A stretch of DNA of 64,000 nucleotides from Pyramidobacter piscolens W5455 (lineage in GTDB: Bacteria > Synergistota > Synergistia > Synergistales > Dethiosulfovibrionaceae), in assembly GCF_000177335.1 (NCBI RefSeq), contig NZ_ADFP01000124.1, positions 1-64,000 on the forward strand, written 5' to 3'. The translations under genes and the position numbers were made by a program. This document shows, one piece after another, positions 1 to 64,000 of this stretch. The notes under the pieces are model-generated. The model was not told where the DNA came from and did not search any database. It worked only from the letters and a program-made list of their open reading frames with translations. Each line of letters starts with the position of its first letter. Position 1 is the first letter of the stretch.

Positions 1-44
1 GAACGGACGACGACGACGACGACGACGCGCGCGCTCCCGTTTTT
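1..44. repeat. GAC trinucleotide run at window edge
   Basis: Seven tandem GAC units (about 6-26) are followed by an alternating GC run and a short T tract. The stretch lies just past the stop codon of the ArsR-type gene. It may be intergenic simple sequence or the tail of a neighbouring gene cut by the window edge. Confidence 0.6.
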
Positions 45-434
45 TTACCCGTTCCCGTCGCGACGCCGCGGCTGCGCGCAGGGGCAGACCATGGACATCA
101 GCTCTTCGATGGCGCGGTGCAGCAGGGCCGCCGTCTCGGATGCGGCGGCTTTGTAATAGACCTCCTTGCCCTCGCGGCGGCTGACGATCAGCCCTGCGCT
201 CTTGAGCGAGCGCAGGTGGTGCGACACTGCCGGACTGGACATCTCCATCAGCGCGGAAATGTTGATCACGCACTCTTCGCCGTGGCACAGCAGCCAAAAC
301 ACGCGCATGCGCGTGGCGTCGCCGAGCTGTCTGAACACGTCGGCGACAGTCTGAAAATCGCGCACCGACGGCGCGGCGGCACAGAATTCCTCGACCGGTT
401 GGCCGTGCCGGTGCGGCAGACGGACTGGCGGCAT
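45..434 (-). CDS. ArsR/SmtB-family metal-responsive repressor
   Basis: This 129-residue protein has the size and winged-helix pattern of ArsR/SmtB repressors, which leave DNA when they bind metal. The recognition helix region (about 66-85, including SSPAVSHHLRSLKSAGL) and the wing (REGKEVYYKA) are clear. Possible metal ligands are Cys50 and Cys55 near helix 3 and a C-P-C pair at 117-119 in the last helix, an arrangement closer to CadC/CmtR-type sensors than to the arsenic CVC box. It diverges from the HMA protein and P-type ATPase, so it most likely represses them in response to Zn, Cd, Pb or Co. The effector metal is inferred, not shown. Confidence 0.9.
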   Translation of the reverse strand: MPPVRLPHRHGQPVEEFCAAAPSVRDFQTVADVFRQLGDATRMRVFWLLCHGEECVINISALMEMSSPAVSHHLRSLKSAGLIVSRREGKEVYYKAAASETAALLHRAIEELMSMVCPCAQPRRRDGNG

Positions 435-539
435 GGAATCGCCTCCCTTTCTTCTTTAACTATTTACCATAAAAATCCGCCGCTGAAAAGCGTGCCGCGA
501 AATTTTCCGGCCGTTTCTCGCGCCCTCGCGAACAGAAGA

Positions 540-568
540 TTGACAGGATCGCGCCGCGGCGATACAAT
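540..568 (+). promoter_or_regulatory. Sigma70 promoter of the metal-export genes
   Basis: TTGACA (540-545), a 17-base spacer and TACAAT (563-568) form a near-consensus promoter reading into the HMA protein and ATPase. It lies in the divergent gap between these genes and the ArsR-type repressor gene. Confidence 0.8.
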
Positions 569-574
569 CTCATC

Positions 575-592
575 AACGAATAAGCATTTGTT
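575..592. promoter_or_regulatory. Candidate ArsR-family operator
   Basis: AACGAAT-AAGC-ATTTGTT is an inverted repeat with 6 of 7 matching positions. It starts seven bases after the -10 box, so it covers the expected transcription start, a normal place for an ArsR/SmtB repressor to act. The assignment to the adjacent repressor is inference. Confidence 0.5.
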
Positions 593-635
593 TAATCGTT
601 TGCCGCCCATCATTTCCAAAAAGGAGTCGCCGACC

Positions 636-854
636 ATGAAAAAGAGCTACAAAATCGAAGTGGACTGCGCCAACTGCGCCAACAAGATGGAACAGGCCGC
701 CAGGAACACGCCCGGCGTCAAAGACGCCAGCGTCAACTTCATGCTGCTGAAAATGAACGTGGAGTTCGAGGACGATCAGGATCCCCGGAGCGTCATGCCC
801 GAGGTGCTGAAAAACTGCAAAAAAGTCGAAGACGACTGCGAGATCTTCTTCTAG
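636..854 (+). CDS. Soluble heavy-metal-associated (HMA) domain protein
   Basis: This 72-residue protein is a single HMA ferredoxin-like fold with the metal-binding motif C11-A-N-C14 in the first loop. It ends in a Cys- and acid-rich tail. Such domains normally sit at the N-terminus of P1B ATPases. The ATPase encoded 146 bases downstream has none, so this looks like the detached metal-binding domain or chaperone of that pump. The start follows an AAGGAG ribosome site (620-625) and is preferred over an earlier in-frame ATG that gives no homologous sequence. A near-consensus promoter and a probable ArsR operator lie just upstream. Confidence 0.9.
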   Translation: MKKSYKIEVDCANCANKMEQAARNTPGVKDASVNFMLLKMNVEFEDDQDPRSVMPEVLKNCKKVEDDCEIFF

Positions 855-1000
855 CCGTCCGTTGCGCCCTTCACGCCGGAAAGCCGTTTTTCGCGACGGG
901 CGTTTGGGGACCGCGCCGCGCGTCAACGCGCGTTTGTATCCAAATCGAATCGGCTTTCCCGCGCCGTCTCGCGGCGGAAAGCCTCGCGGAGGGATATGCC

Positions 1001-2884
1001 ATGAACCGGAAACAGATTCACACGCTGCTGCGCATCGTCGCCGCGGCGGCGATGACGACCGCCCTGCACTTCGCGCGCGCTGCCGGCGCGGCGCGCTTCC
1101 TGCTTTATCTCGTGCCGTATCTGACCGTCGGCTACGACATTCTCGGCAAATCGCTCAAGGGCGTCAAAAACCGCCAGATCTTCGACGAGAATTTCCTCAT
1201 GGCCGTGGCCACGATCGGCGCCATGGCGCTGGCCGTTTACGAGGACGGCGACTACACCGAGGCCATCGCCGTCATGCTCTTCTACCAGACCGGCGAACTG
1301 TTCCAGAGCTACGCCGTCGGCAAAAGCCGCCGCAGCATCGGCGCCCTCATGGATATCCGCCCCGATTACGCCAACGTCGAACGAAACGGCCGCCTCGAGC
1401 GCGTCGATCCCGACGAGGTCGCCCCCGGCACGGTCATCGTCGTCCAGCCCGGCGAGAAAGTGCCCATCGACGGCGTCGTCGCCGGCGGACGCTCGACGCT
1501 CGATACCGCCGCCCTCACCGGCGAGAGCGCGCCGCGCGAAATCGAACCCGGCGACGAGATCCTTTCCGGCTGCATCAACATGAGCGGCGTGCTCCAAGTG
1601 AAAACCACGCGCGAGTTCGGCGAGTCCACCGCCTCGAAGATTCTCGACCTGGTCGAGAACGCCAGTTCGCGCAAATCCAAGTCGGAAGAGTTCATCGGCA
1701 AGTTCGCGCGCGTCTACACGCCCGCCGTGTGCAGCGGCGCGCTGGCGCTGGCCGTGCTGCCGCCGCTGGCGCGATTTTTCGCGATGGGACTTTCCCCAAA
1801 CTGGGGCGACTGGCTCTACCGCGCCCTCACCTTCCTCGTCATCAGCTGCCCCTGCGCGCTGGTCGTCAGCATTCCGCTCACGTTCTTCGCCGGGCTGGGC
1901 GGCGCCAGCCGCGAAGGCGTGCTCGTCAAAGGCTCCAACTATCTCGAAACGCTGGCGAACACGAAATGCGTCGTCTTCGACAAGACCGGCACGCTCACGC
2001 AAGGCGTCTTCGAAGTCAGCGACGTGCACCACTGCCCCATCGAGCGCAAGCGCCTGCTCGAGTTCGCCGCGCTGGCCGAAAGCGCTTCGCCGCACCCGAT
2101 CAGCAAGTCGCTGCGCCTCGCCTACGGCAAACCGATCGACCGCGCCCGCGTTTCCGACGTCCGCGAGATCAGCGGCGAGGGCGTCACCGCCGTCGTGGAC
2201 GGACTGCCCGTCGCCGCCGGCAACGTCAAACTCATGGAGCGCCTCGGCATCCCCTGCATCCGCTGCCGCAGCGCCGGCTCGATCGTGCACATGGCCGTCA
2301 GCGGCGAGTACGCGGGACACATCGTCATCTCCGACGTGATCAAGCCCAACGCCAAGGAGGCCGTGGCGCGGCTCAAGGCTGCCGGCGTGAAAAAGACCGT
2401 CATGCTCACGGGGGACCGCCGCCCCGCCGCCGAGCAGACCGCGCGGGAGCTCGGCGTCGACGAATTCCACGCCGAACTGCTGCCCGCCGATAAAGTCGCC
2501 ACGGTGGAGGAACTGCTGGCACGCCAGCCCATCGGCGAAAAGCTGGCTTTCGTCGGCGACGGCCTCAATGACGCGCCCGTGCTTTCGCGCGCCGACGTCG
2601 GCATCGCCATGGGCGCCATGGGCAGCGACGCCGCCATCGAGGCCGCCGACGTCGTGCTGATGGACGACGATCCCCTCAAGATCGTCAAGGCCATCGGGAT
2701 CGCGCGCAAATGCCTGGGCATCGTGCGCCAGAACATCTGCTTCGCCCTCGGCGTCAAGCTCGCCTGCCTGGCGCTCGGCGCTCTGGGGCTCGCCAACATG
2801 TGGCTGGCCGTCTTCGCCGACGTCGGCGTCATGGTGCTGGCCGTGCTCAACGCCATCCGCGCGCTGTTCGTCAAAAACCTGTGA
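1001..2884 (+). CDS. Heavy-metal P1B-type ATPase (ZntA/CadA-like exporter)
   Basis: This 627-residue inner-membrane pump has the P-type ATPase hallmarks: C283-P-C285 in the transport helix, the phosphorylation loop D327-KTGT, an SPHP-type nucleotide site (SASPHPIS) and the hinge GDGLNDAP starting near 519. The last two helices carry the conserved Lys (GVKLA) and Asp (VFADVG) typical of P1B-2 Zn/Cd/Pb pumps rather than copper pumps. The usual N-terminal HMA domain is missing and is probably supplied by the small protein upstream. GCGGAGGG precedes the ATG. Co-location with an ArsR-type repressor supports a detoxification role; the exact metal is inferred. Confidence 0.93.
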   Translation: MNRKQIHTLLRIVAAAAMTTALHFARAAGAARFLLYLVPYLTVGYDILGKSLKGVKNRQIFDENFLMAVATIGAMALAVYEDGDYTEAIAVMLFYQTGELFQSYAVGKSRRSIGALMDIRPDYANVERNGRLERVDPDEVAPGTVIVVQPGEKVPIDGVVAGGRSTLDTAALTGESAPREIEPGDEILSGCINMSGVLQVKTTREFGESTASKILDLVENASSRKSKSEEFIGKFARVYTPAVCSGALALAVLPPLARFFAMGLSPNWGDWLYRALTFLVISCPCALVVSIPLTFFAGLGGASREGVLVKGSNYLETLANTKCVVFDKTGTLTQGVFEVSDVHHCPIERKRLLEFAALAESASPHPISKSLRLAYGKPIDRARVSDVREISGEGVTAVVDGLPVAAGNVKLMERLGIPCIRCRSAGSIVHMAVSGEYAGHIVISDVIKPNAKEAVARLKAAGVKKTVMLTGDRRPAAEQTARELGVDEFHAELLPADKVATVEELLARQPIGEKLAFVGDGLNDAPVLSRADVGIAMGAMGSDAAIEAADVVLMDDDPLKIVKAIGIARKCLGIVRQNICFALGVKLACLALGALGLANMWLAVFADVGVMVLAVLNAIRALFVKNL

Positions 2885-3050
2885 GAGCGAAACAGGAAAA
2901 CCGCGCCTTAAAAGGCTTGCTTCTCGGCGGAGGCACCAAAACGCGGAGAAAAGCGGAAGACAAAATTCTTTTTAGAAAAAGACTGCCGCGTTCTCGACAT
3001 TTCGCCCCGCGCCCTGAAGCGCGGAAGCGAAAACGGTCGGACGGCGCGAA

Positions 3051-3086
3051 GCGCCTGACAGCCGCTGGGCTGTCGGGCGCTTTTTT
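3051..3086 (+). terminator. Intrinsic terminator after the metal ATPase
   Basis: A GC-rich hairpin (GCGCCTGACAGC paired with GCTGTCGGGCGC, nearly perfect) is followed at once by six T residues. It lies about 170 bases past the ATPase stop codon. Confidence 0.8.
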
Positions 3087-3202
3087 CATGGCGGATTTTC
3101 GACGCGGAGCTCGCGCGCTGACGCCGCTTCGGGGAAATCTTCTAGAAGCGCGCTCAAAAATCCGCGAGCGACGGGCAACGCGTGACACGCTATTTACGCG
3201 CC

Positions 3203-3249
3203 TTGACACAAATTTGCGTTATGATATTATTACGTCGTGGCACGATAAT
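3203..3249 (+). promoter_or_regulatory. Promoter and weak dyad ahead of the nickel operon
   Basis: TTGACA (3203-3208), a 16-base spacer and TATTAT (3225-3230) make a good sigma70 promoter. ATTAT-N14-ATAAT (3226-3249) overlaps the -10 box and start site and could be an operator for a metal sensor such as NikR. The half-sites are too short for a firm claim. Confidence 0.6.
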
Positions 3250-3358
3250 GGAACCGTCATTTTTCAAGCGGCGATTTTCCGCTTTCGAGTCGCAGAATCG
3301 CCGCGGCCCAACACAATCTTTTTCTTAATTCTTAATTTAAGTAAGGAGGAAGTATTTC

Positions 3359-4150
3359 ATGTCTCAGCGCAAAACGTTCTCCCTGTTCTCGGCGGCGCTT
3401 CTCGTCTCGGCCCTTTCCGGCGCGGCCATGGCCCACGAACTGACGCTGCGCGCCAACGGCGAGGTCAAGGAAGGCGCGCCTCTGGCGGTGTCGGTGCATT
3501 CGGGACACAAGTTCATCGTCCCCGAAGAAGTGGAAAGTCTCGAACGCGTCAAGGCCGGTCCCTTCGTGGACGGCAAGCTGATGCCCCAGCCCCTGACCGG
3601 CAACGAGAAAGGACTGTGCATCGACTTCACGGTGCCGGAAGTCAAGGCCGGCGAGTCTTTGATCGTGGTCGCCGAAAAGGACGGCGGCGTCTGGAGCGTC
3701 ACCAACGAGGGCGGCAAATCGGGGGCGCGCAAGGATCTCGAGGCTCAGGGGCTGAAGGTCAAATCGGCGGTCAAACACGACAAATACGCCAAGCTGATCC
3801 TCAACGCCTCCAAGGACGACAAGAACTTCGCCACGGCCGTCGGCCATCCGCTGGAAGTCATTCCCGTGACCAATCCGGCCGACGCCAAGGTGGGCGAGTT
3901 CTTCGAGGTGAAGGTCGTGCTCGAAGGTCAGCCTTATACGGGCCCCGTCTGGGCGACTTACGACGGCTTCGTCACCGAGTATGAGAACACCTATGCCTAC
4001 TACACCGAAGCGGAGAGCGGCACGGCGTTCATCAAGATCACCGCGCCCGGCCTCTGGGGCGTCCGCGCCCGTCAGGATGGCCTGCCCGGCGTCGAAGGGA
4101 CCTACGACAGCCGCACGGTGCGTTCCTTCCTGCTCTTCGAAGTCAAATAA
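3359..4150 (+). CDS. nikK: NikK-like exported component of nickel ECF transporter (DUF4198)
   Basis: This 263-residue protein has a signal peptide ending near A-M-A at residue 25, followed by mature HELTLRAN. A histidine at the mature N-terminus is typical of DUF4198/NikK-type proteins linked to nickel transport. The rest is a beta-rich periplasmic region with a second Ig-like half, about 165 onward. It is the first gene of nikK-nikL-nikM-nikQ-nikO, an order known from energy-coupling-factor nickel transporters with extra K and L subunits. A strong AAGGAGGA site (3343-3350) fixes the start. The likely job is periplasmic metal capture or delivery to NikM. Confidence 0.82.
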   Translation: MSQRKTFSLFSAALLVSALSGAAMAHELTLRANGEVKEGAPLAVSVHSGHKFIVPEEVESLERVKAGPFVDGKLMPQPLTGNEKGLCIDFTVPEVKAGESLIVVAEKDGGVWSVTNEGGKSGARKDLEAQGLKVKSAVKHDKYAKLILNASKDDKNFATAVGHPLEVIPVTNPADAKVGEFFEVKVVLEGQPYTGPVWATYDGFVTEYENTYAYYTEAESGTAFIKITAPGLWGVRARQDGLPGVEGTYDSRTVRSFLLFEVK

Positions 4151-4155
4151 CGATC

Positions 4156-4662
4156 ATGACGGCGCTTTCAATGTTTAAAAGAGCGGTCGCGACACTGCTG
4201 ATGGGACTCGTGCTGACGGGTCCCATTGGTTGTTTGCGCGCTTCCGCCCATGGCGTGGGATACCGCCAGTCAGATCTGCCTTCGGTGCCGCTGGAATTCT
4301 TCTACTCCACCGGCGAAACGATGAGTTATCTTGATACCAAAGTCTTCTCGCCCGCCGACGAAAAGTTCGCCAACCAGTCGGGACGCACCGACGCCGCCGG
4401 ACGCTTCGCGTTCGTTCCCGACGTGCCCGGCACATGGCGCGTGATCGTCAAGGACGACGAAGGACATCAATGCACGGCGGACATCGGCGTGACGCAGGAA
4501 TTCCTCGACGGCGGTTCCGAAAAGTCCTCCGCCCTCGCCGTCAAAGAACAGAGCGCGGTGCCTCAGGGCATGGATCTGGCGATCCGCTGCGTCCTCGGCG
4601 TCAGCCTGCTCTTCAACGTCGCCGCGTTCGTCCTGCTGGCGCGCCGCGGAAAGGCGGCCTGA
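4156..4662 (+). CDS. nikL: NikL-like membrane-anchored component of nickel ECF transporter
   Basis: This 168-residue protein has an N-terminal hydrophobic segment, then mature HGVGYRQSD with a His at the front. An Ig-like or carboxypeptidase-regulatory-like domain follows (about 45-115), then one C-terminal transmembrane helix (about 143-163) with a basic tail. This is the layout of NikL partners of NikM. It sits five bases after the nikK-like gene and just before nikM, so one transcript is near certain. The start is ambiguous: an in-frame ATG at 4171 gives a cleaner signal segment, and neither has a strong ribosome site. Confidence 0.75.
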   Translation: MTALSMFKRAVATLLMGLVLTGPIGCLRASAHGVGYRQSDLPSVPLEFFYSTGETMSYLDTKVFSPADEKFANQSGRTDAAGRFAFVPDVPGTWRVIVKDDEGHQCTADIGVTQEFLDGGSEKSSALAVKEQSAVPQGMDLAIRCVLGVSLLFNVAAFVLLARRGKAA

Positions 4663-4665
4663 ACC

Positions 4666-5274
4666 ATGCATATCAGCGAAGGCGTGCTCTCCACGGGCGC
4701 GCTGGCGGCCGGCTGGGCCATCACCGCGGCGGGAACGGCCGTGGGGTTGAAAAAGCTCAAGCCAGAGCGCATCGTGCGCGTGGCGCTGCTGTCGTCGGCG
4801 TTTTTTCTCGCGTCGCTGGTCAACGTCAAGATCGGCCCCAGCTCGACGCATCTTTCGCTCATCGCGCCGATGGGGCTCGTGCTCGGCTGGTCGGCCTTTC
4901 CCGCGGTGCTGGTGGCGCTGCTGCTGCAGGCGCTGCTGTTCCACTTCGGCGGGCTGGCGGTGCTCGGCCCCAACACGGTGGACGTGGCGCTGCCGGCGCT
5001 GCTGGTCTATCTGATTTTCGCACGGCCGATCCGCCGTCAAAGCGGCGCGGCCGCCGCGGTCTGGGCGTTCGCCGCCGGCACGCTGGCCGTGTTGCTGTGC
5101 GCCGTCGGCGTGGGGCTGTTCCTCGGCGCAACGGACGAAAACTTTCTCGGCGTGGCGAAGGTGGTTTTTCTCGCCCACGTGCCGGTCGCGTTTATCGAAG
5201 GCGCGATCACGGCGTTCATGGTGACGTGGCTGAAAAAAGTTTCGCCGGAGTTCCTGGCAGGCGTCGACCGCTGA
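4666..5274 (+). CDS. nikM: Substrate-capture subunit of Ni/Co ECF transporter (CbiM/NikM)
   Basis: This 202-residue integral membrane protein begins M-H-I-S-E-G. In CbiM/NikM the N-terminal amine and His2 form part of the metal site, which also fixes the start codon exactly. Several hydrophobic helices follow, including the conserved GPSSTHLSLIAPMG segment with another probable ligand His. It overlaps neither neighbour but is only three bases from nikL and 16 from nikQ. Nickel rather than cobalt is favoured because the K and L partners are known from nickel systems and no cobalamin genes are nearby. Confidence 0.92.
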   Translation: MHISEGVLSTGALAAGWAITAAGTAVGLKKLKPERIVRVALLSSAFFLASLVNVKIGPSSTHLSLIAPMGLVLGWSAFPAVLVALLLQALLFHFGGLAVLGPNTVDVALPALLVYLIFARPIRRQSGAAAAVWAFAAGTLAVLLCAVGVGLFLGATDENFLGVAKVVFLAHVPVAFIEGAITAFMVTWLKKVSPEFLAGVDR

Positions 5275-5290
5275 CGAAAGGACGGCGGCC

Positions 5291-6067
5291 ATGCATCTCG
5301 ATACGGGCGACTTGTTCGCTGAAAACGCGCGCGTCCTGCTCGACGCCTTCGATCCGCGCGCGCGGATGCTCTGCGCCGCTGTCTACGCTGCGACGCTGTC
5401 GGCGATGAATCGGCCGGCCGCGCTGGCCTTCGCGGCGCTGCTGCCGGGCGCGCTGTTTTTCTGCGGGCCGCTTCGCCCCTTGTTGCGCTCGCTGCGCCAA
5501 CTCAATCTGGTCAGCTTGGCGATGACGTTCCTGCTGGCGCTGACCTGGCCGGGAAAAACGCTGTGGGGGCCGTTCACGCGCGAAGGAATCCGCCAGGGGC
5601 TTCTGATCACCGTGAGGCTGAATCTGATCTCGGTCGCGCTGCTGCGGCTGATCGCGGCCATGGGACCGGCGCGCAGCGAAACGGCGCTGGCCCGCCTGGG
5701 CTGCCCGGAAAAGCTGCGCGTTCTGCTGCTGCTCACGCTGCGCGGCATTTATCTGCTGGCCGAACGCATGGCCACGGCCCTGCAGGCCGTCAACCTGCGC
5801 AGCGGTTCGCGCCCTTCGGGACGCTCGCCGGACTTGAAGGGGACGCTGCGCTGGCGCGTGTTCGCTTTCATGGCGGCGAGCGCGCTGCTGCAAAGCTCCG
5901 ACCGCTCGGAACGCATGATGCTGGCGCTGAACTGCCGCGGCGGTCTGGCGGGCTTCGCCGCGGCGCAGCCGCTGCACTGGCGAATCCGAGACACAGCGCT
6001 GGCCGTTTTCTGCGCGATCTTGCTGGCAGCGGCGCTGGCGCTCGATTTTTCGGGAGGCGTCCAATGA
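5291..6067 (+). CDS. nikQ: ECF transporter transmembrane T component (CbiQ/NikQ)
   Basis: This 258-residue protein has several hydrophobic helices and, in the C-terminal half, the arginine-rich coupling segments typical of T components (LRSGSRPSGRSPD and ALNCRGGL, resembling the A-R-G signatures that contact the ATPase). It lies between nikM and the ATPase gene, and its stop overlaps the ATPase start (ATGA at 6064-6067), which implies translational coupling. It transmits ATP-driven motion to NikM. Confidence 0.9.
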   Translation: MHLDTGDLFAENARVLLDAFDPRARMLCAAVYAATLSAMNRPAALAFAALLPGALFFCGPLRPLLRSLRQLNLVSLAMTFLLALTWPGKTLWGPFTREGIRQGLLITVRLNLISVALLRLIAAMGPARSETALARLGCPEKLRVLLLLTLRGIYLLAERMATALQAVNLRSGSRPSGRSPDLKGTLRWRVFAFMAASALLQSSDRSERMMLALNCRGGLAGFAAAQPLHWRIRDTALAVFCAILLAAALALDFSGGVQ

Positions 6068-6807
6068 ATCCGCCCCAATCGGAAAAATCCACCTGCCCGC
6101 TGGAAGTGCGAGCGCTCCACTACAGCTACCCCGACGGGCACAAGGCGCTGAACGGCGTGTCGTTCCGCCTGCGCGAAAACGAGAAACTCGCGCTCGTCGG
6201 ACCGAACGGTTCCGGCAAGTCGACGCTGCTGCTCCATCTGGCCGGGGGCATCGCCGCCCGGGACGAGATCCGGCTGTGGGGGCGCCCCGCCGGCGCGGAA
6301 GAGCTGCGCCGCGCCGTCGGCCTGATCTTTCAGGAGCCGGACGACCAGCTCTTCATGCCGCAGGTCGCCGACGACGTGGCCTTCGGCCTCGTCGCCCGCG
6401 GCGTGCCCGCCGCCGAGGCGCGGCGAAAGGCGATGGAAATGCTCGACCGTCTGGGCGCGGCGCACCTGGCCGAGCGTCCGCCGCACCGCCTTTCCGGCGG
6501 CGAAAAGCGTCTGGCCGCTTTGGCCGGGATCCTGGTCATGGAGCCGCAGGTGATCGTTCTCGACGAACCGACGTCGGCGCTCGATCCGCGCGCGCGGCGG
6601 CGCGTCATCGAAACCCTGCGCGCGTTGTCCCAGCCGCTGATCCTCACCACGCACGACCTTGACATGGCGCTCGACGTGTGCAGCCGCGCCGCGCTGCTCT
6701 ACGACGGGGCTGTCGCCGCGGAAGGACCTCTGCCCGATCTGTTCCGCGACAAAGAGCTGCTGGAACGCAACGGCCTCGAACTGCCGCTGCGGTATTCCGC
6801 CACGTGA
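6064..6807 (+). CDS. nikO: ECF transporter ATPase (CbiO/NikO)
   Basis: This 247-residue ABC ATPase has Walker A GPNGSGKST (about 46-54), the Q-loop segment FQEPDDQLF typical of ECF ATPases, signature LSGGEKR, Walker B with DEPTSALD and the switch His in TTHDLD. The start overlaps the nikQ stop (ATGA); a longer upstream reading frame is not homologous. It powers nickel or cobalt import and is the last gene before a strong terminator. Confidence 0.93.
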   Translation: MNPPQSEKSTCPLEVRALHYSYPDGHKALNGVSFRLRENEKLALVGPNGSGKSTLLLHLAGGIAARDEIRLWGRPAGAEELRRAVGLIFQEPDDQLFMPQVADDVAFGLVARGVPAAEARRKAMEMLDRLGAAHLAERPPHRLSGGEKRLAALAGILVMEPQVIVLDEPTSALDPRARRRVIETLRALSQPLILTTHDLDMALDVCSRAALLYDGAVAAEGPLPDLFRDKELLERNGLELPLRYSAT

Positions 6808-6823
6808 TCCGACGTTCCAAAAG

Positions 6824-6872
6824 ACATCGGGGTGTTCGCACAATGACCGTGCGAACACCCCGATGTTTTTTT
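6824..6872 (+). terminator. Strong intrinsic terminator, probably bidirectional
   Basis: A perfect 18-bp stem (6824-6841 with 6849-6866, seven-base loop) is followed by six T residues. A short A run precedes it on the + strand, so it may also serve the convergent binding-protein gene on the minus strand. Confidence 0.9.
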
Positions 6873-6882
6873 GCCCGCGGAA

Positions 6883-6898
6883 TGTTCCACGTGGAACA
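6883..6898. promoter_or_regulatory. parS-type ParB-binding palindrome, copy 1
   Basis: TGTTCCACGTGGAACA fits the known chromosomal parS form TGTTNCACGTGNAACA with no mismatch. Here the symmetry extends to 26 bp (6878-6903). It lies between convergent genes, 11 bases after a terminator T run. Confidence 0.75.
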
Positions 6899-6908
6899 TT
6901 CCGTTCGT

Positions 6909-7658
6909 TCACTTTTTGAACCACTTGTCGCGCAGGGCCTGAAGCTCGCCGTTTTTGTCCATCTCCTCGATGATCCGGCTCACGGCGGCCGTCAGTTCCA
7001 CGTTTTTCTTGGAGATGGCGATCGCCTTGTCGGCGCCGGTGATCTGCCTGTTGAAGGCGATGGCGATCTTGCCGTCGAAATCCTTGGCCTTGACGTAGGC
7101 CTTGGCGGCGGGAATGCCCATGAGGGTTGCGTCGACGCGCCCGAGCGCCACTTCGCGCACGCACTCGTCGAACTTCTGGTAGGTCTTGACTTCGACGTTG
7201 CCGAGGGCGCGCGCAAAGGTCTCCTGCACGGTGCCAATCTGTACGGCGACGGTTTTGCCGGCCAGATCGTCGGCGCTTTTGGGCTGATAGTCGACGCGAG
7301 TGACGAAAGCGCTGTAGGAAATCTCGTAAGGCGACGAAAAGCTGACGCGTTTGGCGCGCTCCGGCGTCGCCGAAAGGCCGGCCGAGACCAGATCGATCTT
7401 GTCGGCCATCAGCGACGGCAGCAGCGAATCGAAGGGCATATCGAGCCACTGCAATTTTTTGCCCAGCTTTCTGGCGATGGCTTCGGTCATGTCGACATCA
7501 AAGCCGACCAAGTCGCCGGACTGCCCGTGGAACTCATACGGCGGATAGGCGCCTGACGTGCCGACGATCAGCGTTTCCTTATCCATTGCCGAAGCGGCGA
7601 AAGCCGCCGCGGCGATCCAAACGGAAAAAGCGGCCACTACGGAAATACGTTTCCACAT
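6909..7658 (-). CDS. Periplasmic amino-acid binding protein (family 3)
   Basis: This 249-residue protein has a signal peptide (about 1-24) and the family 3 solute-binding fold: TSGAYPPYEF, GFDVDMTEAIARKLG, DLVSAGLSATPERAKRVSFSSPY. These match glutamine, cystine or basic-amino-acid ABC receptors. TAGGAGGG precedes the ATG. No permease or ATPase gene is adjacent, so it must serve a transporter encoded elsewhere. Its 3' end is convergent with nikO and shares the terminator and parS-like site. The ligand cannot be set from sequence alone; its nearness to argG is only a weak hint at arginine. Confidence 0.88.
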   Translation of the reverse strand: MWKRISVVAAFSVWIAAAAFAASAMDKETLIVGTSGAYPPYEFHGQSGDLVGFDVDMTEAIARKLGKKLQWLDMPFDSLLPSLMADKIDLVSAGLSATPERAKRVSFSSPYEISYSAFVTRVDYQPKSADDLAGKTVAVQIGTVQETFARALGNVEVKTYQKFDECVREVALGRVDATLMGIPAAKAYVKAKDFDGKIAIAFNRQITGADKAIAISKKNVELTAAVSRIIEEMDKNGELQALRDKWFKK

Positions 7659-7898
7659 GCTGTTCCCTCCTAAAAATCGGTTTATTATGTCGCAGGCTAT
7701 AAACTAACCTTGAAGCGGATCATAGTTCACTAAAGTTTATTTGTCAATAGATAATAAATAATTATTTACTTCCGTCTCAAATCTCGACAGTTGCAGAGTG
7801 AAACCTTGAAAATTACGGCATGAAAGGCGTAGCCGCTCGTTGAAAAAACGATATGCCTTCGACATCCCGCGGCCATTGTGCATGAAACGCTGAATGAT

Positions 7899-7920
7899 AA
7901 TAAATGTAAGTTCATTTATT
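7899..7920. promoter_or_regulatory. Perfect inverted repeat upstream of the argG promoter
   Basis: AATAAATG and CATTTATT are exact reverse complements separated by six bases. The repeat ends 22 bases before the -35 box of the argG promoter. It is a plausible operator, but it does not fit the ArgR box pattern (TGAAT...ATTCA), so no regulator is named. Confidence 0.45.
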
Positions 7921-7942
7921 TAACGCCAATTAAAATTTTATA

Positions 7943-7970
7943 TTGACCAGAGAATAAATTATGGTATAGT
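7943..7970 (+). promoter_or_regulatory. Promoter of argG
   Basis: TTGACC (7943-7948), 16 bases, then TATAGT (7965-7970). Transcription would start about 220 bases before the argG ATG, leaving a long leader. Confidence 0.65.
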
Positions 7971-8056
7971 AACACACAACAATCTCAACTTACGCTCAAA
8001 TACCTGCGGGCCGCACACAGCGGCCCACGTTCGGCAAAGAAAGGAGGCGGAGCGGA

Positions 8057-8251
8057 ATGACGCGTCTGCCGCGACGCGGGGCGTCGCCGTACCGACGGCG
8101 AACCGAACGAACGAAGGGAGCCGGGCGGCTGTTTTCCGCTCAGGACGGCACGTTTGCGCGCCGTACCGAAAAAACACACAGACACGGAGGAAGAACGCAT
8201 GAAGAAGGGAAACGTCGGAAAAATCGTATTGGCGTACTCGGGCGGCCTTGA
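8057..8251 (+). CDS. Candidate arginine-rich leader peptide ahead of argG
   Basis: This 64-codon frame has its own strong AAAGGAGG site nine bases before the ATG. It begins [19 protein letters not shown]: seven Arg in 19 residues, 16 of 64 overall. Four of the first seven Arg codons are CGA, a codon I did not see in argG, where Arg is CGC, CGT or CGG. It runs past the argG start in another frame (53-base overlap). Two overlapping hairpins (8071-8087 and 8085-8100) cover its early codons. This fits a stalling peptide that senses charged Arg-tRNA, but GC-rich DNA yields Arg-rich frames by chance, so it remains a hypothesis. Confidence 0.5.
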
Positions 8252-9419
8252 CACTTCGATCATCATTCCCTGGTTGAAGGAGAACTACGACAATCCCGAG
8301 ATCATCGCCGTTTCGGGCGACGTCGGACAGGGCGACGAACTGGAAGGGTTGGAGGAAAAAGCTCTCAAAACCGGCGCCGCCAAGTTGATCGTGGCCGACC
8401 TCGTCGACGAAATGGTGGACGGGATCATCATCCCGGCGCTGAAAATGGGGGCGAAATACGAAAAGTACCTGCTCGGCACCGCCTTCGCGCGTCCCGTGAT
8501 CGGCAAGAAACTCGCCGAGATCGCGCTGGCGGAGGGCGCCGACGCAATCTGTCACGGCGCGACGGGCAAAGGCAACGACCAGGTCCGCTTCGAGCTCGCC
8601 ATCAAACGCTTCGCGCCGGACATGCCGATCATCGCGCCCTGGCGCGAATGGGACATCAAATCCCGCGACGAGGAGATCGACTACGCCGAGGCGCACCGCG
8701 TGCCGCTGCGGATCTCGCGCGAGACGAATTACTCCAAGGACAAGAACCTGTGGCACCTGAGCCACGAGGGCCTCGATCTCGAAGATCCCGCCAACGAGCC
8801 GCAATACGACAAGCCGGGGTTCCTCGAGATGAGCGTTTCGCCGATGCAGGCCCCGGACGCGCCGGAGTACGTCAGCGTCGACTTCGAGGCCGGCGCGCCG
8901 ACGGCATTCAACGGCGAGAAGATGAAGGCGTCGGACATCATCCGCAAGCTGAACGAGGCCGGAGGCAAAAACGGCATCGGCATTACCGACATCGTCGAGA
9001 ACCGTCTGGTCGGCATGAAGGACCGCGGCATTTACGAGACGCCGGGCGGGAGCATTCTTTACTTCGCGCACGAGCAGCTGGAAATGATCACGGTGGACAA
9101 GGACACGCTGCACGTCAAGCAGAAACTGGCCGTCGATTTCGCCGACCTCATTTACAACGGCAAGTGGTACACGCCGCTGCAGGAAGCGCTGACGGCGTTC
9201 GCCGACGAAGCGGACAAATACGTGACCGGCACGGTCAAACTCAAGTTGTACAAGGGCAACATCATCCCCGCCGGAACGACCTCGCCGTATTCTCTGTATT
9301 CCGAAAAACTGGTCACCTTCGGCGAAAGCGATTACGATCAGGCGCAGGCGGCCGGCTTCATCAACCTCTGGGGACTGCCCGTGAAAGTGCAGGCGCTGCG
9401 CGAGCAGGGCCGTCTGTAA
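8199..9419 (+). CDS. argG: Argininosuccinate synthase
   Basis: This 406-residue enzyme joins citrulline and aspartate with ATP to give argininosuccinate, the penultimate step of arginine synthesis. The N-type ATP pyrophosphatase loop AYSGGLDTS (about 12-20) is intact, and the family blocks [14 protein letters not shown] and [16 protein letters not shown] are present. The ATG follows ACGGAGGA (8184-8192); an in-frame extension to 8154 adds a non-conserved 15-residue piece. No argH follows, so the gene stands alone behind a long leader with a possible Arg-responsive peptide. Confidence 0.96.
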
Positions 9420-9536
9420 GCGTTCCGGGACCGCCGCTGCCGGGCGCGAGGCGGGATCCGGAGGAAACGCGGACCGACGCCGGAAAAATTTTCGTCGTCA
9501 TGTGCCGCGGGCATCGCGACCTATTGAATAAAAGCA

Positions 9537-9565
9537 TTCGACTTCTTCGAGTTGAAGCGTATGAT
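9537..9565 (+). promoter_or_regulatory. Possible promoter with dyad ahead of the CMD-cupin gene
   Basis: TATGAT (9560-9565) could be the -10 box. TTCGACT-TCTTCG-AGTTGAA (9537-9556) is an imperfect inverted repeat (6 of 7 pairs) directly upstream of it. A good -35 box is not visible, as expected if an activator is needed. Confidence 0.35.
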
Positions 9566-9614
9566 CAACTCACGGGTCGGTAAAGCTCGAATTCAGTCAG
9601 CACAGGAGGCACCA

Positions 9615-10373
9615 ATGAAAAAACAAACCGCCGGACGCGACGCCCTCGGCGCGATCGCGCCCAAATTCGCCGCGCTCAACGACGACGTGCTCTTCGGAGA
9701 AGTGTGGTCGCGGAGCGACCGGCTCTCGCTGCGCGACCGCTCCATCGTCACGGTCACGGCTCTGATCGCGAAGGGGATTTTCGACAACTCGCTCAAGTAC
9801 CACCTCGCCAACGCCCGCAACAACGGCGTCACCGCCGTCGAAATGGCCGAACTGATCACGCACCTGGCCTTTTACGCCGGCTGGCCCAACGCCTGGGGCG
9901 CTTTCGCTCAGATGAAGGAAGTTTACGCCGGCGGCGAATCGGGCGACGAAAGCGGCAAGGCGGCGTTCGACCGCGCCAACATCTTCGGCCGGGGGCAGGA
10001 GAACACAGCTTACGCGCGGTACTTCGTCGGCGCCTCGTGGCTCAATCCGCTCACGCCCAGAGGGACCGTGCCGTTCATGGCAAACGTCACCTTCGAACCG
10101 GGGTGCCGCAACAACTGGCACGTGCACCGCGCCGCCAGGGGCGGCGGCCAGATCCTGCTCTGCGTCGCCGGGCGCGGCTGGTACCAGGAGGAAGGCAAAG
10201 ACCCCGCCGAACTGACGCCCGGCCAGGTCGTCGTCATCCCCCCAAACGTCAAGCACTGGCACGGCGCGGCACGGGACAGCTGGTTCTCGCACGTTTCCGT
10301 GGAAGTCCCCGGCGAAGAGACAGCCAACGAATGGCTCGAACCGGTCGAGTCGGAACTGTATCGCTCGCGGTAA
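9615..10373 (+). CDS. Carboxymuconolactone decarboxylase-like / cupin fusion protein
   Basis: This 252-residue protein has two domains. Residues about 10-100 are an all-helical CMD/AhpD-like domain (LSLRDRSIVTVTAL, LKYHLANARNNGVT, AFYAGWPNAWGAF) without the AhpD CxxC redox pair. Residues about 140-245 are a cupin with metal ligands in WHVHR, a later Glu/Gln region and KHWHG. Such fusions are often annotated as carboxymuconolactone decarboxylase family protein, and their substrate is generally unknown. AGGAGG lies nine bases upstream of the chosen ATG; an in-frame ATG at 9552 lacks a site. The gene appears monocistronic and ends at a strong terminator. Confidence 0.8.
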   Translation: MKKQTAGRDALGAIAPKFAALNDDVLFGEVWSRSDRLSLRDRSIVTVTALIAKGIFDNSLKYHLANARNNGVTAVEMAELITHLAFYAGWPNAWGAFAQMKEVYAGGESGDESGKAAFDRANIFGRGQENTAYARYFVGASWLNPLTPRGTVPFMANVTFEPGCRNNWHVHRAARGGGQILLCVAGRGWYQEEGKDPAELTPGQVVVIPPNVKHWHGAARDSWFSHVSVEVPGEETANEWLEPVESELYRSR

Positions 10374-10380
10374 TTCTTCC

Positions 10381-10413
10381 GCAGTCTGCCTTCGGGCAGG
10401 CTGCGTTTTTTTT
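10381..10413 (+). terminator. Intrinsic terminator after the CMD-cupin gene
   Basis: GCAGTCTGCC-TTCG-GGCAGGCTGC forms a stem closed by a UUCG tetraloop, followed by a run of eight T residues starting at 10406. Confidence 0.92.
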
Positions 10414-10627
10414 GCAAAAAAGATCCGGGGCCGATTTCCGGCTCCGGATCGAGGTCGCGAAACAGCTTGTACTATTTCTCGATAAAAAAACATTAACATA
10501 GCTCGCTGGGCGCCCGAGGAAGATTCGCCAGGCGAGTCGCGCAGAGCGCGCAGCGGTCGAGGTAGTCCTGAGCGACTGGACGCCCCCGGAGCGTCCCAAG
10601 GGCAGGCCTTTCAATCAAGAAATGATA

Positions 10628-11512
10628 TTATTTGGCGGGGAACAGCGCCGCGGCGGTCATGTCGAGGTAGTTGAGGCCGTCGTACTGCGGGAAGGCCGCG
10701 ATCGCGCCCTTTTTGAATTCTTCGCCGCTGGCGCTCGACGCGGCCAGCTCTTTGAGCTTTTCCACGTAGCGGATCTTCTCGCTGACGGCGTCCTGCCCTT
10801 CGGGCGCGCTGTGGGCGGGCAGGATCATGGCGTACTGCGCCTCGCGGTAGCCGCGCAGCGTCTTCAGCATGGCGTCCATGTGGCCCGCGCCGCCGATGAT
10901 GGAGTGCGTGTGTTTGCCCAGCATGTGCGTGGAAACGGCGTTGATGGCCGGAATGACGATGTCGTAGGTATCGCCCTGCTCGACGAGAATGAACTCGATG
11001 CCGCCCAGCGTCACCGGTCCGGCGGCAAGGACTTTCGCGATCGAAGCGGTGTCGCCGCCGCCGTGAAACTCATCGCCGAACGCCTTGTGCAGCCCCTCGG
11101 CGACGGCCGCCGTCGAACCGCCGGCGATGGCTTTTTTCGCCGCCTCGGTGCCGTAGATCGTCATGCCTTCGGCGTAGCTGGCGCCGGCCGGATGGGCGCT
11201 GACGAACAGATCTTTCATCGGTTTGTTCAGACCGCCGATGTAACTCTTCCACGCCTCGAGGTTCGCGGTGAACGACGGCAGTTCGATGCCCACGAGCGCG
11301 TCCGCTCCTTCGACGATATACGCCTCGTCGGCCAGAGCGTCGCCCGTGGCATAGGCGTGCAGCTTGACGTCGCCGTAATCGAACACAGCCATTACGCCGG
11401 CGGCAAGCGGCACTTCCCTTACCTTCGGCGCCGTGACGGCGGCCGAAGCGGCGGACGCTGCGGAAGCGGACAGGACGAGAGCGGAAAGAGCGGAACGAAC
11501 GGACTTTTTCAT
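10628..11512 (-). CDS. Exported metallo-beta-lactamase-fold-like protein, active site degraded
   Basis: This 294-residue protein has an Ala/Ser-rich signal peptide (about 1-25). The body resembles the MBL fold: an early AYIVEGADALVGIE strand pair, a central VSAHPAGASY segment where HxHxDH would be expected, and a later GGAGHMD and ILPAHSAPEG pair recalling the C-terminal MBL motifs. The catalytic HxHxDH is absent, so hydrolase activity is doubtful or unusual. GGAGGC precedes the start. It is a single gene, convergent with the CMD-cupin gene. The family call is tentative. Confidence 0.6.
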   Translation of the reverse strand: MKKSVRSALSALVLSASAASAASAAVTAPKVREVPLAAGVMAVFDYGDVKLHAYATGDALADEAYIVEGADALVGIELPSFTANLEAWKSYIGGLNKPMKDLFVSAHPAGASYAEGMTIYGTEAAKKAIAGGSTAAVAEGLHKAFGDEFHGGGDTASIAKVLAAGPVTLGGIEFILVEQGDTYDIVIPAINAVSTHMLGKHTHSIIGGAGHMDAMLKTLRGYREAQYAMILPAHSAPEGQDAVSEKIRYVEKLKELAASSASGEEFKKGAIAAFPQYDGLNYLDMTAAALFPAK

Positions 11513-11706
11513 TTTTCATGCCTCCAATGGATTTTCGTGATCGATTGCTGACGGTTCGATTATAAAAACCCCCGTTGTTTTCCCGCAAGAAGGCACAATA
11601 AAGTGGCCTGGTTACCGGCAGGTAACCGCTCCAGCCGGGGGCTGCAAAAATTTTTCCGGCGAGGCGCCCGACGGCAGTTTCATCGTCAAAAACCCGCCGC
11701 GGCTTC

Positions 11707-11735
11707 TTGACTTTACCATGATAAAGTGATAATAT
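11707..11735 (+). promoter_or_regulatory. Histidine-operon promoter with embedded HisR/YerC-type operator
   Basis: TTGACT (11707-11712) and a -10-like TAATAT/GATAAT (11728-11735) bracket the near-perfect palindrome CTTTACCATGATAAAG (11711-11726, 7 of 8 pairs). A repressor bound here would block RNA polymerase. The next gene encodes a TrpR-superfamily protein, so autoregulation of the whole operon is the simplest reading. Confidence 0.65.
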
Positions 11736-11775
11736 GCCATTCGTAAATTTTCCCGGAAGGACGGAACGTTTCCCC

Positions 11776-12069
11776 ATGACTCACCTCAATTCGGAACTCA
11801 TCGACCGATTCTATCTGGCGATTCTCGCCCTGAAGACGCCCGAGGAATGCGCCGTGTTTTTCGAGGGCCTCCGCACGGTCACGGAAATTCAGAACATGGC
11901 GCAGCGTCCCGAAGTGGCGCAATTGCCCGCCGACGGCCGCAATTATCAGGAAATCACGAACGGCGCCGGCGTCAGCGCCGCCACGATCAGCCGCGTCAAC
12001 CGCTGTCTCCGCTACGGCAGCGGGGGTTATCGACTCGCGCTGGCGCGGCTCGGGCGGGAAAAGCGGTGA
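11776..12069 (+). CDS. TrpR-superfamily YerC/HisR-type repressor
   Basis: This 97-residue all-helical protein matches the YerC/YecD branch of the TrpR superfamily: ELIDRFYLAILALKTPEEC at the front, a helix-turn-helix at about 57-78 (NYQEITNGAGVSAATISRVNRCL) and the typical YGSGGYRLAL tail. YerC relatives are predicted regulators of histidine synthesis in Firmicutes (named HisR in regulon studies). Here the gene heads the his operon, four bases before hisZ, and a palindrome lies in its promoter. The start at 11776 is preferred because the first in-frame ATG (11734) overlaps the -10 region. Histidine as corepressor is inferred. Confidence 0.85.
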   Translation: MTHLNSELIDRFYLAILALKTPEECAVFFEGLRTVTEIQNMAQRPEVAQLPADGRNYQEITNGAGVSAATISRVNRCLRYGSGGYRLALARLGREKR

Positions 12070-12073
12070 AAGA

Positions 12074-13207
12074 ATGAACATCGACTCGAATTCCCTCAAG
12101 TACGACGAGCGCGCCATCTTCGCGCTGCGTTCGCTTTACTCGAAATACGGCTACTCCTATTACAAAATGAGCAAGTTCGAGGAGTACGATCTGTACGTGC
12201 GCAACAAGGATTTCCTCGTCAGCGACAGCGTCATCACCTTTACGGACACGAACGGGCGCCTGATGGCTCTCAAACCCGACGTGACGCTCTCCATCATCCG
12301 CCACATCAAAGACGAGCCCGGCGTCGTCCAGAAACTCTTCTACAACGAGAACGTCTACCGCGTCTCGCAGAAGACCCGCACGTTCAAAGAGATCATGCAG
12401 GTCGGTCTGGAGTGCGTGGGCGCCATCGACGCGTACTGTATCGGCGAAGTGCTGATGCTCGCCGCCGAAAGTCTGCGCTGCATTTCGCCGCGCTGCGTGC
12501 TCGATGTCGCTCATCTTGGCATCATCGCCGCCATCATCGACGACTTCTCCTTTTCCGAAAGCGTCCGCCGCGCCGTCCTCAAGTGCATCAACGAAAAAAA
12601 CGTGCATGAGCTGAGCCTGATCTGCGCTCAGTCCGGCGTCGAGGAGAACAAGGCCGCCGCCCTCCGCCGGCTGGTGTCGCTCTGCGACCGTCCGGCCGCG
12701 GCCATGCCGAAGCTGCGCGCCCTGCTGAGCCGTTCCGGCAGCGCGCGGCTTGCCGAACAGCTGGACGAGCTGGAACGCATCGTCGTACAGTTCAAAGGGA
12801 CTGACCTCGAGGACATGCTGCGCGTGGACTTCTCCGTCGCCAACGACCTCAATTACTACAACGGCATCGTCTTCCGCGGCTTCGTCGAAGGCGTGCCGAC
12901 GGGCGTCCTTTCCGGCGGCCAGTACGATCGACTCATGCGCAAGATGAAGCACCAGTCGGGCGCTATCGGTTTCGCCATTTATCTGGACCTGCTCGAACGG
13001 CTCGACCACGCCGAACGCGCCTACGACGTGGACACGCTCCTTCTCTACGACCGCCGCGACGATCCCCGCGCGCTGCGCGCCGCCGCGGCCAAGCTGACGT
13101 CCGGCGGACACAGCGTCATGGCCCAAAAGGAACTGCCCGAGGGCATCAAGTTCAGGCAGCTGATGAGACTTGAAGGGAACGAGGCGAAGCTCCTTGAACA
13201 TGCTTAA
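12074..13207 (+). CDS. hisZ: ATP phosphoribosyltransferase regulatory subunit
   Basis: This 377-residue paralogue of histidyl-tRNA synthetase lacks the anticodon-binding domain. It keeps class II motifs in degenerate form (KPDVTLSIIRHI, YNENVYR, QVGLECVG) and the glycine-rich VLSGGQYDRLM block. HisZ forms a hetero-octamer with the short form of HisG and gives histidine feedback control. The short HisG next to it confirms the assignment. The 3' end overlaps hisG by eight bases. Confidence 0.93.
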   Translation: MNIDSNSLKYDERAIFALRSLYSKYGYSYYKMSKFEEYDLYVRNKDFLVSDSVITFTDTNGRLMALKPDVTLSIIRHIKDEPGVVQKLFYNENVYRVSQKTRTFKEIMQVGLECVGAIDAYCIGEVLMLAAESLRCISPRCVLDVAHLGIIAAIIDDFSFSESVRRAVLKCINEKNVHELSLICAQSGVEENKAAALRRLVSLCDRPAAAMPKLRALLSRSGSARLAEQLDELERIVVQFKGTDLEDMLRVDFSVANDLNYYNGIVFRGFVEGVPTGVLSGGQYDRLMRKMKHQSGAIGFAIYLDLLERLDHAERAYDVDTLLLYDRRDDPRALRAAAAKLTSGGHSVMAQKELPEGIKFRQLMRLEGNEAKLLEHA

Positions 13208-13829
13208 CGTGGCACTGCCCAAGGGACGCCTGGGCGAGCGGGTCTACGCCATGTTCGCGCGGGCCGGGCTGGAATGCGGCGGCGTGCTCGAGCCGGGGCG
13301 CCGTCTGATTTTCGAAAACCCGCACAAGGGCGTGCGCTATTTCTGGGTCAAGCCCTCCGATGTCGCCATTTACGTGGAGCGGGGAGCAGCCGACCTCGGC
13401 GCGGCAGGCAAAGACATCCTGCTCGAAAACGAGCCCGACGTTTACGAGCTGCTCGACCTCCATACCGGCGTCTGCCGCATGGCCGTCGCCGCGCGGGTGG
13501 ACTTCCGCGACAACCCCGACCGCACGCTGCGCGTCGCCAGCAAGTTCGTGCACATCGCCCAGAACTATTACGCCGCCAAAGGGCGCGACATCGACATCAT
13601 CCGCATCAACGGCTCGGTGGAGCTGGCGCCGATCCTCGGTCTTTCCGACGTGATCGTCGACATCGTCGAAACGGGCACGACGCTGAAGGAAAACCATCTG
13701 CGCGTGCTCGACACGGTCGTCTCCATCAGCGCGCGGCTTATCGCCAACAAGGCGAGCTTCAAATTCAAAAACGGACAGATCTTGGAGATCATGCGGGCCA
13801 TGACCGCCATGACGGAGGCAGAACAATGA
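13200..13829 (+). CDS. hisG: ATP phosphoribosyltransferase, short form
   Basis: This enzyme joins ATP and PRPP, the first step of histidine synthesis. At 209 residues it is the short form that depends on HisZ, lacking the C-terminal regulatory domain. The start MLNVALPKGRLGE is typical of the family, and the PRPP-binding segment IVDIVETGTTLKEN is present. The chosen ATG overlaps the end of hisZ; the earlier in-frame ATG at 13170 would add ten residues before the conserved start. Its stop overlaps hisD. Confidence 0.95.
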   Translation: MLNVALPKGRLGERVYAMFARAGLECGGVLEPGRRLIFENPHKGVRYFWVKPSDVAIYVERGAADLGAAGKDILLENEPDVYELLDLHTGVCRMAVAARVDFRDNPDRTLRVASKFVHIAQNYYAAKGRDIDIIRINGSVELAPILGLSDVIVDIVETGTTLKENHLRVLDTVVSISARLIANKASFKFKNGQILEIMRAMTAMTEAEQ

Positions 13830-15106
13830 TCAGAATATTGAAATGCGGCGAGGTCGCCGACGGGGATATCCTCGCGCGCGCCATCCCCGCCGCGGACGTC
13901 GGGGACGTCGTGGCCGAGATCATCGCCGACGTGCGGGAAAACGGCGACGCGGCGCTGAAGAAATACGCCGAGAAATTCGACGGCGCCAGACTCGAGGCGT
14001 TGGCGGTGACGCCGGCGGAGATCGAGGCCGCCGTGGCGCAGGTCGCGCCGGAGTTTATCGGCATCCTCGAGAAGGCGGCAGGCAACATCCGCGCCTTTCA
14101 TTCGCGCCAGCTCAGGAACGGCTTTATCATCAACGACGAGCCAGGCGTCGTCGTCGGCCAGAAGGTTATTCCCATGGACCGCGCCGGCGTTTACGTGCCC
14201 GGCGGCACGGCCGCCTACCCTTCGACGGTGCTGATGGATCTCATTCCCGCCAAGATCGCCGGCGTGCGCGAGATCATCATGACGACGCCGCCGCGCCGGG
14301 ACGGTTCGGTCGATCCCGCTATCCTCGCCGCCGCCCGCGTCGCCGGAGCCGACCGAATTTTCAAGAGCGGCGGCGCTCAGGCCATCGCCGCTTTGGCCTA
14401 CGGTACGGAAAGCGTGCCGCGCGTGGACAAGATCGTCGGCCCCGGCAACGCGTTCGTCGCCGAGGCGAAGAAACAGGTCTTCGGCGCCGTCTCCATCGAC
14501 ATGATCGCCGGCCCCAGCGAGATCCTCGTCATCGCCGACGGCCGGACCAATCCGCGCTGGTGCGCCGCCGATCTGCTCGCGCAGGCCGAGCACGACAGAA
14601 TAGCCAGCGCCGTGCTGATCACGGATTCCATGGCGCTGGCCCGGGCCGTCCAGGCCGAGATCGAGCGCCAGCTCCCCGAACTGGAACGGAGCGAGATCGC
14701 CCGCGCCGCCATCGAGAACAACGGCAAAATCATCGTCGCCGACACGCTGGCGAAAGCCGTCGAGATCGCCAACGCGATCGCGCCGGAACACCTGGAGCTG
14801 TGCGTCGACGCTCCGTTCGACTATCTTGACGGCATCCGTCACGCCGGTTCGGTGTTTCTCGGGCGCCACTGCCCCGAGGCGCTGGGCGATTATTTCGCCG
14901 GCCCCAACCACACCCTGCCCACCGGCGGCACGGCGCGTTTTTCAAGCCCGCTGTCGGTGGACGACTTCGTGAAGAAATCGCAGTACATCTATTACACGCG
15001 CGCCGCTTTGCGCAAAGCGGCGCCGGACGTTGCCGGCTTCGCGCGCCGGGAAGGGCTGACGGGGCATGCCCGCAGCGTTCTGAGTCGAATGGAGGAAAAA
15101 CAATGA
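13826..15106 (+). CDS. hisD: Histidinol dehydrogenase
   Basis: This 426-residue zinc enzyme oxidises histidinol to histidine with two NAD. Family blocks are intact: DRAGVYVPGGTAAYPS, KSGGAQAIAALAYGT, VDKIVGPGN, DMIAGPSEI, the catalytic DLLAQAEHD and IAPEHLEL, and the late GPNHTLPTGGTARF. The ATG overlaps the hisG stop (ATGA), and GGAGGC sits just upstream. A longer open frame upstream lies inside hisG and is not used. Confidence 0.96.
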   Translation: MIRILKCGEVADGDILARAIPAADVGDVVAEIIADVRENGDAALKKYAEKFDGARLEALAVTPAEIEAAVAQVAPEFIGILEKAAGNIRAFHSRQLRNGFIINDEPGVVVGQKVIPMDRAGVYVPGGTAAYPSTVLMDLIPAKIAGVREIIMTTPPRRDGSVDPAILAAARVAGADRIFKSGGAQAIAALAYGTESVPRVDKIVGPGNAFVAEAKKQVFGAVSIDMIAGPSEILVIADGRTNPRWCAADLLAQAEHDRIASAVLITDSMALARAVQAEIERQLPELERSEIARAAIENNGKIIVADTLAKAVEIANAIAPEHLELCVDAPFDYLDGIRHAGSVFLGRHCPEALGDYFAGPNHTLPTGGTARFSSPLSVDDFVKKSQYIYYTRAALRKAAPDVAGFARREGLTGHARSVLSRMEEKQ

Positions 15107-16164
15107 GCCGCTTTTTCAGCAGCAAATACGCCGGGCTGATCCCCTACGTGCCGGGCGAACAGCCGCGCAGCCAGGAGTTCATCAAGCTGAATACGAACGA
15201 ATCGCCTTTTCCGCCTTCCTCGCGAGCCCTCCGCGCCGCCGCGGAGGCCGCGCGCCGGTTGAACCTCTACTCCGACCCCGAGTGCCGCGCCTTGAACGCG
15301 AAACTGGCCGAAGTCTACCATCTCGCGCCCGAAGAGGTCCTGTGCACCAACGGTTCCGACGAGATCCTCAACTTCGCCTTCATGGCCTTCTGCGACGCCG
15401 GGCACCCCGCCGCCTTCCCCAACGTCACCTACGGTTTTTACAAGGTCCTCGCGGCGCTGAACGGCGTGCCGTGCGAAGAGATTCCGCTGCGCGAAGACTT
15501 TTCTGTGAACGTGAGCGACTACGTCGGCCTGAACAAAACCATCTTCATCGCCAATCCCAACGCTCCCACGGGGCTGGCCCTGCCGCTCGCCGACGTCGAA
15601 CGCCTCGTCAGGGGCAATCCCGGCAGCGTCGTCGTCGTCGACGAGGCCTACGTCGACTTCGGCGGCGAAAGCGCGCTGCCGCTGATCCACAAGTACGACA
15701 ATCTGCTCGTGACCATGACGTTTTCCAAGTCGCGCTCCATGGCCGGAGCCCGCCTCGGCTTCGGTGCCGCGTGCAAGGAGCTGATCGCCGACCTGAACGC
15801 GATCAAATACGCCACCAATCCCTACAACGTCAACGGCATGACCATGGCCGCCGGCATCGGCGCGCTGGAAGACGAGGAATACACGCGCGCCAACTGCCGC
15901 GCCGTCATGGAGACGCGCGAGGACGTCACCGCCGCGCTACGCGAAATGGGCTTTGAACTTGGCGACTCGAAGGCCAATTTCGTGTTTCCCCGCCATCCCA
16001 AAATCGACGGTCACAAGCTCTACGAGGAACTGCGCGCCCGCGGCATCCTCGTGCGCCATTTCGACACGCCGCTGCTGGCCCGGCACAACCGCATCACCAT
16101 CGGCAGCCGCGAGCAGATGAACCGCCTGCTGGACACGCTTGGAACTATTTTGGAGGAATGCTGA
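15103..16164 (+). CDS. hisC: Histidinol-phosphate aminotransferase
   Basis: This 353-residue fold-type I PLP enzyme converts imidazole acetol-phosphate to histidinol-phosphate. LNTNESPFPPS near the N-terminus, LCTNGSDEIL, NPNAPTG and the Schiff-base Lys209 in TFSKSRSMAGARLG are all present. The start overlaps the hisD stop (ATGA). Its place between hisD and hisB separates it from paralogous aromatic aminotransferases. Confidence 0.94.
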   Translation: MSRFFSSKYAGLIPYVPGEQPRSQEFIKLNTNESPFPPSSRALRAAAEAARRLNLYSDPECRALNAKLAEVYHLAPEEVLCTNGSDEILNFAFMAFCDAGHPAAFPNVTYGFYKVLAALNGVPCEEIPLREDFSVNVSDYVGLNKTIFIANPNAPTGLALPLADVERLVRGNPGSVVVVDEAYVDFGGESALPLIHKYDNLLVTMTFSKSRSMAGARLGFGAACKELIADLNAIKYATNPYNVNGMTMAAGIGALEDEEYTRANCRAVMETREDVTAALREMGFELGDSKANFVFPRHPKIDGHKLYEELRARGILVRHFDTPLLARHNRITIGSREQMNRLLDTLGTILEEC

Positions 16165-16752
16165 ATGCGTCATGCCGAAATCATCCGCCAGACCGCCGAG
16201 ACCGACATCGCCCTGAGGCTGGAACTTGACGGCACGGGACAAAGCGAGATCGACAGCGGCGTGGGCTTTCTGGACCACATGCTGACGCTGCTGGCGCGGC
16301 ACGGCCGTTTCGATCTGAAGCTGACCTGCCGCGGCGACACGAGCGTGGACGACCATCACAGCGTCGAAGACATCGGCATCTGTCTCGGCCGGGCCTTTGC
16401 GCAGGCGCTTGGCGAAAAGCGCGGCATCTCGCGCTACGGGTTCTGCGCCCTGCCCATGGACGAAGCTCTGATCCTCGCCGCCGTGGATTTCTCCGGACGC
16501 GCGTGCCTCGGTTACGACCTGCCGGTCCGTGCGCAAAAGGTGGGCACGTTCGACACCGAGCTGGTGCAGGAATTCTGGCAGGCTTTCGCGCGCTGCGCCG
16601 GCTGCTCCCTGCATCTGCGCCGGCTGGCCGGCGGCAACTCGCATCACATCATCGAGGGCGCGTTCAAGGCGGCGGCCCGCAGTCTGCGTCAGGCCGTGGC
16701 CATCGAGGCCGATTGCGCCGACGAGATCCCGTCCACCAAGGGGGTGCTCTGA
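16165..16752 (+). CDS. hisB: Imidazoleglycerol-phosphate dehydratase
   Basis: This 195-residue protein is the single-function dehydratase; the phosphatase half found in enterobacterial HisB is missing and is supplied by the PHP-family enzyme at the operon end. The manganese-binding repeats DHMLTLLARHG, DDHHSVEDIGICLG and the later GGNSHHIIEG are intact. It begins directly after the hisC stop, with TGGAGGA as ribosome site. Confidence 0.95.
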   Translation: MRHAEIIRQTAETDIALRLELDGTGQSEIDSGVGFLDHMLTLLARHGRFDLKLTCRGDTSVDDHHSVEDIGICLGRAFAQALGEKRGISRYGFCALPMDEALILAAVDFSGRACLGYDLPVRAQKVGTFDTELVQEFWQAFARCAGCSLHLRRLAGGNSHHIIEGAFKAAARSLRQAVAIEADCADEIPSTKGVL

Positions 16753-16753
16753 A

Positions 16754-17377
16754 GTGATCGCCATCGTCGATTACGGCGTGGGCAACCTCTTTTCGCTGCG
16801 CAGCTCGTTCGCGGCCCTCGGCGCGGAAGCGACCGTCACGGCCGACGCGTCTGAACTACGCCGTGCGGAAAAGATCATCCTGCCCGGCGTCGGCGCCTTC
16901 GGCGACGCCGCCGACAAATTGCGCGCCTCGGGGCTCGACCGTCCTCTGCTGGACGAGGCCGCCTCCGGCAAGCCGCTTCTGGGCATCTGCCTCGGCATGC
17001 AGCTGTTGTTCGACGCAGGTTTCGAGTACGGCGAACACGCCGGGCTCGGTCTGATTCCCGGCGAAGTCCGCGCCATCGCCGAAGCGGTCCCGCCGGGACT
17101 GAAGATCCCCCACATCGGCTGGAACGCTCTGAAATTCAGAAAACCGACGCCGCTGTTCAAGTACGTCAAAGAGGGCGACTGCGTCTACTTCGTGCACTCG
17201 TTCGCCGCGCGGGGCTGCGACGACTACGTCACGGCCGAGACCGAATACGGCGCCTGGCTGACGGCGGCGGTCGCACGGGACAACGTGTTCGGCTGCCAGT
17301 TCCATCCCGAAAAGAGCGGCTCCGTCGGCCTCGACATTCTGCGCGCTTTCTGCGAGCTGGAAGGTTCCTCATGCTGA
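16754..17377 (+). CDS. hisH: Imidazole glycerol phosphate synthase, glutaminase subunit
   Basis: This 207-residue class I glutamine amidotransferase supplies ammonia to HisF. The triad is visible: Cys79 in GICLGMQLLFD, His184 and Glu186 in CQFHPEKSG. The family start IAIVDYGVGNL implies a GTG start at 16754, two bases from the hisB stop; the upstream open frame is inside hisB. The gene overlaps hisA (ATGCTGA). Confidence 0.95.
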   Translation: MIAIVDYGVGNLFSLRSSFAALGAEATVTADASELRRAEKIILPGVGAFGDAADKLRASGLDRPLLDEAASGKPLLGICLGMQLLFDAGFEYGEHAGLGLIPGEVRAIAEAVPPGLKIPHIGWNALKFRKPTPLFKYVKEGDCVYFVHSFAARGCDDYVTAETEYGAWLTAAVARDNVFGCQFHPEKSGSVGLDILRAFCELEGSSC

Positions 17378-18084
17378 TCTATCCGGCCATCGACCTTTAC
17401 GCCGGCCAAGCGGTCCGGCTGCAGCGCGGCGATTACGCGCGGATGACCGTTTACAGCGACCGCCCCGAAACCGTCGCCGCCGATTTCGCCGCCCAGGGGG
17501 CGAGACAGCTTCATCTGATCGACCTCGAAGGCGCCAAAAACGGCGGCACTCCCAACCTCGAGACGATCGTCGCCGTCAAAAAAAGTTCCGGCCTGTTCTG
17601 TCAGGTGGGCGGCGGCATCCGCAGCATGGACGCGATCGTCGCGTATCTGGACGCCGGCGTCGATCGCGTCATCCTCGGCACGGCCGCGGCGACCCAGGCG
17701 CATTTCGCGGCCCGGGCCGTCGCACGATACGGCGCGCGCATCGCCGTGGGCGTGGACATCAAAGACGGCTTTGCAGCCGTCAAAGGCTGGACGGAAAAAT
17801 CGCCGCTGAAAGCTTTCGAGTTCTGTCGGCGCATGCAGTCCGACGGCGTTTCCACGCTGATCTGCACCGACATCTCACGTGACGGCATGATGCAGGGGAC
17901 GAACGTGGCGCTGTACAAGACTCTTTCGACCGAACTGAAAATGCGGATCATCGCCTCCGGCGGCGTCTCGTCGCTGGACGACGTCAGGCGGCTGGCCGCG
18001 CTGGGACTGTACGGCGCGATCATCGGCAAGGCCTGTTACACGAAAGCGATTTCCATCGCGGCAGCGATCGAGGTGACCCAATGA
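17371..18084 (+). CDS. hisA: ProFAR isomerase
   Basis: This 237-residue TIM barrel isomerises ProFAR to PRFAR. It shows the twofold phosphate-binding repeats (QVGGGIRSMD in the first half, IIASGGVSSLDDV in the second), the catalytic Asp in IYPAIDLYAGQAVRLQRGD and Asp in CTDISRDGMMQGTN. The last point distinguishes it from HisF. Both ends overlap neighbouring his genes. Confidence 0.95.
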   Translation: MLIYPAIDLYAGQAVRLQRGDYARMTVYSDRPETVAADFAAQGARQLHLIDLEGAKNGGTPNLETIVAVKKSSGLFCQVGGGIRSMDAIVAYLDAGVDRVILGTAAATQAHFAARAVARYGARIAVGVDIKDGFAAVKGWTEKSPLKAFEFCRRMQSDGVSTLICTDISRDGMMQGTNVALYKTLSTELKMRIIASGGVSSLDDVRRLAALGLYGAIIGKACYTKAISIAAAIEVTQ

Positions 18085-18839
18085 TTGCCAAACGAATCAT
18101 CCCCTGTCTCGACGTCAAGGACGGACGCGTCGTCAAGGGCGTCAACTTTGCGGGGCTTCACGACGTGTCGTCGCCGCCCGATCTGGCACAATTCTACAGT
18201 TCCTGCGGCGCCGACGAGCTGGTGTTTTACGACATTACCGCGTCGCCGGACGGACGCAAGCTTTTCACGGAAATCCTGCGCGAGACGGCGCGCCGCGTTT
18301 TCATCCCGCTCACCGTCGGCGGCGGCATCAGCGCCGTGGCCGACTTCGAACGCGCGCTCTGCTGCGGCGCCGACAAAGTCAGCGTCAACAGCGGCGCCAT
18401 CGCGCGCCCGCAACTGATCCGCGAAGCGGCGGCACTGTACGGCAACCAGTGCGTCGTGCTCTCCGTCGACGTCAAACGCGTGGACGGCGCTTTTCACGTG
18501 TTCGCCCGCGGCGGGCGCGACGATACCGGCATGGACGCCGTCGCATGGATCACGCGCTGCGTCGGCGACGGCGCCGGCGAAGTGGTGGTCAACTCCATCG
18601 ACACCGACGGCGCGAAAAAGGGATTCGATCTGGAAATGCTCGCCGCCGTCTGCGAAGCCGTATCGGTCCCCGTGATCGCTTCCGGCGGGGCCGGCAGCGT
18701 CGGCGACTTCATCACGCTGTTCAAAACGCTGCCCAAGGTCGACGCCGGGCTGGCGGCGTCCATCTTTCATTTCGGCGAGGTGAAGATCGCCGACCTCAAG
18801 GCGGAAATGGCCCGAAACCACATCCCCGTCAGGCTTTGA
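18081..18839 (+). CDS. hisF: Imidazole glycerol phosphate synthase, cyclase subunit
   Basis: This 252-residue TIM barrel works with HisH to form imidazole glycerol phosphate and AICAR. Catalytic Asp is seen in IIPCLDVKDGRVVKGVNF, and FYDITASPDGR, VGGGISAV, NSIDTDGAKKGFDLE and ASGGAGSVGDF are family blocks. The start overlaps the hisA stop (ATGA). Confidence 0.96.
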   Translation: MIAKRIIPCLDVKDGRVVKGVNFAGLHDVSSPPDLAQFYSSCGADELVFYDITASPDGRKLFTEILRETARRVFIPLTVGGGISAVADFERALCCGADKVSVNSGAIARPQLIREAAALYGNQCVVLSVDVKRVDGAFHVFARGGRDDTGMDAVAWITRCVGDGAGEVVVNSIDTDGAKKGFDLEMLAAVCEAVSVPVIASGGAGSVGDFITLFKTLPKVDAGLAASIFHFGEVKIADLKAEMARNHIPVRL

Positions 18840-18858
18840 CTGAGAAAAGGACGATTGC

Positions 18859-19509
18859 ATGATTTCCATCGACGAACTGAAATTCGACGAAAAGGGACTG
18901 ATCCCCGCGATCGTGGTCGACGCGGCCACAAAGCGCGTGCTCACGCTGGCCTACATGAACCGCGAGAGCCTGGCGATCAGCATGGCCAAAGGGCTGACCT
19001 GTTTCTGGAGCCGTTCGCGCCGGCGTCTGTGGCTCAAGGGCGAAAGCAGCGGCAACTGCCAGCACATCGTCTCCATCACGGCCGACTGCGACAAAGACGC
19101 GCTGCTCGTCATGGTCGATCCCGACGGGCCGGCCTGTCATCTCGGCACGGATTCGTGTTTCGCAAACCCTCTCTGGCGGAGCGAGAGCCGCGGCGAATTC
19201 TCGCTGGAAGATCTGATGCGGCTCATTGCCTCCCGCAAAACCGAGAAGAAGGAAAATTCCTACACTGCGTATCTGTTCGAGAAGGGGCTCGACAAGATTC
19301 TCAAGAAAGTCGGCGAGGAATCCACCGAGGTGATCATCGCCGCCAAAGCGGAGGACACGAAAGAGACCGTCTACGAGATCGCCGACCTCGCCTACCACGT
19401 GCTGGTGCTGATGATCCAGGCGGGGATCTCGCTCGACGACGTCATGCATGAGCTTGCTTCGCGGCATGTCATCGATCGCAAGGTGAAGCAGGAGAAAATG
19501 ACCTCATGA
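18859..19509 (+). CDS. hisI: Bifunctional PR-AMP cyclohydrolase / PR-ATP pyrophosphatase
   Basis: This 216-residue protein fuses HisI (about 1-115; LAYMNRESL, WSRSRRRLWLKGESSGN, DCDKDALLVMVDPDGPACH with metal-binding Cys and Asp) to HisE (about 120-205; SYTAYLFEKGLDKILKKVGEE and STEVIIAAKAED). It performs steps two and three of the pathway. It starts 19 bases after hisF with AAAAGGA as ribosome site and overlaps the phosphatase gene at its end. Confidence 0.95.
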   Translation: MISIDELKFDEKGLIPAIVVDAATKRVLTLAYMNRESLAISMAKGLTCFWSRSRRRLWLKGESSGNCQHIVSITADCDKDALLVMVDPDGPACHLGTDSCFANPLWRSESRGEFSLEDLMRLIASRKTEKKENSYTAYLFEKGLDKILKKVGEESTEVIIAAKAEDTKETVYEIADLAYHVLVLMIQAGISLDDVMHELASRHVIDRKVKQEKMTS

Positions 19510-20297
19510 TCCGCGAGGACTTTCACGTCCATACGACGTTCTGCGACGGCGAAGACCGCGCCGAGACCGTCGTTCAGGCCGCCGTCGCCATGGGCATGAC
19601 GCGGCTGGGCTTCTCCGGCCACAGCCACACGCCCTGCGACGAATCGTACTGCATGTCCGCGGCGGGGACCGCCGCCTACAGGAGCGAGATCGCGGCGCTG
19701 CGCGAAAAGTACCGGCAGCGGCTGGCCATCTGTTGCGGCATCGAGCAGGATTATTTCGCCGATCTGCCCGCCGGCGACTACGACTATGTCATCGGCTCGG
19801 TGCATTATCTGAAGATCGGCGGCGATTATGTGCCGGTCGACGGGGATCCCGAAATTTTCCAGAAGGCCGCCCAAGAATATTTCGGCGGCGACTTTTACGC
19901 GATGGCCGAACTGTACTACCGGCAGGAAGCCGACGTGGTCGGCCGCACTCGCGCCGATCTGATCGGCCATTTCGACCTGATCGCGAAATTCAACGAGGGC
20001 GGACGGTTTTTCGACGAAAGTCATCCGCGCTACGTCCGCGCCGCCACCGAAGCCCTTGACGCCCTGCTGGAAACGGGACGGCCTTTCGAGGTCAACAGCG
20101 GCGCCATCTCCCGCGGCTGGCGTACGACGCCTTATCCGTCGCCGCCGCTGCTGAAACGCATCGCCGCCAAAGGCGGCCGCGTCGTTCTGTCCAGCGACAG
20201 TCACCGCGCCGCCACGCTGTGCTACAGGTTCGACGAGTGCGAACGGCTCTGTGCATCCATGGGGCTGAAACCGGAGCGATTTCTTCTTCGGCGGTGA
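19506..20297 (+). CDS. hisJ: Histidinol-phosphatase, PHP family
   Basis: This 263-residue PHP-domain phosphatase (HisJ/HisK type) removes phosphate from histidinol-phosphate. The metal-site motifs DFHVHTTFCDGED near the start, SGHSHTP, GIEQDY, a GHFDL block and SSDSHRAATL are all visible. It completes the pathway because hisB here lacks a phosphatase domain. The start overlaps hisI-E (ATGA), and the operon terminator follows within 51 bases. Confidence 0.93.
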   Translation: MIREDFHVHTTFCDGEDRAETVVQAAVAMGMTRLGFSGHSHTPCDESYCMSAAGTAAYRSEIAALREKYRQRLAICCGIEQDYFADLPAGDYDYVIGSVHYLKIGGDYVPVDGDPEIFQKAAQEYFGGDFYAMAELYYRQEADVVGRTRADLIGHFDLIAKFNEGGRFFDESHPRYVRAATEALDALLETGRPFEVNSGAISRGWRTTPYPSPPLLKRIAAKGGRVVLSSDSHRAATLCYRFDECERLCASMGLKPERFLLRR

Positions 20298-20347
20298 ACG
20301 GGGAAAATCGGCATCGGCCGGAAACGGCTCCTGGGCGCTCCGTACGC

Positions 20348-20381
20348 AAACGCCGGCGGTCAAACGACCGCCGGCGTTTTT
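20348..20381 (+). terminator. Terminator of the histidine operon
   Basis: A 14-bp stem (20348-20361 with 20366-20379) has an AAAC loop and A/T-rich ends, AAACGCCGGCGGTC pairing with its exact complement. T residues follow. The symmetry allows it to act for mutM on the other strand too. Confidence 0.88.
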
Positions 20382-20391
20382 CGTGGGACAT

Positions 20392-20407
20392 TGTTCCACG
20401 TGGAACA
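20392..20407. promoter_or_regulatory. parS-type ParB-binding palindrome, copy 2
   Basis: An exact TGTTCCACGTGGAACA, 11 bases after the his-operon terminator and eight bases before the end of mutM, again between convergent genes. Confidence 0.75.
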
Positions 20408-20414
20408 GTGTCGT

Positions 20415-21299
20415 TCATCGAACGTCCTTCATTTTTTCCGCCGCTCCTTGCCGCAGCGAAGGCACTTTTGTTTCCCTCCGCTTCTGGCAGCGCGGACAAA
20501 ACACGCTGGAACGGCCGCCGACGACGGCGCGCTGCAACGTCGCGCCGCAGACGGGGCAGGGATCGCCGTCGCGCCCGTAAACTTTCAGCAACGGCGTGTT
20601 GCGGTATTCCGTGCCGCGTCCGCGCAGAAATTCTTCCGCCGAAACGTCGATCTGCTCCACGTGAAAACGCATCACCTCGCGGATCGCCCGCGTCAGGCGC
20701 TCCCATTCGGGGCGGCTCAGCGAGGACGCGGCGCGCGTCGGCCGGATCCGCGCGGCGAAAAGGATTTCGTCGCCGTAAATGTTGCCGATGCCGGCGACGA
20801 CGCGCTGGTCGAGCAGGCAGGTCTTGACGGCACGTCGGGAAGCGCCCAGCCGCTCTTTCAGCCAGACGGAGGTCAGCCCGGCGTCGAAGGGCTCCGGACC
20901 GAGTTTGTCCATGCCGGTGCAGTCTTTCTCGCCCTTTTGCAGCAGCCAGAAGCGGCCGAAGCGGCGCAGGTCGGCAAAGCGCAGTTGCAGACGCCCGCTC
21001 AGCGAAAAAACGGCGCGCGTGTGCTTCTCCGCGGGAAATTCCGGCGGCACGACCAGCAGCCGCCCTGTCATGCGCAGGTGCAACACCATCTCGGCGCCGT
21101 CGTCGAGGAAGAAGCGCAGGAATTTGCCGCGCCGTCCCATTCCCGTCACCGCGCGCCCCGTCACGAGTTCGACGAAATCGTCCGGCGCCGGGTGGGCGAT
21201 CACGTCGCGACGTTCCAGCGCCACTTTTTCGATGCGGCGTCCGCGGATTTGCGGCGCCGTCACGTTCTTTACCATTTCGACCTCCGGCAGTTCAGGCAT
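20415..21299 (-). CDS. mutM: Formamidopyrimidine-DNA glycosylase
   Basis: This 294-residue base-excision enzyme removes oxidised purines and nicks the DNA. The N-terminal catalytic P2-E3 (MPELPEVE) is intact, as are the RRGKFLRF lysine and the C-terminal zinc finger CPVC...CPRC (about 253-278). A Lys-rich tail follows the finger. GGGAGGA precedes the start. It is a single gene, convergent with the his operon. Confidence 0.95.
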   Translation of the reverse strand: MPELPEVEMVKNVTAPQIRGRRIEKVALERRDVIAHPAPDDFVELVTGRAVTGMGRRGKFLRFFLDDGAEMVLHLRMTGRLLVVPPEFPAEKHTRAVFSLSGRLQLRFADLRRFGRFWLLQKGEKDCTGMDKLGPEPFDAGLTSVWLKERLGASRRAVKTCLLDQRVVAGIGNIYGDEILFAARIRPTRAASSLSRPEWERLTRAIREVMRFHVEQIDVSAEEFLRGRGTEYRNTPLLKVYGRDGDPCPVCGATLQRAVVGGRSSVFCPRCQKRRETKVPSLRQGAAEKMKDVR

Positions 21300-21410
21300 G
21301 ATCGGTCCTCCCGTCCTTCCCGTTCCGTGTTTTCCAGGGCCGACGCGGGAATACGCCCGCGCCCTTTTCGTCCCGTTCGAGAAATCGCTGAGATTTTAAC
21401 ACAGATTTGA

Positions 21411-21440
21411 TTTACAATCACTCGCGCAAGTGTTTATAAT
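21411..21440 (+). promoter_or_regulatory. Promoter of the glycogen cluster
   Basis: TTTACA (21411-21416), 18 bases, then a perfect TATAAT (21435-21440). The first gene begins 56 bases after the -10 box. Confidence 0.75.
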
Positions 21441-21495
21441 ACAGATAGAAGATAATATCAACGCCGCACCTCAGGGCTCGGAGGAGGGAACAGAC

Positions 21496-23505
21496 ATGAA
21501 CTTCAAATACAACAAGGCGATATGCCAGAACCTGCGTGAATCGCTGCGCCTGGAGTGGCTGGAAACCAACGGTCTGGGAGATTACGCCTCCAGCTCTATC
21601 GTTTCGTGCAACACGCGCCGCTATCACGGACTTTTCGTCGCCAACCTCGACCGTCCGGCGGGGCGTCACGTGCTGCTGTCGGCGCTGGAAGAATCGCTGC
21701 TGCTTGGCGGGCACGAGTTTTTCTTCTCCTGCCGCCAGCATCCCGACAACTTCTTCCCCAAGGGGCACGAATATCTGCGCGAGGCCGAGATCGGCGCTTG
21801 GCCGCTGTTTCGCTACCGCATCGGCGATGCCGTGCTGACGCGCGAGATCGTCATGCCGCACGGCGAACACCGCGTGCTGATCCGCTATTCGTTGGAAGGC
21901 GGCGCCGCGCAGGCCAAGCTGAGAATCAAGCCGCTGCTCGCCTACCGGAATTTTCACGCGCTCACGCACGCCAACATGAATCTGCACGTGCGCACCTGGC
22001 CGGAGACCGCCGGCTTCAAGGTTGAACCTTACGACGGGATGCCGCCGTTGTTCATGCAGACCGACGGCCGCTTCACGTTTTTGCCGTCGCCCGATTGGTA
22101 CTACAACGCCGAATACCTGATCGAGCGTGAGCGCGGCTTTCCTTACGCGGAAGACCTGTTCCAGCCCGGCCTGTTCGAAATCGAGCTCGCGCCGCAGCGT
22201 CCCGTGATCCTCAGCGCCGCCCTGCAGCCGACCGGCAAAGCCGCACGGCTGGCGCGGCTCTGGAACGACGAAACGCGGCGCCGTCTCAGCCGCGGCGAGG
22301 ACGGAAGTCTGACCGCCCATCTCGAGCGGGAGGGCGAAAAATTCCTCATCGACAGCCCGCGCAACGGAAAAATCGTGATCGCCGGCTATCCGTGGTTCGA
22401 CGCCTGGGGGCGCGACACTTTCATCGCCCTGCCGGGGCTGACGTTCTGCGCCGGACGCAGCCAGGAGGGCGTGGACATCCTCGCGGGCGCGGGACGAGCC
22501 ATGAAGAACGGCCTGATCCCCAACTGTTACGGAGCCGACGGCGTCCATCACAGTTACAATTCCGCCGACGCCTCGCTCTGGTACGTCTGGGCCGTCCAGC
22601 AGATGACCGAACAGGCCGCCAATGGGCTGCAGCTCGTCAAAAATCTGTGCTGGCAGCCTGTCAAGGAGATCATCGCCGCGTACGCGGACGGACGCGCGCC
22701 CCACACGCGCATGGATGAAGCGGGATTGCTCCACGTCGGCGCCCCCGACACCCAGCTCACGTGGATGGACGCGTCGGTCGGCGGACGGCCGGTAACGCCG
22801 CGCTGGGGCTGCCCGGTGGAGATCAACGCGCTGTGGTACAACGCCCTCGTTTTTGCCGGCAAGACCGCCGCTGCGCTGGGCGAAACGCCGCCGTGGGATA
22901 AAAAGCGTCTTGCGGCGCTGAAAAAGGAATTCCAGCGCCGCTTCTGGAGCGAGGAGCGCGGTTACTTGGCCGACGTATGGCGCGAAAACGGCGCCGACTG
23001 GAGCTTCCGCCCCAACCAGCTTTTCGCCGCCTCGCTGCCCGAACCGGTGCTCGACCGGCCGCTGGCGGCGGAGATGCTGGCCCGGGTGCGCACGCTGCTG
23101 CTCACGCCGTATGGATTGCGCACGCTGTCGCCCGCCGACGCCAACTACCGATCGCTTTACGAAGGTTCGCCGGAAGAACGGGATTCCGCCTATCACCAGG
23201 GCACCGTCTGGCCGTGGCTGTTGGGAGCCTACGGCGATACCCTGCTCTTCGCTTTGTGGGATCGGCCGGCGGCCGCCCGGCATCTGCTGGGGACGATCAC
23301 GCCGCTGTGCACCGCCCATCTGCGCGAGTACGGCATCGGTTCAGTGGCCGAGATCTTCGACGCCGCGCCGCCTTATCGTCCCAACGGCGCCGTCGCCCAG
23401 GCCTGGAGCGTGGCGGAACTGCTGCGCGTCCTGAAAAAAATGCAGCGCGCCGCTCCGGGCGTGTATCGACGCTGGGAGGCGCACCTGCGAGAGGAGACGA
23501 TGTAA
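21496..23505 (+). CDS. Glycogen debranching enzyme, GH133 amylo-alpha-1,6-glucosidase type
   Basis: This 669-residue protein has the N-terminal GDE_N domain (LEWLETNGLGDYASSS, NTRRYHGLFVA) and a C-terminal (alpha/alpha)6 barrel of the GDE_C/GH133 type, with AGYPWFDAWGRDTFIALPGL, the acid-rich YNSADASLWYVWAVQQM and RGYLADVW. It cleaves alpha-1,6 branch points of glycogen. GGAGGAGGG lies upstream of the chosen ATG; the earlier ATG at 21430 is inside the promoter. The next gene begins directly after its stop codon. Confidence 0.92.
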   Translation: MNFKYNKAICQNLRESLRLEWLETNGLGDYASSSIVSCNTRRYHGLFVANLDRPAGRHVLLSALEESLLLGGHEFFFSCRQHPDNFFPKGHEYLREAEIGAWPLFRYRIGDAVLTREIVMPHGEHRVLIRYSLEGGAAQAKLRIKPLLAYRNFHALTHANMNLHVRTWPETAGFKVEPYDGMPPLFMQTDGRFTFLPSPDWYYNAEYLIERERGFPYAEDLFQPGLFEIELAPQRPVILSAALQPTGKAARLARLWNDETRRRLSRGEDGSLTAHLEREGEKFLIDSPRNGKIVIAGYPWFDAWGRDTFIALPGLTFCAGRSQEGVDILAGAGRAMKNGLIPNCYGADGVHHSYNSADASLWYVWAVQQMTEQAANGLQLVKNLCWQPVKEIIAAYADGRAPHTRMDEAGLLHVGAPDTQLTWMDASVGGRPVTPRWGCPVEINALWYNALVFAGKTAAALGETPPWDKKRLAALKKEFQRRFWSEERGYLADVWRENGADWSFRPNQLFAASLPEPVLDRPLAAEMLARVRTLLLTPYGLRTLSPADANYRSLYEGSPEERDSAYHQGTVWPWLLGAYGDTLLFALWDRPAAARHLLGTITPLCTAHLREYGIGSVAEIFDAAPPYRPNGAVAQAWSVAELLRVLKKMQRAAPGVYRRWEAHLREETM

Positions 23506-24990
23506 ATGCGCGTGCTCATGCTTGGCTGGGAGTTTCCGCCCGACAAGAGCGGAGGCCTTGGCACCGCCTGTTACGGCATCACGCAGGCGCTGCTGCGAAA
23601 AGGCACCGACGTGCTTTTCGTCATGCCGCAGACTCGCTTGACCGAGCACCCCGAGTCGCATGTCAGGCTGCGTTCCGCTTCGGGAACGCTGATTCCCGTC
23701 GTCTCGCGGAGCGAACCAGAAGCGGAGGGCCCCACGGCCGCGCCGGACAGCCGTTCCCAAAACGGTACGAGGCCACGGCAAAACAGCAGCATCGCGGAGC
23801 TTCAACGGTTTGCCGCGCGGATGGTCGTGCGCGGCATCAGGTCGAGCCTCCGCCCCTACGACAGCGCGGCAAGTTACGAACAACGACTCGCCCGGCACGG
23901 CAAAGGCCGCCGAACCTCAAGCGCCGCCGGCGGGAAAAATGAGATCTTCCGCCGCCTCGGGCTGCCGCAGCTTAGCGGGAGCGTTTGGCCGGCCGACGCC
24001 GCAGCGGCGGTCTCGCAGCCGCAAGACGCGCCCGTTCGCTGGAAGCCGGTCGAAATCCACGGCGGTTACGGGCAGGATCTGATGTCCGAAGTATACCGCT
24101 ACAGCCTCGCGGCCGCGCAGATCGCGCGCGAAGAAGAATTCGACGTGATCCACGTGCACGACTGGATGACCTATCCGGCGGGAATCCTCATCAAGCAGAT
24201 CACCGGCAAGCCGCTGATCGCTCACATCCACGCGCTGGAACACGACCGCAGCGGCGAAAACGTCAATCCCGAGATCGCCCACATCGAGTGGGCCGGCATG
24301 ACCGCCGCCGACCGCGTGGTCGCCGTAAGCTATTACACCAAGAGCAAAGTGATGCGCCTTTACCAGATCCCCGACGAAAAAATCGACGTCGTCCACAACG
24401 CCGTCAACCGCAACGAATCGCAGCTGGGCTGGCGAAGCATCCCGCCGCACCGGGAGAAGCGCGTGCTCTTCATGGGCCGCATCACGTACCAAAAAGGGCC
24501 CGACTACTTCGTCGAAGCCGCTCGGCTCGTGCACGAGCGCATGCCCGACGTGCACTTCGTCATGGCCGGCAGCGGCGACATGTTCTACCGCATGGTGCGC
24601 CGTATCGCCCAGCTGGGCATGGGGACCGCGTTCCACTTTCCCGGCTTCCAGTCCGGCGTGAACGTGGAACGGATGTATGCCAGCTGCGACCTTTACGTCA
24701 TGCCCAGCGTCTCCGAACCCTTCGGCATCGCCCCGCTGGAGGCAATGATCTGCGACACGCCGGTGATCCTTTCGCGGCAGTCCGGCGTCGCCGAAGTGGT
24801 GCGCAACGCGCTGAAGGTGGACTTTTGGGACGTTCAGGAGATGGCCAACAAAATTTGCGCCGTGCTCGCCTACCCGAAACTGGCCGAAGCGATGGTGAAG
24901 AACAGCCGCGAGGATCTGCGCCGCATCCGCTGGTCTGAAGCCGCCGATCGCCTGAACGCAATTTACCGTGACTGCATCCGGAGGAGTTGA
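23506..24990 (+). CDS. GT4-family glycosyltransferase of glycogen metabolism
   Basis: This 494-residue protein has the GT-B layout: an N-terminal GWEFPPDKSGGLGTACYGI loop, HVHDWMTYPAGI, and the C-terminal donor site FMGRITYQKGPDY through SVSEPFGIAPLEAM with the E-x7-E pair. Homologues sit between debranching enzyme and GH57 genes in Bacteroidetes-type glycogen loci. Residues about 65-170 carry a low-complexity, Arg/Ser/Pro-rich insert absent from the core fold. It overlaps the GH57 frame only if a TTG start is used there. Acceptor and donor (UDP- or ADP-glucose) are not known. Confidence 0.85.
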   Translation: MRVLMLGWEFPPDKSGGLGTACYGITQALLRKGTDVLFVMPQTRLTEHPESHVRLRSASGTLIPVVSRSEPEAEGPTAAPDSRSQNGTRPRQNSSIAELQRFAARMVVRGIRSSLRPYDSAASYEQRLARHGKGRRTSSAAGGKNEIFRRLGLPQLSGSVWPADAAAAVSQPQDAPVRWKPVEIHGGYGQDLMSEVYRYSLAAAQIAREEEFDVIHVHDWMTYPAGILIKQITGKPLIAHIHALEHDRSGENVNPEIAHIEWAGMTAADRVVAVSYYTKSKVMRLYQIPDEKIDVVHNAVNRNESQLGWRSIPPHREKRVLFMGRITYQKGPDYFVEAARLVHERMPDVHFVMAGSGDMFYRMVRRIAQLGMGTAFHFPGFQSGVNVERMYASCDLYVMPSVSEPFGIAPLEAMICDTPVILSRQSGVAEVVRNALKVDFWDVQEMANKICAVLAYPKLAEAMVKNSREDLRRIRWSEAADRLNAIYRDCIRRS

Positions 24991-24995
24991 GCGCT

Positions 24996-26177
24996 ATGCC
25001 ATCGATCTGTTTCTATTTCCAGGTTCATCAGCCGTATCGGCTGCGACACTACAGCTTCTTCGACATCGGGCAGGATCATTTCTACGAGGACGCCGAAGTC
25101 AACCGCACCATCCTCGACAAAGTGGCGCAGAAATGTTATCTGCCCATGAACGAACTGTTGCTGAAAATGATCCGTCGCTGGGAAGGGCGCTTCCGCGTCG
25201 CGTTTTCGCTCTCGGGCACAGCCATGGACCAGTTCGAAGAGTACCAGCCGGAAATTCTCGACAGCTTCCGCACGCTTGTCGACACGGGCTGCGTCGAACT
25301 GCTCTCGGAGACCTACGCCCATTCGCTGGCCGCGCTGTACGATCCCGACGAGTTCCGCGCGCAAGTTGCGCTGCACGACGAGCTGATCAAAAAACACTTC
25401 GGCGCGACGCCGCGCGTGTTCCGCAACACCGAGCTGATCTACCGCAACGACATCGCGCGCATGGTCGAGGACATGGGCTACGAGGCGATCCTCACCGAAG
25501 GCGCCGACCACATCCTCGGCTGGCGCAGTCCCAACTACATGTACCAGCCGTCAAGCTGCACGAAGCTGAAGCTGCTGCTCAAGAACTACCGGCTGTCCGA
25601 CGACATCGCGTTCCGTTTTTCCAACCGCGGCTGGGACCAGTGGCCGCTCACCGCCGAGAAGTTCGCGGGCTGGGCGCACGCCGTCAACGGAGCCGGCGAG
25701 CTGATCAACCTCTTCATGGACTACGAGACGTTCGGCGAACACCAATGGGCCGAAACGGGCATCTTCGACTTCATGGAGGCGCTGCCGGCAGCCGTTTTCG
25801 CCGATCCCAACTTCGACTTCGTCACGCCCTCGCAGGCGGCCGAGCGTTATTCGCCCATCGCCCGCATCGACGTGCCCAACGCCATTTCATGGGCCGACGT
25901 GGAACGCGACCTCACCGCCTGGATCGGCAACGACATGGAATGCGACGCCATCGAGACCGTTTACTCGCTCAAGGAAAAAGTCCTGGCCGACGGCGACGAA
26001 GGCATCGTGCGCACCTGGCGGCGGCTGCAGACGTCGGATCATTTCTACTACATGTGCACCAAATGGTTCTCCGACGGCGACGTGCACAAATACTTCAATC
26101 CCTACGGCACGCCCTACGACGCCTACATCAATTACATGAACGTGCTGTCCGACTTCAAAATGACGCTGGACGGCTAA
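24996..26177 (+). CDS. GH57-family alpha-amylase or glucanotransferase
   Basis: This 393-residue protein has GH57 motifs in order: FYFQVHQPYRL (motif 1, HQP), a mid-protein FRNTELIYRND (nucleophile region) and FMDYETFGEHQW (acid/base Asp region). It acts on alpha-glucans; hydrolysis, transfer or branching cannot be told from motifs alone. GGAGGAG is nine bases before the chosen ATG; a TTG three codons earlier would put the site inside the gene. It lies between the GT4 gene and the synthase-phosphorylase fusion. Confidence 0.88.
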   Translation: MPSICFYFQVHQPYRLRHYSFFDIGQDHFYEDAEVNRTILDKVAQKCYLPMNELLLKMIRRWEGRFRVAFSLSGTAMDQFEEYQPEILDSFRTLVDTGCVELLSETYAHSLAALYDPDEFRAQVALHDELIKKHFGATPRVFRNTELIYRNDIARMVEDMGYEAILTEGADHILGWRSPNYMYQPSSCTKLKLLLKNYRLSDDIAFRFSNRGWDQWPLTAEKFAGWAHAVNGAGELINLFMDYETFGEHQWAETGIFDFMEALPAAVFADPNFDFVTPSQAAERYSPIARIDVPNAISWADVERDLTAWIGNDMECDAIETVYSLKEKVLADGDEGIVRTWRRLQTSDHFYYMCTKWFSDGDVHKYFNPYGTPYDAYINYMNVLSDFKMTLDG

Positions 26178-26210
26178 AAATCACGAGAGATCCGAGTAAA
26201 GGGGTATTTC

Positions 26211-29200
26211 ATGACGCATAAGGATTCAGCTCGGCTTTCCGCCACGCTCTTCGAAGTTTCATGGGAAGTGTGCAACAAAGTCGGCGGCATTTACACCGTG
26301 GTCGCCACAAAGGCCCGGCAGGCCGTGGAGCGCTTCGGACAGAACTATTTTCTGCTCGGTCCGGCGCGCGACAAAAACCCGGGATTCATCGAGGCTTCCG
26401 CCGAAGGCGAGGAAGGGCGCCTGTGGGAGACGTTCCGACGCGCCGCGGCGCTTCACAATCTGAAATGCCGCTTCGGGCGCTGGGACATCCCCGGCTCGCC
26501 CAAAGCGGTCCTCGTGGATTGGAAAGATCGCTACAATCAGAATCAGATCCTTTACGACCTGTGGCGCGACTTCGGCGTCGATTCGCTCACCGGCGCGTGG
26601 GACTACGTGGAGCCGGTGATGTTCAGCATGGCCTGCGGCGAGGCGATCGCGGCGTTCTCGCAGGTCATCGCCGACGAGAACGAAGGCGAACGCGCCGTCA
26701 CCGCCCATTTCCACGAGTGGATGTGCGGCGCCGGCCTGCTCTACCTGAAAAAGCACGCGCCCTCCATTTCAACGGTATTCACCACTCACGCCACCGTGCT
26801 GGGACGCTCCATGGCGGGGGCGGGACGCGACATTTACGCCGAGATGGACCAGATCAACGCGGCGCGCGAAGCCGCCAACTTCAACGTCACCGCCAAGTGT
26901 TCCATGGAAACGGCCGCTGCGCGCGAAGCCGACTGTTTCACGACGGTCAGCGCCCTCACGGCTCACGAGGCGGCGGCGTTTCTCGGCCGGCGCCCCGACC
27001 TGGTGACGCCGAACGGTCTGAGCCTGAGCGCCATTCCCGATTACAGCGGCGACCGTTCCGCGCCCGCCGCCAACAAGAAAAAAATTCTCGCCGCCGTCGG
27101 CCGTCTGCTGCGCCGTACGCTGCCGGAAAACAGCCGCCTGTTCCTCATCTCCGGGCGTTACGAGTTCCGCAACAAAGGCATCGATCTGTTTCTCGACGCC
27201 GCCGCGGCGCTGAACCGCTCGCGTTCCGCGGGCGAACCGCCCATCGTCGCCCTGTGCGCCGTCATGAACGGACACAACGGCACCGACGAACGGGCGCTCT
27301 CGGGCGATCCCGCCCAGAAACCCGACGACACGCCCTTCTGGCTCACGGCTCATCGAGTTTTCGACAAGGTCCACGACCCGATCCTGAACTCCTGCGCCCG
27401 CCTTGGGCTGGACAACCGTCCCGAGAACGCCGTGCAGGTCGTCCTCAACCCCGCCCTGCTGGACGGGCAGGACGGCCTCTTCGGCATGACCTACGACGAG
27501 GTGCTGTCGGCTTGCGACGCGGGGGTCTTCCCCTCGTGGTACGAGCCGTGGGGTTATACGCCTCAGGAGGCCGCGGCCAACGCTGTGCCGACCGTCACCA
27601 GCGATCTGGCGGGCTTCGGCCTTTGGGCGCGCGAGCAGGGCGAGAACGAAGGCATCGTTGTCCTCGAACGCAGCCACGCGCCTTACGAGGCGACGGTCAA
27701 AAAACTGGCCTCGTTGATGGGCGAGCTGGCTTCGCTGCCGGAGGAAACGCTGGCGAAACGCCGCGCCGCCGCCCGCGCGCTGGCCGAAAAGACCGACTGG
27801 TCCACCTTTTATCAGCACTACGACGACGCCTACGCCCTCGCCGCCGAACAGGCGCGCCAGCGCGTGGCCACGCGGCCGGCGTCGCGCATGGACGACGAAA
27901 TCCTGACGCGCGTCTTCACCGGCACACCGTCGGTGACGCCGCTGCTGCACGGTTTCACCAGTTCGGTCAAGCTGCCGGACAAGTTGAGCCGCCTCGACGA
28001 ACTGGCGCACAATCTCTGGTGGACGTGGCATCCCGAATACGAGCCGCTGTTCCGCCGCGTCGATCCGGCGCTGTGGGACAAAGTCGGGCACAACGCCGTC
28101 GAACTGCTGGGAAAAACCGATCACAGCCGCTTTGTCGAGCTGGCGCGGGACGAAGGATACGCCCAGCTTTACGGCCGCGCTCTGGAACGATTCGACGCCG
28201 ACATGAAGGCGCCTTTCGACGAGTCGGTTCCCGAACTGACGGCCACAACGCCCGTCGCCTACTTTTCGACCGAGTACGGCATCCACGAAAGTCTGCCCAT
28301 TTACTCCGGCGGTCTCGGCGTGCTGTCCGGCGACCACCTCAAGTCGGCCAGCGACCTGCGCATCCCGCTGGTCGCCGTGGGGTTGCTTTACAAGTGCGGT
28401 TACTTCCAGCAGAAAATCGCTGCCGACGGCCACCAGACGGCGCTCTATCCGGAGAACAATTTCCGGCTGCTGCCCATCAGCCGCGTCAAAAACGAAAAGA
28501 CCGGCGAACACCTTTACGTGTCGCTCGACTTGCCTGCGCGCACGCTTTTCGCCCGCGTCTGGAAAGTTCAGGTCGGGCGCGTGCCGCTCTATCTGCTCGA
28601 CACCGACACGCCCAAGAACACCGAAGAAGACCGCCGCATCACCGAGCGCCTTTACGTGGCCGACCGCGACACGCGCATCCGCCAGGAGATCCTGCTCGGC
28701 ATGGGCGGCCCGCGCGCGCTGGCGGCGCTGGGCTATCATCCGCGCGCCTACCACATGAACGAAGGGCACTCGGCCTTCATGGTCCTGGAACGCATCCGCC
28801 ATCTCTGCCTGACCCGCGGCCTCAGCTTCGCCGCCGCCCGCGAAGTGGTGCGCGGCGACAGCGTCTTCACCACGCACACGCCCGTGGACGCCGGCAACGA
28901 ACGTTTTTCCGCCGAACTCATGCACCGCTATTTCGACGAGCTGGCGCGGCGCATCGGCGTCAGCCGCGACGAGCTGATGAACCTGGGCACCCGCCCGGGA
29001 ACGTCCGGCGATTTCGAGATGACGCTGCTGGCGCTGAACCACGCCGTGCGCAGCAACGGCGTCAGCCGCCTCCATGGCAGCGTGTCGCGCGCCATGTGGC
29101 AGTTCAACTGGAAAGGCGTGCCCGCGGAAGAGATCCCCATCGGCTACATCACAAACGGCGTGCACCTGAACAGCTTTGCGGGGCGCCCCGCGGCGGCGCT

Positions 29201-30467
29201 GCTCGCAACGGCGGTGGGGGCGGACTGGAATTCGTTGCCGCCGCAGTCGCCGCAATGGCGAAAAGTGTCACAGATCGCCGACGCCGATTTCTGGCAGGCC
29301 AAACAGGAACAGAAAAAAATCCTGTTGGAGCTGCTCAAGAAAACGTCGCCCAAAGCGTTCCACAAAGCCTCCTCCGAATGGGAACAGACGCCGCTGGTGA
29401 TCGGTTTCGCGCGCCGTTTCGCGCCCTACAAACGCGCCGCGCTCGCGCTCGCCGATCTGGCGCGGTTGACGAAAATCCTCTCGGACGCCCGGCGTCCCGT
29501 GATCCTCGTCTTTTCCGGCAAGGCCCATCCGGCCGACACACAGGGCAACGACCTGATCCAGAAAGTCGTGCTCGCCAGCCGAAACGAACTCTTCGGCAAA
29601 CTCTTCTTCATCCCCAACTACAACCTCGACATCGCCAGAACCATGGTGCAGGGCTGCGACGTCTGGCTGAACACGCCGCGCCGCCCCTACGAAGCCAGCG
29701 GCACCAGCGGCCAGAAAGCGGCCCCCAACGGCACGCTCAATCTGAGCGTGTCCGACGGCTGGTGGTGCGAAGGCGACAACGGGCTCAACGGCTGGACCAT
29801 CGGGCCGCGCGTCACATCCATCCACGACACGCCCGCCGAGCAGAGCGACTACGCCGACGCCGAAAGCCTCTACGCGCTGCTGGAAGACGAAGTGACGCCG
29901 CTCTACTTCGAACGCTCCGACGACGGACTGCCCCACGGCTGGATCGCGCGCATGAAAAACAGCGTCGCTACGCTGAGCCCGCAGTACAGCAGCGCCCGCA
30001 TGGTGCGCCAGTACTTCGAAGAATGTTACCGGCCGGCCGCGCAGCGCCACGTGAAAATGCGCGCCCAAAACCGCCTGCTGCCCCGCACGCTCGCGGCATG
30101 GAAAGCCGACGTCGGAGCGCGCTTCGCCGGCGTGCGCATCGACCAGATCCAGGTTCAGGGGCTCGTGCAGAACGCCGTGGCCTGCACCGATCCGCTCAGC
30201 GTCACCGCGTATGTCGTGCCCGGCGCCATGAAACCCGAAGAACTGCAGCTCCAGTTCGTGGCCGGACGCAGCGACGAGCGCAACTTCATCGAAAAACCCG
30301 ACGTGCTCGCGCTCACCTGCACCGGCGGCGACGACCAGGAACGCCTCGTCTACCGGGGCGCCTACACGCCCACCCACAACGGCCGCTACCTCTACGGCCT
30401 GCGCGTCCTCGCCTACAGCCCCGACCTTGACAACCTGTTCGACACGGGCCTGATCCAGTGGGGCTAA
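26211..30467 (+). CDS. Glycogen synthase (GT3) - alpha-glucan phosphorylase (GT35) fusion
   Basis: This single 1418-residue frame joins two opposite activities. Residues about 8-560 form a GT3 glycogen synthase: LFEVSWEVCNKVGGIYTVV, HFHEWM, and GVFPSWYEPWGYTPQE with the catalytic pair E445 and E453. After a short linker, about 590-670 is the DUF3417-type lead domain (AHNLWWTWHPEYE). About 680-1330 is a short-type GT35 phosphorylase: AYFSTEYGIHESLPIYSGGLG, then EASGTSGQKAAPNG with the PLP lysine at 1169. There is no frameshift or internal stop between the halves. The gene closes the glycogen cluster and is followed by a strong terminator. Natural fusion is supported by the open frame; coordination of the halves is unknown. 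Confidence 0.9.
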   Translation: MTHKDSARLSATLFEVSWEVCNKVGGIYTVVATKARQAVERFGQNYFLLGPARDKNPGFIEASAEGEEGRLWETFRRAAALHNLKCRFGRWDIPGSPKAVLVDWKDRYNQNQILYDLWRDFGVDSLTGAWDYVEPVMFSMACGEAIAAFSQVIADENEGERAVTAHFHEWMCGAGLLYLKKHAPSISTVFTTHATVLGRSMAGAGRDIYAEMDQINAAREAANFNVTAKCSMETAAAREADCFTTVSALTAHEAAAFLGRRPDLVTPNGLSLSAIPDYSGDRSAPAANKKKILAAVGRLLRRTLPENSRLFLISGRYEFRNKGIDLFLDAAAALNRSRSAGEPPIVALCAVMNGHNGTDERALSGDPAQKPDDTPFWLTAHRVFDKVHDPILNSCARLGLDNRPENAVQVVLNPALLDGQDGLFGMTYDEVLSACDAGVFPSWYEPWGYTPQEAAANAVPTVTSDLAGFGLWAREQGENEGIVVLERSHAPYEATVKKLASLMGELASLPEETLAKRRAAARALAEKTDWSTFYQHYDDAYALAAEQARQRVATRPASRMDDEILTRVFTGTPSVTPLLHGFTSSVKLPDKLSRLDELAHNLWWTWHPEYEPLFRRVDPALWDKVGHNAVELLGKTDHSRFVELARDEGYAQLYGRALERFDADMKAPFDESVPELTATTPVAYFSTEYGIHESLPIYSGGLGVLSGDHLKSASDLRIPLVAVGLLYKCGYFQQKIAADGHQTALYPENNFRLLPISRVKNEKTGEHLYVSLDLPARTLFARVWKVQVGRVPLYLLDTDTPKNTEEDRRITERLYVADRDTRIRQEILLGMGGPRALAALGYHPRAYHMNEGHSAFMVLERIRHLCLTRGLSFAAAREVVRGDSVFTTHTPVDAGNERFSAELMHRYFDELARRIGVSRDELMNLGTRPGTSGDFEMTLLALNHAVRSNGVSRLHGSVSRAMWQFNWKGVPAEEIPIGYITNGVHLNSFAGRPAAALLATAVGADWNSLPPQSPQWRKVSQIADADFWQAKQEQKKILLELLKKTSPKAFHKASSEWEQTPLVIGFARRFAPYKRAALALADLARLTKILSDARRPVILVFSGKAHPADTQGNDLIQKVVLASRNELFGKLFFIPNYNLDIARTMVQGCDVWLNTPRRPYEASGTSGQKAAPNGTLNLSVSDGWWCEGDNGLNGWTIGPRVTSIHDTPAEQSDYADAESLYALLEDEVTPLYFERSDDGLPHGWIARMKNSVATLSPQYSSARMVRQYFEECYRPAAQRHVKMRAQNRLLPRTLAAWKADVGARFAGVRIDQIQVQGLVQNAVACTDPLSVTAYVVPGAMKPEELQLQFVAGRSDERNFIEKPDVLALTCTGGDDQERLVYRGAYTPTHNGRYLYGLRVLAYSPDLDNLFDTGLIQWG

Positions 30468-30489
30468 CGGGTCTCTTGCCACAAAAGTA

Positions 30490-30538
30490 CAAAGGCTGCC
30501 TCCTCTTCCCATTTTGGAAGAGGAAGCAGCCTTTGTCT
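30490..30538 (+). terminator. Terminator of the glycogen cluster
   Basis: A 20-bp stem with one mismatch (30490-30509 with 30516-30535) has a six-base loop and a weak T tract. It lies between convergent operons and marks the switch to AT-rich DNA. Confidence 0.85.
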
Positions 30539-30623
30539 TTCATGATAAATTACGTTGCATTGGGTAATACTATTTTATTTTAGAACAGCTTAATTATACT
30601 ATCTCACGTGAGCAAACGGCGAT

Positions 30624-32069
30624 TTAATCAGTAGTTCCATAATAGTCCCCCTTCATTACAGCCTTATAACGTTCTGCAATTTCTTTTCCACATCGTTCCT
30701 TTGCAAGTAAATAGGTTCTCTCAAGATTTCCTGTAGTCATAAGGTCTTCCCTTGCACGCACAAGATATTGTTTTTTAAATTCTGGTTTTATTTTGCTTAG
30801 CGCCCACAAATGAGTTTGAATTTTACTTACCTGAAGCAAGTCTGTCAGAAGCGCATTATTTTGAGAAGCTATAGAATTGTTAAGATGTTTAAATATGCTA
30901 AAGTGAACATATAAACGCTCATCATCAGCAGAAACATCTTGTCCCGGTCTCGCTAAACGATAATAGTACAAATATTCAGGAACCGAGATAACAGACTTTG
31001 CGGCAGCAAATGTTTCAATTTTAAACGGAAGATCATCAAAACGCCGCAGGTCTGTATAAAAATGTAATCCGGCTTTTCTAAGCATTTCTGTTTTATAAAT
31101 GCATCTCCAGATAGCAACACGACAGTGAGCAACAAGCTCCCAAATCAGCTTGGGATTATATGTTCCATCACAATATGGCCATCCTAATGTATCCTCAACC
31201 CGCTTTGATTTTTGAGTATTCTCATAAAACTCGTTATAACCACAGTAACTGATATCATACGACCCGTTCATTGCGCTTTGTAACAGCTTACGGAACATAC
31301 TTTCATCAATAAAATCATCAGGGTCAATAAAACCAACGTATCTTCCTTGGGCACGTTCCATTCCGTATTGTCTAGCTGAAGCACAACCTCCGTTTGTTTT
31401 ATCAAGAAGTTTTATTCTCAGATCTTGTTTTGACCATTCTAAGACAACATCTCTTGAATTATCAGGAGAACCGTCATTAACAAACAAAAATTCCACATAC
31501 GGAGCTTTCCACTTTGTAACACTTTCAATGCATTGATCCAAATATTTGGCTACATTATACATAGGAAAAACAACACTTAGTTCAATGCTTGAATCTTTCC
31601 GTCTTTTCCAATTCAGGATTTGAGGTTCCTTATGACAACGTAATGTTTTTATCTGGATGAAATCAGCTGTAGTTCTGTAGACTTCCCAAACTTTATATGC
31701 ACTAATATAGCTTTCCTGAATTTCTGCTAACAGATATCGAGGAGTCAAAGAAGCCATTTTTAATAGGATTTCGGGTTGAATGTCCAATGTGCAAAGCGCC
31801 CAATCGCCATCTAATCCGGAAAATTTTGGAATATCGGTAAATTCAATCTCTTCAGGCATATGAAAGACATTCAAATATGAATCTCTTTCGAGTTCGTTTT
31901 TGATGCTTTCAACTTTTTCATAACTCCAAAATGTCGCCACCGTAAGTTTGGCAGGCGTAATGTTACACAAAAAATCCTTAATTTCAGTATAGCCGCATTT
32001 ATCATTGAGCAATAACGCTACATTGTGAATACCAGGGTGCGCGTTTAAGTAACAATTCATTTCATTCAT
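30624..32069 (-). CDS. GT2-family glycosyltransferase with unassigned N-terminal region
   Basis: In this 481-residue protein the GT-A catalytic domain begins near 163 (LSVVFPMYNVAKYLDQCIESV) and carries FVNDGSPDNS and the DxD-like FIDPDDF. The first 160 residues are not recognised; they may pair with the GT domain or act in substrate binding. The DNA is very AT-rich compared with the upstream part of the same operon, so the gene is probably acquired. AGGAGA precedes the start. It is the last gene of the minus-strand polysaccharide operon and probably adds a hexose to the O-chain. Confidence 0.85.
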   Translation of the reverse strand: MNEMNCYLNAHPGIHNVALLLNDKCGYTEIKDFLCNITPAKLTVATFWSYEKVESIKNELERDSYLNVFHMPEEIEFTDIPKFSGLDGDWALCTLDIQPEILLKMASLTPRYLLAEIQESYISAYKVWEVYRTTADFIQIKTLRCHKEPQILNWKRRKDSSIELSVVFPMYNVAKYLDQCIESVTKWKAPYVEFLFVNDGSPDNSRDVVLEWSKQDLRIKLLDKTNGGCASARQYGMERAQGRYVGFIDPDDFIDESMFRKLLQSAMNGSYDISYCGYNEFYENTQKSKRVEDTLGWPYCDGTYNPKLIWELVAHCRVAIWRCIYKTEMLRKAGLHFYTDLRRFDDLPFKIETFAAAKSVISVPEYLYYYRLARPGQDVSADDERLYVHFSIFKHLNNSIASQNNALLTDLLQVSKIQTHLWALSKIKPEFKKQYLVRAREDLMTTGNLERTYLLAKERCGKEIAERYKAVMKGDYYGTTD

Positions 32070-32097
32070 GAAAATTTTTCTCCTGTCTCTACATTTC

Positions 32098-33273
32098 CTA
32101 GCGTTGCTCTCTTAGCAGATATCTTTTAACTGTTCTCTTTGCCGTATATGACCATCCATGATCTCTAATACATTGAATTCCACCCTGGATAAGGTTATTT
32201 TTCTTTTTCTTTACATTCCCCTGTTTTAAAGAAATCTTTGCTCCATCAGAAATTTTTTCCCCTCGTGTCCTATAATCGGCCAATTCAAGATAATCTTTTC
32301 CAATCACATAACGCAGAAAGCCGGCATCCCTATTTTTATCAGGAGAAACACTGTTCAAATATTGCTGTATATCCGCCTCAGAAAAATCCTGATACACTTG
32401 GTGAAACCCTTCAAGAAGTTCGTTTATATATTGCAGATTCGTCGCATCAACACTCCATAAGCTGAAATTTAGCATCAGTCTTAATACGTACGCTCGTTCT
32501 CGTTTAGTAAAATTATATTTTTCCTGAACAGCTAAAAGTTCTTGAAATATAGGAATCATATCAAGTCGGGAAACACCACTACCCGATGTAATTTGCCTAC
32601 CCTGATTGGTCCTATAGAAAAAACCTACTTCGGGAAGAGCTACGCAGGTATTTGCATTGTGCAATAATTCAAAATGCCCAGGGACATCCTCCCATTTTAA
32701 CTTTTTAGGAAACTCAAATTTGATATTCTGTAAAAACTCCGTTCGATAAATTTTACGACACGCACTGACTTCCAGAGCATACAATTCAGGTTTTTCTATG
32801 ACATTCGTTTTTTTACATGAAGTTCCATTGCAAACTTCAAAGATTCTGTCATATAAATCCTTATCCATCCAAGGGGATACCCTTTTTGTGACAGAGTCAT
32901 ATACCCATGGGAGGGTAAAGACCACGTCGGGTGTTTTATCTATTTTTTCTATTAATTGAGAAAATTTTTCAACATATCTTGTATTGAGCCAATCATCGCT
33001 ATCAAGAAAACAAAAAAAGGGAGTTCTTACATATTGCATCCCTGTGTTTCTAGCTCCTCCTAGTCCTTGATTTTCTTGATAAACATATGTGATCAAATCT
33101 TTATAATGCTCATGAAATTCCAAACAGATTTTCTCGGTACAATCTGTCGAACCATCATTAACTAGCACAATTTTATGATTTCTTTCTGTTTGAAAAATCA
33201 GACTATTTAAGCAATCGGCAATGGTTTTTTCCATATTATATGCCGGAACTATAATTGTTAATAAGGCATCCAT
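32098..33273 (-). CDS. GT2-family glycosyltransferase
   Basis: This 391-residue protein opens with the GT2 signature LLTIIVPAYNMEKTIADCL, followed by VNDGSTDCT, a GLGGARNTGM block and the metal-binding LDSDDW. The C-terminal half is helical and basic, as in capsule and O-antigen enzymes. GAGGTG is seven bases before the ATG and lies at the end of the truncated GT8 frame, so the two are translationally linked. AT-rich like the gene that follows it; donor and acceptor unknown. Confidence 0.88.
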   Translation of the reverse strand: MDALLTIIVPAYNMEKTIADCLNSLIFQTERNHKIVLVNDGSTDCTEKICLEFHEHYKDLITYVYQENQGLGGARNTGMQYVRTPFFCFLDSDDWLNTRYVEKFSQLIEKIDKTPDVVFTLPWVYDSVTKRVSPWMDKDLYDRIFEVCNGTSCKKTNVIEKPELYALEVSACRKIYRTEFLQNIKFEFPKKLKWEDVPGHFELLHNANTCVALPEVGFFYRTNQGRQITSGSGVSRLDMIPIFQELLAVQEKYNFTKRERAYVLRLMLNFSLWSVDATNLQYINELLEGFHQVYQDFSEADIQQYLNSVSPDKNRDAGFLRYVIGKDYLELADYRTRGEKISDGAKISLKQGNVKKKKNNLIQGGIQCIRDHGWSYTAKRTVKRYLLREQR

Positions 33274-33276
33274 TCT

Positions 33277-33546
33277 TTACACCTCATATGTAATAATATA
33301 TTGCCATTCAGTTAACGTCTTAAAAGGCGCTTGAACCATTCTCTTCGTTAGCGTACCTTTTGGGAAAACAATATCCGCAACGCGACGAATCGCCTTTTTG
33401 CCCGCATAAAACATTCCGGGAACAGTATTGAGCCTTGCATTTTCTCCAATTTGTGAAGAGCTTACTATTAATGTAAGGTTACAAACAAGTTCCTCATAAT
33501 ACGGTGTTTCCCCTCGCTGCCTGCCAAAACATTTATTCGGAATCAT
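33277..33546 (-). pseudogene. C-terminal remnant of a GT8-type glycosyltransferase
   Basis: This 89-residue frame resembles only the end of the intact DUF4422-GT8 protein of the same operon: GETPYYEEL here against RETPFYEEL there, followed in both by a basic helix and an FPKG/LPKG turn. The catalytic region is absent. It sits exactly where base composition changes from GC-rich (glf) to AT-rich. The simplest reading is a second GT8 gene cut when the AT-rich module replaced its 5' part. A short functional peptide is not excluded. Confidence 0.6.
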
Positions 33547-33567
33547 GATGTCGAATCCAACAGATGA

Positions 33568-34665
33568 TCAGGCTCCGGTTTGCTCTTTGACGCACTTCAG
33601 CGCGCTGGCGATCACGTCGTCCATGTCGTAATATTTGTACTCCGCAAGACGTCCGCCGAAGATTACGTTCCGCTCGTTCTGCGCCAGCTTGGCGTATTGG
33701 GCATAGAGTTCCTGATTGCGGGCATTGTTGACGGGATAGTAAGCTTCCTGTCCCGGCTGCCAATCGCAGGGATATTCTCTTGTGATATAGGTCACGGGCT
33801 GCGTGCCGAACTCGAAATGTTTGTGTTCGATAATGCGCGTGTACGGGGTTTCCCGATCGGTGTAATTCATGACGGCTACGCCCTGATGGTTGGCTTCTTC
33901 CAAGCGTTCTGTCTCGAAGCGAAGCCCGCGGTATTCCAGATTGCCAAGTCTATAGTCGAAATAGGCGTCGATAGGACCGGTGTAAACGATCGTCTTGGCG
34001 ATGCCTTCATAGTCGTGACGCTGTTCGTTGAAATCAACGCCAAGCCGCACTTCGATGTCTTTCAGCAGCGCATCGACGAGCTTGTTGTACCCGCCGACGG
34101 GGATGCCCTGATAGCGGTCGTTGAAGTAATTGTTGTCAAAGGTGTAGCGCACGGGAAGGCGCCTGATGATGAACGCGGGCAGATCGGTACAGCTGCGCCC
34201 CCACTGCTTTTCTGTGTAGCCTTTGATGAGTTTGGCATAAACGTCGCTGCCTACGAGGGATATGGCCTGCTCTTCGAGATTTTTCGGCTCTCCCTTTACG
34301 GCCTCTCGCTGTTCGGCAATTTTCGCCGCCGCCTGAGCGGGCGTCACGAGCCCCCAGAGCTTGGAGAACGTATTCATATTGAAGGGAAGATTGAAGAGCT
34401 CGCCTTTGTAGTTGGCTACGGGGGAATTGACGTAGTTATTGAACTCGGCGAACTGATTCACATAGTTCCAAACGTCCTTGTCGCTGGTGTGGAAGATATG
34501 GGCCCCGTATTTGTGAATGTTGATGCCGTCTCTTTCTTCGCAGTAAACGTTGCCGCCTGTATGGTTCCGGCGTTCGATGACAAGGCATTTTCTGCCCGCC
34601 TGTGCCATCTCGTGGGCGAAGACGCTGCCGAAGAGGCCGCTGCCGACGATAAGGTAATCGTACAT
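33568..34665 (-). CDS. glf: UDP-galactopyranose mutase
   Basis: This 365-residue flavoenzyme converts UDP-galactopyranose to UDP-galactofuranose. It has the FAD-binding YLIVGSGLFGSVFAHE start, GGNVYCEERDGINIHKYGAHIFHT, the active-site YTEKQWGR and RLPVRYTFDNNYFNDRYQGIP. The chosen start is the MYDYLIVG methionine, preceded by AAAGGA; a 35-residue upstream extension is not conserved. Its presence with Wzm/Wzt points to a galactofuranose-containing O-polysaccharide, as in galactan-type O-antigens. Confidence 0.96.
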   Translation of the reverse strand: MYDYLIVGSGLFGSVFAHEMAQAGRKCLVIERRNHTGGNVYCEERDGINIHKYGAHIFHTSDKDVWNYVNQFAEFNNYVNSPVANYKGELFNLPFNMNTFSKLWGLVTPAQAAAKIAEQREAVKGEPKNLEEQAISLVGSDVYAKLIKGYTEKQWGRSCTDLPAFIIRRLPVRYTFDNNYFNDRYQGIPVGGYNKLVDALLKDIEVRLGVDFNEQRHDYEGIAKTIVYTGPIDAYFDYRLGNLEYRGLRFETERLEEANHQGVAVMNYTDRETPYTRIIEHKHFEFGTQPVTYITREYPCDWQPGQEAYYPVNNARNQELYAQYAKLAQNERNVIFGGRLAEYKYYDMDDVIASALKCVKEQTGA

Positions 34666-34687
34666 TGAAGGACATCCTTTCGCTGTG

Positions 34688-36541
34688 TCAGCTCTTGTTT
34701 TTGATCCTGTAGTACAGGTGCCGCGCAAAATATCTGAGCCTGCTTCCCTTGGGCAGAACAGCTTTGGCAAGGGGAACCAAACGGTTGATTAACATATGTA
34801 AAAAGTTCTGCGGTCTGGTCGTGTTACCATGAGGGACCAAGGCAGCATAGAGAAGTTCTTCATAGAACGGAGTCTCTCGCGCCGCTTTCCAGAACTCATA
34901 GCCAAAGTCTTCTCCCAGCTTCATCCATGGCTTTAGAAACCCGGCATAATGGATAATATACGGTTTTTCACGCGCGTTCTCGTACATATCAAGAATGTAA
35001 TGGGGAGCGAACTTCACGACATGATGCCAACGGTAATGGTCACAGTCGCTCAGCAGGTTCCATGCCATATCGAGATACAAAGCACGGCCTTCGCAGACAA
35101 CATTCAGGATATCCTGATCGGAATATTTATAGATGCCCGTCTCGGCCATTTCGAGCAGCTGCCGCACCGTGACGGATTTATTCAGTTCCGCCACGTTCAT
35201 CAACAGGACCCCGGCTTGGAAATATGTAAAGCAATCTTTGAGCTTCAGGACGGCGTCGCAGTATTTCCGCGTCGCCGGATTGGCGCCGTTGCACTGCCCC
35301 GTAAAATCGGGGTCAAGAGCCGCTCCGATCAGGTTCGTCCCCAGGTCGAGATCGTAAAGATCGGCGATATCCCGTTGAATGATCATGTCGCAGTCCAAAT
35401 AGAGAACTTTGTCGTACATCTTCAGAAGATCCAGAATCAGAAAGCGGTAAAAGGTTTCCGTCGTGACATGCTCCTTGGCTCTGAGACGATATTTGCCCAC
35501 ATGGAGACTGACGTTGACAAACGTAAGGCTGAAATTGTCGCTTTCAAGAAATGTCTTCAGGTTGCGTTGGCTCTCTTCCTGAATGTCGGTATGAAAAATG
35601 TAAAGTTTGTAGCTTCGGGAAGAGGAACAGTGATCCGCAATGGATTTAAGACACGTCCCAAGAATGGGGACATATTTTTCATTGGCCGCAAGGACGGCGG
35701 GAACATCGTTTTCTCTGGCATTTACTACGATTTCTTGCTCTGTCTGAGGATTTTTGACCAGAGCGATCTGGAGTTCGCCAAGTTTCCGCGTTCCCTCTTT
35801 TTGAAGATATTCGTAGAAAATGCCGGCGAAACGCTCCCCCAGATGCCCCGGGGTACGATAGCCTTCGCGGGAGTAGTGACTCATGTCAGCGCGTTTTTCA
35901 AACTCGGCAAGAACGTCAAAAAGGATCGTCGAGTATCGGTCGAAAAACTCTGTCTTCATAATAAACATGTTGCACGGATAGAACGTGTGCGCGCGAAAAA
36001 AATGCCGCGCCGTATCGAAAAGCTCGGGGTATTTTTCCCGGATGATCTTCATCAGCAGGTCAACGTCCTCGATGTGGAGCTGCGGGGCTTCTTTATAATG
36101 GTCGTAAACGGATTTCGCCCGTAAAATCTGAGTATCGATGCCCCGCGCAATCAAGAAATCATATTGCTCGATCTTGCGGCGCATGCTTTTCTCGTCCATG
36201 CAGAGCTCGGACAGCATCGTTTCGTTCACTTCAGGATACACAGCGACTCCCCAGTCATCCTGAGGCAGTTCGTTCTCATTGAACGAAAAAAACCTCCGGT
36301 AATGACAGAAACCATAGTAATCAGCCGTGCAGTTTTTCCATGCCCAGTACTGCGTCGTAAGTTCGCAGTACGATTTGTTCTTCGAGGAAATATTATCTCC
36401 GACGTTATCTTTTAACATATTGTCGGGGACGCGCTCTGTTTGGAAGTCGCTGCCTGCGATCACGTTTACAAATAAAGGATGGCAAATAGCTTTTGTATTG
36501 CGATTAGGGGAATGAGTGACAAAAATTTTAATCTGCCTCAC
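34688..36541 (-). CDS. DUF4422 - GT8 two-domain glycosyltransferase
   Basis: In this 617-residue protein, residues about 1-255 match DUF4422, a putative glycosyltransferase region (SYCELTTQYWAWKN, GFCHYRRFF). Residues about 275-560 are a GT8 domain (VPAVLAANEKYVPILGTCLKSI, the DxD at D383-C-D385, FQAGVLLMNV, YSDQDILNVV, HYAGFLKPW). The two units could add successive sugars. The C-terminal tail is basic and amphipathic, typical of membrane-associated GT8 enzymes. GC-rich, unlike the downstream GT2 genes. A truncated relative of its C-terminus lies beyond glf. Confidence 0.88.
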   Translation of the reverse strand: MRQIKIFVTHSPNRNTKAICHPLFVNVIAGSDFQTERVPDNMLKDNVGDNISSKNKSYCELTTQYWAWKNCTADYYGFCHYRRFFSFNENELPQDDWGVAVYPEVNETMLSELCMDEKSMRRKIEQYDFLIARGIDTQILRAKSVYDHYKEAPQLHIEDVDLLMKIIREKYPELFDTARHFFRAHTFYPCNMFIMKTEFFDRYSTILFDVLAEFEKRADMSHYSREGYRTPGHLGERFAGIFYEYLQKEGTRKLGELQIALVKNPQTEQEIVVNARENDVPAVLAANEKYVPILGTCLKSIADHCSSSRSYKLYIFHTDIQEESQRNLKTFLESDNFSLTFVNVSLHVGKYRLRAKEHVTTETFYRFLILDLLKMYDKVLYLDCDMIIQRDIADLYDLDLGTNLIGAALDPDFTGQCNGANPATRKYCDAVLKLKDCFTYFQAGVLLMNVAELNKSVTVRQLLEMAETGIYKYSDQDILNVVCEGRALYLDMAWNLLSDCDHYRWHHVVKFAPHYILDMYENAREKPYIIHYAGFLKPWMKLGEDFGYEFWKAARETPFYEELLYAALVPHGNTTRPQNFLHMLINRLVPLAKAVLPKGSRLRYFARHLYYRIKNKS

Positions 36542-36639
36542 GGGAGCTCTCTCCTAAATTTACAATAATATTCAATCTGAGTGATGAAGTATAGAATGTG
36601 TCGTTGTCATTTCTCGCGTCGCGGAGGAGGGCTATTGAT

Positions 36640-37818
36640 TTACCGCAAGGGCTCCTCCGCCGGGCGCTGCCGGCAGTGTTCTTCGTGAAGTTTTTCGTAC
36701 AGTGTTGCTAGTTTTGCCGCTTCAGTGAAGATGTCGTAGCCGGCGGCGGCAAAGAGGCGGCCGGTGTCGGACGCTCTTTCGCGCCGGGGCTGGATCAGGG
36801 CGGCCCACTCGGCGGGCGTTTTTTGCAGGCTGATATACTGCGCCAGGGCGGGGACGATGCGGGCTTCTTCCGTGATGTTCGCCGACAAAAGACAGGGCAA
36901 GCCCGACGCCTGAGCCTCGAGCGCGGCAAGGGGCAAACCTTCGTAAAGCGAGGGCAGGACGAAAACGTCCATCGCCTGAAGGAGCGCGGGAACGTCAGTT
37001 CGCACGCCCAGCCAGAGGACAGCTTCTTCGGGGACGAGTTCGCGGGCCTGGCGGCGAAGGGCTTCATGCAGTTCGCCGTCGCCGATCAGCATCAGCACGG
37101 CGTTCTTGTGTTTGGCGTAAAACGCGGCAAAGATTTTCAGCAGAAAGGCCTGATTTTTTTGCGGGCACATGCGGCCGATGTGGCCGACCACAAGGCAGTC
37201 CGTACCGAGGCCAAGTTCGCCGCGGGTCCGTTCCCGCACCTCGGGGCGGAAACGGTACGGTCCCAGCGGCAAAGCGTTGCGGACCAAATGATAAGGACGT
37301 TTGACGCGCCCGTTGCGCGCGCCGAAAAGGAACCTGGCCGCGGCCTCCGAGCAGGCGCAGCGCACGTTGGCGCACAAGGGGATCAGCTTGAAGAGCAGGC
37401 TGTTCCTGATCCTCTTCGGGGCGGTGTCGCCGCTGCGGGTGTTGTGGCAGTGAACGATGCGCACGGGCACGCCGATCGCGCGGGCCATGCCCAGATAAAA
37501 GGGCGCGGCGTTGGGCAGATGACCGTGGACGATCGCGTACTCGGGATGCTCTCCGTAGAAGCGTCTCAGGAAGCGAAGATAGAGCGCGAGAGCGGCGAAG
37601 CGCAACGGCGGAGCGACAAAGATCTTCGAGCCGTCTTTTTCGAGTCTGCGTCTGATGCGGAGGTCGGGCTCTTCATGCACGAGAAAATCGAAGACGATTT
37701 GTTTTTTGTCTATTGCGTCGTGATAGCGCATGACAACGCCGGCAACGCCGCTGTCGGGCGTGAGCTTGTCGACGACCTGAAGGATGCGGAGCGGTTGTCG
37801 CATGTGTTCTTTTCCCAT
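36640..37818 (-). CDS. GT4-family glycosyltransferase
   Basis: This 392-residue GT-B enzyme has ILQVVDKLTPDSGVAGVVMRYH near the start, a YAIVHGHLPNAA block, GHIGRMCPQKNQAFLLKIF and the donor-site SLYEGLPLAALEAQASGLP. These resemble EpsF/WcaL-type capsule enzymes. The ATG at 37818 follows GAGGGG; the open frame extends about 76 codons further into the upstream ABC gene with no conserved content. Probably involved in building the O-polysaccharide repeat. Confidence 0.88.
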   Translation of the reverse strand: MGKEHMRQPLRILQVVDKLTPDSGVAGVVMRYHDAIDKKQIVFDFLVHEEPDLRIRRRLEKDGSKIFVAPPLRFAALALYLRFLRRFYGEHPEYAIVHGHLPNAAPFYLGMARAIGVPVRIVHCHNTRSGDTAPKRIRNSLLFKLIPLCANVRCACSEAAARFLFGARNGRVKRPYHLVRNALPLGPYRFRPEVRERTRGELGLGTDCLVVGHIGRMCPQKNQAFLLKIFAAFYAKHKNAVLMLIGDGELHEALRRQARELVPEEAVLWLGVRTDVPALLQAMDVFVLPSLYEGLPLAALEAQASGLPCLLSANITEEARIVPALAQYISLQKTPAEWAALIQPRRERASDTGRLFAAAGYDIFTEAAKLATLYEKLHEEHCRQRPAEEPLR

Positions 37819-37853
37819 GACATTCCCCTCGGAGTCATTTAATATGGAAAATT

Positions 37854-38594
37854 CTATTGGGATTTCTTGCCGTTCATGAACGCGGCATACCGGGCGTGGG
37901 TCTCCGCCGGGGCGCCGTCGGCCCGGACGCGTCCGCCGTCGATCCAGATGGAGCGGTCGCAGAAGGCCTCGATCTGTCCCAGCGAGTGGGAGACGATGAC
38001 GATGGTGGCGCCGCGCTCCTTGATCTCGCGCAGGCGGGCGAGACATTTCTCCTGAAAGTTCATGTCGCCGACGGCAAGGATCTCGTCGATCAACAGCACG
38101 TCGGCATCGACGTTGATCGCCACGGAAAAGGCGAGGCGCATGTACATGCCCGAAGAATAGGTGCGTATGGGGTTTTCGATGAAGGGTTCCAGTTCCGAAA
38201 AGGCGATGATCCGGTCGAGGCGTTTGCTCGTTTCCTTGCGGCCGACGCCGAACATGGCGGCGTTGAGGTAGATGTTCTCGATGCCGTTCATGTCGGGATG
38301 AAAGCCGGCGCCCAGCTCGATCAGGCAGGAGACGCGGCCGTTGACGGAGATCGTGCCGCGGTCGGGAAAGAGGATGCGGGAGAGCAGCTTGAGCGTGGTG
38401 CTTTTGCCGCAGCCGTTTTCGCCGACGAGGCCGACGGCTTCCCCCTGCTCGATGTCGAAGGAGATGTCTTTGAGCACCCAGCGTTCGTCGTACCGGTTCC
38501 TTTTGCGAAAGAGCAGGCGTTCTTTCAGCGTTCGATTTCGGTCGTAATAGATCTTGAATCGTTTGGCGACGTCATGGACCTGAATGGCTTTCAT
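37854..38594 (-). CDS. wzt: O-polysaccharide ABC exporter ATPase (Wzt)
   Basis: This 246-residue ATPase has Walker A at about 58-66 (GENGCGKST), the polysaccharide-exporter blocks CLIELGAGFHPDMNGIENI and TYSSGMYMRLAFS, and Walker B LLIDEILAVGD. It lacks the C-terminal carbohydrate-binding domain of Wzt proteins that recognise a chain cap, so it is the short type associated with galactan-like polymers. It lies two bases after the permease gene, and the pair exports lipid-linked polymer across the inner membrane. Confidence 0.94.
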   Translation of the reverse strand: MKAIQVHDVAKRFKIYYDRNRTLKERLLFRKRNRYDERWVLKDISFDIEQGEAVGLVGENGCGKSTTLKLLSRILFPDRGTISVNGRVSCLIELGAGFHPDMNGIENIYLNAAMFGVGRKETSKRLDRIIAFSELEPFIENPIRTYSSGMYMRLAFSVAINVDADVLLIDEILAVGDMNFQEKCLARLREIKERGATIVIVSHSLGQIEAFCDRSIWIDGGRVRADGAPAETHARYAAFMNGKKSQ

Positions 38595-38596
38595 CG

Positions 38597-39382
38597 TTAC
38601 AGTTCCTCCGCAAAACCGCGTTGCAGCTTTTCAAAGACGTACCAGCCGACGCCTAAAACGAGGACGCCCATCGCGAGCGAGTGCAGCAGCGTGGAAAGTT
38701 CCGGAGCTTCCGCGGCGTAAAGGATGTCGCGATAGGCCGTGATGACGGGAGTCATCGGGTTGAGCATGAAAAGCGGCAGGTACCGCCGCGGCACCATGGA
38801 GATCGGGTAGAGGACCGGAGTGAGGTACATCCACAGCATGGAAACGATGCCGAGCATGTACTCCATGTCGCGGCAGTAAACGGTGACGGCCGACGTCAGC
38901 AGGGCGACTCCCAGGCAGATGACGTATTCGACGAGCATGACGAACGGGAGGCACAGGAGCGCGCGCAGGTTGAAGCCGACGCCCGATACGGCGACGACGG
39001 CAAACACGACGACGAAACAGTAGAGCATGTTGACGAAGCTTGTCGTGACAAAGGCGATGGGCAGGACTTCGCGCGGAAAATAGATTTTTTTGACCATGCC
39101 GCCCTGGGCCAGGACAGAACCGCAGCCGCCGGTCAGCGAGGCGCTGAAGAAAGTCCACGGGATCAGGGCGACGAAAAGGAACAAATAAAACTTGTCGATC
39201 CCCGCGCGCATGATGGTCGAAAAGACGATCGTATAGACGATGAGCTGCAGGAGAGGATTCAAAAAAGTCCAGGCGAAACCCAGAAAAGAGCGCTTGTAAC
39301 GTCCGTGCAGATCCCTCCGCACGAGGTTGTAGACCATCTCGCGGTAATCGTAGATCTCTTTGGCTCTGGCCATGATTCTCAA
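38597..39382 (-). CDS. wzm: O-polysaccharide ABC exporter permease (Wzm)
   Basis: This 261-residue ABC-2 type permease has six hydrophobic helices. It carries the conserved RRDLHGRYKRSFLGFAWTFLNPLLQ amphipathic segment in pieces and the PLFMLNPMTPVITAYRDIL loop seen in Wzm/TagG/RfbD. A TTG start at 39382 has AAAGGGG nine bases upstream; the ATG three codons later has no such spacing. First gene of the minus-strand operon. Confidence 0.93.
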   Translation of the reverse strand: MRIMARAKEIYDYREMVYNLVRRDLHGRYKRSFLGFAWTFLNPLLQLIVYTIVFSTIMRAGIDKFYLFLFVALIPWTFFSASLTGGCGSVLAQGGMVKKIYFPREVLPIAFVTTSFVNMLYCFVVVFAVVAVSGVGFNLRALLCLPFVMLVEYVICLGVALLTSAVTVYCRDMEYMLGIVSMLWMYLTPVLYPISMVPRRYLPLFMLNPMTPVITAYRDILYAAEAPELSTLLHSLAMGVLVLGVGWYVFEKLQRGFAEEL

Positions 39383-39571
39383 ATGAGGAAGCCCCTTTCC
39401 GTAAACTGATCCCGATTTTCAACCGCGCTTTTTAATTGAAAACCAGGATCGGAACAGTTCTCAATCCAGAAAACCGTTTGCTCCCGCGAGCGAAAAAGCG
39501 CGCGACGAAATCCTTACGTTAGCTTTTACCTCGCAGAACGTTCAATTTGTCATATAAACGTACATTTACAA

Positions 39572-39640
39572 AAAAAGCCTCCGGAAGGCGGCGGAACGAC
39601 CACAAAACATGGTCGTTCCGCCGCCTTCCGGAGGCTTTTT
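39572..39640. terminator. Perfect 31-bp hairpin with A and T flanks
   Basis: Bases 39572-39602 pair without mismatch to 39610-39640 around a seven-base loop (CAAAACA). A and T runs at either end make it look like a bidirectional terminator. Yet it lies upstream of both divergent genes, not downstream of one, so its role is unclear. Confidence 0.6.
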
Positions 39641-39670
39641 CACTCTATCGAAGGAAACAGTTCTAGTTAT

Positions 39671-39695
39671 GCTGTGCTGTGCTGTGCTGTGCTGT
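39671..39695. repeat. Five tandem GCTGT units
   Basis: GCTGT is repeated five times without interruption. ATGCTGT at the left and ACAGCAT at 39697-39703 on the right make the outer ends complementary. Pentamer repeats can change length by slipped-strand pairing. Confidence 0.85.
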
Positions 39696-39980
39696 GACAG
39701 CATAGTGGCCTCGGACATCGTTGTCAACCCCTCAGCGTCATATATTTTCCCAAATCTTATAACCGCGCCTATTCGAAGCTTAACGTGAATAAAGTATAAC
39801 AAAAATAAACATGAATAACAACCACCGTTATTTCAATTTGGAGAAGTGTGACATTATCACTGAAAGAAATCCGGCGCACAGTTAAAGTGAAACCATCACG
39901 CGAAAACACTCCCCATCCGAAAAACGCGCCGGCAGCGGCGCGGCGGACGTGGGCACATTTCCCGAAGGAGGAACGAGAAC

Positions 39981-41423
39981 ATGTCCGAGAAGAAAACAGC
40001 CGTGCGCACAGCAAAACTTTTGATCGTCGGGGGCGGTCCCGGCGGCCGGGTGTCGTACATCACAGCCCGCCGTTTCGGCGTGGAACCGGCGGTCATGGTG
40101 ATGAACGAAGAACCCACGGTCATCTGCAGCCTGCCCTACGGCGTGGGACGCCGCCTGATCCCCGACGGCCCCGAAGCGACGGTCGTCGACATGACGCGCG
40201 AGAAACGCCTGCCGCCCGATGCTATGAAAGACGTCGTTTTCGGCTCCGTGACGGCAATCGACGCGGCGGCAAAGACCGCGACGATCACAGGCCCCGCGGG
40301 CGAGACGCAGATCGCCTATGAAAACCTGATCCTCGCTCCCGGCGCCGTCCCCTGGCTGCCGCCGGCAGAAGGGATTTTAAAAGGAAAGGGCGACGCTTCC
40401 GGCCTGATGGTCGCCGTCGGCGACCGGCTCGTCGACCGTTCGTTCCTCGCCGACGGCGTTTACGTCCTTAGGGGCGCCGCCGACGCTCGCGCTTTGGACG
40501 AACTGGCCGCGCGCTCCCAAAAAGTGGCCGTCGTCGGCACGGGAGCCGTCGGCCTGGAGATCATCGAAGCCCTTTCCGACCGCGGCGTCGACGTCGTCGC
40601 CGTGGAAGCGCTACCGCATGCCGTTTCGGCGCTGGACGCCGACATGGCCGCGGCGGTCGAATGCCGCCTGCGCGAACGCGGCGTCGAGCTCCATCTAAAC
40701 GATGCCGTCACGAGCTGGACGCCCGGCACGCTGACGCTGCGCAGCGGCGCGCTCGCCGCCGATGCGCTCGTCTTCGCCTCGGGCGTACGCCCGCGCCTCG
40801 ATCTGGCGCGCGCCATGGGGCTGAAAATCGAGCGCGGCATCGTCGTCGACGCCACGCAGAGAACCTCGCTGCCCTCGGTATGGGCCGTGGGAGACGCCGC
40901 GCAGATCGCCGACGCCGCGTCGGGCAAATCCGTCCTGCCGCTGATCGGCACGCTGGCGATGCGCCAGGCCATGACAGCCGTCATGGATATCGCCGGGCTG
41001 CCCGCGCAGCTTCCGCCGGCAACTCTCTGGGGCGTGAGCGAAATTTTCGGCCTGCACTGGGGCGCCGTGGGCTGGAGCGAAGAAATGGCCCAGCGCGCCG
41101 GACTCAAAGTCGTTCCGCTTTCCCTGCCAGTGCACAGCCGAGATCCTTTCATGCCCTCGGGCAAGGATGCCGTTTGGAAGGTCGTTCTTTCCACGGGCGA
41201 AGATGAAGGCTTCAAGCCCGGCCAGATCCTCGGCTTCCAGATCGTCTCGGCAGGAGACAATCCCGTCCACCTCGCCGAACGCTTCGTGGACATCGTCGCA
41301 CGGCGCGAAACGGTACAGGACCTCTTCGGCCGCTATTTCATCCACTCCCCCGCGCATAACTCCGTGGACGACCCCTTCCTCGCCCTCATCGCTCTGGCGA
41401 TGGAGAAAATGCCACGCCGCTGA
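39981..41423 (+). CDS. FAD-dependent NADH oxidase / CoA-disulfide reductase-like enzyme
   Basis: This 480-residue protein has two Rossmann sites: LLIVGGGPGG (about 14-22, FAD) and VAVVGTGAVGLEIIEAL (NADH). A WAVGDAAQI segment follows, then a dimerisation domain. Cys49 in TVICSLPYGVG stands where NADH oxidases and CoA-disulfide reductases have their single redox cysteine. The C-terminal region (about 330-480) is longer than usual and has VSEIFGLHWGAVGWSEEMA. GAAGGAGG precedes the start. The gene stands alone, and the electron acceptor is not known. Confidence 0.82.
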   Translation: MSEKKTAVRTAKLLIVGGGPGGRVSYITARRFGVEPAVMVMNEEPTVICSLPYGVGRRLIPDGPEATVVDMTREKRLPPDAMKDVVFGSVTAIDAAAKTATITGPAGETQIAYENLILAPGAVPWLPPAEGILKGKGDASGLMVAVGDRLVDRSFLADGVYVLRGAADARALDELAARSQKVAVVGTGAVGLEIIEALSDRGVDVVAVEALPHAVSALDADMAAAVECRLRERGVELHLNDAVTSWTPGTLTLRSGALAADALVFASGVRPRLDLARAMGLKIERGIVVDATQRTSLPSVWAVGDAAQIADAASGKSVLPLIGTLAMRQAMTAVMDIAGLPAQLPPATLWGVSEIFGLHWGAVGWSEEMAQRAGLKVVPLSLPVHSRDPFMPSGKDAVWKVVLSTGEDEGFKPGQILGFQIVSAGDNPVHLAERFVDIVARRETVQDLFGRYFIHSPAHNSVDDPFLALIALAMEKMPRR

Positions 41424-41483
41424 CGCGGAGATGTCCGTGCCCCTTCAGCGCCTTCGGATGAAAACCAATCGAACAAAAAACAC

Positions 41484-41534
41484 TTGACGAGGGAAAGAAT
41501 TCTGTTATATACTTTCGACGTAAGAAAAGTATAT
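41484..41534 (+). promoter_or_regulatory. Promoter and inverted repeat ahead of the HutP-like gene
   Basis: TTGACG (41484-41489), 16 bases, then TATATA (41506-41511). ATATACTTT (41507-41515) and AAAGTATAT (41526-41534) are exact reverse complements ten bases apart, so the repeat covers the -10 box and start site: a likely operator or the first hairpin of the leader RNA. Confidence 0.65.
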
Positions 41535-41595
41535 GAATTTATAGCATACTAAGTAAAAAGCCAAAGTTTTTTTGCGCCAGCAAAAGTATCTGAGT

Positions 41596-41648
41596 AAGCA
41601 AGTAAAAACAGGCCGCGAAGGCTTGCTTTCACTTGCTTTTATTTTTTC
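41596..41648 (+). promoter_or_regulatory. Competing hairpins with T tract in the HutP-like gene leader
   Basis: AAGCAAGT (41596-41603) can pair with CTTGCTT (41622-41628) or with ACTTGCTT (41631-41638). The second pairing is directly followed by a T-rich tract (41637-41648, one A). Two mutually exclusive pairings ahead of a T run look like an attenuator upstream of the regulator's own start codon. Confidence 0.45.
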
Positions 41649-41670
41649 ATCGGATGAGGAGAGTGATGCC

Positions 41671-42117
41671 ATGGTAACGTGGGAGAATTTCATGATTCCC
41701 GACAACGAGGCCGATCTTTGCCGTCTGGTGATTCTCCTTGCCATGACGCCGAATCAGGACGTCGAAAAGGAAGTCATCGCGCAGTATCAAAAGCTTGGCC
41801 TGCGCAGCGCCGCGACGATGATTTCGGGGTTCGGCATCGACAGCCAGACGAGCATCGTGCGAAGCGTGGTCAATCTCTGTCTGAATACGAACGTGATCGA
41901 ACGCAAAAGGTCTCATGTTCATCCGATCTGCCACTGTGTCCTCGAGACGGCGCAGAGTACCCGCGCTTCCGACGCCATCGGTCAGAACTTCTGTTTCAAG
42001 GCAGCCGTCGTGCGGCGCAGGGAAGAGTTCACGCTGTGCTTCTACGGCAACCTGGCTATGCATGAGTTGTCAGGACACAAATCCATCGGCGTCGGATACC
42101 AGATTCTCGGTAATTGA
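41671..42117 (+). CDS. HutP-like RNA-binding antiterminator
   Basis: This 148-residue protein is the same size as Bacillus HutP. The metal-coordinating histidines of HutP are matched: H84-P-I-C-H88 corresponds to the HxxxH of HutP, and H136 in GHKSIGVG corresponds to the third His in HETFGVG. The preceding CFYGNLA strand also aligns with SLYGTIG. HutP binds histidine plus Mg and then NAG-repeat RNA to melt a terminator. GAGGAGAG just upstream fixes the ATG; a longer frame to 41572 crosses the leader hairpins. A terminator and a transporter-amidase pair follow, not histidine-degradation genes, so the effector may differ. Confidence 0.8.
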   Translation: MVTWENFMIPDNEADLCRLVILLAMTPNQDVEKEVIAQYQKLGLRSAATMISGFGIDSQTSIVRSVVNLCLNTNVIERKRSHVHPICHCVLETAQSTRASDAIGQNFCFKAAVVRRREEFTLCFYGNLAMHELSGHKSIGVGYQILGN

Positions 42118-42139
42118 TTTTTGTACCGGCAATTAAATA

Positions 42140-42243
42140 CAGTATTCAGTACGGCACAACGATAAACGGTTTCTCAGTAAGAGAGTAAAGCGCTGTTTCC
42201 GACGTTTCGGTCGGAGCAGAATGTTTTGCTCTCTTATTTTTTT
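42140..42243 (+). terminator. Leader terminator, probable HutP-type attenuator
   Basis: TAAGAGAG (42178-42185) pairs with CTCTCTTA (42229-42236) around an inner TCCGAC/GTCGGA stem, followed by seven T residues. It stands between the HutP-like gene and the transporter, 65 bases before the transporter ATG. NAG triplets four bases apart, the HutP RNA spacing, occur as CAG-TATT-CAG (42140-42149) and GAG-AGTA-AAG (42181-42190), the latter in the terminator's 5' arm. A third in-register NAG is missing in each case. Confidence 0.7.
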
Positions 42244-42307
42244 ACGCGCCCCGAGGGATTCGCTGCATCGTCATGTTCTGAACAAAATTCGAAAAGGAGG
42301 AACTGCT

Positions 42308-43696
42308 ATGTCACACGAGAACTCTGCCGCCAAATCCGGAACTTTTGTCACCCGTATGGGCAACGTCATGCTGCGCTGGTCGCTGAAATACATGCCGGAC
42401 GCCAGTATTTTCGCCGTTGTGCTGACTTTTATCGCGTTTATCCTCGGGATCACGCTGACCGATCAGGGACCGATGCAGATGATCCAAAACTGGTACAAGG
42501 GATTATGGGAACTGCTCGGCTTCTCCATGCAGATGTCGCTCATCGTCATCACCGGTTCCTGTGTCGCCAACGCCCCTCTCGTCAAGAGATGGATCGACGG
42601 ACTGGCGGGAATCCCCAACAGCGGACGTTCTGCCGCTTTTCTGGTCACGTTCGTCAGCGTCGTTGTCTCCTTTGTTCACTGGGGGCTGAGCCTGATCGTC
42701 GGCGCCATTCTTGCCAAGGAGCTGGCCCGCAATCTGCGGCTCAAGCACATCCCTTTTGAGTACGGGCTTCTGGCCGCCGGGGCTTACGTGGGACAGATGA
42801 CGTGGCAGGGGATGCTCAGTTCCTCGGTCGGTCTATTTATCGCCATGCCGGGACACGTTCTGGAAAAAACGATGGGCATCGTGCCCATGTCGCAGTTCAT
42901 GCTCAACCCGATGAACATCGCCGTCACCGTCGCGCTGGCGATCTTTCCCGCCGTTTTCGCCGCCATGTTGCAGCCGAAGAATCCCGACGAGTTCATGTCT
43001 CTTGACGAAAACGCCGTCCGCGCCATTGAAAAAGAAGACCTGAAAGTCAAAAGCCGTCCCGAGAATCCGACCGTCGGCGACGTTCTCAACTACAGCCCGC
43101 TGATTTCCCTCGCGCTCTGCGCCATGGGCTTCGTTTACATCTTCTGGGCTTTCAGCCGGAAGGGGCTGGGCGCCCTTGACTTCAACATGCTCAACGCGCT
43201 CTTCCTGTTTGTCGGCATTTTGCTCTACGGCAACATCGCCAACTACGTGCAGGCCGTCAAGGACACGACCGCCGGCGTGGCCGGCATCATCTTCCAGTTT
43301 CCGCTCTACGCCGGCATCATGGGCATCGTCAAGTATTCGGGGCTCGTGTTGATTCTCGCCAATGGCATCGCCGCTATCAGCACCAAGGGGACCTTCTACT
43401 TATGGACGTTTCTTTCTTCCTCGCTGGTCAACATGTTCGTGCCCTCCGGCGGCGGGCAGTGGGCCGTTCAGGGACCTATCGCCATCGAGTCGGCCAAGCT
43501 GATGGGTGCCGATCTGGTCAAAACGAGCCTGATGGTCGGCTACGGCAACACATGGACCAACATGGCCCAACCTTTCTGGGCCATCGCCCTGCTGGGCATC
43601 ACCGGGCTGGAAGCCAAGCATATCATGGGCTACAGCATGGCGATCATGCTGCTCAGCGGTTTCATCTTCGTGCTTGCCGCCGTTCTGCCCTTCTAA
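42308..43696 (+). CDS. AtoE-type short-chain fatty acid transporter family protein
   Basis: This 462-residue polytopic membrane protein, with about 11-12 helices, matches the AtoE family: MPDASIFAVVLTFIAFILG near the start, FVHWGLSLIVGAILAKELAR, and the diagnostic FVPSGGGQWAVQGPI. AtoE-type carriers take up short-chain carboxylates; the actual substrate here is open, and the amidase partner hints at an amide- or amino-acid-derived acid. AAAGGAGG lies just upstream of the ATG. The preceding terminator suggests that expression depends on antitermination. Confidence 0.88.
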   Translation: MSHENSAAKSGTFVTRMGNVMLRWSLKYMPDASIFAVVLTFIAFILGITLTDQGPMQMIQNWYKGLWELLGFSMQMSLIVITGSCVANAPLVKRWIDGLAGIPNSGRSAAFLVTFVSVVVSFVHWGLSLIVGAILAKELARNLRLKHIPFEYGLLAAGAYVGQMTWQGMLSSSVGLFIAMPGHVLEKTMGIVPMSQFMLNPMNIAVTVALAIFPAVFAAMLQPKNPDEFMSLDENAVRAIEKEDLKVKSRPENPTVGDVLNYSPLISLALCAMGFVYIFWAFSRKGLGALDFNMLNALFLFVGILLYGNIANYVQAVKDTTAGVAGIIFQFPLYAGIMGIVKYSGLVLILANGIAAISTKGTFYLWTFLSSSLVNMFVPSGGGQWAVQGPIAIESAKLMGADLVKTSLMVGYGNTWTNMAQPFWAIALLGITGLEAKHIMGYSMAIMLLSGFIFVLAAVLPF

Positions 43697-43711
43697 AGAG
43701 AGGTCATCCCC

Positions 43712-45166
43712 GTGACCAGTTTCGACTTCATGGAAGCGACTGTCGCCAAAGTCCACGCCGCCTATTTGAACGGTTCGCTGACCTGCCGCGCGCTGTGTGA
43801 ATATTATCTGAAGCGCATTGAACAGCTGGAGTCGCGGATCAATTCCATCATCTGCGTCAATCCTAATGCCCTGGAAGAAGCCGACCGCTTCGACACGTAC
43901 GTAAAGGAAAGACGTCGGCTCTGCGGAGCGCTTCACGGCATCCCCGTGATGCTGAAAGACAACTTCAACACGACCGACATGCCCACGACGGCGGGAAGCG
44001 TCGCGCTGAAGGGCTGGGTGCCGCAAAAAGACGCCTTCGTCACCAAAAGGCTGCGCAAAAGCGGCGCGCTGATCCTTGCCAAGACCAACTTGCACGAGTT
44101 CGCCATCTGGGGCGAAACGGTCAGTTCCATCCTCGGGCAGTCGGTCAATCCGTACGATCCGACGCGCACGCCCGGCGGCTCTTCCGGCGGCACCGGAGCG
44201 ACGATCGCCGCCAACATCGGCATCGTCGGCCTGGGCACCGACACGATCAACTCGGTGCGTTCGCCAGCCTCGGCCAACAGCCTTGTAGGCATCCGTCCCA
44301 CGATCGGCCTGGTTTCACGGGCCGGGATCGTGCCTTACTCGCTGACGCAAGACACGGCCGGACCGATCTGCCGCACCGTGGAGGACGCGGCGCGGTGCCT
44401 CAGCGTCATCGCCGGCTACGATCCCGACGACGCGGAAACGGCATGGGGCGTCGGGCACGTCGTGGAAGACTACGCAAAGTATCTCGACGAAAACGCGCTG
44501 CCGGGCAAACGTATCGGCGTGCTGGAAAGTCTTTTCGGCAAGGAAGATGTGAACCGCTCCACCAACGCCGTCATGAGCGAAGCGATGAAGGTATTCGAGG
44601 CCAACGGAGCCACGCTGGTTCCCGTCAGGGACGATATTGACCAGTCATGGCTGACCAGCGAGACGTCCGTTCACCTCGATGATTTTCGCCGCGATCTGGA
44701 CAGCTATCTCAGGGAACTGCCTACCGACTGGCCCGTCCACAGCATGAAGGAAATTCTCGACAAAGGGCTGTTCCACCCTTTCTCGGAAAGCAACATGCGC
44801 GACGCGATGAAGCTCGAGGTCGGTACTCCACGTTACCTTGAAAAGATGTACAACAAGATCGGGCTCCGCACTCGCGTGCTGAAGATTATGGCCGATCTGC
44901 GGCTCGACGCGATGATCTACCCCCACCAGCAGCAGCTGGTCTGCAAATGCGGCGCCAGCCAGCGGCAGCGCAACGGCGTGCTCTGCTCGTCCACGGGGTT
45001 CCCTTCGGTCTGCGTGCCGGCAGGATTTGCTCCCGACGAAAACGCGCCGGTCGGCGTTCCCGTCGGCATGGAAATCATCGGCCGTCCATGGAGCGAAGCT
45101 CTGCTCATCTCCATCGCCTATGCCTTCGAGCAGCATTCGCATTTCCGCAAGCCGCCGGCATTGTAA
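43712..45166 (+). CDS. Amidase-signature hydrolase
   Basis: This 484-residue protein has the amidase-signature triad: Lys82 in MLKDNFNT, Ser157 in GGSSGG and Ser181 in GTDTINSVRSPAS, with the family 24-residue spacing between the serines. The GTG start follows AGAGAGG and lies 16 bases after the transporter stop. The lack of GatB/GatC genes argues against a tRNA amidotransferase subunit. It probably hydrolyses an imported amide, releasing ammonia and a carboxylate. The substrate cannot be read from the sequence. Confidence 0.88.
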   Translation: MTSFDFMEATVAKVHAAYLNGSLTCRALCEYYLKRIEQLESRINSIICVNPNALEEADRFDTYVKERRRLCGALHGIPVMLKDNFNTTDMPTTAGSVALKGWVPQKDAFVTKRLRKSGALILAKTNLHEFAIWGETVSSILGQSVNPYDPTRTPGGSSGGTGATIAANIGIVGLGTDTINSVRSPASANSLVGIRPTIGLVSRAGIVPYSLTQDTAGPICRTVEDAARCLSVIAGYDPDDAETAWGVGHVVEDYAKYLDENALPGKRIGVLESLFGKEDVNRSTNAVMSEAMKVFEANGATLVPVRDDIDQSWLTSETSVHLDDFRRDLDSYLRELPTDWPVHSMKEILDKGLFHPFSESNMRDAMKLEVGTPRYLEKMYNKIGLRTRVLKIMADLRLDAMIYPHQQQLVCKCGASQRQRNGVLCSSTGFPSVCVPAGFAPDENAPVGVPVGMEIIGRPWSEALLISIAYAFEQHSHFRKPPAL

Positions 45167-45248
45167 AGCGACTCCCGCATGTGCTCCTTCGCACGAAGCG
45201 CATCGAAAGGCCAGACGGGATTTCAATCACTCTGTAGTACGCATGGAC

Positions 45249-45298
45249 AAAAGGAGCGGGCTTCGACTGAAAAATCAGCCGGAGCCCGCTCCTTTTGC
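45249..45298. terminator. Terminator of the transporter-amidase operon
   Basis: A perfect 14-bp stem (45249-45262 with 45283-45296) has A and T runs at its ends, so it can stop transcription from both sides; the operon on the other side is convergent. Confidence 0.82.
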
Positions 45299-45391
45299 CG
45301 CTTGGAATAAAAGCGCTTTCGGACACGCTGGCCATACCGCCTCACAATTTCTCAACGGGAAACGGAGGTATCCCGCGTTTTTCTTTTGCGG

Positions 45392-46246
45392 TCAGCTTGT
45401 CTGCTGCTCGGGCAACAACGAAGTCCGCGTGACCAGATGATTTTTGGCAATGAAACCCGACGGGATGCATCCAGTTTCAAAATACGACCGCACCGCTTCC
45501 AGCACGCCGCGGACGATCTCGCGTCCCAGCGGCCCGACGCTGGCGGTCATGCGCCCGTCCGCGACGGCCCGGAGCGCTTCGGGGATCAGATCGACGCCGC
45601 CGACGGGAAGTTCCAGCCCGCGCGACGCCAAAACGTCGCAGGCGCCGAGCGCCATCAGATCGTTGGCGCAGAACACGGCGTCCGGCTGCCACGGCAGCAG
45701 GCGCTCCATCGCGGCGCGTCCGCCGGCGCGGGTAAAATCGCTTCGCTCCACGCGCGTCTGCACGGCGCCGCGAAAACGGGCTTCGGCCAGCGCTCCGGCG
45801 ACGCGGGCAGCGCTCTGTCGCGCCGCGGCGGGACCGGACACGCAGGCAAAGCGCCGCCGTTTTTTTGCGGCGCGCGTCAGTTCGCGCGCGCAGAGTCTCC
45901 CCTGTTCCTCGAAGTCGCAGACGGTCAGGGGCCGATAACAGGCGACGCGCGACGCCAGGACGGGGTCGCTCTTCGGCCCGACGTCGAACAGCGGCGTGTC
46001 GCCGGCTTCCGCCGCCGCGGTCGCCAGCGCCGCGCCGTCAAGAGGATTGACGATCAGCGCGTCGAAACCGCGTCCCATCAAAGTTGCGCACAGGCGCGCC
46101 TGCGCGTTCGCGTCGCGCGGCGGGTCGGGAAAGAAAATCCGCGTTTCGAAGGGAAATTCGGGCAGAAACATCCGATACCAACGAATCTGTTCCTGCCAGA
46201 AGGGATTGTCCTGATCGCCGAAGAGGATGCCGACGCGGCGGGACAC
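45392..46246 (-). CDS. Sugar-binding-protein paralogue without signal peptide
   Basis: This 284-residue protein has the type I periplasmic-binding-protein fold (RVGILFGDQDNPFWQEQI, ALIVNPLDGAALA, AVFCANDLMALGA), close to the exported binding protein directly upstream. It starts straight into the fold with MSRR and has no hydrophobic leader, so it should stay in the cytoplasm. No DNA-binding domain is present. It could buffer or sense the imported sugar, or be a decaying duplicate. It begins one base after the stop of the exported paralogue. Confidence 0.78.
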   Translation of the reverse strand: MSRRVGILFGDQDNPFWQEQIRWYRMFLPEFPFETRIFFPDPPRDANAQARLCATLMGRGFDALIVNPLDGAALATAAAEAGDTPLFDVGPKSDPVLASRVACYRPLTVCDFEEQGRLCARELTRAAKKRRRFACVSGPAAARQSAARVAGALAEARFRGAVQTRVERSDFTRAGGRAAMERLLPWQPDAVFCANDLMALGACDVLASRGLELPVGGVDLIPEALRAVADGRMTASVGPLGREIVRGVLEAVRSYFETGCIPSGFIAKNHLVTRTSLLPEQQTS

Positions 46247-46247
46247 G

Positions 46248-47252
46248 CTATTTCCAGCTTTCGAAATTATTGATGTTCTCCGACGTGACCAGCGTGATGG
46301 GAATGCCGAGGCGCTCCGGCACGGACAGCCCCTTGCTCAGCTTCAGCGTGTAGATCAGCGCGCCGCGCGTCCAGGCCGCCTGCGAGAACGTCGTCGAGCC
46401 CGTCAGACGTCCGGCGGCGATCGCCTCTTTCGCCTGCGGTATGAAGTCGGTGCCGTAGACCATCACGTTCTTGACTCCGGCCACTTCGAACGCGTCGACG
46501 GCGGCGAGCGCCATCACGTCGTTAGCGCAGTACAGCCCCTTCAATTCGGGATGCGCCTTGACCATATTCGTGGCGATGTTGTAAGCTTCGTTGCGGTCCC
46601 AGTTGCCGGCCTGCACGGCGACGACCTTCATGCCCGCGGCTTCGAAAGCCGCGATCGCGCCCTCGCGGCGCAGGCGGCTCTGCATGGCGCCCGGTTTGCC
46701 CTCGATCACCGCCACGGAAGAACCGGCCGGCAGTTTTTTGGCCATGTCTTCGGCGCAGAGGCGTCCCTGCTCGAGGAAGGCGGCGGAGATCCAGCCGTCC
46801 ATCTTCGCGCCGGCCTGGGCCAGCCCCTCGGCGCTCACGGCGGGACCGGAGCAGACTACGGGGACCTTCTTCTCGTTGGCCTTGAGCACACCCGGTACCA
46901 GATTCATGCCGTCCAGCGGCGTGACGATAATGGCGTCGTACTGGCGGGCGATCATCGCCTCGAACAGATCGAGCTGCGCGCGCGGATCCTTGTCGGTCGC
47001 GGGCGCCATCACCTCGACGACGACGCCCATCTTTTCAGCCCACTCGCCGTAGCGTTCCTTCATCGTCACCCAGTAGGGGTTGGAAAGCGACGTCACCAGC
47101 ACGCCGACGCGCTCCTTGCCCGTCAGTTCGGGCAGCGGCGCGAGCTGCTCTTCCAGTTTGGCGATGGAAGACAGCACCATCGGGTTCTCCGCCGCGTTCA
47201 GAGACGCGGCGAAAGCGCACAGACACAGGAACAGAACGAAAAACTTTTTCAT
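46248..47252 (-). CDS. Ribose-type sugar ABC binding protein
   Basis: This 334-residue protein has a signal peptide (about 1-20, FFVLFLCLCAFAASLNA) and a type I binding-protein fold: GVLVTSLSNPYWVTMKERY, DAIIVTPLDGMNLVPG, YCANDVMALAAVDAF. It matches RbsB/FrcB/YtfQ-type receptors for pentoses or hexoses and belongs to the ABC operon encoded upstream. AAGGATG precedes the ATG. The sugar is unknown. Confidence 0.9.
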   Translation of the reverse strand: MKKFFVLFLCLCAFAASLNAAENPMVLSSIAKLEEQLAPLPELTGKERVGVLVTSLSNPYWVTMKERYGEWAEKMGVVVEVMAPATDKDPRAQLDLFEAMIARQYDAIIVTPLDGMNLVPGVLKANEKKVPVVCSGPAVSAEGLAQAGAKMDGWISAAFLEQGRLCAEDMAKKLPAGSSVAVIEGKPGAMQSRLRREGAIAAFEAAGMKVVAVQAGNWDRNEAYNIATNMVKAHPELKGLYCANDVMALAAVDAFEVAGVKNVMVYGTDFIPQAKEAIAAGRLTGSTTFSQAAWTRGALIYTLKLSKGLSVPERLGIPITLVTSENINNFESWK

Positions 47253-47306
47253 AACGGCACATCCTTCGAAAAAAATATCACGGCGCCAAACGCCGGTAAA
47301 ACACCG

Positions 47307-48239
47307 TCACAGGGAGCGGCGCGTCTCGGAAAGCACGATCGAGACGAGGATGATCACGCCCACCGCCAGCTCCTGATAATACGAAGAGACGCTCCACATC
47401 GTCAGCCCGTTTTTGACGAGCGCCAGCAGCACGCCCGCCAGCGCCGTGCCGGAAAGCGCCGCCCGTCCGCCCCGCGGTGCCGTTCCTCCCAGCACCGACG
47501 TGGCGATGGCGTCGAGGTTCATGGCCGCGCCCGCCAGCGGCTCGGCGCAGTTCAGCCGCGCCGTGATCAGGATCGACGCCACGGCGGCGCAGAGACTGCA
47601 CGCGCAGAACGTCCCGGTCCGCCAGCGCCGGTCGTTCACGCCGCAGCGACGCAGCGCCTCGGCGTTGACGCCCAGCGTGCTGACGTACACGCCGCACCGC
47701 GTGCCGTAATAGAGGATGAAGATCAGCGCGAACAGCGCCGCGGCGATCAGCACCGACGCCGGCATGCCGCCGATCCGCCCGCGGCCGATCCACGTGAATG
47801 CCGGCGGCAGGCCGTACACCGGCGACGCCTGCGTGATCACCAGCGCCAGTCCGGAAAAGACCGACATCGACGTCAGCGTGCCCATGAAGGGATTGACGCC
47901 CACGCGCACGATGATCAGCGAGTTCCACAGGCCGACGCCGAGGCCGCACAGCAGCGCCAGCGCGCAGCCCGCCCACGCGGGCGCTCCTGCCTTCATCGCC
48001 AGCGCCGTCAGCACGCCCGTCAGCGCCGCGGCGGAACCGACCGACAGATCGGTGACGCCGGACGTGAGGACCAGCGTCATGCCCAGACCGGCGACGACGT
48101 TCACCGTGCTCTGGTCGAGGATGTTGCGCAGATTGTCGGCGTCCCAGAAATAGGGCGACGTGGCGCAAAACAGCGCGCCGAAAAGCAGGATCACGCCGGC
48201 CAGCGCGAACTGCTGCAGATGTCTTTTCATGAAGGTCAT
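47307..48239 (-). CDS. Ribose-type sugar ABC permease
   Basis: This 310-residue membrane protein has the RbsC-family blocks NILDQSTVNVVAGLGMTLVLTSG in part, DLSVGSAAALTG, NSLIIVRVGVNPFMGTL and the late LDAIATSVLGGTAPRGG. The start is set at 48239, where ATGAC overlaps the ATPase stop; the longer frame upstream runs inside the ATPase gene. Forms the membrane channel, probably as a homodimer. Confidence 0.92.
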   Translation of the reverse strand: MTFMKRHLQQFALAGVILLFGALFCATSPYFWDADNLRNILDQSTVNVVAGLGMTLVLTSGVTDLSVGSAAALTGVLTALAMKAGAPAWAGCALALLCGLGVGLWNSLIIVRVGVNPFMGTLTSMSVFSGLALVITQASPVYGLPPAFTWIGRGRIGGMPASVLIAAALFALIFILYYGTRCGVYVSTLGVNAEALRRCGVNDRRWRTGTFCACSLCAAVASILITARLNCAEPLAGAAMNLDAIATSVLGGTAPRGGRAALSGTALAGVLLALVKNGLTMWSVSSYYQELAVGVIILVSIVLSETRRSL

Positions 48240-48991
48240 GACAGCGCCCCCGACATCCAGCCGGCCAGCTTCAGAGGATCCAGCCCGCACGCCGGCTCTT
48301 CGCGGATCGTCACGCCGCGGCGGAGCACCGTGACGCGGTCGGCGATCTGCAAAATCTGCGGCAGATTGTGGCTGATGCACAGCAGCGTCAGCCCCTGGTC
48401 GCGCAGCTGCGCCATGACCTCCAGCAGATGGGACGCTTCGCGCAGCCCCATGGCGGCGGTCGGTTCGTCCATGATCAGGATGCGCCCGCCCTGAGCGATG
48501 GCCCGCACGGCTGCCACGGCCTGACGCTGACCGCCGGAGAGGGCGCCCACCGGCACACCGCGCGCGGTGAGGCGGACGGACAGCCGCGCCAGCAGTTTTT
48601 CCGCGTCGGCGATCATGCGCGCGCGGTCGAGAAAAAATCCCCATTTCAGCGGCTCCGCGCCCAGCCAGATGTTGGCGGCTACGTCCAGATGGTCGGCCAG
48701 CGCTAGATCCTGATAGACCACGGCCACGCCGAGGGCGCGCGCCAGAGGCACCGTCAGGCGTCCGTAGCGTTTGCCGCCGGTTTCGATCGCGCCGGCGTCG
48801 GGCGTCAGCACGCCGGAAAGGCATTTGATCAGCGTCGATTTTCCCGCGCCGTTGTCGCCCACCAACGCCATGATCTCGCCGCGGCGCAGTTTCAGCGAGC
48901 CGTCCGTCAGCGCCCGCACGTGGCCGAACGACTTTTTCAGCCCCGTCGCCTGCAGCACGATGTCTTCCACGGCGGCCGCCTCCCTTTCCAT
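48236..48991 (-). CDS. Sugar ABC transporter ATPase, single domain
   Basis: This 251-residue ABC ATPase has Walker A GDNGAGKST, signature LSGGQRQAVAAVRAIAQGG, Walker B MDEPTAAMG and switch SHN in place of SHD/SHH. It resembles FrcA/XylG-type proteins with one nucleotide-binding domain rather than the doubled RbsA. It is the first gene of the operon ATPase-permease-binding protein-cytosolic paralogue. GGGAGGC lies upstream of the ATG. Confidence 0.92.
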   Translation of the reverse strand: MEREAAAVEDIVLQATGLKKSFGHVRALTDGSLKLRRGEIMALVGDNGAGKSTLIKCLSGVLTPDAGAIETGGKRYGRLTVPLARALGVAVVYQDLALADHLDVAANIWLGAEPLKWGFFLDRARMIADAEKLLARLSVRLTARGVPVGALSGGQRQAVAAVRAIAQGGRILIMDEPTAAMGLREASHLLEVMAQLRDQGLTLLCISHNLPQILQIADRVTVLRRGVTIREEPACGLDPLKLAGWMSGALS

Positions 48992-49218
48992 CGTTGATCG
49001 TTCATAAATTATATGAAAAATTTTGATGACGCGTGTCCGTTGATACGAATAATTTTTATCACGAAAAGTGCGATCGATCCATCCTTATCGAGCAAAAGCC
49101 AACGGAGCGAGGCCGAATTTCGCTGACAGAGGAAAAGCAAGTCTCCCGCCACGAAGACGCGGCGAAAAAAAGAAAACGCTCAGCGGCCGGCGATGTTCCA
49201 CGTGGAACATAGCCTACG
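48992..49218. other. Upstream region of the sugar ABC operon
   Basis: No gene is seen. The palindrome TTCATA-AATTA-TATGAA (49001-49017) overlaps a minus-strand TATAAT -10 box (49008-49013) just before the ATPase gene, so it is a candidate operator. The rest, up to the parS-like site at 49194, shows no clear structure. Confidence 0.5.
49194..49209. promoter_or_regulatory. parS-type ParB-binding palindrome, copy 3
   Basis: An exact TGTTCCACGTGGAACA. As at the other two copies, it lies just past a terminator, here that of the minus-strand helicase gene, nine bases beyond its T run. Confidence 0.75.
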
Positions 49219-49253
49219 AAAAAAGCCTGGCGATCGTTCGACCGTCAGGCTTT
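49219..49253 (-). terminator. Terminator of the helicase-nuclease gene
   Basis: Read on the minus strand, AAAGCCTG and CAGGCTTT close a stem with an inner CGATC/GACCG-type pairing, followed by T residues (49219-49224). It lies about 75 bases past the helicase stop codon. Confidence 0.8.
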
Positions 49254-49328
49254 CCGCGTTGTTCGGCTTGAAGTTCCGCGCGTTCTTCCGGCTTTTTTCG
49301 TCTGCTTCGTGCCGTCTCTCTGGCGCGT

Positions 49329-52300
49329 TCATTTCAGCGTCCAGCAGCCGTTGCGGTCCGGCGCGGCCAGTCCGCGGGCGGATGCAAGAGCCAGCCCGGC
49401 GGCCGCGGCGTTCCGCGCGGAAGCTCCGGAGCGGGGATAGCCGAGTTTTTTCGCCGTTTCGCGCAGCAGGTCTTCCTCGGGCAGGGCGACCTGTTCGCGC
49501 AGCACTTCGCAAAGGGCGTTCGCAGCTTCCTGCGCGGGCACGTCGGCGGCGTCGCGTTTGGCGTCGCCGGCGCCGCTGACGCGGAATCCCGCGTAGTCGT
49601 CGGGGTCCTGCCCGCTGTGCCAGTACCAGACGGCGCCCTCGCGCTCGGTCGTTTGCAGTTTCATCGCCGCCAGCTGCTCGTCGAGATACTTCTGCGCGCG
49701 CGGCCCGAGGCGGGTCATGCCGAGGCTTTGCAGCAGGCGTCGTGTCAGCAGTTTTGCGGAAATAGGGGCTTCGGTGCACATGATGGCCTCGACGCGGCTG
49801 CGCAGCGTCTTCTTGCTGCGTGGGTCGACGAACTCGGCCGCGGTGAGTTTCTTCTCGGGCAACAGCGCGGGGCGGTACAGTCGGCCGTCCGTTCGGGGAG
49901 CCGTCATCGTTTTTTCGGCAGCGACATCTGCCTGCGGCGCAGGCTCCGCCTCCCCTGTGCGTTTTGGTTCGCCGCCATCGGCCGCGGCGGCCACCGTTTC
50001 GTTTTCAGCGGCGCGGCGCGCGGTCGCTTCGGCTTCGGCTTTCACGGCTTCCTCCGCGGCGCGGCGTTTGGCTTCGCGCTCTTCGCGGTGGTCGGCGCGG
50101 CGCGCTTCGATGCGGCGCAGCAGGCGATCCAGCTCGCGTTTCTTGTTATCCCACCAGTCCATGGTCCAGAGGCGCTCGATCGTCCAGCCCAGGCCGTTCA
50201 GCACGCCGATCTGGGAGATCTCGCGCTCGCGCACCATGCGGGCGTCGCGGTAGGCGCCGCCGTCGAGCAGAATGCCCAGCAGGTATTCGCCGGGCTGATC
50301 GGGATCGACGACGCCGATGTCGACGCGGAATTTGGAATGTCCGACCTGCCGCGCCGTCTCGTAGCCGCGTTCGTTCAGCCGCGCGCAGATCTCGGCGGCG
50401 ACGCCGTCGGGTTCGCGCGGCGCGCCCGTTCCCGCGGCGGAGGCTTTCAGCGGCAGATAGCCGCTGCGCGCGTACTGCAAAAAGGCTTTCAGCGCCGCCA
50501 CGCCCTCGGACGCGGTGCGGGTCAGGTCGATCTGCTCGGGTTCCAGCGACGAGAACACCATCATCTCGGCGCGCGAACGCGACACGGCGACGTTGAGCCG
50601 CCGCCAGCCGCCGGCCTGGTTGACGGGGCCGAAGTTCATGCTCACGCGCCCTTCGCGGTCGGCGCCGAAGCCGATCGAGAACAGGATCACGTCGCGCTCG
50701 TCGCCCTGCACGTTCTCGAGGTTTTTGATGAACAACGGCTCCTCCGATTCCTGGTACCATTTTTCCAGCTCGGGATCCTGGCCGCGGGCCTCTTCGAAGA
50801 GATCGTCGACAAGATTCTGCTGGGAGACGTTGAAGGTGACGACGCCGACGCTTTCGCGGCGCCGCGCCGGATCTTTGGCGCGGCGGATCACTTCGGCCAC
50901 GACGGCTTCGGCCTCGGCGCGGTTGGTTCTGGAACCGCCGCGGTCGAACGTGCCGTCGATCTTGACGAAACTCACCTTCGAAACGCGGTCGTTCGCCGAC
51001 GGGAACGTGTAGAGCTTGTTCTCGTAGAACCGGTTGTTGCTGAAGGCGATCAGGCTTTCGTGGCGGCTGCGGTAGTGCCAGAGCAGGTGCGTCTCCGGCA
51101 TGCCGAGCGCCAGACAGTCGTCGAGGATGCTGGTGAGGTCGGCCACTTCGGGGTCTTCCTCGCGGTCGTCGAGGTTGGTCATGAAAAAGCTCGTGGGCGG
51201 CATTTGCTTCGGGTCGCCGACGATCACGGCGTCGCGGCCGCGGGCCAGCGCGCCGACGGCTTTGCTGGTGGTGAGCTGCGACGCTTCGTCGAAGACGACG
51301 AGGTCGAACATCTCGCGCCGCGGGTCGAGGTACTGGGCGGCCGAGATCGGGCTCATGAGCATGCAGGGACACAGGCGCGGCAGCAGATTGGGCAGCTGCC
51401 CGAAGAGGCGGCGGATGCTGAGATTGCGCCCGCCGGAACGGATGGCGCGCTGCAAGATGCCCAGTTCGGAGTTCTGCGAGGCTTCGCGCGTGAAATCGGG
51501 CACCCGGGCGGCCAGAACGGCGCAGGCCTCGGCGCTGGCCAGCCGCGCCAGTTCGTCGATCAGTTCCTTGATCTGAGACACCTTTTCGCCGAAGACCGCG
51601 CCGGAGAAACGGTTCAACACGGGATCGCCGTCGACGGCGTCCTCGATGAGGTTGCGCAGGCAGGCCTTGCGGTACGCCGGCAGCACTTTGTCGTGCGCCA
51701 GCCCGTTCCGGCAGGCCGAGACGACGGGCCCCAGTCCGGCCGCTACGGCTTCTTCGCACAAGCTGTTCCAGAGGATCCAGTCGCGCAAGACGTCGGCGTC
51801 GTTCAGCAGCGCGGCGCAGAGATCTTTCAGCGCCGCGAGCCAGTCGTCGCCGTCGGGAGGATCTTCCGTGCGCAGCAATTCGTCGAGCGCGCCGCGCGAC
51901 GTCTCCAGTTCCTGCCAGATCGTCAGCAGTTCCGCGGCGGCCCGCTGCGATTCGGGATCGGCGGCGTGACGCTGCCGCAGCGCCGTTCCGCCGCTCAGAT
52001 CGTCAAGGCGAACGGCGCTCTGCGCGGCGTTCCGCGCCAGTTCATCGACGCGCCGCCAGTCCGTGTCACCGCCGCGGTCGAGCGACTCGAGACCGGGGCC
52101 GTATTCCCGCAAAAGCTGCTGGGCACGCGCCAGCTCGGCGCGATAGGCGTTCAGCCGGTCGAGATCGCCGGGCGCGTCCTCTTTGCCGCGCGGCGCCAGC
52201 GCGTAGGACGAAAGTTTTCTCACGAACCCCGACTCGGCCAACAGACGCGGCAGCAGCCATTTCCGCTCGATCCCGTCCCACTCGCCGCGCAGGGCCTTGC

Positions 52301-55247
52301 CGTCCTGTTCGAAAAACGCCGGACGATATTCTTTCAGCAGTTCGCCGCCGATCTCCGCGGCGGCACGGTAATGCCGGGCCATTTCCCGCACGCCGCGCAG
52401 ATACGTTCCGGCGTCGTTTTCCGCCGCCCAGCGGCGCGGCGTTTCCCGCCACCGGACCAGCTCAACGGCGATGTCGCGAAGCTGGTCGTATTCCTTTTTC
52501 AAACGCGGCGCGCCCAATCCCAGCCGCGCCGCGAAGGCCCGCGCCGCGCGTTCCGAAGCGTCGAGGCGCGCCCGATAATCTTCGGCCAGCGCCGGCAGTT
52601 GGCTGCGCAAGCGCTGCGAGTACTCCGTTTCCGTCACAAGCCGCAGCGGATGGCCGCAGGGGCGCCCGACCGCCCGCGCGGCGGCGGCAAGGCGGCCGAG
52701 CAGCGACTCGTTGCGTTCCAAATCGGCTGCCGTCCAGGCGGCGGTGCGCGAATATTCGAGGCGGATGCCGGCGTCGTCGGCGTCGGCCAGCGGCTCGTAG
52801 GCGTTGACCATCTCGTAAACGGAAAGTCCCGAAACGCGCTTTTCGTGCAGACGGCGCGGATATTCCGCCAGCTCGGCGCGCAGCCGGGCGGCCTGCTCGG
52901 CCTTCTGCGCGTAGATCGGGGTTTTCTGCGCGCGTCCGGCTTCGGCGGCGGCGCGCAGCTGCTCGAGCACGTCTTTTTTGCGGGCTTTGTTGGAATGGAG
53001 TTCGAGGCAGAACGGATCGAGCCCCAGCTTGCGCAGGCGTTTCTGCACGACCGACAGCGCCGCCATCTTCTCGGCGACGAAAAGCACGGTCTTGCCCCGC
53101 GCCAGCGCGTTGACGATCAGTCCCGTGATGGTCTGCGACTTGCCGGTGCCGGGCGGCCCGTGCAGCACGAACGTTTCGCCCGCCACGGCCGCCTTGACGG
53201 CGTAGAGCTGCGACGAGTCCACCGGCAGCGGCAGCAGCAGTCCGGCCTCGTCGAGTTCCCGCGGCGGCTCCATGGGCGCGGCTTCCCAGCTCAGTTTGCC
53301 GTCCATCAGGCTTCGCACGACTTTGTTCTTTTCGAGATCGTCCATGCGGTTGCGGATATCGTTCCACATCACGAAGCGCGAGAACGAGAAGATGCCCACG
53401 AAGGCCGACTCGATCACGTCCCAGCGTTTCTGCTGCATCACGGCGCGGCGCACGGCGGTGAAGACGCGCACGACGTCGGCGCCGTGTTCGTCGGACGGCA
53501 GCGGGTCGAGTCCGTCGACGACGATGCCGAAGTTCTGCTTGAGCATCTCCAGCAGCGTCACGTTCATGACCGGCTCCTCGTCGCGCAGGCGCAGACCGTA
53601 GCCTTTGTTGGCGGCCTTGCGCACCAGCTCCGCCGGCAGCAGGACCAGCGGCGCGTAGCGCGGGCGTTCGCTGCGCTCGGTTTCGTACCAGCGCAGCAGT
53701 CCCATCGACAGATACAGGCTGTTGGCGCCGTTTTCTTCGATCGACACTTTGGCGGCGCGGTACAGTTCTTTGACGGCTCGCTGCAGCTCAGCCTCGCCCA
53801 TCAGCGAGCGCAGCCGCCCGTTCTGGTACTCCGATTGCAGCAGTTCGCGGGAAAGCGGCAGCTCGGCCGGCGGTTCCAGGCTGCGTGCCGCCCCCTCGGG
53901 CAGACGCCACTCCTGCGGGCGCGGCGAGACGGTGAACTGCCGTCCGTCGGAAAGCGCGTCTTCGAGCTGCGGCAGCGACGCGGCCAGCACGGGGATCAAA
54001 TTCTTGGAGGCGCGCAGGTTGAGCAGCGTGTTGCGCAGCCCCAGATCGAGCAGCTTGCGTTCCCACTGCAGGATTTTCTTTCCGCGCGCGTCCAGCGGTT
54101 TCTGCGCCGCCGATTGTCCGGCGCTTTCGGGGACGCGCGCCGCCATTTCTTCCGGCGCGGCGGTCAGCTCCGCGGCGGAACGCGACTCGGCCTCCACGCG
54201 CCAGCCCTGATCGGTCCGCACGCGCAGCGGCAGCGGCCGGATTCCCGCCAGGCGGGCTCGGTGCACGTCGACGACATAACGCACTGGATTGTCGTCGCCC
54301 ATCTCCGCCGCGGCGGCGGCGCGGGCTTCGTCGAAGGTCATTCCTTTTCCGGCGGCGGCGCCGGTGCACTCCACCACGGCGATCTCGCCGATGCCGTCGG
54401 CCATGCGTTTGCTCACCAGAGCCGGATCGTCCTTGACCGCGTCCTGAAAAGTCATTTCTTCCAGCCAGACGCCGGCGAAAATATGATCGTTCTTGAGCAG
54501 AAGCAGCGGATACAGTCCCGCCGCCTCGAGGCAGGCCGCGTAGAGCAGCGTCAGGTCGAGGCAGGTGCCCATCCGCGTTCCTGTCACCGCGTCGCAGAGG
54601 CACACGCGCTGTCCCGTCGCTTCGAAACTCGACGGCGGTACGGCGTAGACGACGTTCAGCTCCTGAATCGCGCCGTACAGGGCGGCCGCCTGCTGAAGCG
54701 CGCGATTGGGATTCTGCGTCTGATAGGCGTCGAACGAGGGGCTGCCCGTCCACTCATTCAGCAGTTCCGAAGCGCGTCTCATCAACTTGGCGATCTCGGG
54801 ATGGTTGGGCGTGACGAAGGCCACCAGCAGCTCGGGATAGTAGCCACTTCCCTGCCACTCGTCGAAGGCCAGGAAAGTCGCTTCTTTCACGACGGAAGCC
54901 AGACGGCGCTCTCCCTGCCAGACTTCAGCCGTCAGCGTCGTGACGACGCGCTCCGTCAGCTGTGCGAGACGCTCGGCCCTGAGCGTGAGTTTGAGGTTAC
55001 CGATCTCCGCGGTCTCGCCGGCCGGAAGCTGCGCGACGCCGAATCTCGCCGGCTCGACAAAATCCTCCGCCGCGAAAAGGCGCACTTCCAGATCTTCCAA
55101 ATCCGCGTCGCCGTCATTGCTCACGGCGACGCGGCGCACAAGAGGCAGGCCGTTCTGCTGCTGCGCGTAGTTGGCGACGGGCGTCAGCTGCACGTCCAGT
55201 GTGATTGCCGCCGTTTGTTCGTCCATGGCTCTCTCCTCGTTCGTCAA
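49329..55247 (-). CDS. Giant DUF4011 superfamily 1 helicase with Vsr-like nuclease and DUF3320 domains
   Basis: Domains of this 1972-residue protein, in order: a beta-rich start (about 10-110); a transglutaminase-like region with Cys229 (GTCLDL) and His255 (KNDHIFAG); DUF4011 from about 390 (WERKLLDLGLRNTLLNLR); an SF1 UPF1-like helicase with Walker A 698-705 (GPPGTGKS), Walker B D1320-E1321 (VVFDEASQL), WHYRSRHESLIAF and a late VAVSRSR motif; a Vsr/MTES_1575-like endonuclease (about 1615-1705, FRVDIGVV); an Ala/Glu-rich linker; and DUF3320 (about 1795-1860). Proteins of this layout are widespread in bacteria and suspected of nucleic-acid defence or repair roles. The gene stands alone and intact. 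GGAGAG precedes the start. Confidence 0.88.
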   Translation of the reverse strand: MTNEERAMDEQTAAITLDVQLTPVANYAQQQNGLPLVRRVAVSNDGDADLEDLEVRLFAAEDFVEPARFGVAQLPAGETAEIGNLKLTLRAERLAQLTERVVTTLTAEVWQGERRLASVVKEATFLAFDEWQGSGYYPELLVAFVTPNHPEIAKLMRRASELLNEWTGSPSFDAYQTQNPNRALQQAAALYGAIQELNVVYAVPPSSFEATGQRVCLCDAVTGTRMGTCLDLTLLYAACLEAAGLYPLLLLKNDHIFAGVWLEEMTFQDAVKDDPALVSKRMADGIGEIAVVECTGAAAGKGMTFDEARAAAAAEMGDDNPVRYVVDVHRARLAGIRPLPLRVRTDQGWRVEAESRSAAELTAAPEEMAARVPESAGQSAAQKPLDARGKKILQWERKLLDLGLRNTLLNLRASKNLIPVLAASLPQLEDALSDGRQFTVSPRPQEWRLPEGAARSLEPPAELPLSRELLQSEYQNGRLRSLMGEAELQRAVKELYRAAKVSIEENGANSLYLSMGLLRWYETERSERPRYAPLVLLPAELVRKAANKGYGLRLRDEEPVMNVTLLEMLKQNFGIVVDGLDPLPSDEHGADVVRVFTAVRRAVMQQKRWDVIESAFVGIFSFSRFVMWNDIRNRMDDLEKNKVVRSLMDGKLSWEAAPMEPPRELDEAGLLLPLPVDSSQLYAVKAAVAGETFVLHGPPGTGKSQTITGLIVNALARGKTVLFVAEKMAALSVVQKRLRKLGLDPFCLELHSNKARKKDVLEQLRAAAEAGRAQKTPIYAQKAEQAARLRAELAEYPRRLHEKRVSGLSVYEMVNAYEPLADADDAGIRLEYSRTAAWTAADLERNESLLGRLAAAARAVGRPCGHPLRLVTETEYSQRLRSQLPALAEDYRARLDASERAARAFAARLGLGAPRLKKEYDQLRDIAVELVRWRETPRRWAAENDAGTYLRGVREMARHYRAAAEIGGELLKEYRPAFFEQDGKALRGEWDGIERKWLLPRLLAESGFVRKLSSYALAPRGKEDAPGDLDRLNAYRAELARAQQLLREYGPGLESLDRGGDTDWRRVDELARNAAQSAVRLDDLSGGTALRQRHAADPESQRAAAELLTIWQELETSRGALDELLRTEDPPDGDDWLAALKDLCAALLNDADVLRDWILWNSLCEEAVAAGLGPVVSACRNGLAHDKVLPAYRKACLRNLIEDAVDGDPVLNRFSGAVFGEKVSQIKELIDELARLASAEACAVLAARVPDFTREASQNSELGILQRAIRSGGRNLSIRRLFGQLPNLLPRLCPCMLMSPISAAQYLDPRREMFDLVVFDEASQLTTSKAVGALARGRDAVIVGDPKQMPPTSFFMTNLDDREEDPEVADLTSILDDCLALGMPETHLLWHYRSRHESLIAFSNNRFYENKLYTFPSANDRVSKVSFVKIDGTFDRGGSRTNRAEAEAVVAEVIRRAKDPARRRESVGVVTFNVSQQNLVDDLFEEARGQDPELEKWYQESEEPLFIKNLENVQGDERDVILFSIGFGADREGRVSMNFGPVNQAGGWRRLNVAVSRSRAEMMVFSSLEPEQIDLTRTASEGVAALKAFLQYARSGYLPLKASAAGTGAPREPDGVAAEICARLNERGYETARQVGHSKFRVDIGVVDPDQPGEYLLGILLDGGAYRDARMVREREISQIGVLNGLGWTIERLWTMDWWDNKKRELDRLLRRIEARRADHREEREAKRRAAEEAVKAEAEATARRAAENETVAAAADGGEPKRTGEAEPAPQADVAAEKTMTAPRTDGRLYRPALLPEKKLTAAEFVDPRSKKTLRSRVEAIMCTEAPISAKLLTRRLLQSLGMTRLGPRAQKYLDEQLAAMKLQTTEREGAVWYWHSGQDPDDYAGFRVSGAGDAKRDAADVPAQEAANALCEVLREQVALPEEDLLRETAKKLGYPRSGASARNAAAAGLALASARGLAAPDRNGCWTLK

Positions 55248-55360
55248 TGAGATGAAAAACTTTCTCTCTTCTTATAAACAAAAAGCTCCAAAAAGGCAAG
55301 CGCTACCGAGCGATTCCCCCGTCCGCCGCCGGATTCTTCGGCGATGGCCACCGGCGTCCA

Positions 55361-55402
55361 TAAAACAAAAGAGACCGGCGCGAACCGGTCTCTTTTGTTT
55401 TA
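55361..55402 (-). terminator. Terminator of the acid-sugar operon, overlapping a stop codon
   Basis: A perfect 18-bp stem (55361-55378 with 55385-55402) has a six-base loop and A/T-rich ends. Its right end contains the stop codon of the PanE-like gene. Confidence 0.9.
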
Positions 55403-56314
55403 CTTGCGCCATTTTTCGTACGCCGCTTCGTGGTAGGGCACGGGCACGCCCGTTTCGCGACCCAGCCGCACCATACGGCCGATGATGTGATCCAGTTCGG
55501 TGCGGGCGGGATATTTGCCGGCGCTCAGGTCGCGGTACAGCGACGTAACCGTGTCGGCCGGCATTCTTTCGAAGGCGTCGAGCAGCTTGTCGGGCAGCGA
55601 CGCCGGCAAATCCACGCCGTTGGCGGCCGCGACCGCCGTCATCTCGCCGATGACGGCGCGGATCACCTTTTCATGATCGGGGTCGGCCAGGACCTTGCCG
55701 GCTGGGCCGTCGTACCAGCAGAACACACAGCTGTTGCTGCCCATGGTCACGTACTTGTTCCAGCTGGCGCGCACGATGTGATCGGTCACTTTCGTCTCGA
55801 TGCCCGAGCGGTTCAGCAGCTCCGCCGCCGCGTCGAGCGCGGCCGGACGCGAGCCGTCTTTCATACCCAGAACGACGCTGCACTGCCCCGCCGTCTGAAC
55901 CACCACGCCGGGGGCTTCCAGATGGCTGAACACGCGGATCGTGCCGTCGGCCAGCAGGCACGGCGGCAGAAACGGCTCCATCTGCTCGGAAACAACGACA
56001 CCGTTGAGCAGAGGGATCACCAGCGTCCGCGCCCCGATCATCGGACGCATGGCCGCGCAGGAAGCTTCCAGGTCGTAGCCCTTGCAGGCGACGATCAATA
56101 CGTCCATGACGCCGAGATCAGCCGCGCGCTCCGAAATCCCCGCCGGAACCGCCGTGAAATTTCCCAGTTGGACGGACTCGACTCTCAATCCGCCGCGGCG
56201 GATCGCTTTGAGATTTTCGCCACGGGCGCAGAAATACGTTTCCCCGTGGACGCGCGCCAGCGCGCCGCCCACAAAACCGCCGATACCGCCGATGCCGAAC
56301 ACGCCGACTTTCAT
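55400..56314 (-). CDS. Ketopantoate reductase-family (PanE/ApbA-like) oxidoreductase
   Basis: This 304-residue protein has the NADPH-binding start MKVGVFGIGGIGGFVGG, a DVLIVACKGYD block, the substrate-site Lys in ASWNKYVTMGSN and the C-terminal helical domain. The start at 56314 follows GGGAGG; a seven-residue extension is less likely. PanE reduces 2-dehydropantoate, but this gene closes an acid-sugar operon, so it may act on another 2-keto or 2-hydroxy acid of that pathway. Confidence 0.85.
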   Translation of the reverse strand: MKVGVFGIGGIGGFVGGALARVHGETYFCARGENLKAIRRGGLRVESVQLGNFTAVPAGISERAADLGVMDVLIVACKGYDLEASCAAMRPMIGARTLVIPLLNGVVVSEQMEPFLPPCLLADGTIRVFSHLEAPGVVVQTAGQCSVVLGMKDGSRPAALDAAAELLNRSGIETKVTDHIVRASWNKYVTMGSNSCVFCWYDGPAGKVLADPDHEKVIRAVIGEMTAVAAANGVDLPASLPDKLLDAFERMPADTVTSLYRDLSAGKYPARTELDHIIGRMVRLGRETGVPVPYHEAAYEKWRK

Positions 56315-56418
56315 CTTCCAGCCTCCCATCTTCATGACCGGCGCGCCAGGCGCCTTTTTGCCGCATTTCGGAGCGCTGCATCTCGGTCAGCTTGACACTT
56401 CACCATTGAAAATCGACG

Positions 56419-57582
56419 TCAGAACGTGCCCGCCAGCTTATAGATGCCGAACTCCCGGTGTCCCAGCGCTTCCGCTTTGGTTTGCCTGCCGTTGCAGACC
56501 TTCACCATCATCTCGAACAGCTCCTCGCCGATCTGCGACAGCGAGGCCCCCTCGGTGATGATGCGGCCGGCGTTGATGTCCATGTTGTCACGCATGCTGC
56601 GGAACGTCTCGGAGTTGCCGGTGATTTTGACGACCGGAGCGATCGGGCTCCCCGTGGGCGTACCGCGTCCTGTGGAGAAAACGATGACCTGCGCACCGCC
56701 GGCAACCATGCCGGTGATGGAGTCGATATCCTGCCCCGGCGTATCCATGAAATACAGGCCCCTCTTTCCTTCCGGAATTCGCTCGGCATATTCCAGAGCG
56801 CCGGTAAAAGGACGGGTACCGGCCTTGTACATACATCCCAAAGACTTCTCCTCAATGGTGGAGAGCCCGCCTTCCTTGTTTCCCGGGGTAGGCTGGCCGC
56901 TGCGAAGATCTTGCCCCAACATGATGGCGCGGTCTTCCACATCCCTGACCATACGCAGGAACTTGCGCCGCTCTTCCTCGTCAGCGAAACGCGCTGCCAG
57001 CAGATGCTCAGCCCCGATAACCTCGGTAGTTTCGCTGAGGATCGAGCTACCGCCCATGTCCACCAGCTTGTCGGAGACATAGCCGATAGCGGGGTTGGAG
57101 GCGAGCCCGCTTGTGGGATCGCTGCCTCCGCACTCCATGCCCAAGATAATCTCGCCGATGTCGAACTCCTCGCGAACATCTGCGGAAATGGCCCGCGCCA
57201 TATCGGCCGCGATGCGTCCGCCTTCGGCGATGGTCTTCAGCGTACCGCCTTCTTCCTGAATGACGATGGACTGTACGGGTTTGCCCATTGGCTCGATCAT
57301 GCCGGCCAGATGGCGCGCCTGAATGCCATCGCAGCCCAGCCCCACCACAAGGACCGCCCCGACGTTGGCGTTCATGCCAAAGCCTGCCAGAGTGCGCTCG
57401 GTCAGGGCCAGATCGCTGCCGATCTGACAGCAGCCATGTTGGGTAGGGACGCTGACGGCGCCGGGAACTTGGCAGGCGATCTTCTCCGCCGTATCCGCCG
57501 CGCAGACCGAGGTCGGCAGCACCAGCAGATAGTTGCGAATACCGTGTGGTCCCTGTGCGCGCCTATATCCCATCAGCTTCAT
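56419..57582 (-). CDS. UxaA-family dehydratase, large (C-terminal-type) subunit
   Basis: This 387-residue protein matches the catalytic part of altronate/galactarate dehydratases: GIRNYLLVLPTSVCAADTAE, TQHGCCQIG, VGLGCDGIQA, LGMECGGSDPTSGLASNPA and FSTGRGTPTGSPIAPV. Conserved cysteines may bind a metal or cluster. Altronate dehydratase is often one chain with an N-terminal SAF domain; here that domain is a separate gene overlapping by four bases upstream. It removes water from a sugar acid; the exact acid is unknown. Confidence 0.9.
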   Translation of the reverse strand: MKLMGYRRAQGPHGIRNYLLVLPTSVCAADTAEKIACQVPGAVSVPTQHGCCQIGSDLALTERTLAGFGMNANVGAVLVVGLGCDGIQARHLAGMIEPMGKPVQSIVIQEEGGTLKTIAEGGRIAADMARAISADVREEFDIGEIILGMECGGSDPTSGLASNPAIGYVSDKLVDMGGSSILSETTEVIGAEHLLAARFADEEERRKFLRMVRDVEDRAIMLGQDLRSGQPTPGNKEGGLSTIEEKSLGCMYKAGTRPFTGALEYAERIPEGKRGLYFMDTPGQDIDSITGMVAGGAQVIVFSTGRGTPTGSPIAPVVKITGNSETFRSMRDNMDINAGRIITEGASLSQIGEELFEMMVKVCNGRQTKAEALGHREFGIYKLAGTF

Positions 57583-57875
57583 CGTTCATTCCTCCCTTCG
57601 GCGTTTCTGTCGCCGCGGCCGCGGGTGCTTTCCAGATTATGCACGTGCACGTAATCGCCCGGATGCAGATCTGTCAGCGCAGTGCCGATGATCTCGCCAT
57701 ATTTGTAGCAATGTTCGCCCTTCTTGATCTCGGCTACCGCCATCTTGTGAAACTGCGGAATGTCGGCCGCGGCCACGTAGTTTTTGCCCTCAAATTCGAT
57801 TCGTTCGCCCTTTGCCACCGGGCGCAGGCACGTAACCAGATTGTCCCGAGGATTCACGTGAATGACTGCGTTCAT
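57579..57875 (-). CDS. UxaA-family dehydratase, small SAF-domain subunit
   Basis: This 98-residue SAF domain (AVIHVNPRDNLVTCLRPVAKGE at the front, HKMAVAEIKKGEHCYKYGEIIG, DYVHVHNLES) corresponds to the N-terminal domain of altronate dehydratase. The two histidines of VHVHN are likely metal ligands or active-site residues. It overlaps the large-subunit gene (ATGA), so the two should form one enzyme. Confidence 0.9.
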   Translation of the reverse strand: MNAVIHVNPRDNLVTCLRPVAKGERIEFEGKNYVAAADIPQFHKMAVAEIKKGEHCYKYGEIIGTALTDLHPGDYVHVHNLESTRGRGDRNAEGRNER

Positions 57876-57949
57876 GAATGTTTTCCCGCCTTTCTTTCAG
57901 AGATGCGCTGCGCGTTCTTTCCCATGCCAAGACTGCCTAGGAAAAACAT

Positions 57950-58924
57950 TTACCGATCTTCCTGACGGATCGTGCCGTCGGGATTGGTCCCGTATCTTTT
58001 GCGCAAACGCCGGTCCAGCAGGTTGCACAGCAACGGGCAAAGAATTGCCGTCACGATGATAGCAGCCGCCACCTGCACGGTAGAAATCGCCTCGATAGCG
58101 CCCAGCGAAGGATCGGCGGCGGCAAGAACAGCCGGCGTGCCGACGGCGTTGCCGGCCGTGGTGCCGATCGCCGCACCGCTGGCTTTGCGCTCGCCCATGG
58201 CGCGGATAACGAAATACCCCGCCATGCCGGTCAGAGCGGTGCACATCACGCCCAGGACGATGCCCGGCAAACCGCCGCGAACCAGCTGGCTAAAGCTGAG
58301 ACTTGAACCGAGCGGAAAAGCGAAGAAAGGGATCAGAACCGTCGTACCGCTAGCCAGAAACTTGCGGAGATCTTCGTCAAGGTTGCCCAGAACGAAGCCC
58401 AGAACGATGGGGACCAGCGCGGCAACGAAGGTCAGGAAGGGGATGTTCGCCAAGCCCGTCAGCCCAAAGGCCAGCATCGTGAAGAATGGGCCGTCGTTCA
58501 GCGAGAGGATGGAAATAGCGCCAACGTCGGTAGAGTCTCCGTACTGCCCCGCCAAAGCGGCGTACAATCCTCCGTTGGAATTCGTGATGGCGGCGACGAT
58601 GGCCAGCGGAGTCAGTCCCAAGACGCCCGTAGGACCAGCGAATTTGCCTACGCCCCAACCGATGAACGCGCCGATAAAAAATTTGGAAGCCGTCAAAAGG
58701 ATCCCCTTCGCCAAAGGCTTACCTGCCTGCCTGACGTTGATCTGCGCTGCATTGCACAGGCAGAACAGAGCGATCAGGGCCGTCGCGCCGCTCTTGAACA
58801 GCGCCGTGGTAAAGCCGCCGATCTGAATTGACTTGGGGAACACCGAGTTGACGACGACGCCTAGCAGCAGAGGAACGACCATCAAGCCCCCCGGGATCTT
58901 TTGCACCGTTTTCAAAATTTTCAT
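57950..58924 (-). CDS. KdgT-family 2-keto-3-deoxygluconate-type permease
   Basis: This 324-residue membrane protein has about ten helices and typical KdgT blocks (VQKIPGGLMVVPLLLGVVVN, TNSNGGLYAALAGQYGD, GGLPGIVLGV). KdgT imports 2-keto-3-deoxygluconate and related sugar acids by proton symport. It lies between the PdxA2-like and UxaA genes and so probably supplies their substrate. AGGAGAG precedes the ATG. Confidence 0.92.
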   Translation of the reverse strand: MKILKTVQKIPGGLMVVPLLLGVVVNSVFPKSIQIGGFTTALFKSGATALIALFCLCNAAQINVRQAGKPLAKGILLTASKFFIGAFIGWGVGKFAGPTGVLGLTPLAIVAAITNSNGGLYAALAGQYGDSTDVGAISILSLNDGPFFTMLAFGLTGLANIPFLTFVAALVPIVLGFVLGNLDEDLRKFLASGTTVLIPFFAFPLGSSLSFSQLVRGGLPGIVLGVMCTALTGMAGYFVIRAMGERKASGAAIGTTAGNAVGTPAVLAAADPSLGAIEAISTVQVAAAIIVTAILCPLLCNLLDRRLRKRYGTNPDGTIRQEDR

Positions 58925-59130
58925 GCTCTTCTCTCCTTGGTAGAAAAATGAGATGCCGAAGTCACTTCCGCGTTTAGCGCTCGAACGTTTCCGCGCCGAT
59001 AAACCACACGCTCCCCTTATCTCGCAGGATGCGGCACACGCGGCATCTGCCGCCGTCGCCCATCTCCGCGCCGTGCGCAGGACTTTTTTCCGCTCGCAAC
59101 CTACGGCGTTGACGCCTCCCTCGTCCGCGG

Positions 59131-60180
59131 TTACGACGGCTCTTCCCAGCGTCTTTTCGCCTGAGCCAAACGGACAGCGTAGTCAATGGCATTCACAAGA
59201 CTCAGCTCGTTGGCAACGCCCGTTCCCGCGTGACCGAAGGCAGTGCCGTGATCCACCGAGGCGCGGATGATCGGCAGTCCCAGCGTGACGTTCACGCCAG
59301 CGACAGCGTTCCACATCTTCTTTCCCCTGTCGTAGACGAAACCGACCACTTTCAGGGGGATATGCCCCTGATCGTGATACATGCAAACGACCATGTCGTA
59401 CCAACCGCCCAGCGCTTTCGAGAACACCGTGTCGGGCGGTACCGGCCCGATAGCGTCGATCCCTTCAGCTCGAGCCGACTCGATCGCGGGGATGATCTCT
59501 TCGATCTCCTCGCACCCAAACATGCCGTTTTCTCCGGCATGGGGGTTCAGTCCGGCCACACCTACGCGAGGCTTCTCGATGCCAAGGTCTTTGCATGCCT
59601 TGTCCGCAATACGGATCACATCGAGGACGCGTTCTCTCTTGACTCGCTCGCAGGCTTCGCGCAATGACACGTGAGTGGAGACATGAACGACGCGCAGGTC
59701 GTCGTGAGCCAGCATCATGGTGTACTTTCTCGTGCGGGTGAATTCCGCGTAGATCTCCGTGTGTCCCGAATAATGATGTCCCGCGAGGTTGATCGCTTCT
59801 TTGCTGATCGGGTTGGTCACAGTCGCGTCGATATCCCGGCTCATGGCCAGCTCGATGGCTTTTTTCACGCACTGAAAAGCGGCTTCGCCCGCCTGAGACT
59901 GGACCTTGCCGTAGACGAGGCTATCCATATCGACTAAATCCAAGGCATAAACGTCTATCGTTCCAAACTCGTATTTCCCGTCGCGCGGCGACGAGACGGC
60001 GTTGATCTTCACCTCGGGGTGTCTGGCGATTCTCAGAGCGTCGCTCATGACTTTCACGTCGCCGATAAGCAAAGGGCGGCACCGCTCGTAAACTCGGGAA
60101 TCAGCCAGGGCCTTTACGGCGATTTCCGGGCCGCAGCCAGCGGGATCGCCCATGGTAATGCCAAGCAGGGGTCTATACAT
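59131..60180 (-). CDS. pdxA2: PdxA2-type 4-phospho-acid-sugar dehydrogenase
   Basis: This 349-residue member of the PdxA family has LLGITMGDPAGCGPEIAVKAL, the metal-site His residues in NLAGHHYSGHTEIYAEF, ADKACKDLGIEKPRVGVAGLNPHAGE and YHDQGHIPLKVV. True PdxA acts in vitamin B6 synthesis. The pairing with a DUF1537 kinase indicates the PdxA2 branch, which oxidises and decarboxylates 4-phosphorylated threonate or erythronate to dihydroxyacetone phosphate. About 206 bases separate it from the permease, with no further gene. Confidence 0.92.
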   Translation of the reverse strand: MYRPLLGITMGDPAGCGPEIAVKALADSRVYERCRPLLIGDVKVMSDALRIARHPEVKINAVSSPRDGKYEFGTIDVYALDLVDMDSLVYGKVQSQAGEAAFQCVKKAIELAMSRDIDATVTNPISKEAINLAGHHYSGHTEIYAEFTRTRKYTMMLAHDDLRVVHVSTHVSLREACERVKRERVLDVIRIADKACKDLGIEKPRVGVAGLNPHAGENGMFGCEEIEEIIPAIESARAEGIDAIGPVPPDTVFSKALGGWYDMVVCMYHDQGHIPLKVVGFVYDRGKKMWNAVAGVNVTLGLPIIRASVDHGTAFGHAGTGVANELSLVNAIDYAVRLAQAKRRWEEPS

Positions 60181-60301
60181 GATCTCACTCCATTTTTTTC
60201 AAAGCTGTCGGAAGGGTTGCCGACAGGCCTCCCGAACGTCGTTGAGGGCACGGACGCCTCTGTCGCCGACGTCGGTAATTTATGACCGAAACCCCAAGGT
60301 T

Positions 60302-61546
60302 CTAGGACGCGCGGTGCCGCTCAATAAAGTCGGCCACGTTCACGAAGACCTCGCGAGATCCCATTCCCCCCGATTTGGAAACGATCATCACGTCGCCTTC
60401 GGGAAGGATGGCACGGGAAAGCACCACGCCCGATTCGATCTCGCAAAGAGGGCGCATACGCGAACATTTCATGTGGGCCAGCACGCCGCTCAGGATATCC
60501 CCGCCAGTCACGGCGAAAACGCCTCTGAGACCGCGGCGGTACAGTTGGCGAACCAGCTCGCCGAGGAGACCGGCCACGGCGCGGCTCTTTTCTTCCAAAG
60601 CGGCGGAACCCACCCCCTCTTCCGGCGGCGCGCCGTACAAAAGAAGCCGCTTGTTCCGCCCGTAAAGCGTCGCAATATCGTCCAATATCCTGTCACCCTC
60701 GGGGCCTGCAGGAATCCCCTCCTGCATCTGCGACGAGGTGAGCCGATAGGCGTCGAAACCCGAACTGCGCGCGTATTCCAGCTGAGCCGTCGTGATCGGG
60801 TTCAGGCTTCCCGAAACCACCAGAAGTCCCTGCGCCTCAAGCGTCACCGGCGGAAGGGGACGACGCAGGCCAAGCAGCTGCGGCAGATGCCCCGCGAACC
60901 CGGCGCAGCCAGCCAAAACGGTGGTCTCCCTGATCTCTCCAAGCTGTTTTGCGATGGCCGCGCAGGCTTCGTCTGACGAAGCGTCGAAAACGAGAATCTC
61001 CCGACGTTCCGCCGTCACCGAAATCGGCGCTCCCTCCGCCACCGATACTACGGGAAGGGTGCTTTGAAGTCCGATGATCTTCGCCACCGACGATTCCCTT
61101 ACGGGATCGAAGGGATCGCGGCCGAAAACGCTCTCGTTCACGGGAACGCCGTCAATGTACTGAATTCCTTCAATGGTCAGGCGCTTCAATTTCGGATACG
61201 CAGGGACGAACAGAAGGCGCTTCGCTCCGCTGCCGGCCAGAGCGCCTTCCAGTTCTGCCCCGATGTTGCCGCGCAGTGCCGAGTCGGTTTTCTTGTAAAT
61301 TACGGGAACGCCGCTTTTCACGGCACGTCCGGCGATGTCGCGGACGATCTCGAAGGCTCGCCGCGGATCGATGTGGCGCGATTCCGTGTCGACAACGACG
61401 ACAGAATCCCTGGCGTCGTCCTTCCAGGCATCGAAGGAGACATCCAGATTGGTCGTCACGTGAGTGTGCGCTCCACATTGAGCCAGCTGCACCCCCGAAT
61501 CGAGCGCCCCCGTAAAATCGTCGGCCAGTATCAGCAGTCGAAGCAT
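60302..61546 (-). CDS. DUF1537-family four-carbon acid sugar kinase
   Basis: This 414-residue kinase has the N-terminal substrate domain (LRLLILADDFTGALDSGVQL, KKTDSALRGNIGAEL, FVPAYPKLKRLT) and C-terminal nucleotide domain (GVFAVTGGDILSGVL, SKSGGMGSREVF) of the family. It phosphorylates four-carbon acid sugars (threonate, erythronate or 2-keto forms) at C4. The start at 61546 follows AGGGAGC; the frame continues upstream into the AT-rich promoter region, which is not coding. First gene of the operon. Confidence 0.93.
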   Translation of the reverse strand: MLRLLILADDFTGALDSGVQLAQCGAHTHVTTNLDVSFDAWKDDARDSVVVVDTESRHIDPRRAFEIVRDIAGRAVKSGVPVIYKKTDSALRGNIGAELEGALAGSGAKRLLFVPAYPKLKRLTIEGIQYIDGVPVNESVFGRDPFDPVRESSVAKIIGLQSTLPVVSVAEGAPISVTAERREILVFDASSDEACAAIAKQLGEIRETTVLAGCAGFAGHLPQLLGLRRPLPPVTLEAQGLLVVSGSLNPITTAQLEYARSSGFDAYRLTSSQMQEGIPAGPEGDRILDDIATLYGRNKRLLLYGAPPEEGVGSAALEEKSRAVAGLLGELVRQLYRRGLRGVFAVTGGDILSGVLAHMKCSRMRPLCEIESGVVLSRAILPEGDVMIVSKSGGMGSREVFVNVADFIERHRAS

Positions 61547-61598
61547 ATCATCAGCTCCCTTCAACGATTCTTTCTCTTGTTTTTGATTCCTACGCAAA

Positions 61599-61627
61599 AG
61601 CATAAGAAAAAAATATTTCGTAAACAA
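61599..61627 (-). promoter_or_regulatory. Sigma70 promoter of the acid-sugar operon
   Basis: On the minus strand, TTGTTT (61627-61622), 17 bases, then TATGCT (61604-61599). The kinase gene starts about 50 bases further. No GG...GC sigma54 element was found in this gap. Confidence 0.65.
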
Positions 61628-61646
61628 GAGCGGATATTCTTTTTTC

Positions 61647-61692
61647 AGTTTCATTATGAAACTCTTTTCGACAATGTGTTTTATTTTGAAAC
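61647..61692. promoter_or_regulatory. Twin operators upstream of the acid-sugar promoter
   Basis: AGTTTCAT-T-ATGAAACT (61647-61663) is a perfect 17-bp palindrome. GTTTTATTTTGAAAC (61678-61692) matches its 15-bp core at 13 positions. The centres (61655 and 61685) are 30 bp apart, close to three helical turns, and both lie upstream of the -35 box: an activator-type arrangement. Confidence 0.7.
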
Positions 61693-61855
61693 AAGAAGGA
61701 AAAACGATCACGGCCTCGCCTGGAATGCGCGCTTTCGCTCGAGCGTTCCGCGCCGCCGCTCAGCCATGCTCATAAAATCGCAGACCCGTTCCGTTTTCGT
61801 CCATTTCCGAAATTTGTGTTAGAATAAAACATACTGACCTGGGAGGTGTCGTATT

Positions 61856-63625
61856 TTGAAAAAGGTTCGTCTGCTCTGTATCGCCCCCTACGAAGGAATG
61901 CGCGACGTCATGATGAACATTGCCGCGCGCCGCAGCGACCTGGAGCTCGTGATCCGCGTCGGCGATCTGGCCGACGGCGTCAGAGCCGTTTCGGAGCACC
62001 TCGAATCCAGCATCGACGCCATCATCTCACGAGGAGGCACGGCCGAAGAGATCCGCAGGCATTTCTCCATTCCCGTCTGCGAGATCGATCTCTCGGTCTG
62101 CGACATCCTGCGGGCCATCCGGCTGGCCCGCAATTTCTCCGACGACTTTGCCATCATGGGCTACCCGAGCATCACAAAAAACGCCTCGTCGCTCTGCGAC
62201 CTGCTTCAGTACACGACTCCCGTGATCACCATCCACAGCGCCGACGAAGCGCGAGAACAGCTCGAAAAACTCAAAAAGGAAGGGCGCCGAATCGTCGTCG
62301 GCGACACGATCACCGCCATCATCGCCCAAAAGCTCGATATGAACGGAATCCTGGTCACCTCAGGCATGGAAAGCATCGAAGACGCGTTCCAAAGGGCGCT
62401 GCACCTGCAAAGTTATTACCGCGACCTGCAGGAAAGCAAAAATCTTCTCGATTCCCTGCTCAACAGCCTCAACGACAACCTGATCGTCTTTGGCGACCGC
62501 CGGGAACTTTGCTTCTCCACACTGAAGGATATCCCGCAGAAACTTCGGTCCACCTTGGAAAAAAATGTCCCCTCGATTCTTTCCGGAGAGAACCTGCATC
62601 TCGTCCGACGCCTTGACGCGCAGCGAGTTTCCATCGAAGGCAAAGCCCTTGTCTCGAGGGAACGAAACTACTGCGTCTACACGCTGACGCGGCAGCCTTA
62701 CGCGGAACCCTTTGGCAACAAGGCGCTGCGGTATTACGACCCGGAGGAAGCCCTTCAGACGGCGCCTTTCGAAAATTTTCTCGGCGAGAGCGAGATCATG
62801 CAAAAGGTCATTCACCGCATCAACCGTTGCGCCGCCATCGACCAGCCGGTGCTTCTGGTGGGCGAGGCCGGGACCGGGAAAGACCGTTTCGCTCACTATA
62901 TTTACGCTCACAGCAGACGGCGCCGCAGCTCCTTGGTCCGTATCGACTGCAGGATGATGACGGAATCTCACTGGGAGTATCTGCTTGAAAACGAGAACTC
63001 CCCGCTCCGCGACAACGGTCTCACCTTTTACATCCGCTGCGTCGAACGCATTCCGCCCGAACAGCGCCTGAGGCTGGAAAACTATTTCGGGAACACCGCC
63101 GTTGCGTGCCGAAACAAGTTCATCCTTTCCTGTTCTCTCGGCGACGGCTTCACCGAGCGCGACAGCTTCTTCATCTATCTCAGGGAAATCTTTTCCTGCC
63201 TTACCGTCGAAATCCCGCCTCTACGACGGCACAGCGGCGACATTCCCACCCTGGTAGGGCTTTACATCAACTCGCTGAACGCCCGGCTTGGCACCCAAGT
63301 CGTGGGGTTCACGCCCGAAGCCATGCTGCTGCTCCAAAAGTTTCCCTGGGAGCGGAACATCGACCAGCTCGTCAGAGTGGTGCGCTGTCTCGTGGTCTCC
63401 GCCAAGATGTCCTACATTTCCGCCAGCGCGACGGAAGAGGTTCTGGCGGAGGAGCGTCATCAGCTGCTCCCCACCGCTGCGGCCGCTTTTAACCTGAACC
63501 GTCCTTTGAACGAGATCGTCAGGGAGATCGTCACGGCAATTTTCGCGCAGGAGAACATGAACCAGACGAAAACCGCCAAACGCCTTGGCATCAGCAGAAG
63601 CACCCTGTGGCGGATGCTCAGGTGA
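61856..63625 (+). CDS. PrpR-type regulator with degenerate AAA domain
   Basis: In this 589-residue protein, residues about 1-180 form a PrpR_N sensor domain (IISRGGTAEEIRRHFSIPVCEIDLSVCDILRAI in pieces, GDTITAIIAQKLDMNGILVTSG). A coiled linker follows, then an AAA domain with Walker A from G336 to K342. The GAFTGA loop that contacts sigma54 is missing, and Walker B reads GLTFYIRCVERIP instead of GGTLFLDEI. The C-terminus is a Fis-type helix-turn-helix (QTKTAKRLGISRSTLWRML). It therefore probably activates or represses without sigma54. The TTG start follows GGGAGGTG. It is divergent from the acid-sugar operon and the likely reader of the twin operators. Confidence 0.85.
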   Translation: MKKVRLLCIAPYEGMRDVMMNIAARRSDLELVIRVGDLADGVRAVSEHLESSIDAIISRGGTAEEIRRHFSIPVCEIDLSVCDILRAIRLARNFSDDFAIMGYPSITKNASSLCDLLQYTTPVITIHSADEAREQLEKLKKEGRRIVVGDTITAIIAQKLDMNGILVTSGMESIEDAFQRALHLQSYYRDLQESKNLLDSLLNSLNDNLIVFGDRRELCFSTLKDIPQKLRSTLEKNVPSILSGENLHLVRRLDAQRVSIEGKALVSRERNYCVYTLTRQPYAEPFGNKALRYYDPEEALQTAPFENFLGESEIMQKVIHRINRCAAIDQPVLLVGEAGTGKDRFAHYIYAHSRRRRSSLVRIDCRMMTESHWEYLLENENSPLRDNGLTFYIRCVERIPPEQRLRLENYFGNTAVACRNKFILSCSLGDGFTERDSFFIYLREIFSCLTVEIPPLRRHSGDIPTLVGLYINSLNARLGTQVVGFTPEAMLLLQKFPWERNIDQLVRVVRCLVVSAKMSYISASATEEVLAEERHQLLPTAAAAFNLNRPLNEIVREIVTAIFAQENMNQTKTAKRLGISRSTLWRMLR

Positions 63626-63938
63626 TCCGGCATAACGCCGCCGCGTTTTGAAGAACGCCGCGGCGGAAATCTCGGATACGATGCCTTCCAGTTTGTCATA
63701 CTGGTTCTCGATTAAAATGCCAAACGCAAGGGCGCTGCGAGGGAGTTCAGTCGCTCGCAGCGCCCAGTGGACCATGTTAACGCTTTTTATCAAGAAATAG
63801 TATCAGCTGCTATATTGTGTCAGGACGGTTCGATTTCTCGAGGCACTATGAAGCACGTTTATTTCACAAGGAACACGCATGCGAAGGCCGGGGTCTTCGC
63901 GCCGCTGTTCACCAAATTCCGAAGGAGATGAATTGACA
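63626..63938. other. Gap before the final gene
   Basis: No gene is seen. GGGCGCTGCGAG (63730-63741) and its exact complement (63754-63765) form a 12-bp stem with no T tract directly after it. TTATCA (63787-63792), 18 bases, TATATT (63811-63816) is a fair promoter for the aminotransferase gene. Confidence 0.55.
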
Positions 63939-64000
63939 ATGATCATTTCAGAACGAATCAGCAGCCTGTCCGCGTCCCCCATCAGGAAGCTGACCCCCTA
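63939..64000 (+). CDS. PLP-dependent aminotransferase, N-terminal fragment cut by the window
   Basis: Only the first 20 codons are present (MIISERISSLSASPIRKLTP). The SPIRKL segment is typical of class I/II aspartate- or alanine-type aminotransferases. GAAGGAG lies eight bases upstream of the ATG. The truncation is due to the window end. Confidence 0.7.
   Translation, partial: MIISERISSLSASPIRKLTP

Follow-up and report, generated by a model that had tools for sequence, protein, structure and literature searches.

A 64,000-nucleotide stretch of the Pyramidobacter piscolens W5455 genome (contig NZ_ADFP01000124.1; hereafter the window) carries on its minus strand a giant gene whose predicted product joins a helicase, a nuclease and a protease-like region in one chain. 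The question raised by this locus is what such a protein is for, and whether it acts as an anti-phage system of its own. An initial annotation, made from the letters of the window, had proposed it as a new candidate for anti-phage or repair functions, with an additional sensing or effector step in the protease-like front end.

Structure of the gene

The open reading frame (49329-55247, minus strand) runs uninterrupted over 1972 codons from a TTG at 55247, in agreement with the initial reading of one intact giant gene. Since a GAGGAG ribosome-binding-like stretch lies just 5' of an ATG at 55226, a protein of 1965 residues starting there is the likelier product. Unless stated otherwise, residues are numbered from this ATG, so that the residues first annotated as Cys229 and His255 are Cys222 and His248 here. 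Chance was excluded as the source of the frame, because full-length relatives with 52-91% identity are present in four other genomes. Strong hairpins end both the upstream neighbour and the gene itself (Table 1), and the gene is therefore probably its own single-gene transcription unit. Both hairpins were seen by folding and missed by a terminator pattern scanner, and no promoter match was obtained in either of the two stretches scanned.

Table 1. Features of the gene and its borders in window coordinates; residue numbers refer to the 1965-residue form.
Feature	Position	Strand	Basis
Hairpin after the upstream ketopantoate-reductase-like gene	55358..55402	-	Folding, -28.3 kcal/mol, z -9.5
ProA coding sequence, 1965 aa (alternative TTG start 55247, 1972 aa)	49329..55226	-	ORF, ribosome-binding-like stretch, NCBIfam
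N-terminal Ig-like beta-sandwich, residues about 1-120	54867..55226	-	AlphaFold2; VIA-align
Transglutaminase-like domain, residues about 121-340	54207..54866	-	Boundaries by inspection
Cys222 codon, triad	54561..54563	-	Alignment
His248 codon, triad	54483..54485	-	Alignment
Asp267 codon, triad	54426..54428	-	Alignment
DUF4011, residues 391-562	53541..54056	-	Pfam 1.3e-44
SF1 helicase part one, Walker A GPPGTGKS (690-697)	52947..53306	-	Pfam, alignment, fold matches
Helical insert, residues 761-1230 (about 470), separating helicase motifs	51537..52946	-	AlphaFold2; boundaries by inspection
Recombinant tract (by identity pattern)	52054..52754		93.5-97.5% to G001 vs 82-83% to nearer G004/G005
SF1 helicase part two (DEAS from 1313, NVQGDERD from 1505, VSRSR from 1548)	50457..51536	-	Pfam, alignment
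MTES_1575 Vsr-like nuclease, residues 1612-1706	50109..50393	-	Pfam 1.5e-23; Asp1636, Asp1655 invariant
DUF3320 winged helix, residues 1798-1844	49695..49835	-	Pfam 1.6e-8
Terminator hairpin 3' of ProA	49215..49256	-	Folding, -19.8 kcal/mol, z -4.2
parS-like palindrome TGTTCCACGTGGAACA; the W5455 genome has 54 exact copies	49194..49209		Exact search

Helicase, nuclease and C-terminal module

The DUF4011, intact SF1 helicase, Vsr-like nuclease and DUF3320 of the initial annotation were all recovered as Pfam matches, and the helicase and nuclease motifs are intact. Pfam also finds AAA_11 and AAA_12 in the helicase, and its motifs and fold are those of a UPF1-like SF1 enzyme. Residues 595-1720 were modelled by AlphaFold2 with a pLDDT of 78.2 and a pTM of 0.46; the best structure matches of this model are the helicases Aquarius, SMUBP2, UPF1, Dna2 and Sen1. 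By sequence and predicted fold the helicase core is thus shared with UPF1, SMUBP2, Aquarius and Dna2, to which the Pyramidobacter protein adds the large helical insert, DUF4011 and the effector domains. The MTES_1575 nuclease scores 83.1 bits in Pfam against a cut-off of 38.2.

Eleven positions of the helicase and nuclease were tabulated, from Gly690 to Asp1655; apart from L059, an incomplete copy that is misaligned before Gln1507, all homologues covering these positions retain them. Glu1669 and Gln1672 are less strict: three proteobacterial relatives have Asp and Arg there, and L044 likewise has Asp in place of Glu1669. In four Lachnospiraceae homologues (L038, L039, L040 and L054) the C-terminal end aligns poorly with the DUF3320 region. 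One of these, L039, passes the cut-off of the family model described below (1668 bits) despite its poor C-terminal alignment, and the C-terminal module therefore looks exchangeable.

A transglutaminase-like front end

AlphaFold2, run with 28 sequences, modelled residues 1-395 (pLDDT 85.5) as two units, an Ig-like sandwich and, after it, an alpha/beta domain. VIA-align matched residues 3-121 to beta-sandwich domains with Z up to 10.6; its rows cover only residues 1-137, with none over the transglutaminase-like part. Members of the transglutaminase-like superfamily carry Cys, His and Asp in this order, with the Cys starting a helix and the His starting a strand. The same arrangement is predicted for the front end: Cys222 is the first residue of helix 222-235, His248 is the first residue of strand 248-254, and Asp267 supplies the third member of the triad. 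Structure prediction around the cysteine, the check that the initial annotation had proposed, is thus in line with its transglutaminase-like reading.

Among the 38 proteins of a 46-sequence alignment that cover this region, Cys and His are conserved in 37 and Asp in all 38. Conservation of Cys and His spans Proteobacteria and Bacteroidota, and five relatives drawn from four plasmids and one phage-collection record all carry the triad. The exception, L027, has Ile and Arg in place of Cys and His; all its other tabulated helicase and nuclease positions are intact. The near-universal retention of the triad among homologues makes it probable that the front end is an active cysteine enzyme, and the protease-like region noted at the outset is accordingly best read as probably catalytic.

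Pfam gives no match in the front end of the Pyramidobacter protein; among 28 aligned members, 7 have a sub-threshold Transglut_core match (best E 0.011). Foldseek rows to transglutaminases 2 and 3 span 394-437 columns, with low TM-score, and searching PDB sequences with a profile of the N-terminal alignment yielded no match at E<=5.

Membership of the ProA family

Judged by profile score, the gene belongs to ProA, an already named single-protein anti-phage family. The whole profile (1-1903) of the NCBIfam model NF058533 ("anti-phage protein ProA") matches residues 26-1939 of the 1972-residue form with 2060 bits, above its cut-off of 1500. The same cut-off is passed by eight of the nine proteins that were scanned with NCBIfam; the sole failure, L046, is half of a gene split over two frames. 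The PADLOC candidate PDC-S37 matches residues 390-1954 with 1185 bits (profile 8-1532 of 1550), and its profile starts after the Ig and transglutaminase-like domains of ProA. PADLOC also gives a partial Hhe match of 535 bits. ProA resembles Hhe in its helicase-nuclease half, but the protein is not Hhe, since the NCBIfam model NF042953 scores 750 bits, far under its cut-off of 2000.

Giant proteins in which a transglutaminase, an SF1 helicase, a Vsr-family nuclease and winged helices are fused to HEPN appear in a 2013 analysis, which proposed that they attack invading DNA and that protein cleavage forms a further line of defence (PMC3710099). The Pyramidobacter protein has the transglutaminase, the SF1 helicase, the Vsr-family restriction endonuclease (MTES_1575) and the winged helix of the giants so described, whereas Pfam finds no HEPN domain in it. 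Since a defence role was predicted for this architecture as early as 2013 and the family has already been named, the gene is a further member of a known family. The suggested anti-phage candidacy is therefore supported at the level of profiles, by the NCBIfam equivalog model and by PDC-S37; its novelty is not. No publication behind the ProA name was found in the open-access literature; subscription journals may differ.

Genomic context and recombination

ProA occupies one locus in four close Pyramidobacter species and lies elsewhere in a more distant one. On both sides the flanks match those of G004 and G005 at 95-99% identity, and the near flanks match those of G001 at 87-95%, while neither of the two ProA contigs of G002 shows any of the flanking genes tested. 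The near genes encode a ketopantoate reductase and components of a sugar-type ABC transporter. When 110 ORFs of the window (at least 180 aa, both strands, spurious frames included) were compared with PADLOC, only matches of mad3, AriA, mad8 and RtcR type were obtained. The neighbourhood check suggested by the initial annotation hence returned nothing beyond ATPase-type and regulator-type families at the W5455 locus, and within the 64-kb window there is no sign, in the encoded proteins, of a defence island. This copy is chromosomal and without defence neighbours.

In G040 a YhcG/DUF1016 nuclease adjoins the ProA copy. Across homologous loci, PADLOC found restriction-modification and other defence families in both near flanks (207 ORFs within 3 kb, 46 loci) and far flanks (145 ORFs at least 5.5 kb away, 31 loci), with families counted and no random-genome baseline; from the 492 flanking ORFs, those 3-5.5 kb away or under 100 aa had been dropped. 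When large neighbours, picked by size, were scanned singly, 5 of 10 matched PADLOC models at 1e-10.

The dS of the gene to G004 is 0.233, compared with 0.042-0.152 for eight flanking genes, and in the helical insert dS reaches 0.399 to G004 and 0.230 to the more distant G001. A 400-column stretch at window positions 52754-52354 is 97.5% identical to G001 and 83.0% identical to G004. By this identity pattern the tract within the helical insert (Table 1) is recombinant. Over the whole gene dN/dS is about 0.2, indicating mostly purifying selection, and the linker 1716-1785 reaches 0.64-0.81; these ratios were calculated by simple NG86 with few differences per segment.

Between ProA and the ABC transporter, G004 and G005 carry an insertion of about 2 kb (L071 and L075; in G005:C1 at about 633780-635830). 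It contains a transposase-like frame of 605 codons, recognized by eye, and is flanked by a repeat of about 50 bases that contains the palindrome discussed below. Elements of the IS1634 type make long target duplications. A palindrome-bounded element was considered and rejected, as the transposase-like frame and the flanking repeat of about 50 bases point to an ordinary insertion that made a long duplication of its target. A single tRNA was found in the window, a tRNA-Ser (CGA) at 24227-24319.

Distribution and horizontal transfer

All five other Pyramidobacter genomes searched contain ProA, three at full length with 90-91% identity and two as split MAG copies that are about 70% identical along most of its length. 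Eight genomes from other genera in the family all lack the gene. Within Synergistota the ProA cut-off is passed in 7 of 185 genomes, W5455 included, in addition to the two split MAG copies. Two Synergistota matches (G079:C8:9518-14860 and G180:C36:196949-201568) start at model positions 159 and 337, possibly without the front end.

In a tree of 38 proteins, Pyramidobacter stands beside an Oscillospiraceae MAG with a support of 0.96, and by this placement Pyramidobacter ProA nests inside gut Clostridia. The other Synergistota copy in the tree, G040, is placed elsewhere among Clostridia. Because the two copies sit apart, they are most simply explained by two separate entries into Synergistota. 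The ProA family is passed among gut bacteria.

Relatives also occur on mobile elements. A search of 72,556 plasmid records gave matches at E<=1e-30 in 352, of which 209 are typed conjugative; only 3 of the 352 cover 80% of the query in one place. The ProA cut-off is passed by all four plasmid proteins scanned. In P. aeruginosa, one copy is found on a record whose annotation includes integrating-conjugative-element genes, and among 50,697 phage records there is a single match at E<=1e-20, an unverified faecal clone. Vertical inheritance at a fixed locus, which the initial annotation had set against a defence role, thus holds only within the four close Pyramidobacter species, and breaks down beyond them with the other locus in G002, the tree, and the sister genera that lack the gene.

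Proposed mode of action

From the domains and the family assignment we consider it likely that ProA is a single-protein anti-phage system in which the helicase locates phage DNA for the nuclease to cut and the cysteine domain contributes a second, gated step. The DUF4011-SF1 helicase would load on foreign DNA, probably at ends or replication intermediates, aided by the C-terminal winged helix, and the helical insert may provide a surface for sensing or binding, after which the Vsr-like nuclease would cut. As a second step, the transglutaminase-like cysteine enzyme could carry out proteolysis, on linkers of ProA itself or on a host or phage target, or act as a licensing switch for the nuclease. 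The scheme is weakest at the part given to the cysteine domain, for which there are rival explanations.

One of them would have the front end cleave a linker of ProA after the helicase has sensed phage DNA, so that the nuclease is freed within one chain. The strict triad, the low-confidence linkers around 347-377 in the AlphaFold2 model and the fast-changing linker 1716-1785 are consistent with such protease gating, and nuclease-protease pairs are reported in antiviral immunity (PMC12799240). Fast linkers are expected anyway, however, and L027 has lost Cys and His with its other tabulated positions intact, and we regard protease gating as rather unlikely. The same homologue speaks for a front end that is structural, a transglutaminase fold whose sole task is to bind a partner or protein, its enzyme activity being dispensable, as does the lack of any above-threshold match to an enzymatic family in the query's front end. 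Retention of Cys and His in 37 of 38 proteins, from Proteobacteria to Bacteroidota, makes a purely structural role rather unlikely.

Repair or maintenance of the chromosome by a helicase-nuclease, outside defence, could account for the fixed locus in four close species and has a possible parallel in P. aeruginosa, where one study places a DUF4011 gene in every isolate, bordering a defence hotspot (PMC10250203), but this is improbable given the absence from sister genera, the sparse occurrence in Synergistota, the relatives on plasmids, the nesting in Clostridia and the recombinant tract. For the anti-phage reading, which we prefer, the conserved triad, the recombining insert and the exchangeable C-terminal module are a guide to where to mutate.

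A parS-like palindrome repeated around the chromosome

The initial annotation had placed a terminator and a parS-like site at the 3' border of the gene. Both exist, but the palindrome TGTTCCACGTGGAACA is not a feature of ProA, since 54 exact copies are spread across the W5455 genome; in the window it also occurs at 6883-6898 and 20392-20407. The chromosomal parS sites of ParB are 16-base palindromes with the consensus TGTTNCACGTGNAACA, which TGTTCCACGTGGAACA fits. Exact copies number 53, 55 and 57 in three other Pyramidobacter species (among G001, G004 and G005), and none was found in 57 other genomes searched; a reversed control had zero matches. With up to two mismatches, W5455 contains 77 sites, compared with 1 for the control. 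The wider pattern TGTTNCACGTGNAACA was counted in 21 genomes and occurs 54-57 times in the four Pyramidobacter and 0-3 times in the other 17, where the parS-type sites listed are spelled TGTTTCACGTGAAACA and lie, where several are listed, within about 17 kb of each other. If the sites are true parS, the clade has both respelled and multiplied its site, as sister genera keep 0-3 and those listed have the other spelling.

In W5455 two sites, 116 bases apart, lie 1.6-1.75 kb from the only ParB_N match, at a locus with rsmG-like and parA-like frames (identified by eye). A pair at 160.5 kb in G005 is spaced by 117 bases and, because of this resemblance, probably marks parB there. The 57 sites of G005 do not cluster at one place as origin-bound parS would; they occur all round the chromosome, densest near the parB region. 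Binned by sixths of the distance from the 160.5 kb pair they number 17, 15, 10, 9, 3 and 3 (Rayleigh p about 2e-5), and on the far side there are gaps of 390 and 271 kb.

These counts lead us to favour, by a modest degree of confidence, the reading that the roughly 55 copies of TGTTCCACGTGGAACA found all round the chromosome in one Pyramidobacter clade are true ParB sites, with a single ParB that would serve as partition protein and as a genome-wide, Noc-like marker. Alternatively, another DNA-binding protein could own the sites. According to a review, genomes have at most 20-23 parS sites, located near the origin, and additional ones are tolerated in no more than a restricted zone (PMC7333895). 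About 55 dispersed sites, if true parS, would directly test this rule on number and zone. The genome-wide palindrome is a more unusual observation than the ProA gene itself. When match and site coordinates were compared, all three sites of the window had counterparts at matching places in G001 and G005.
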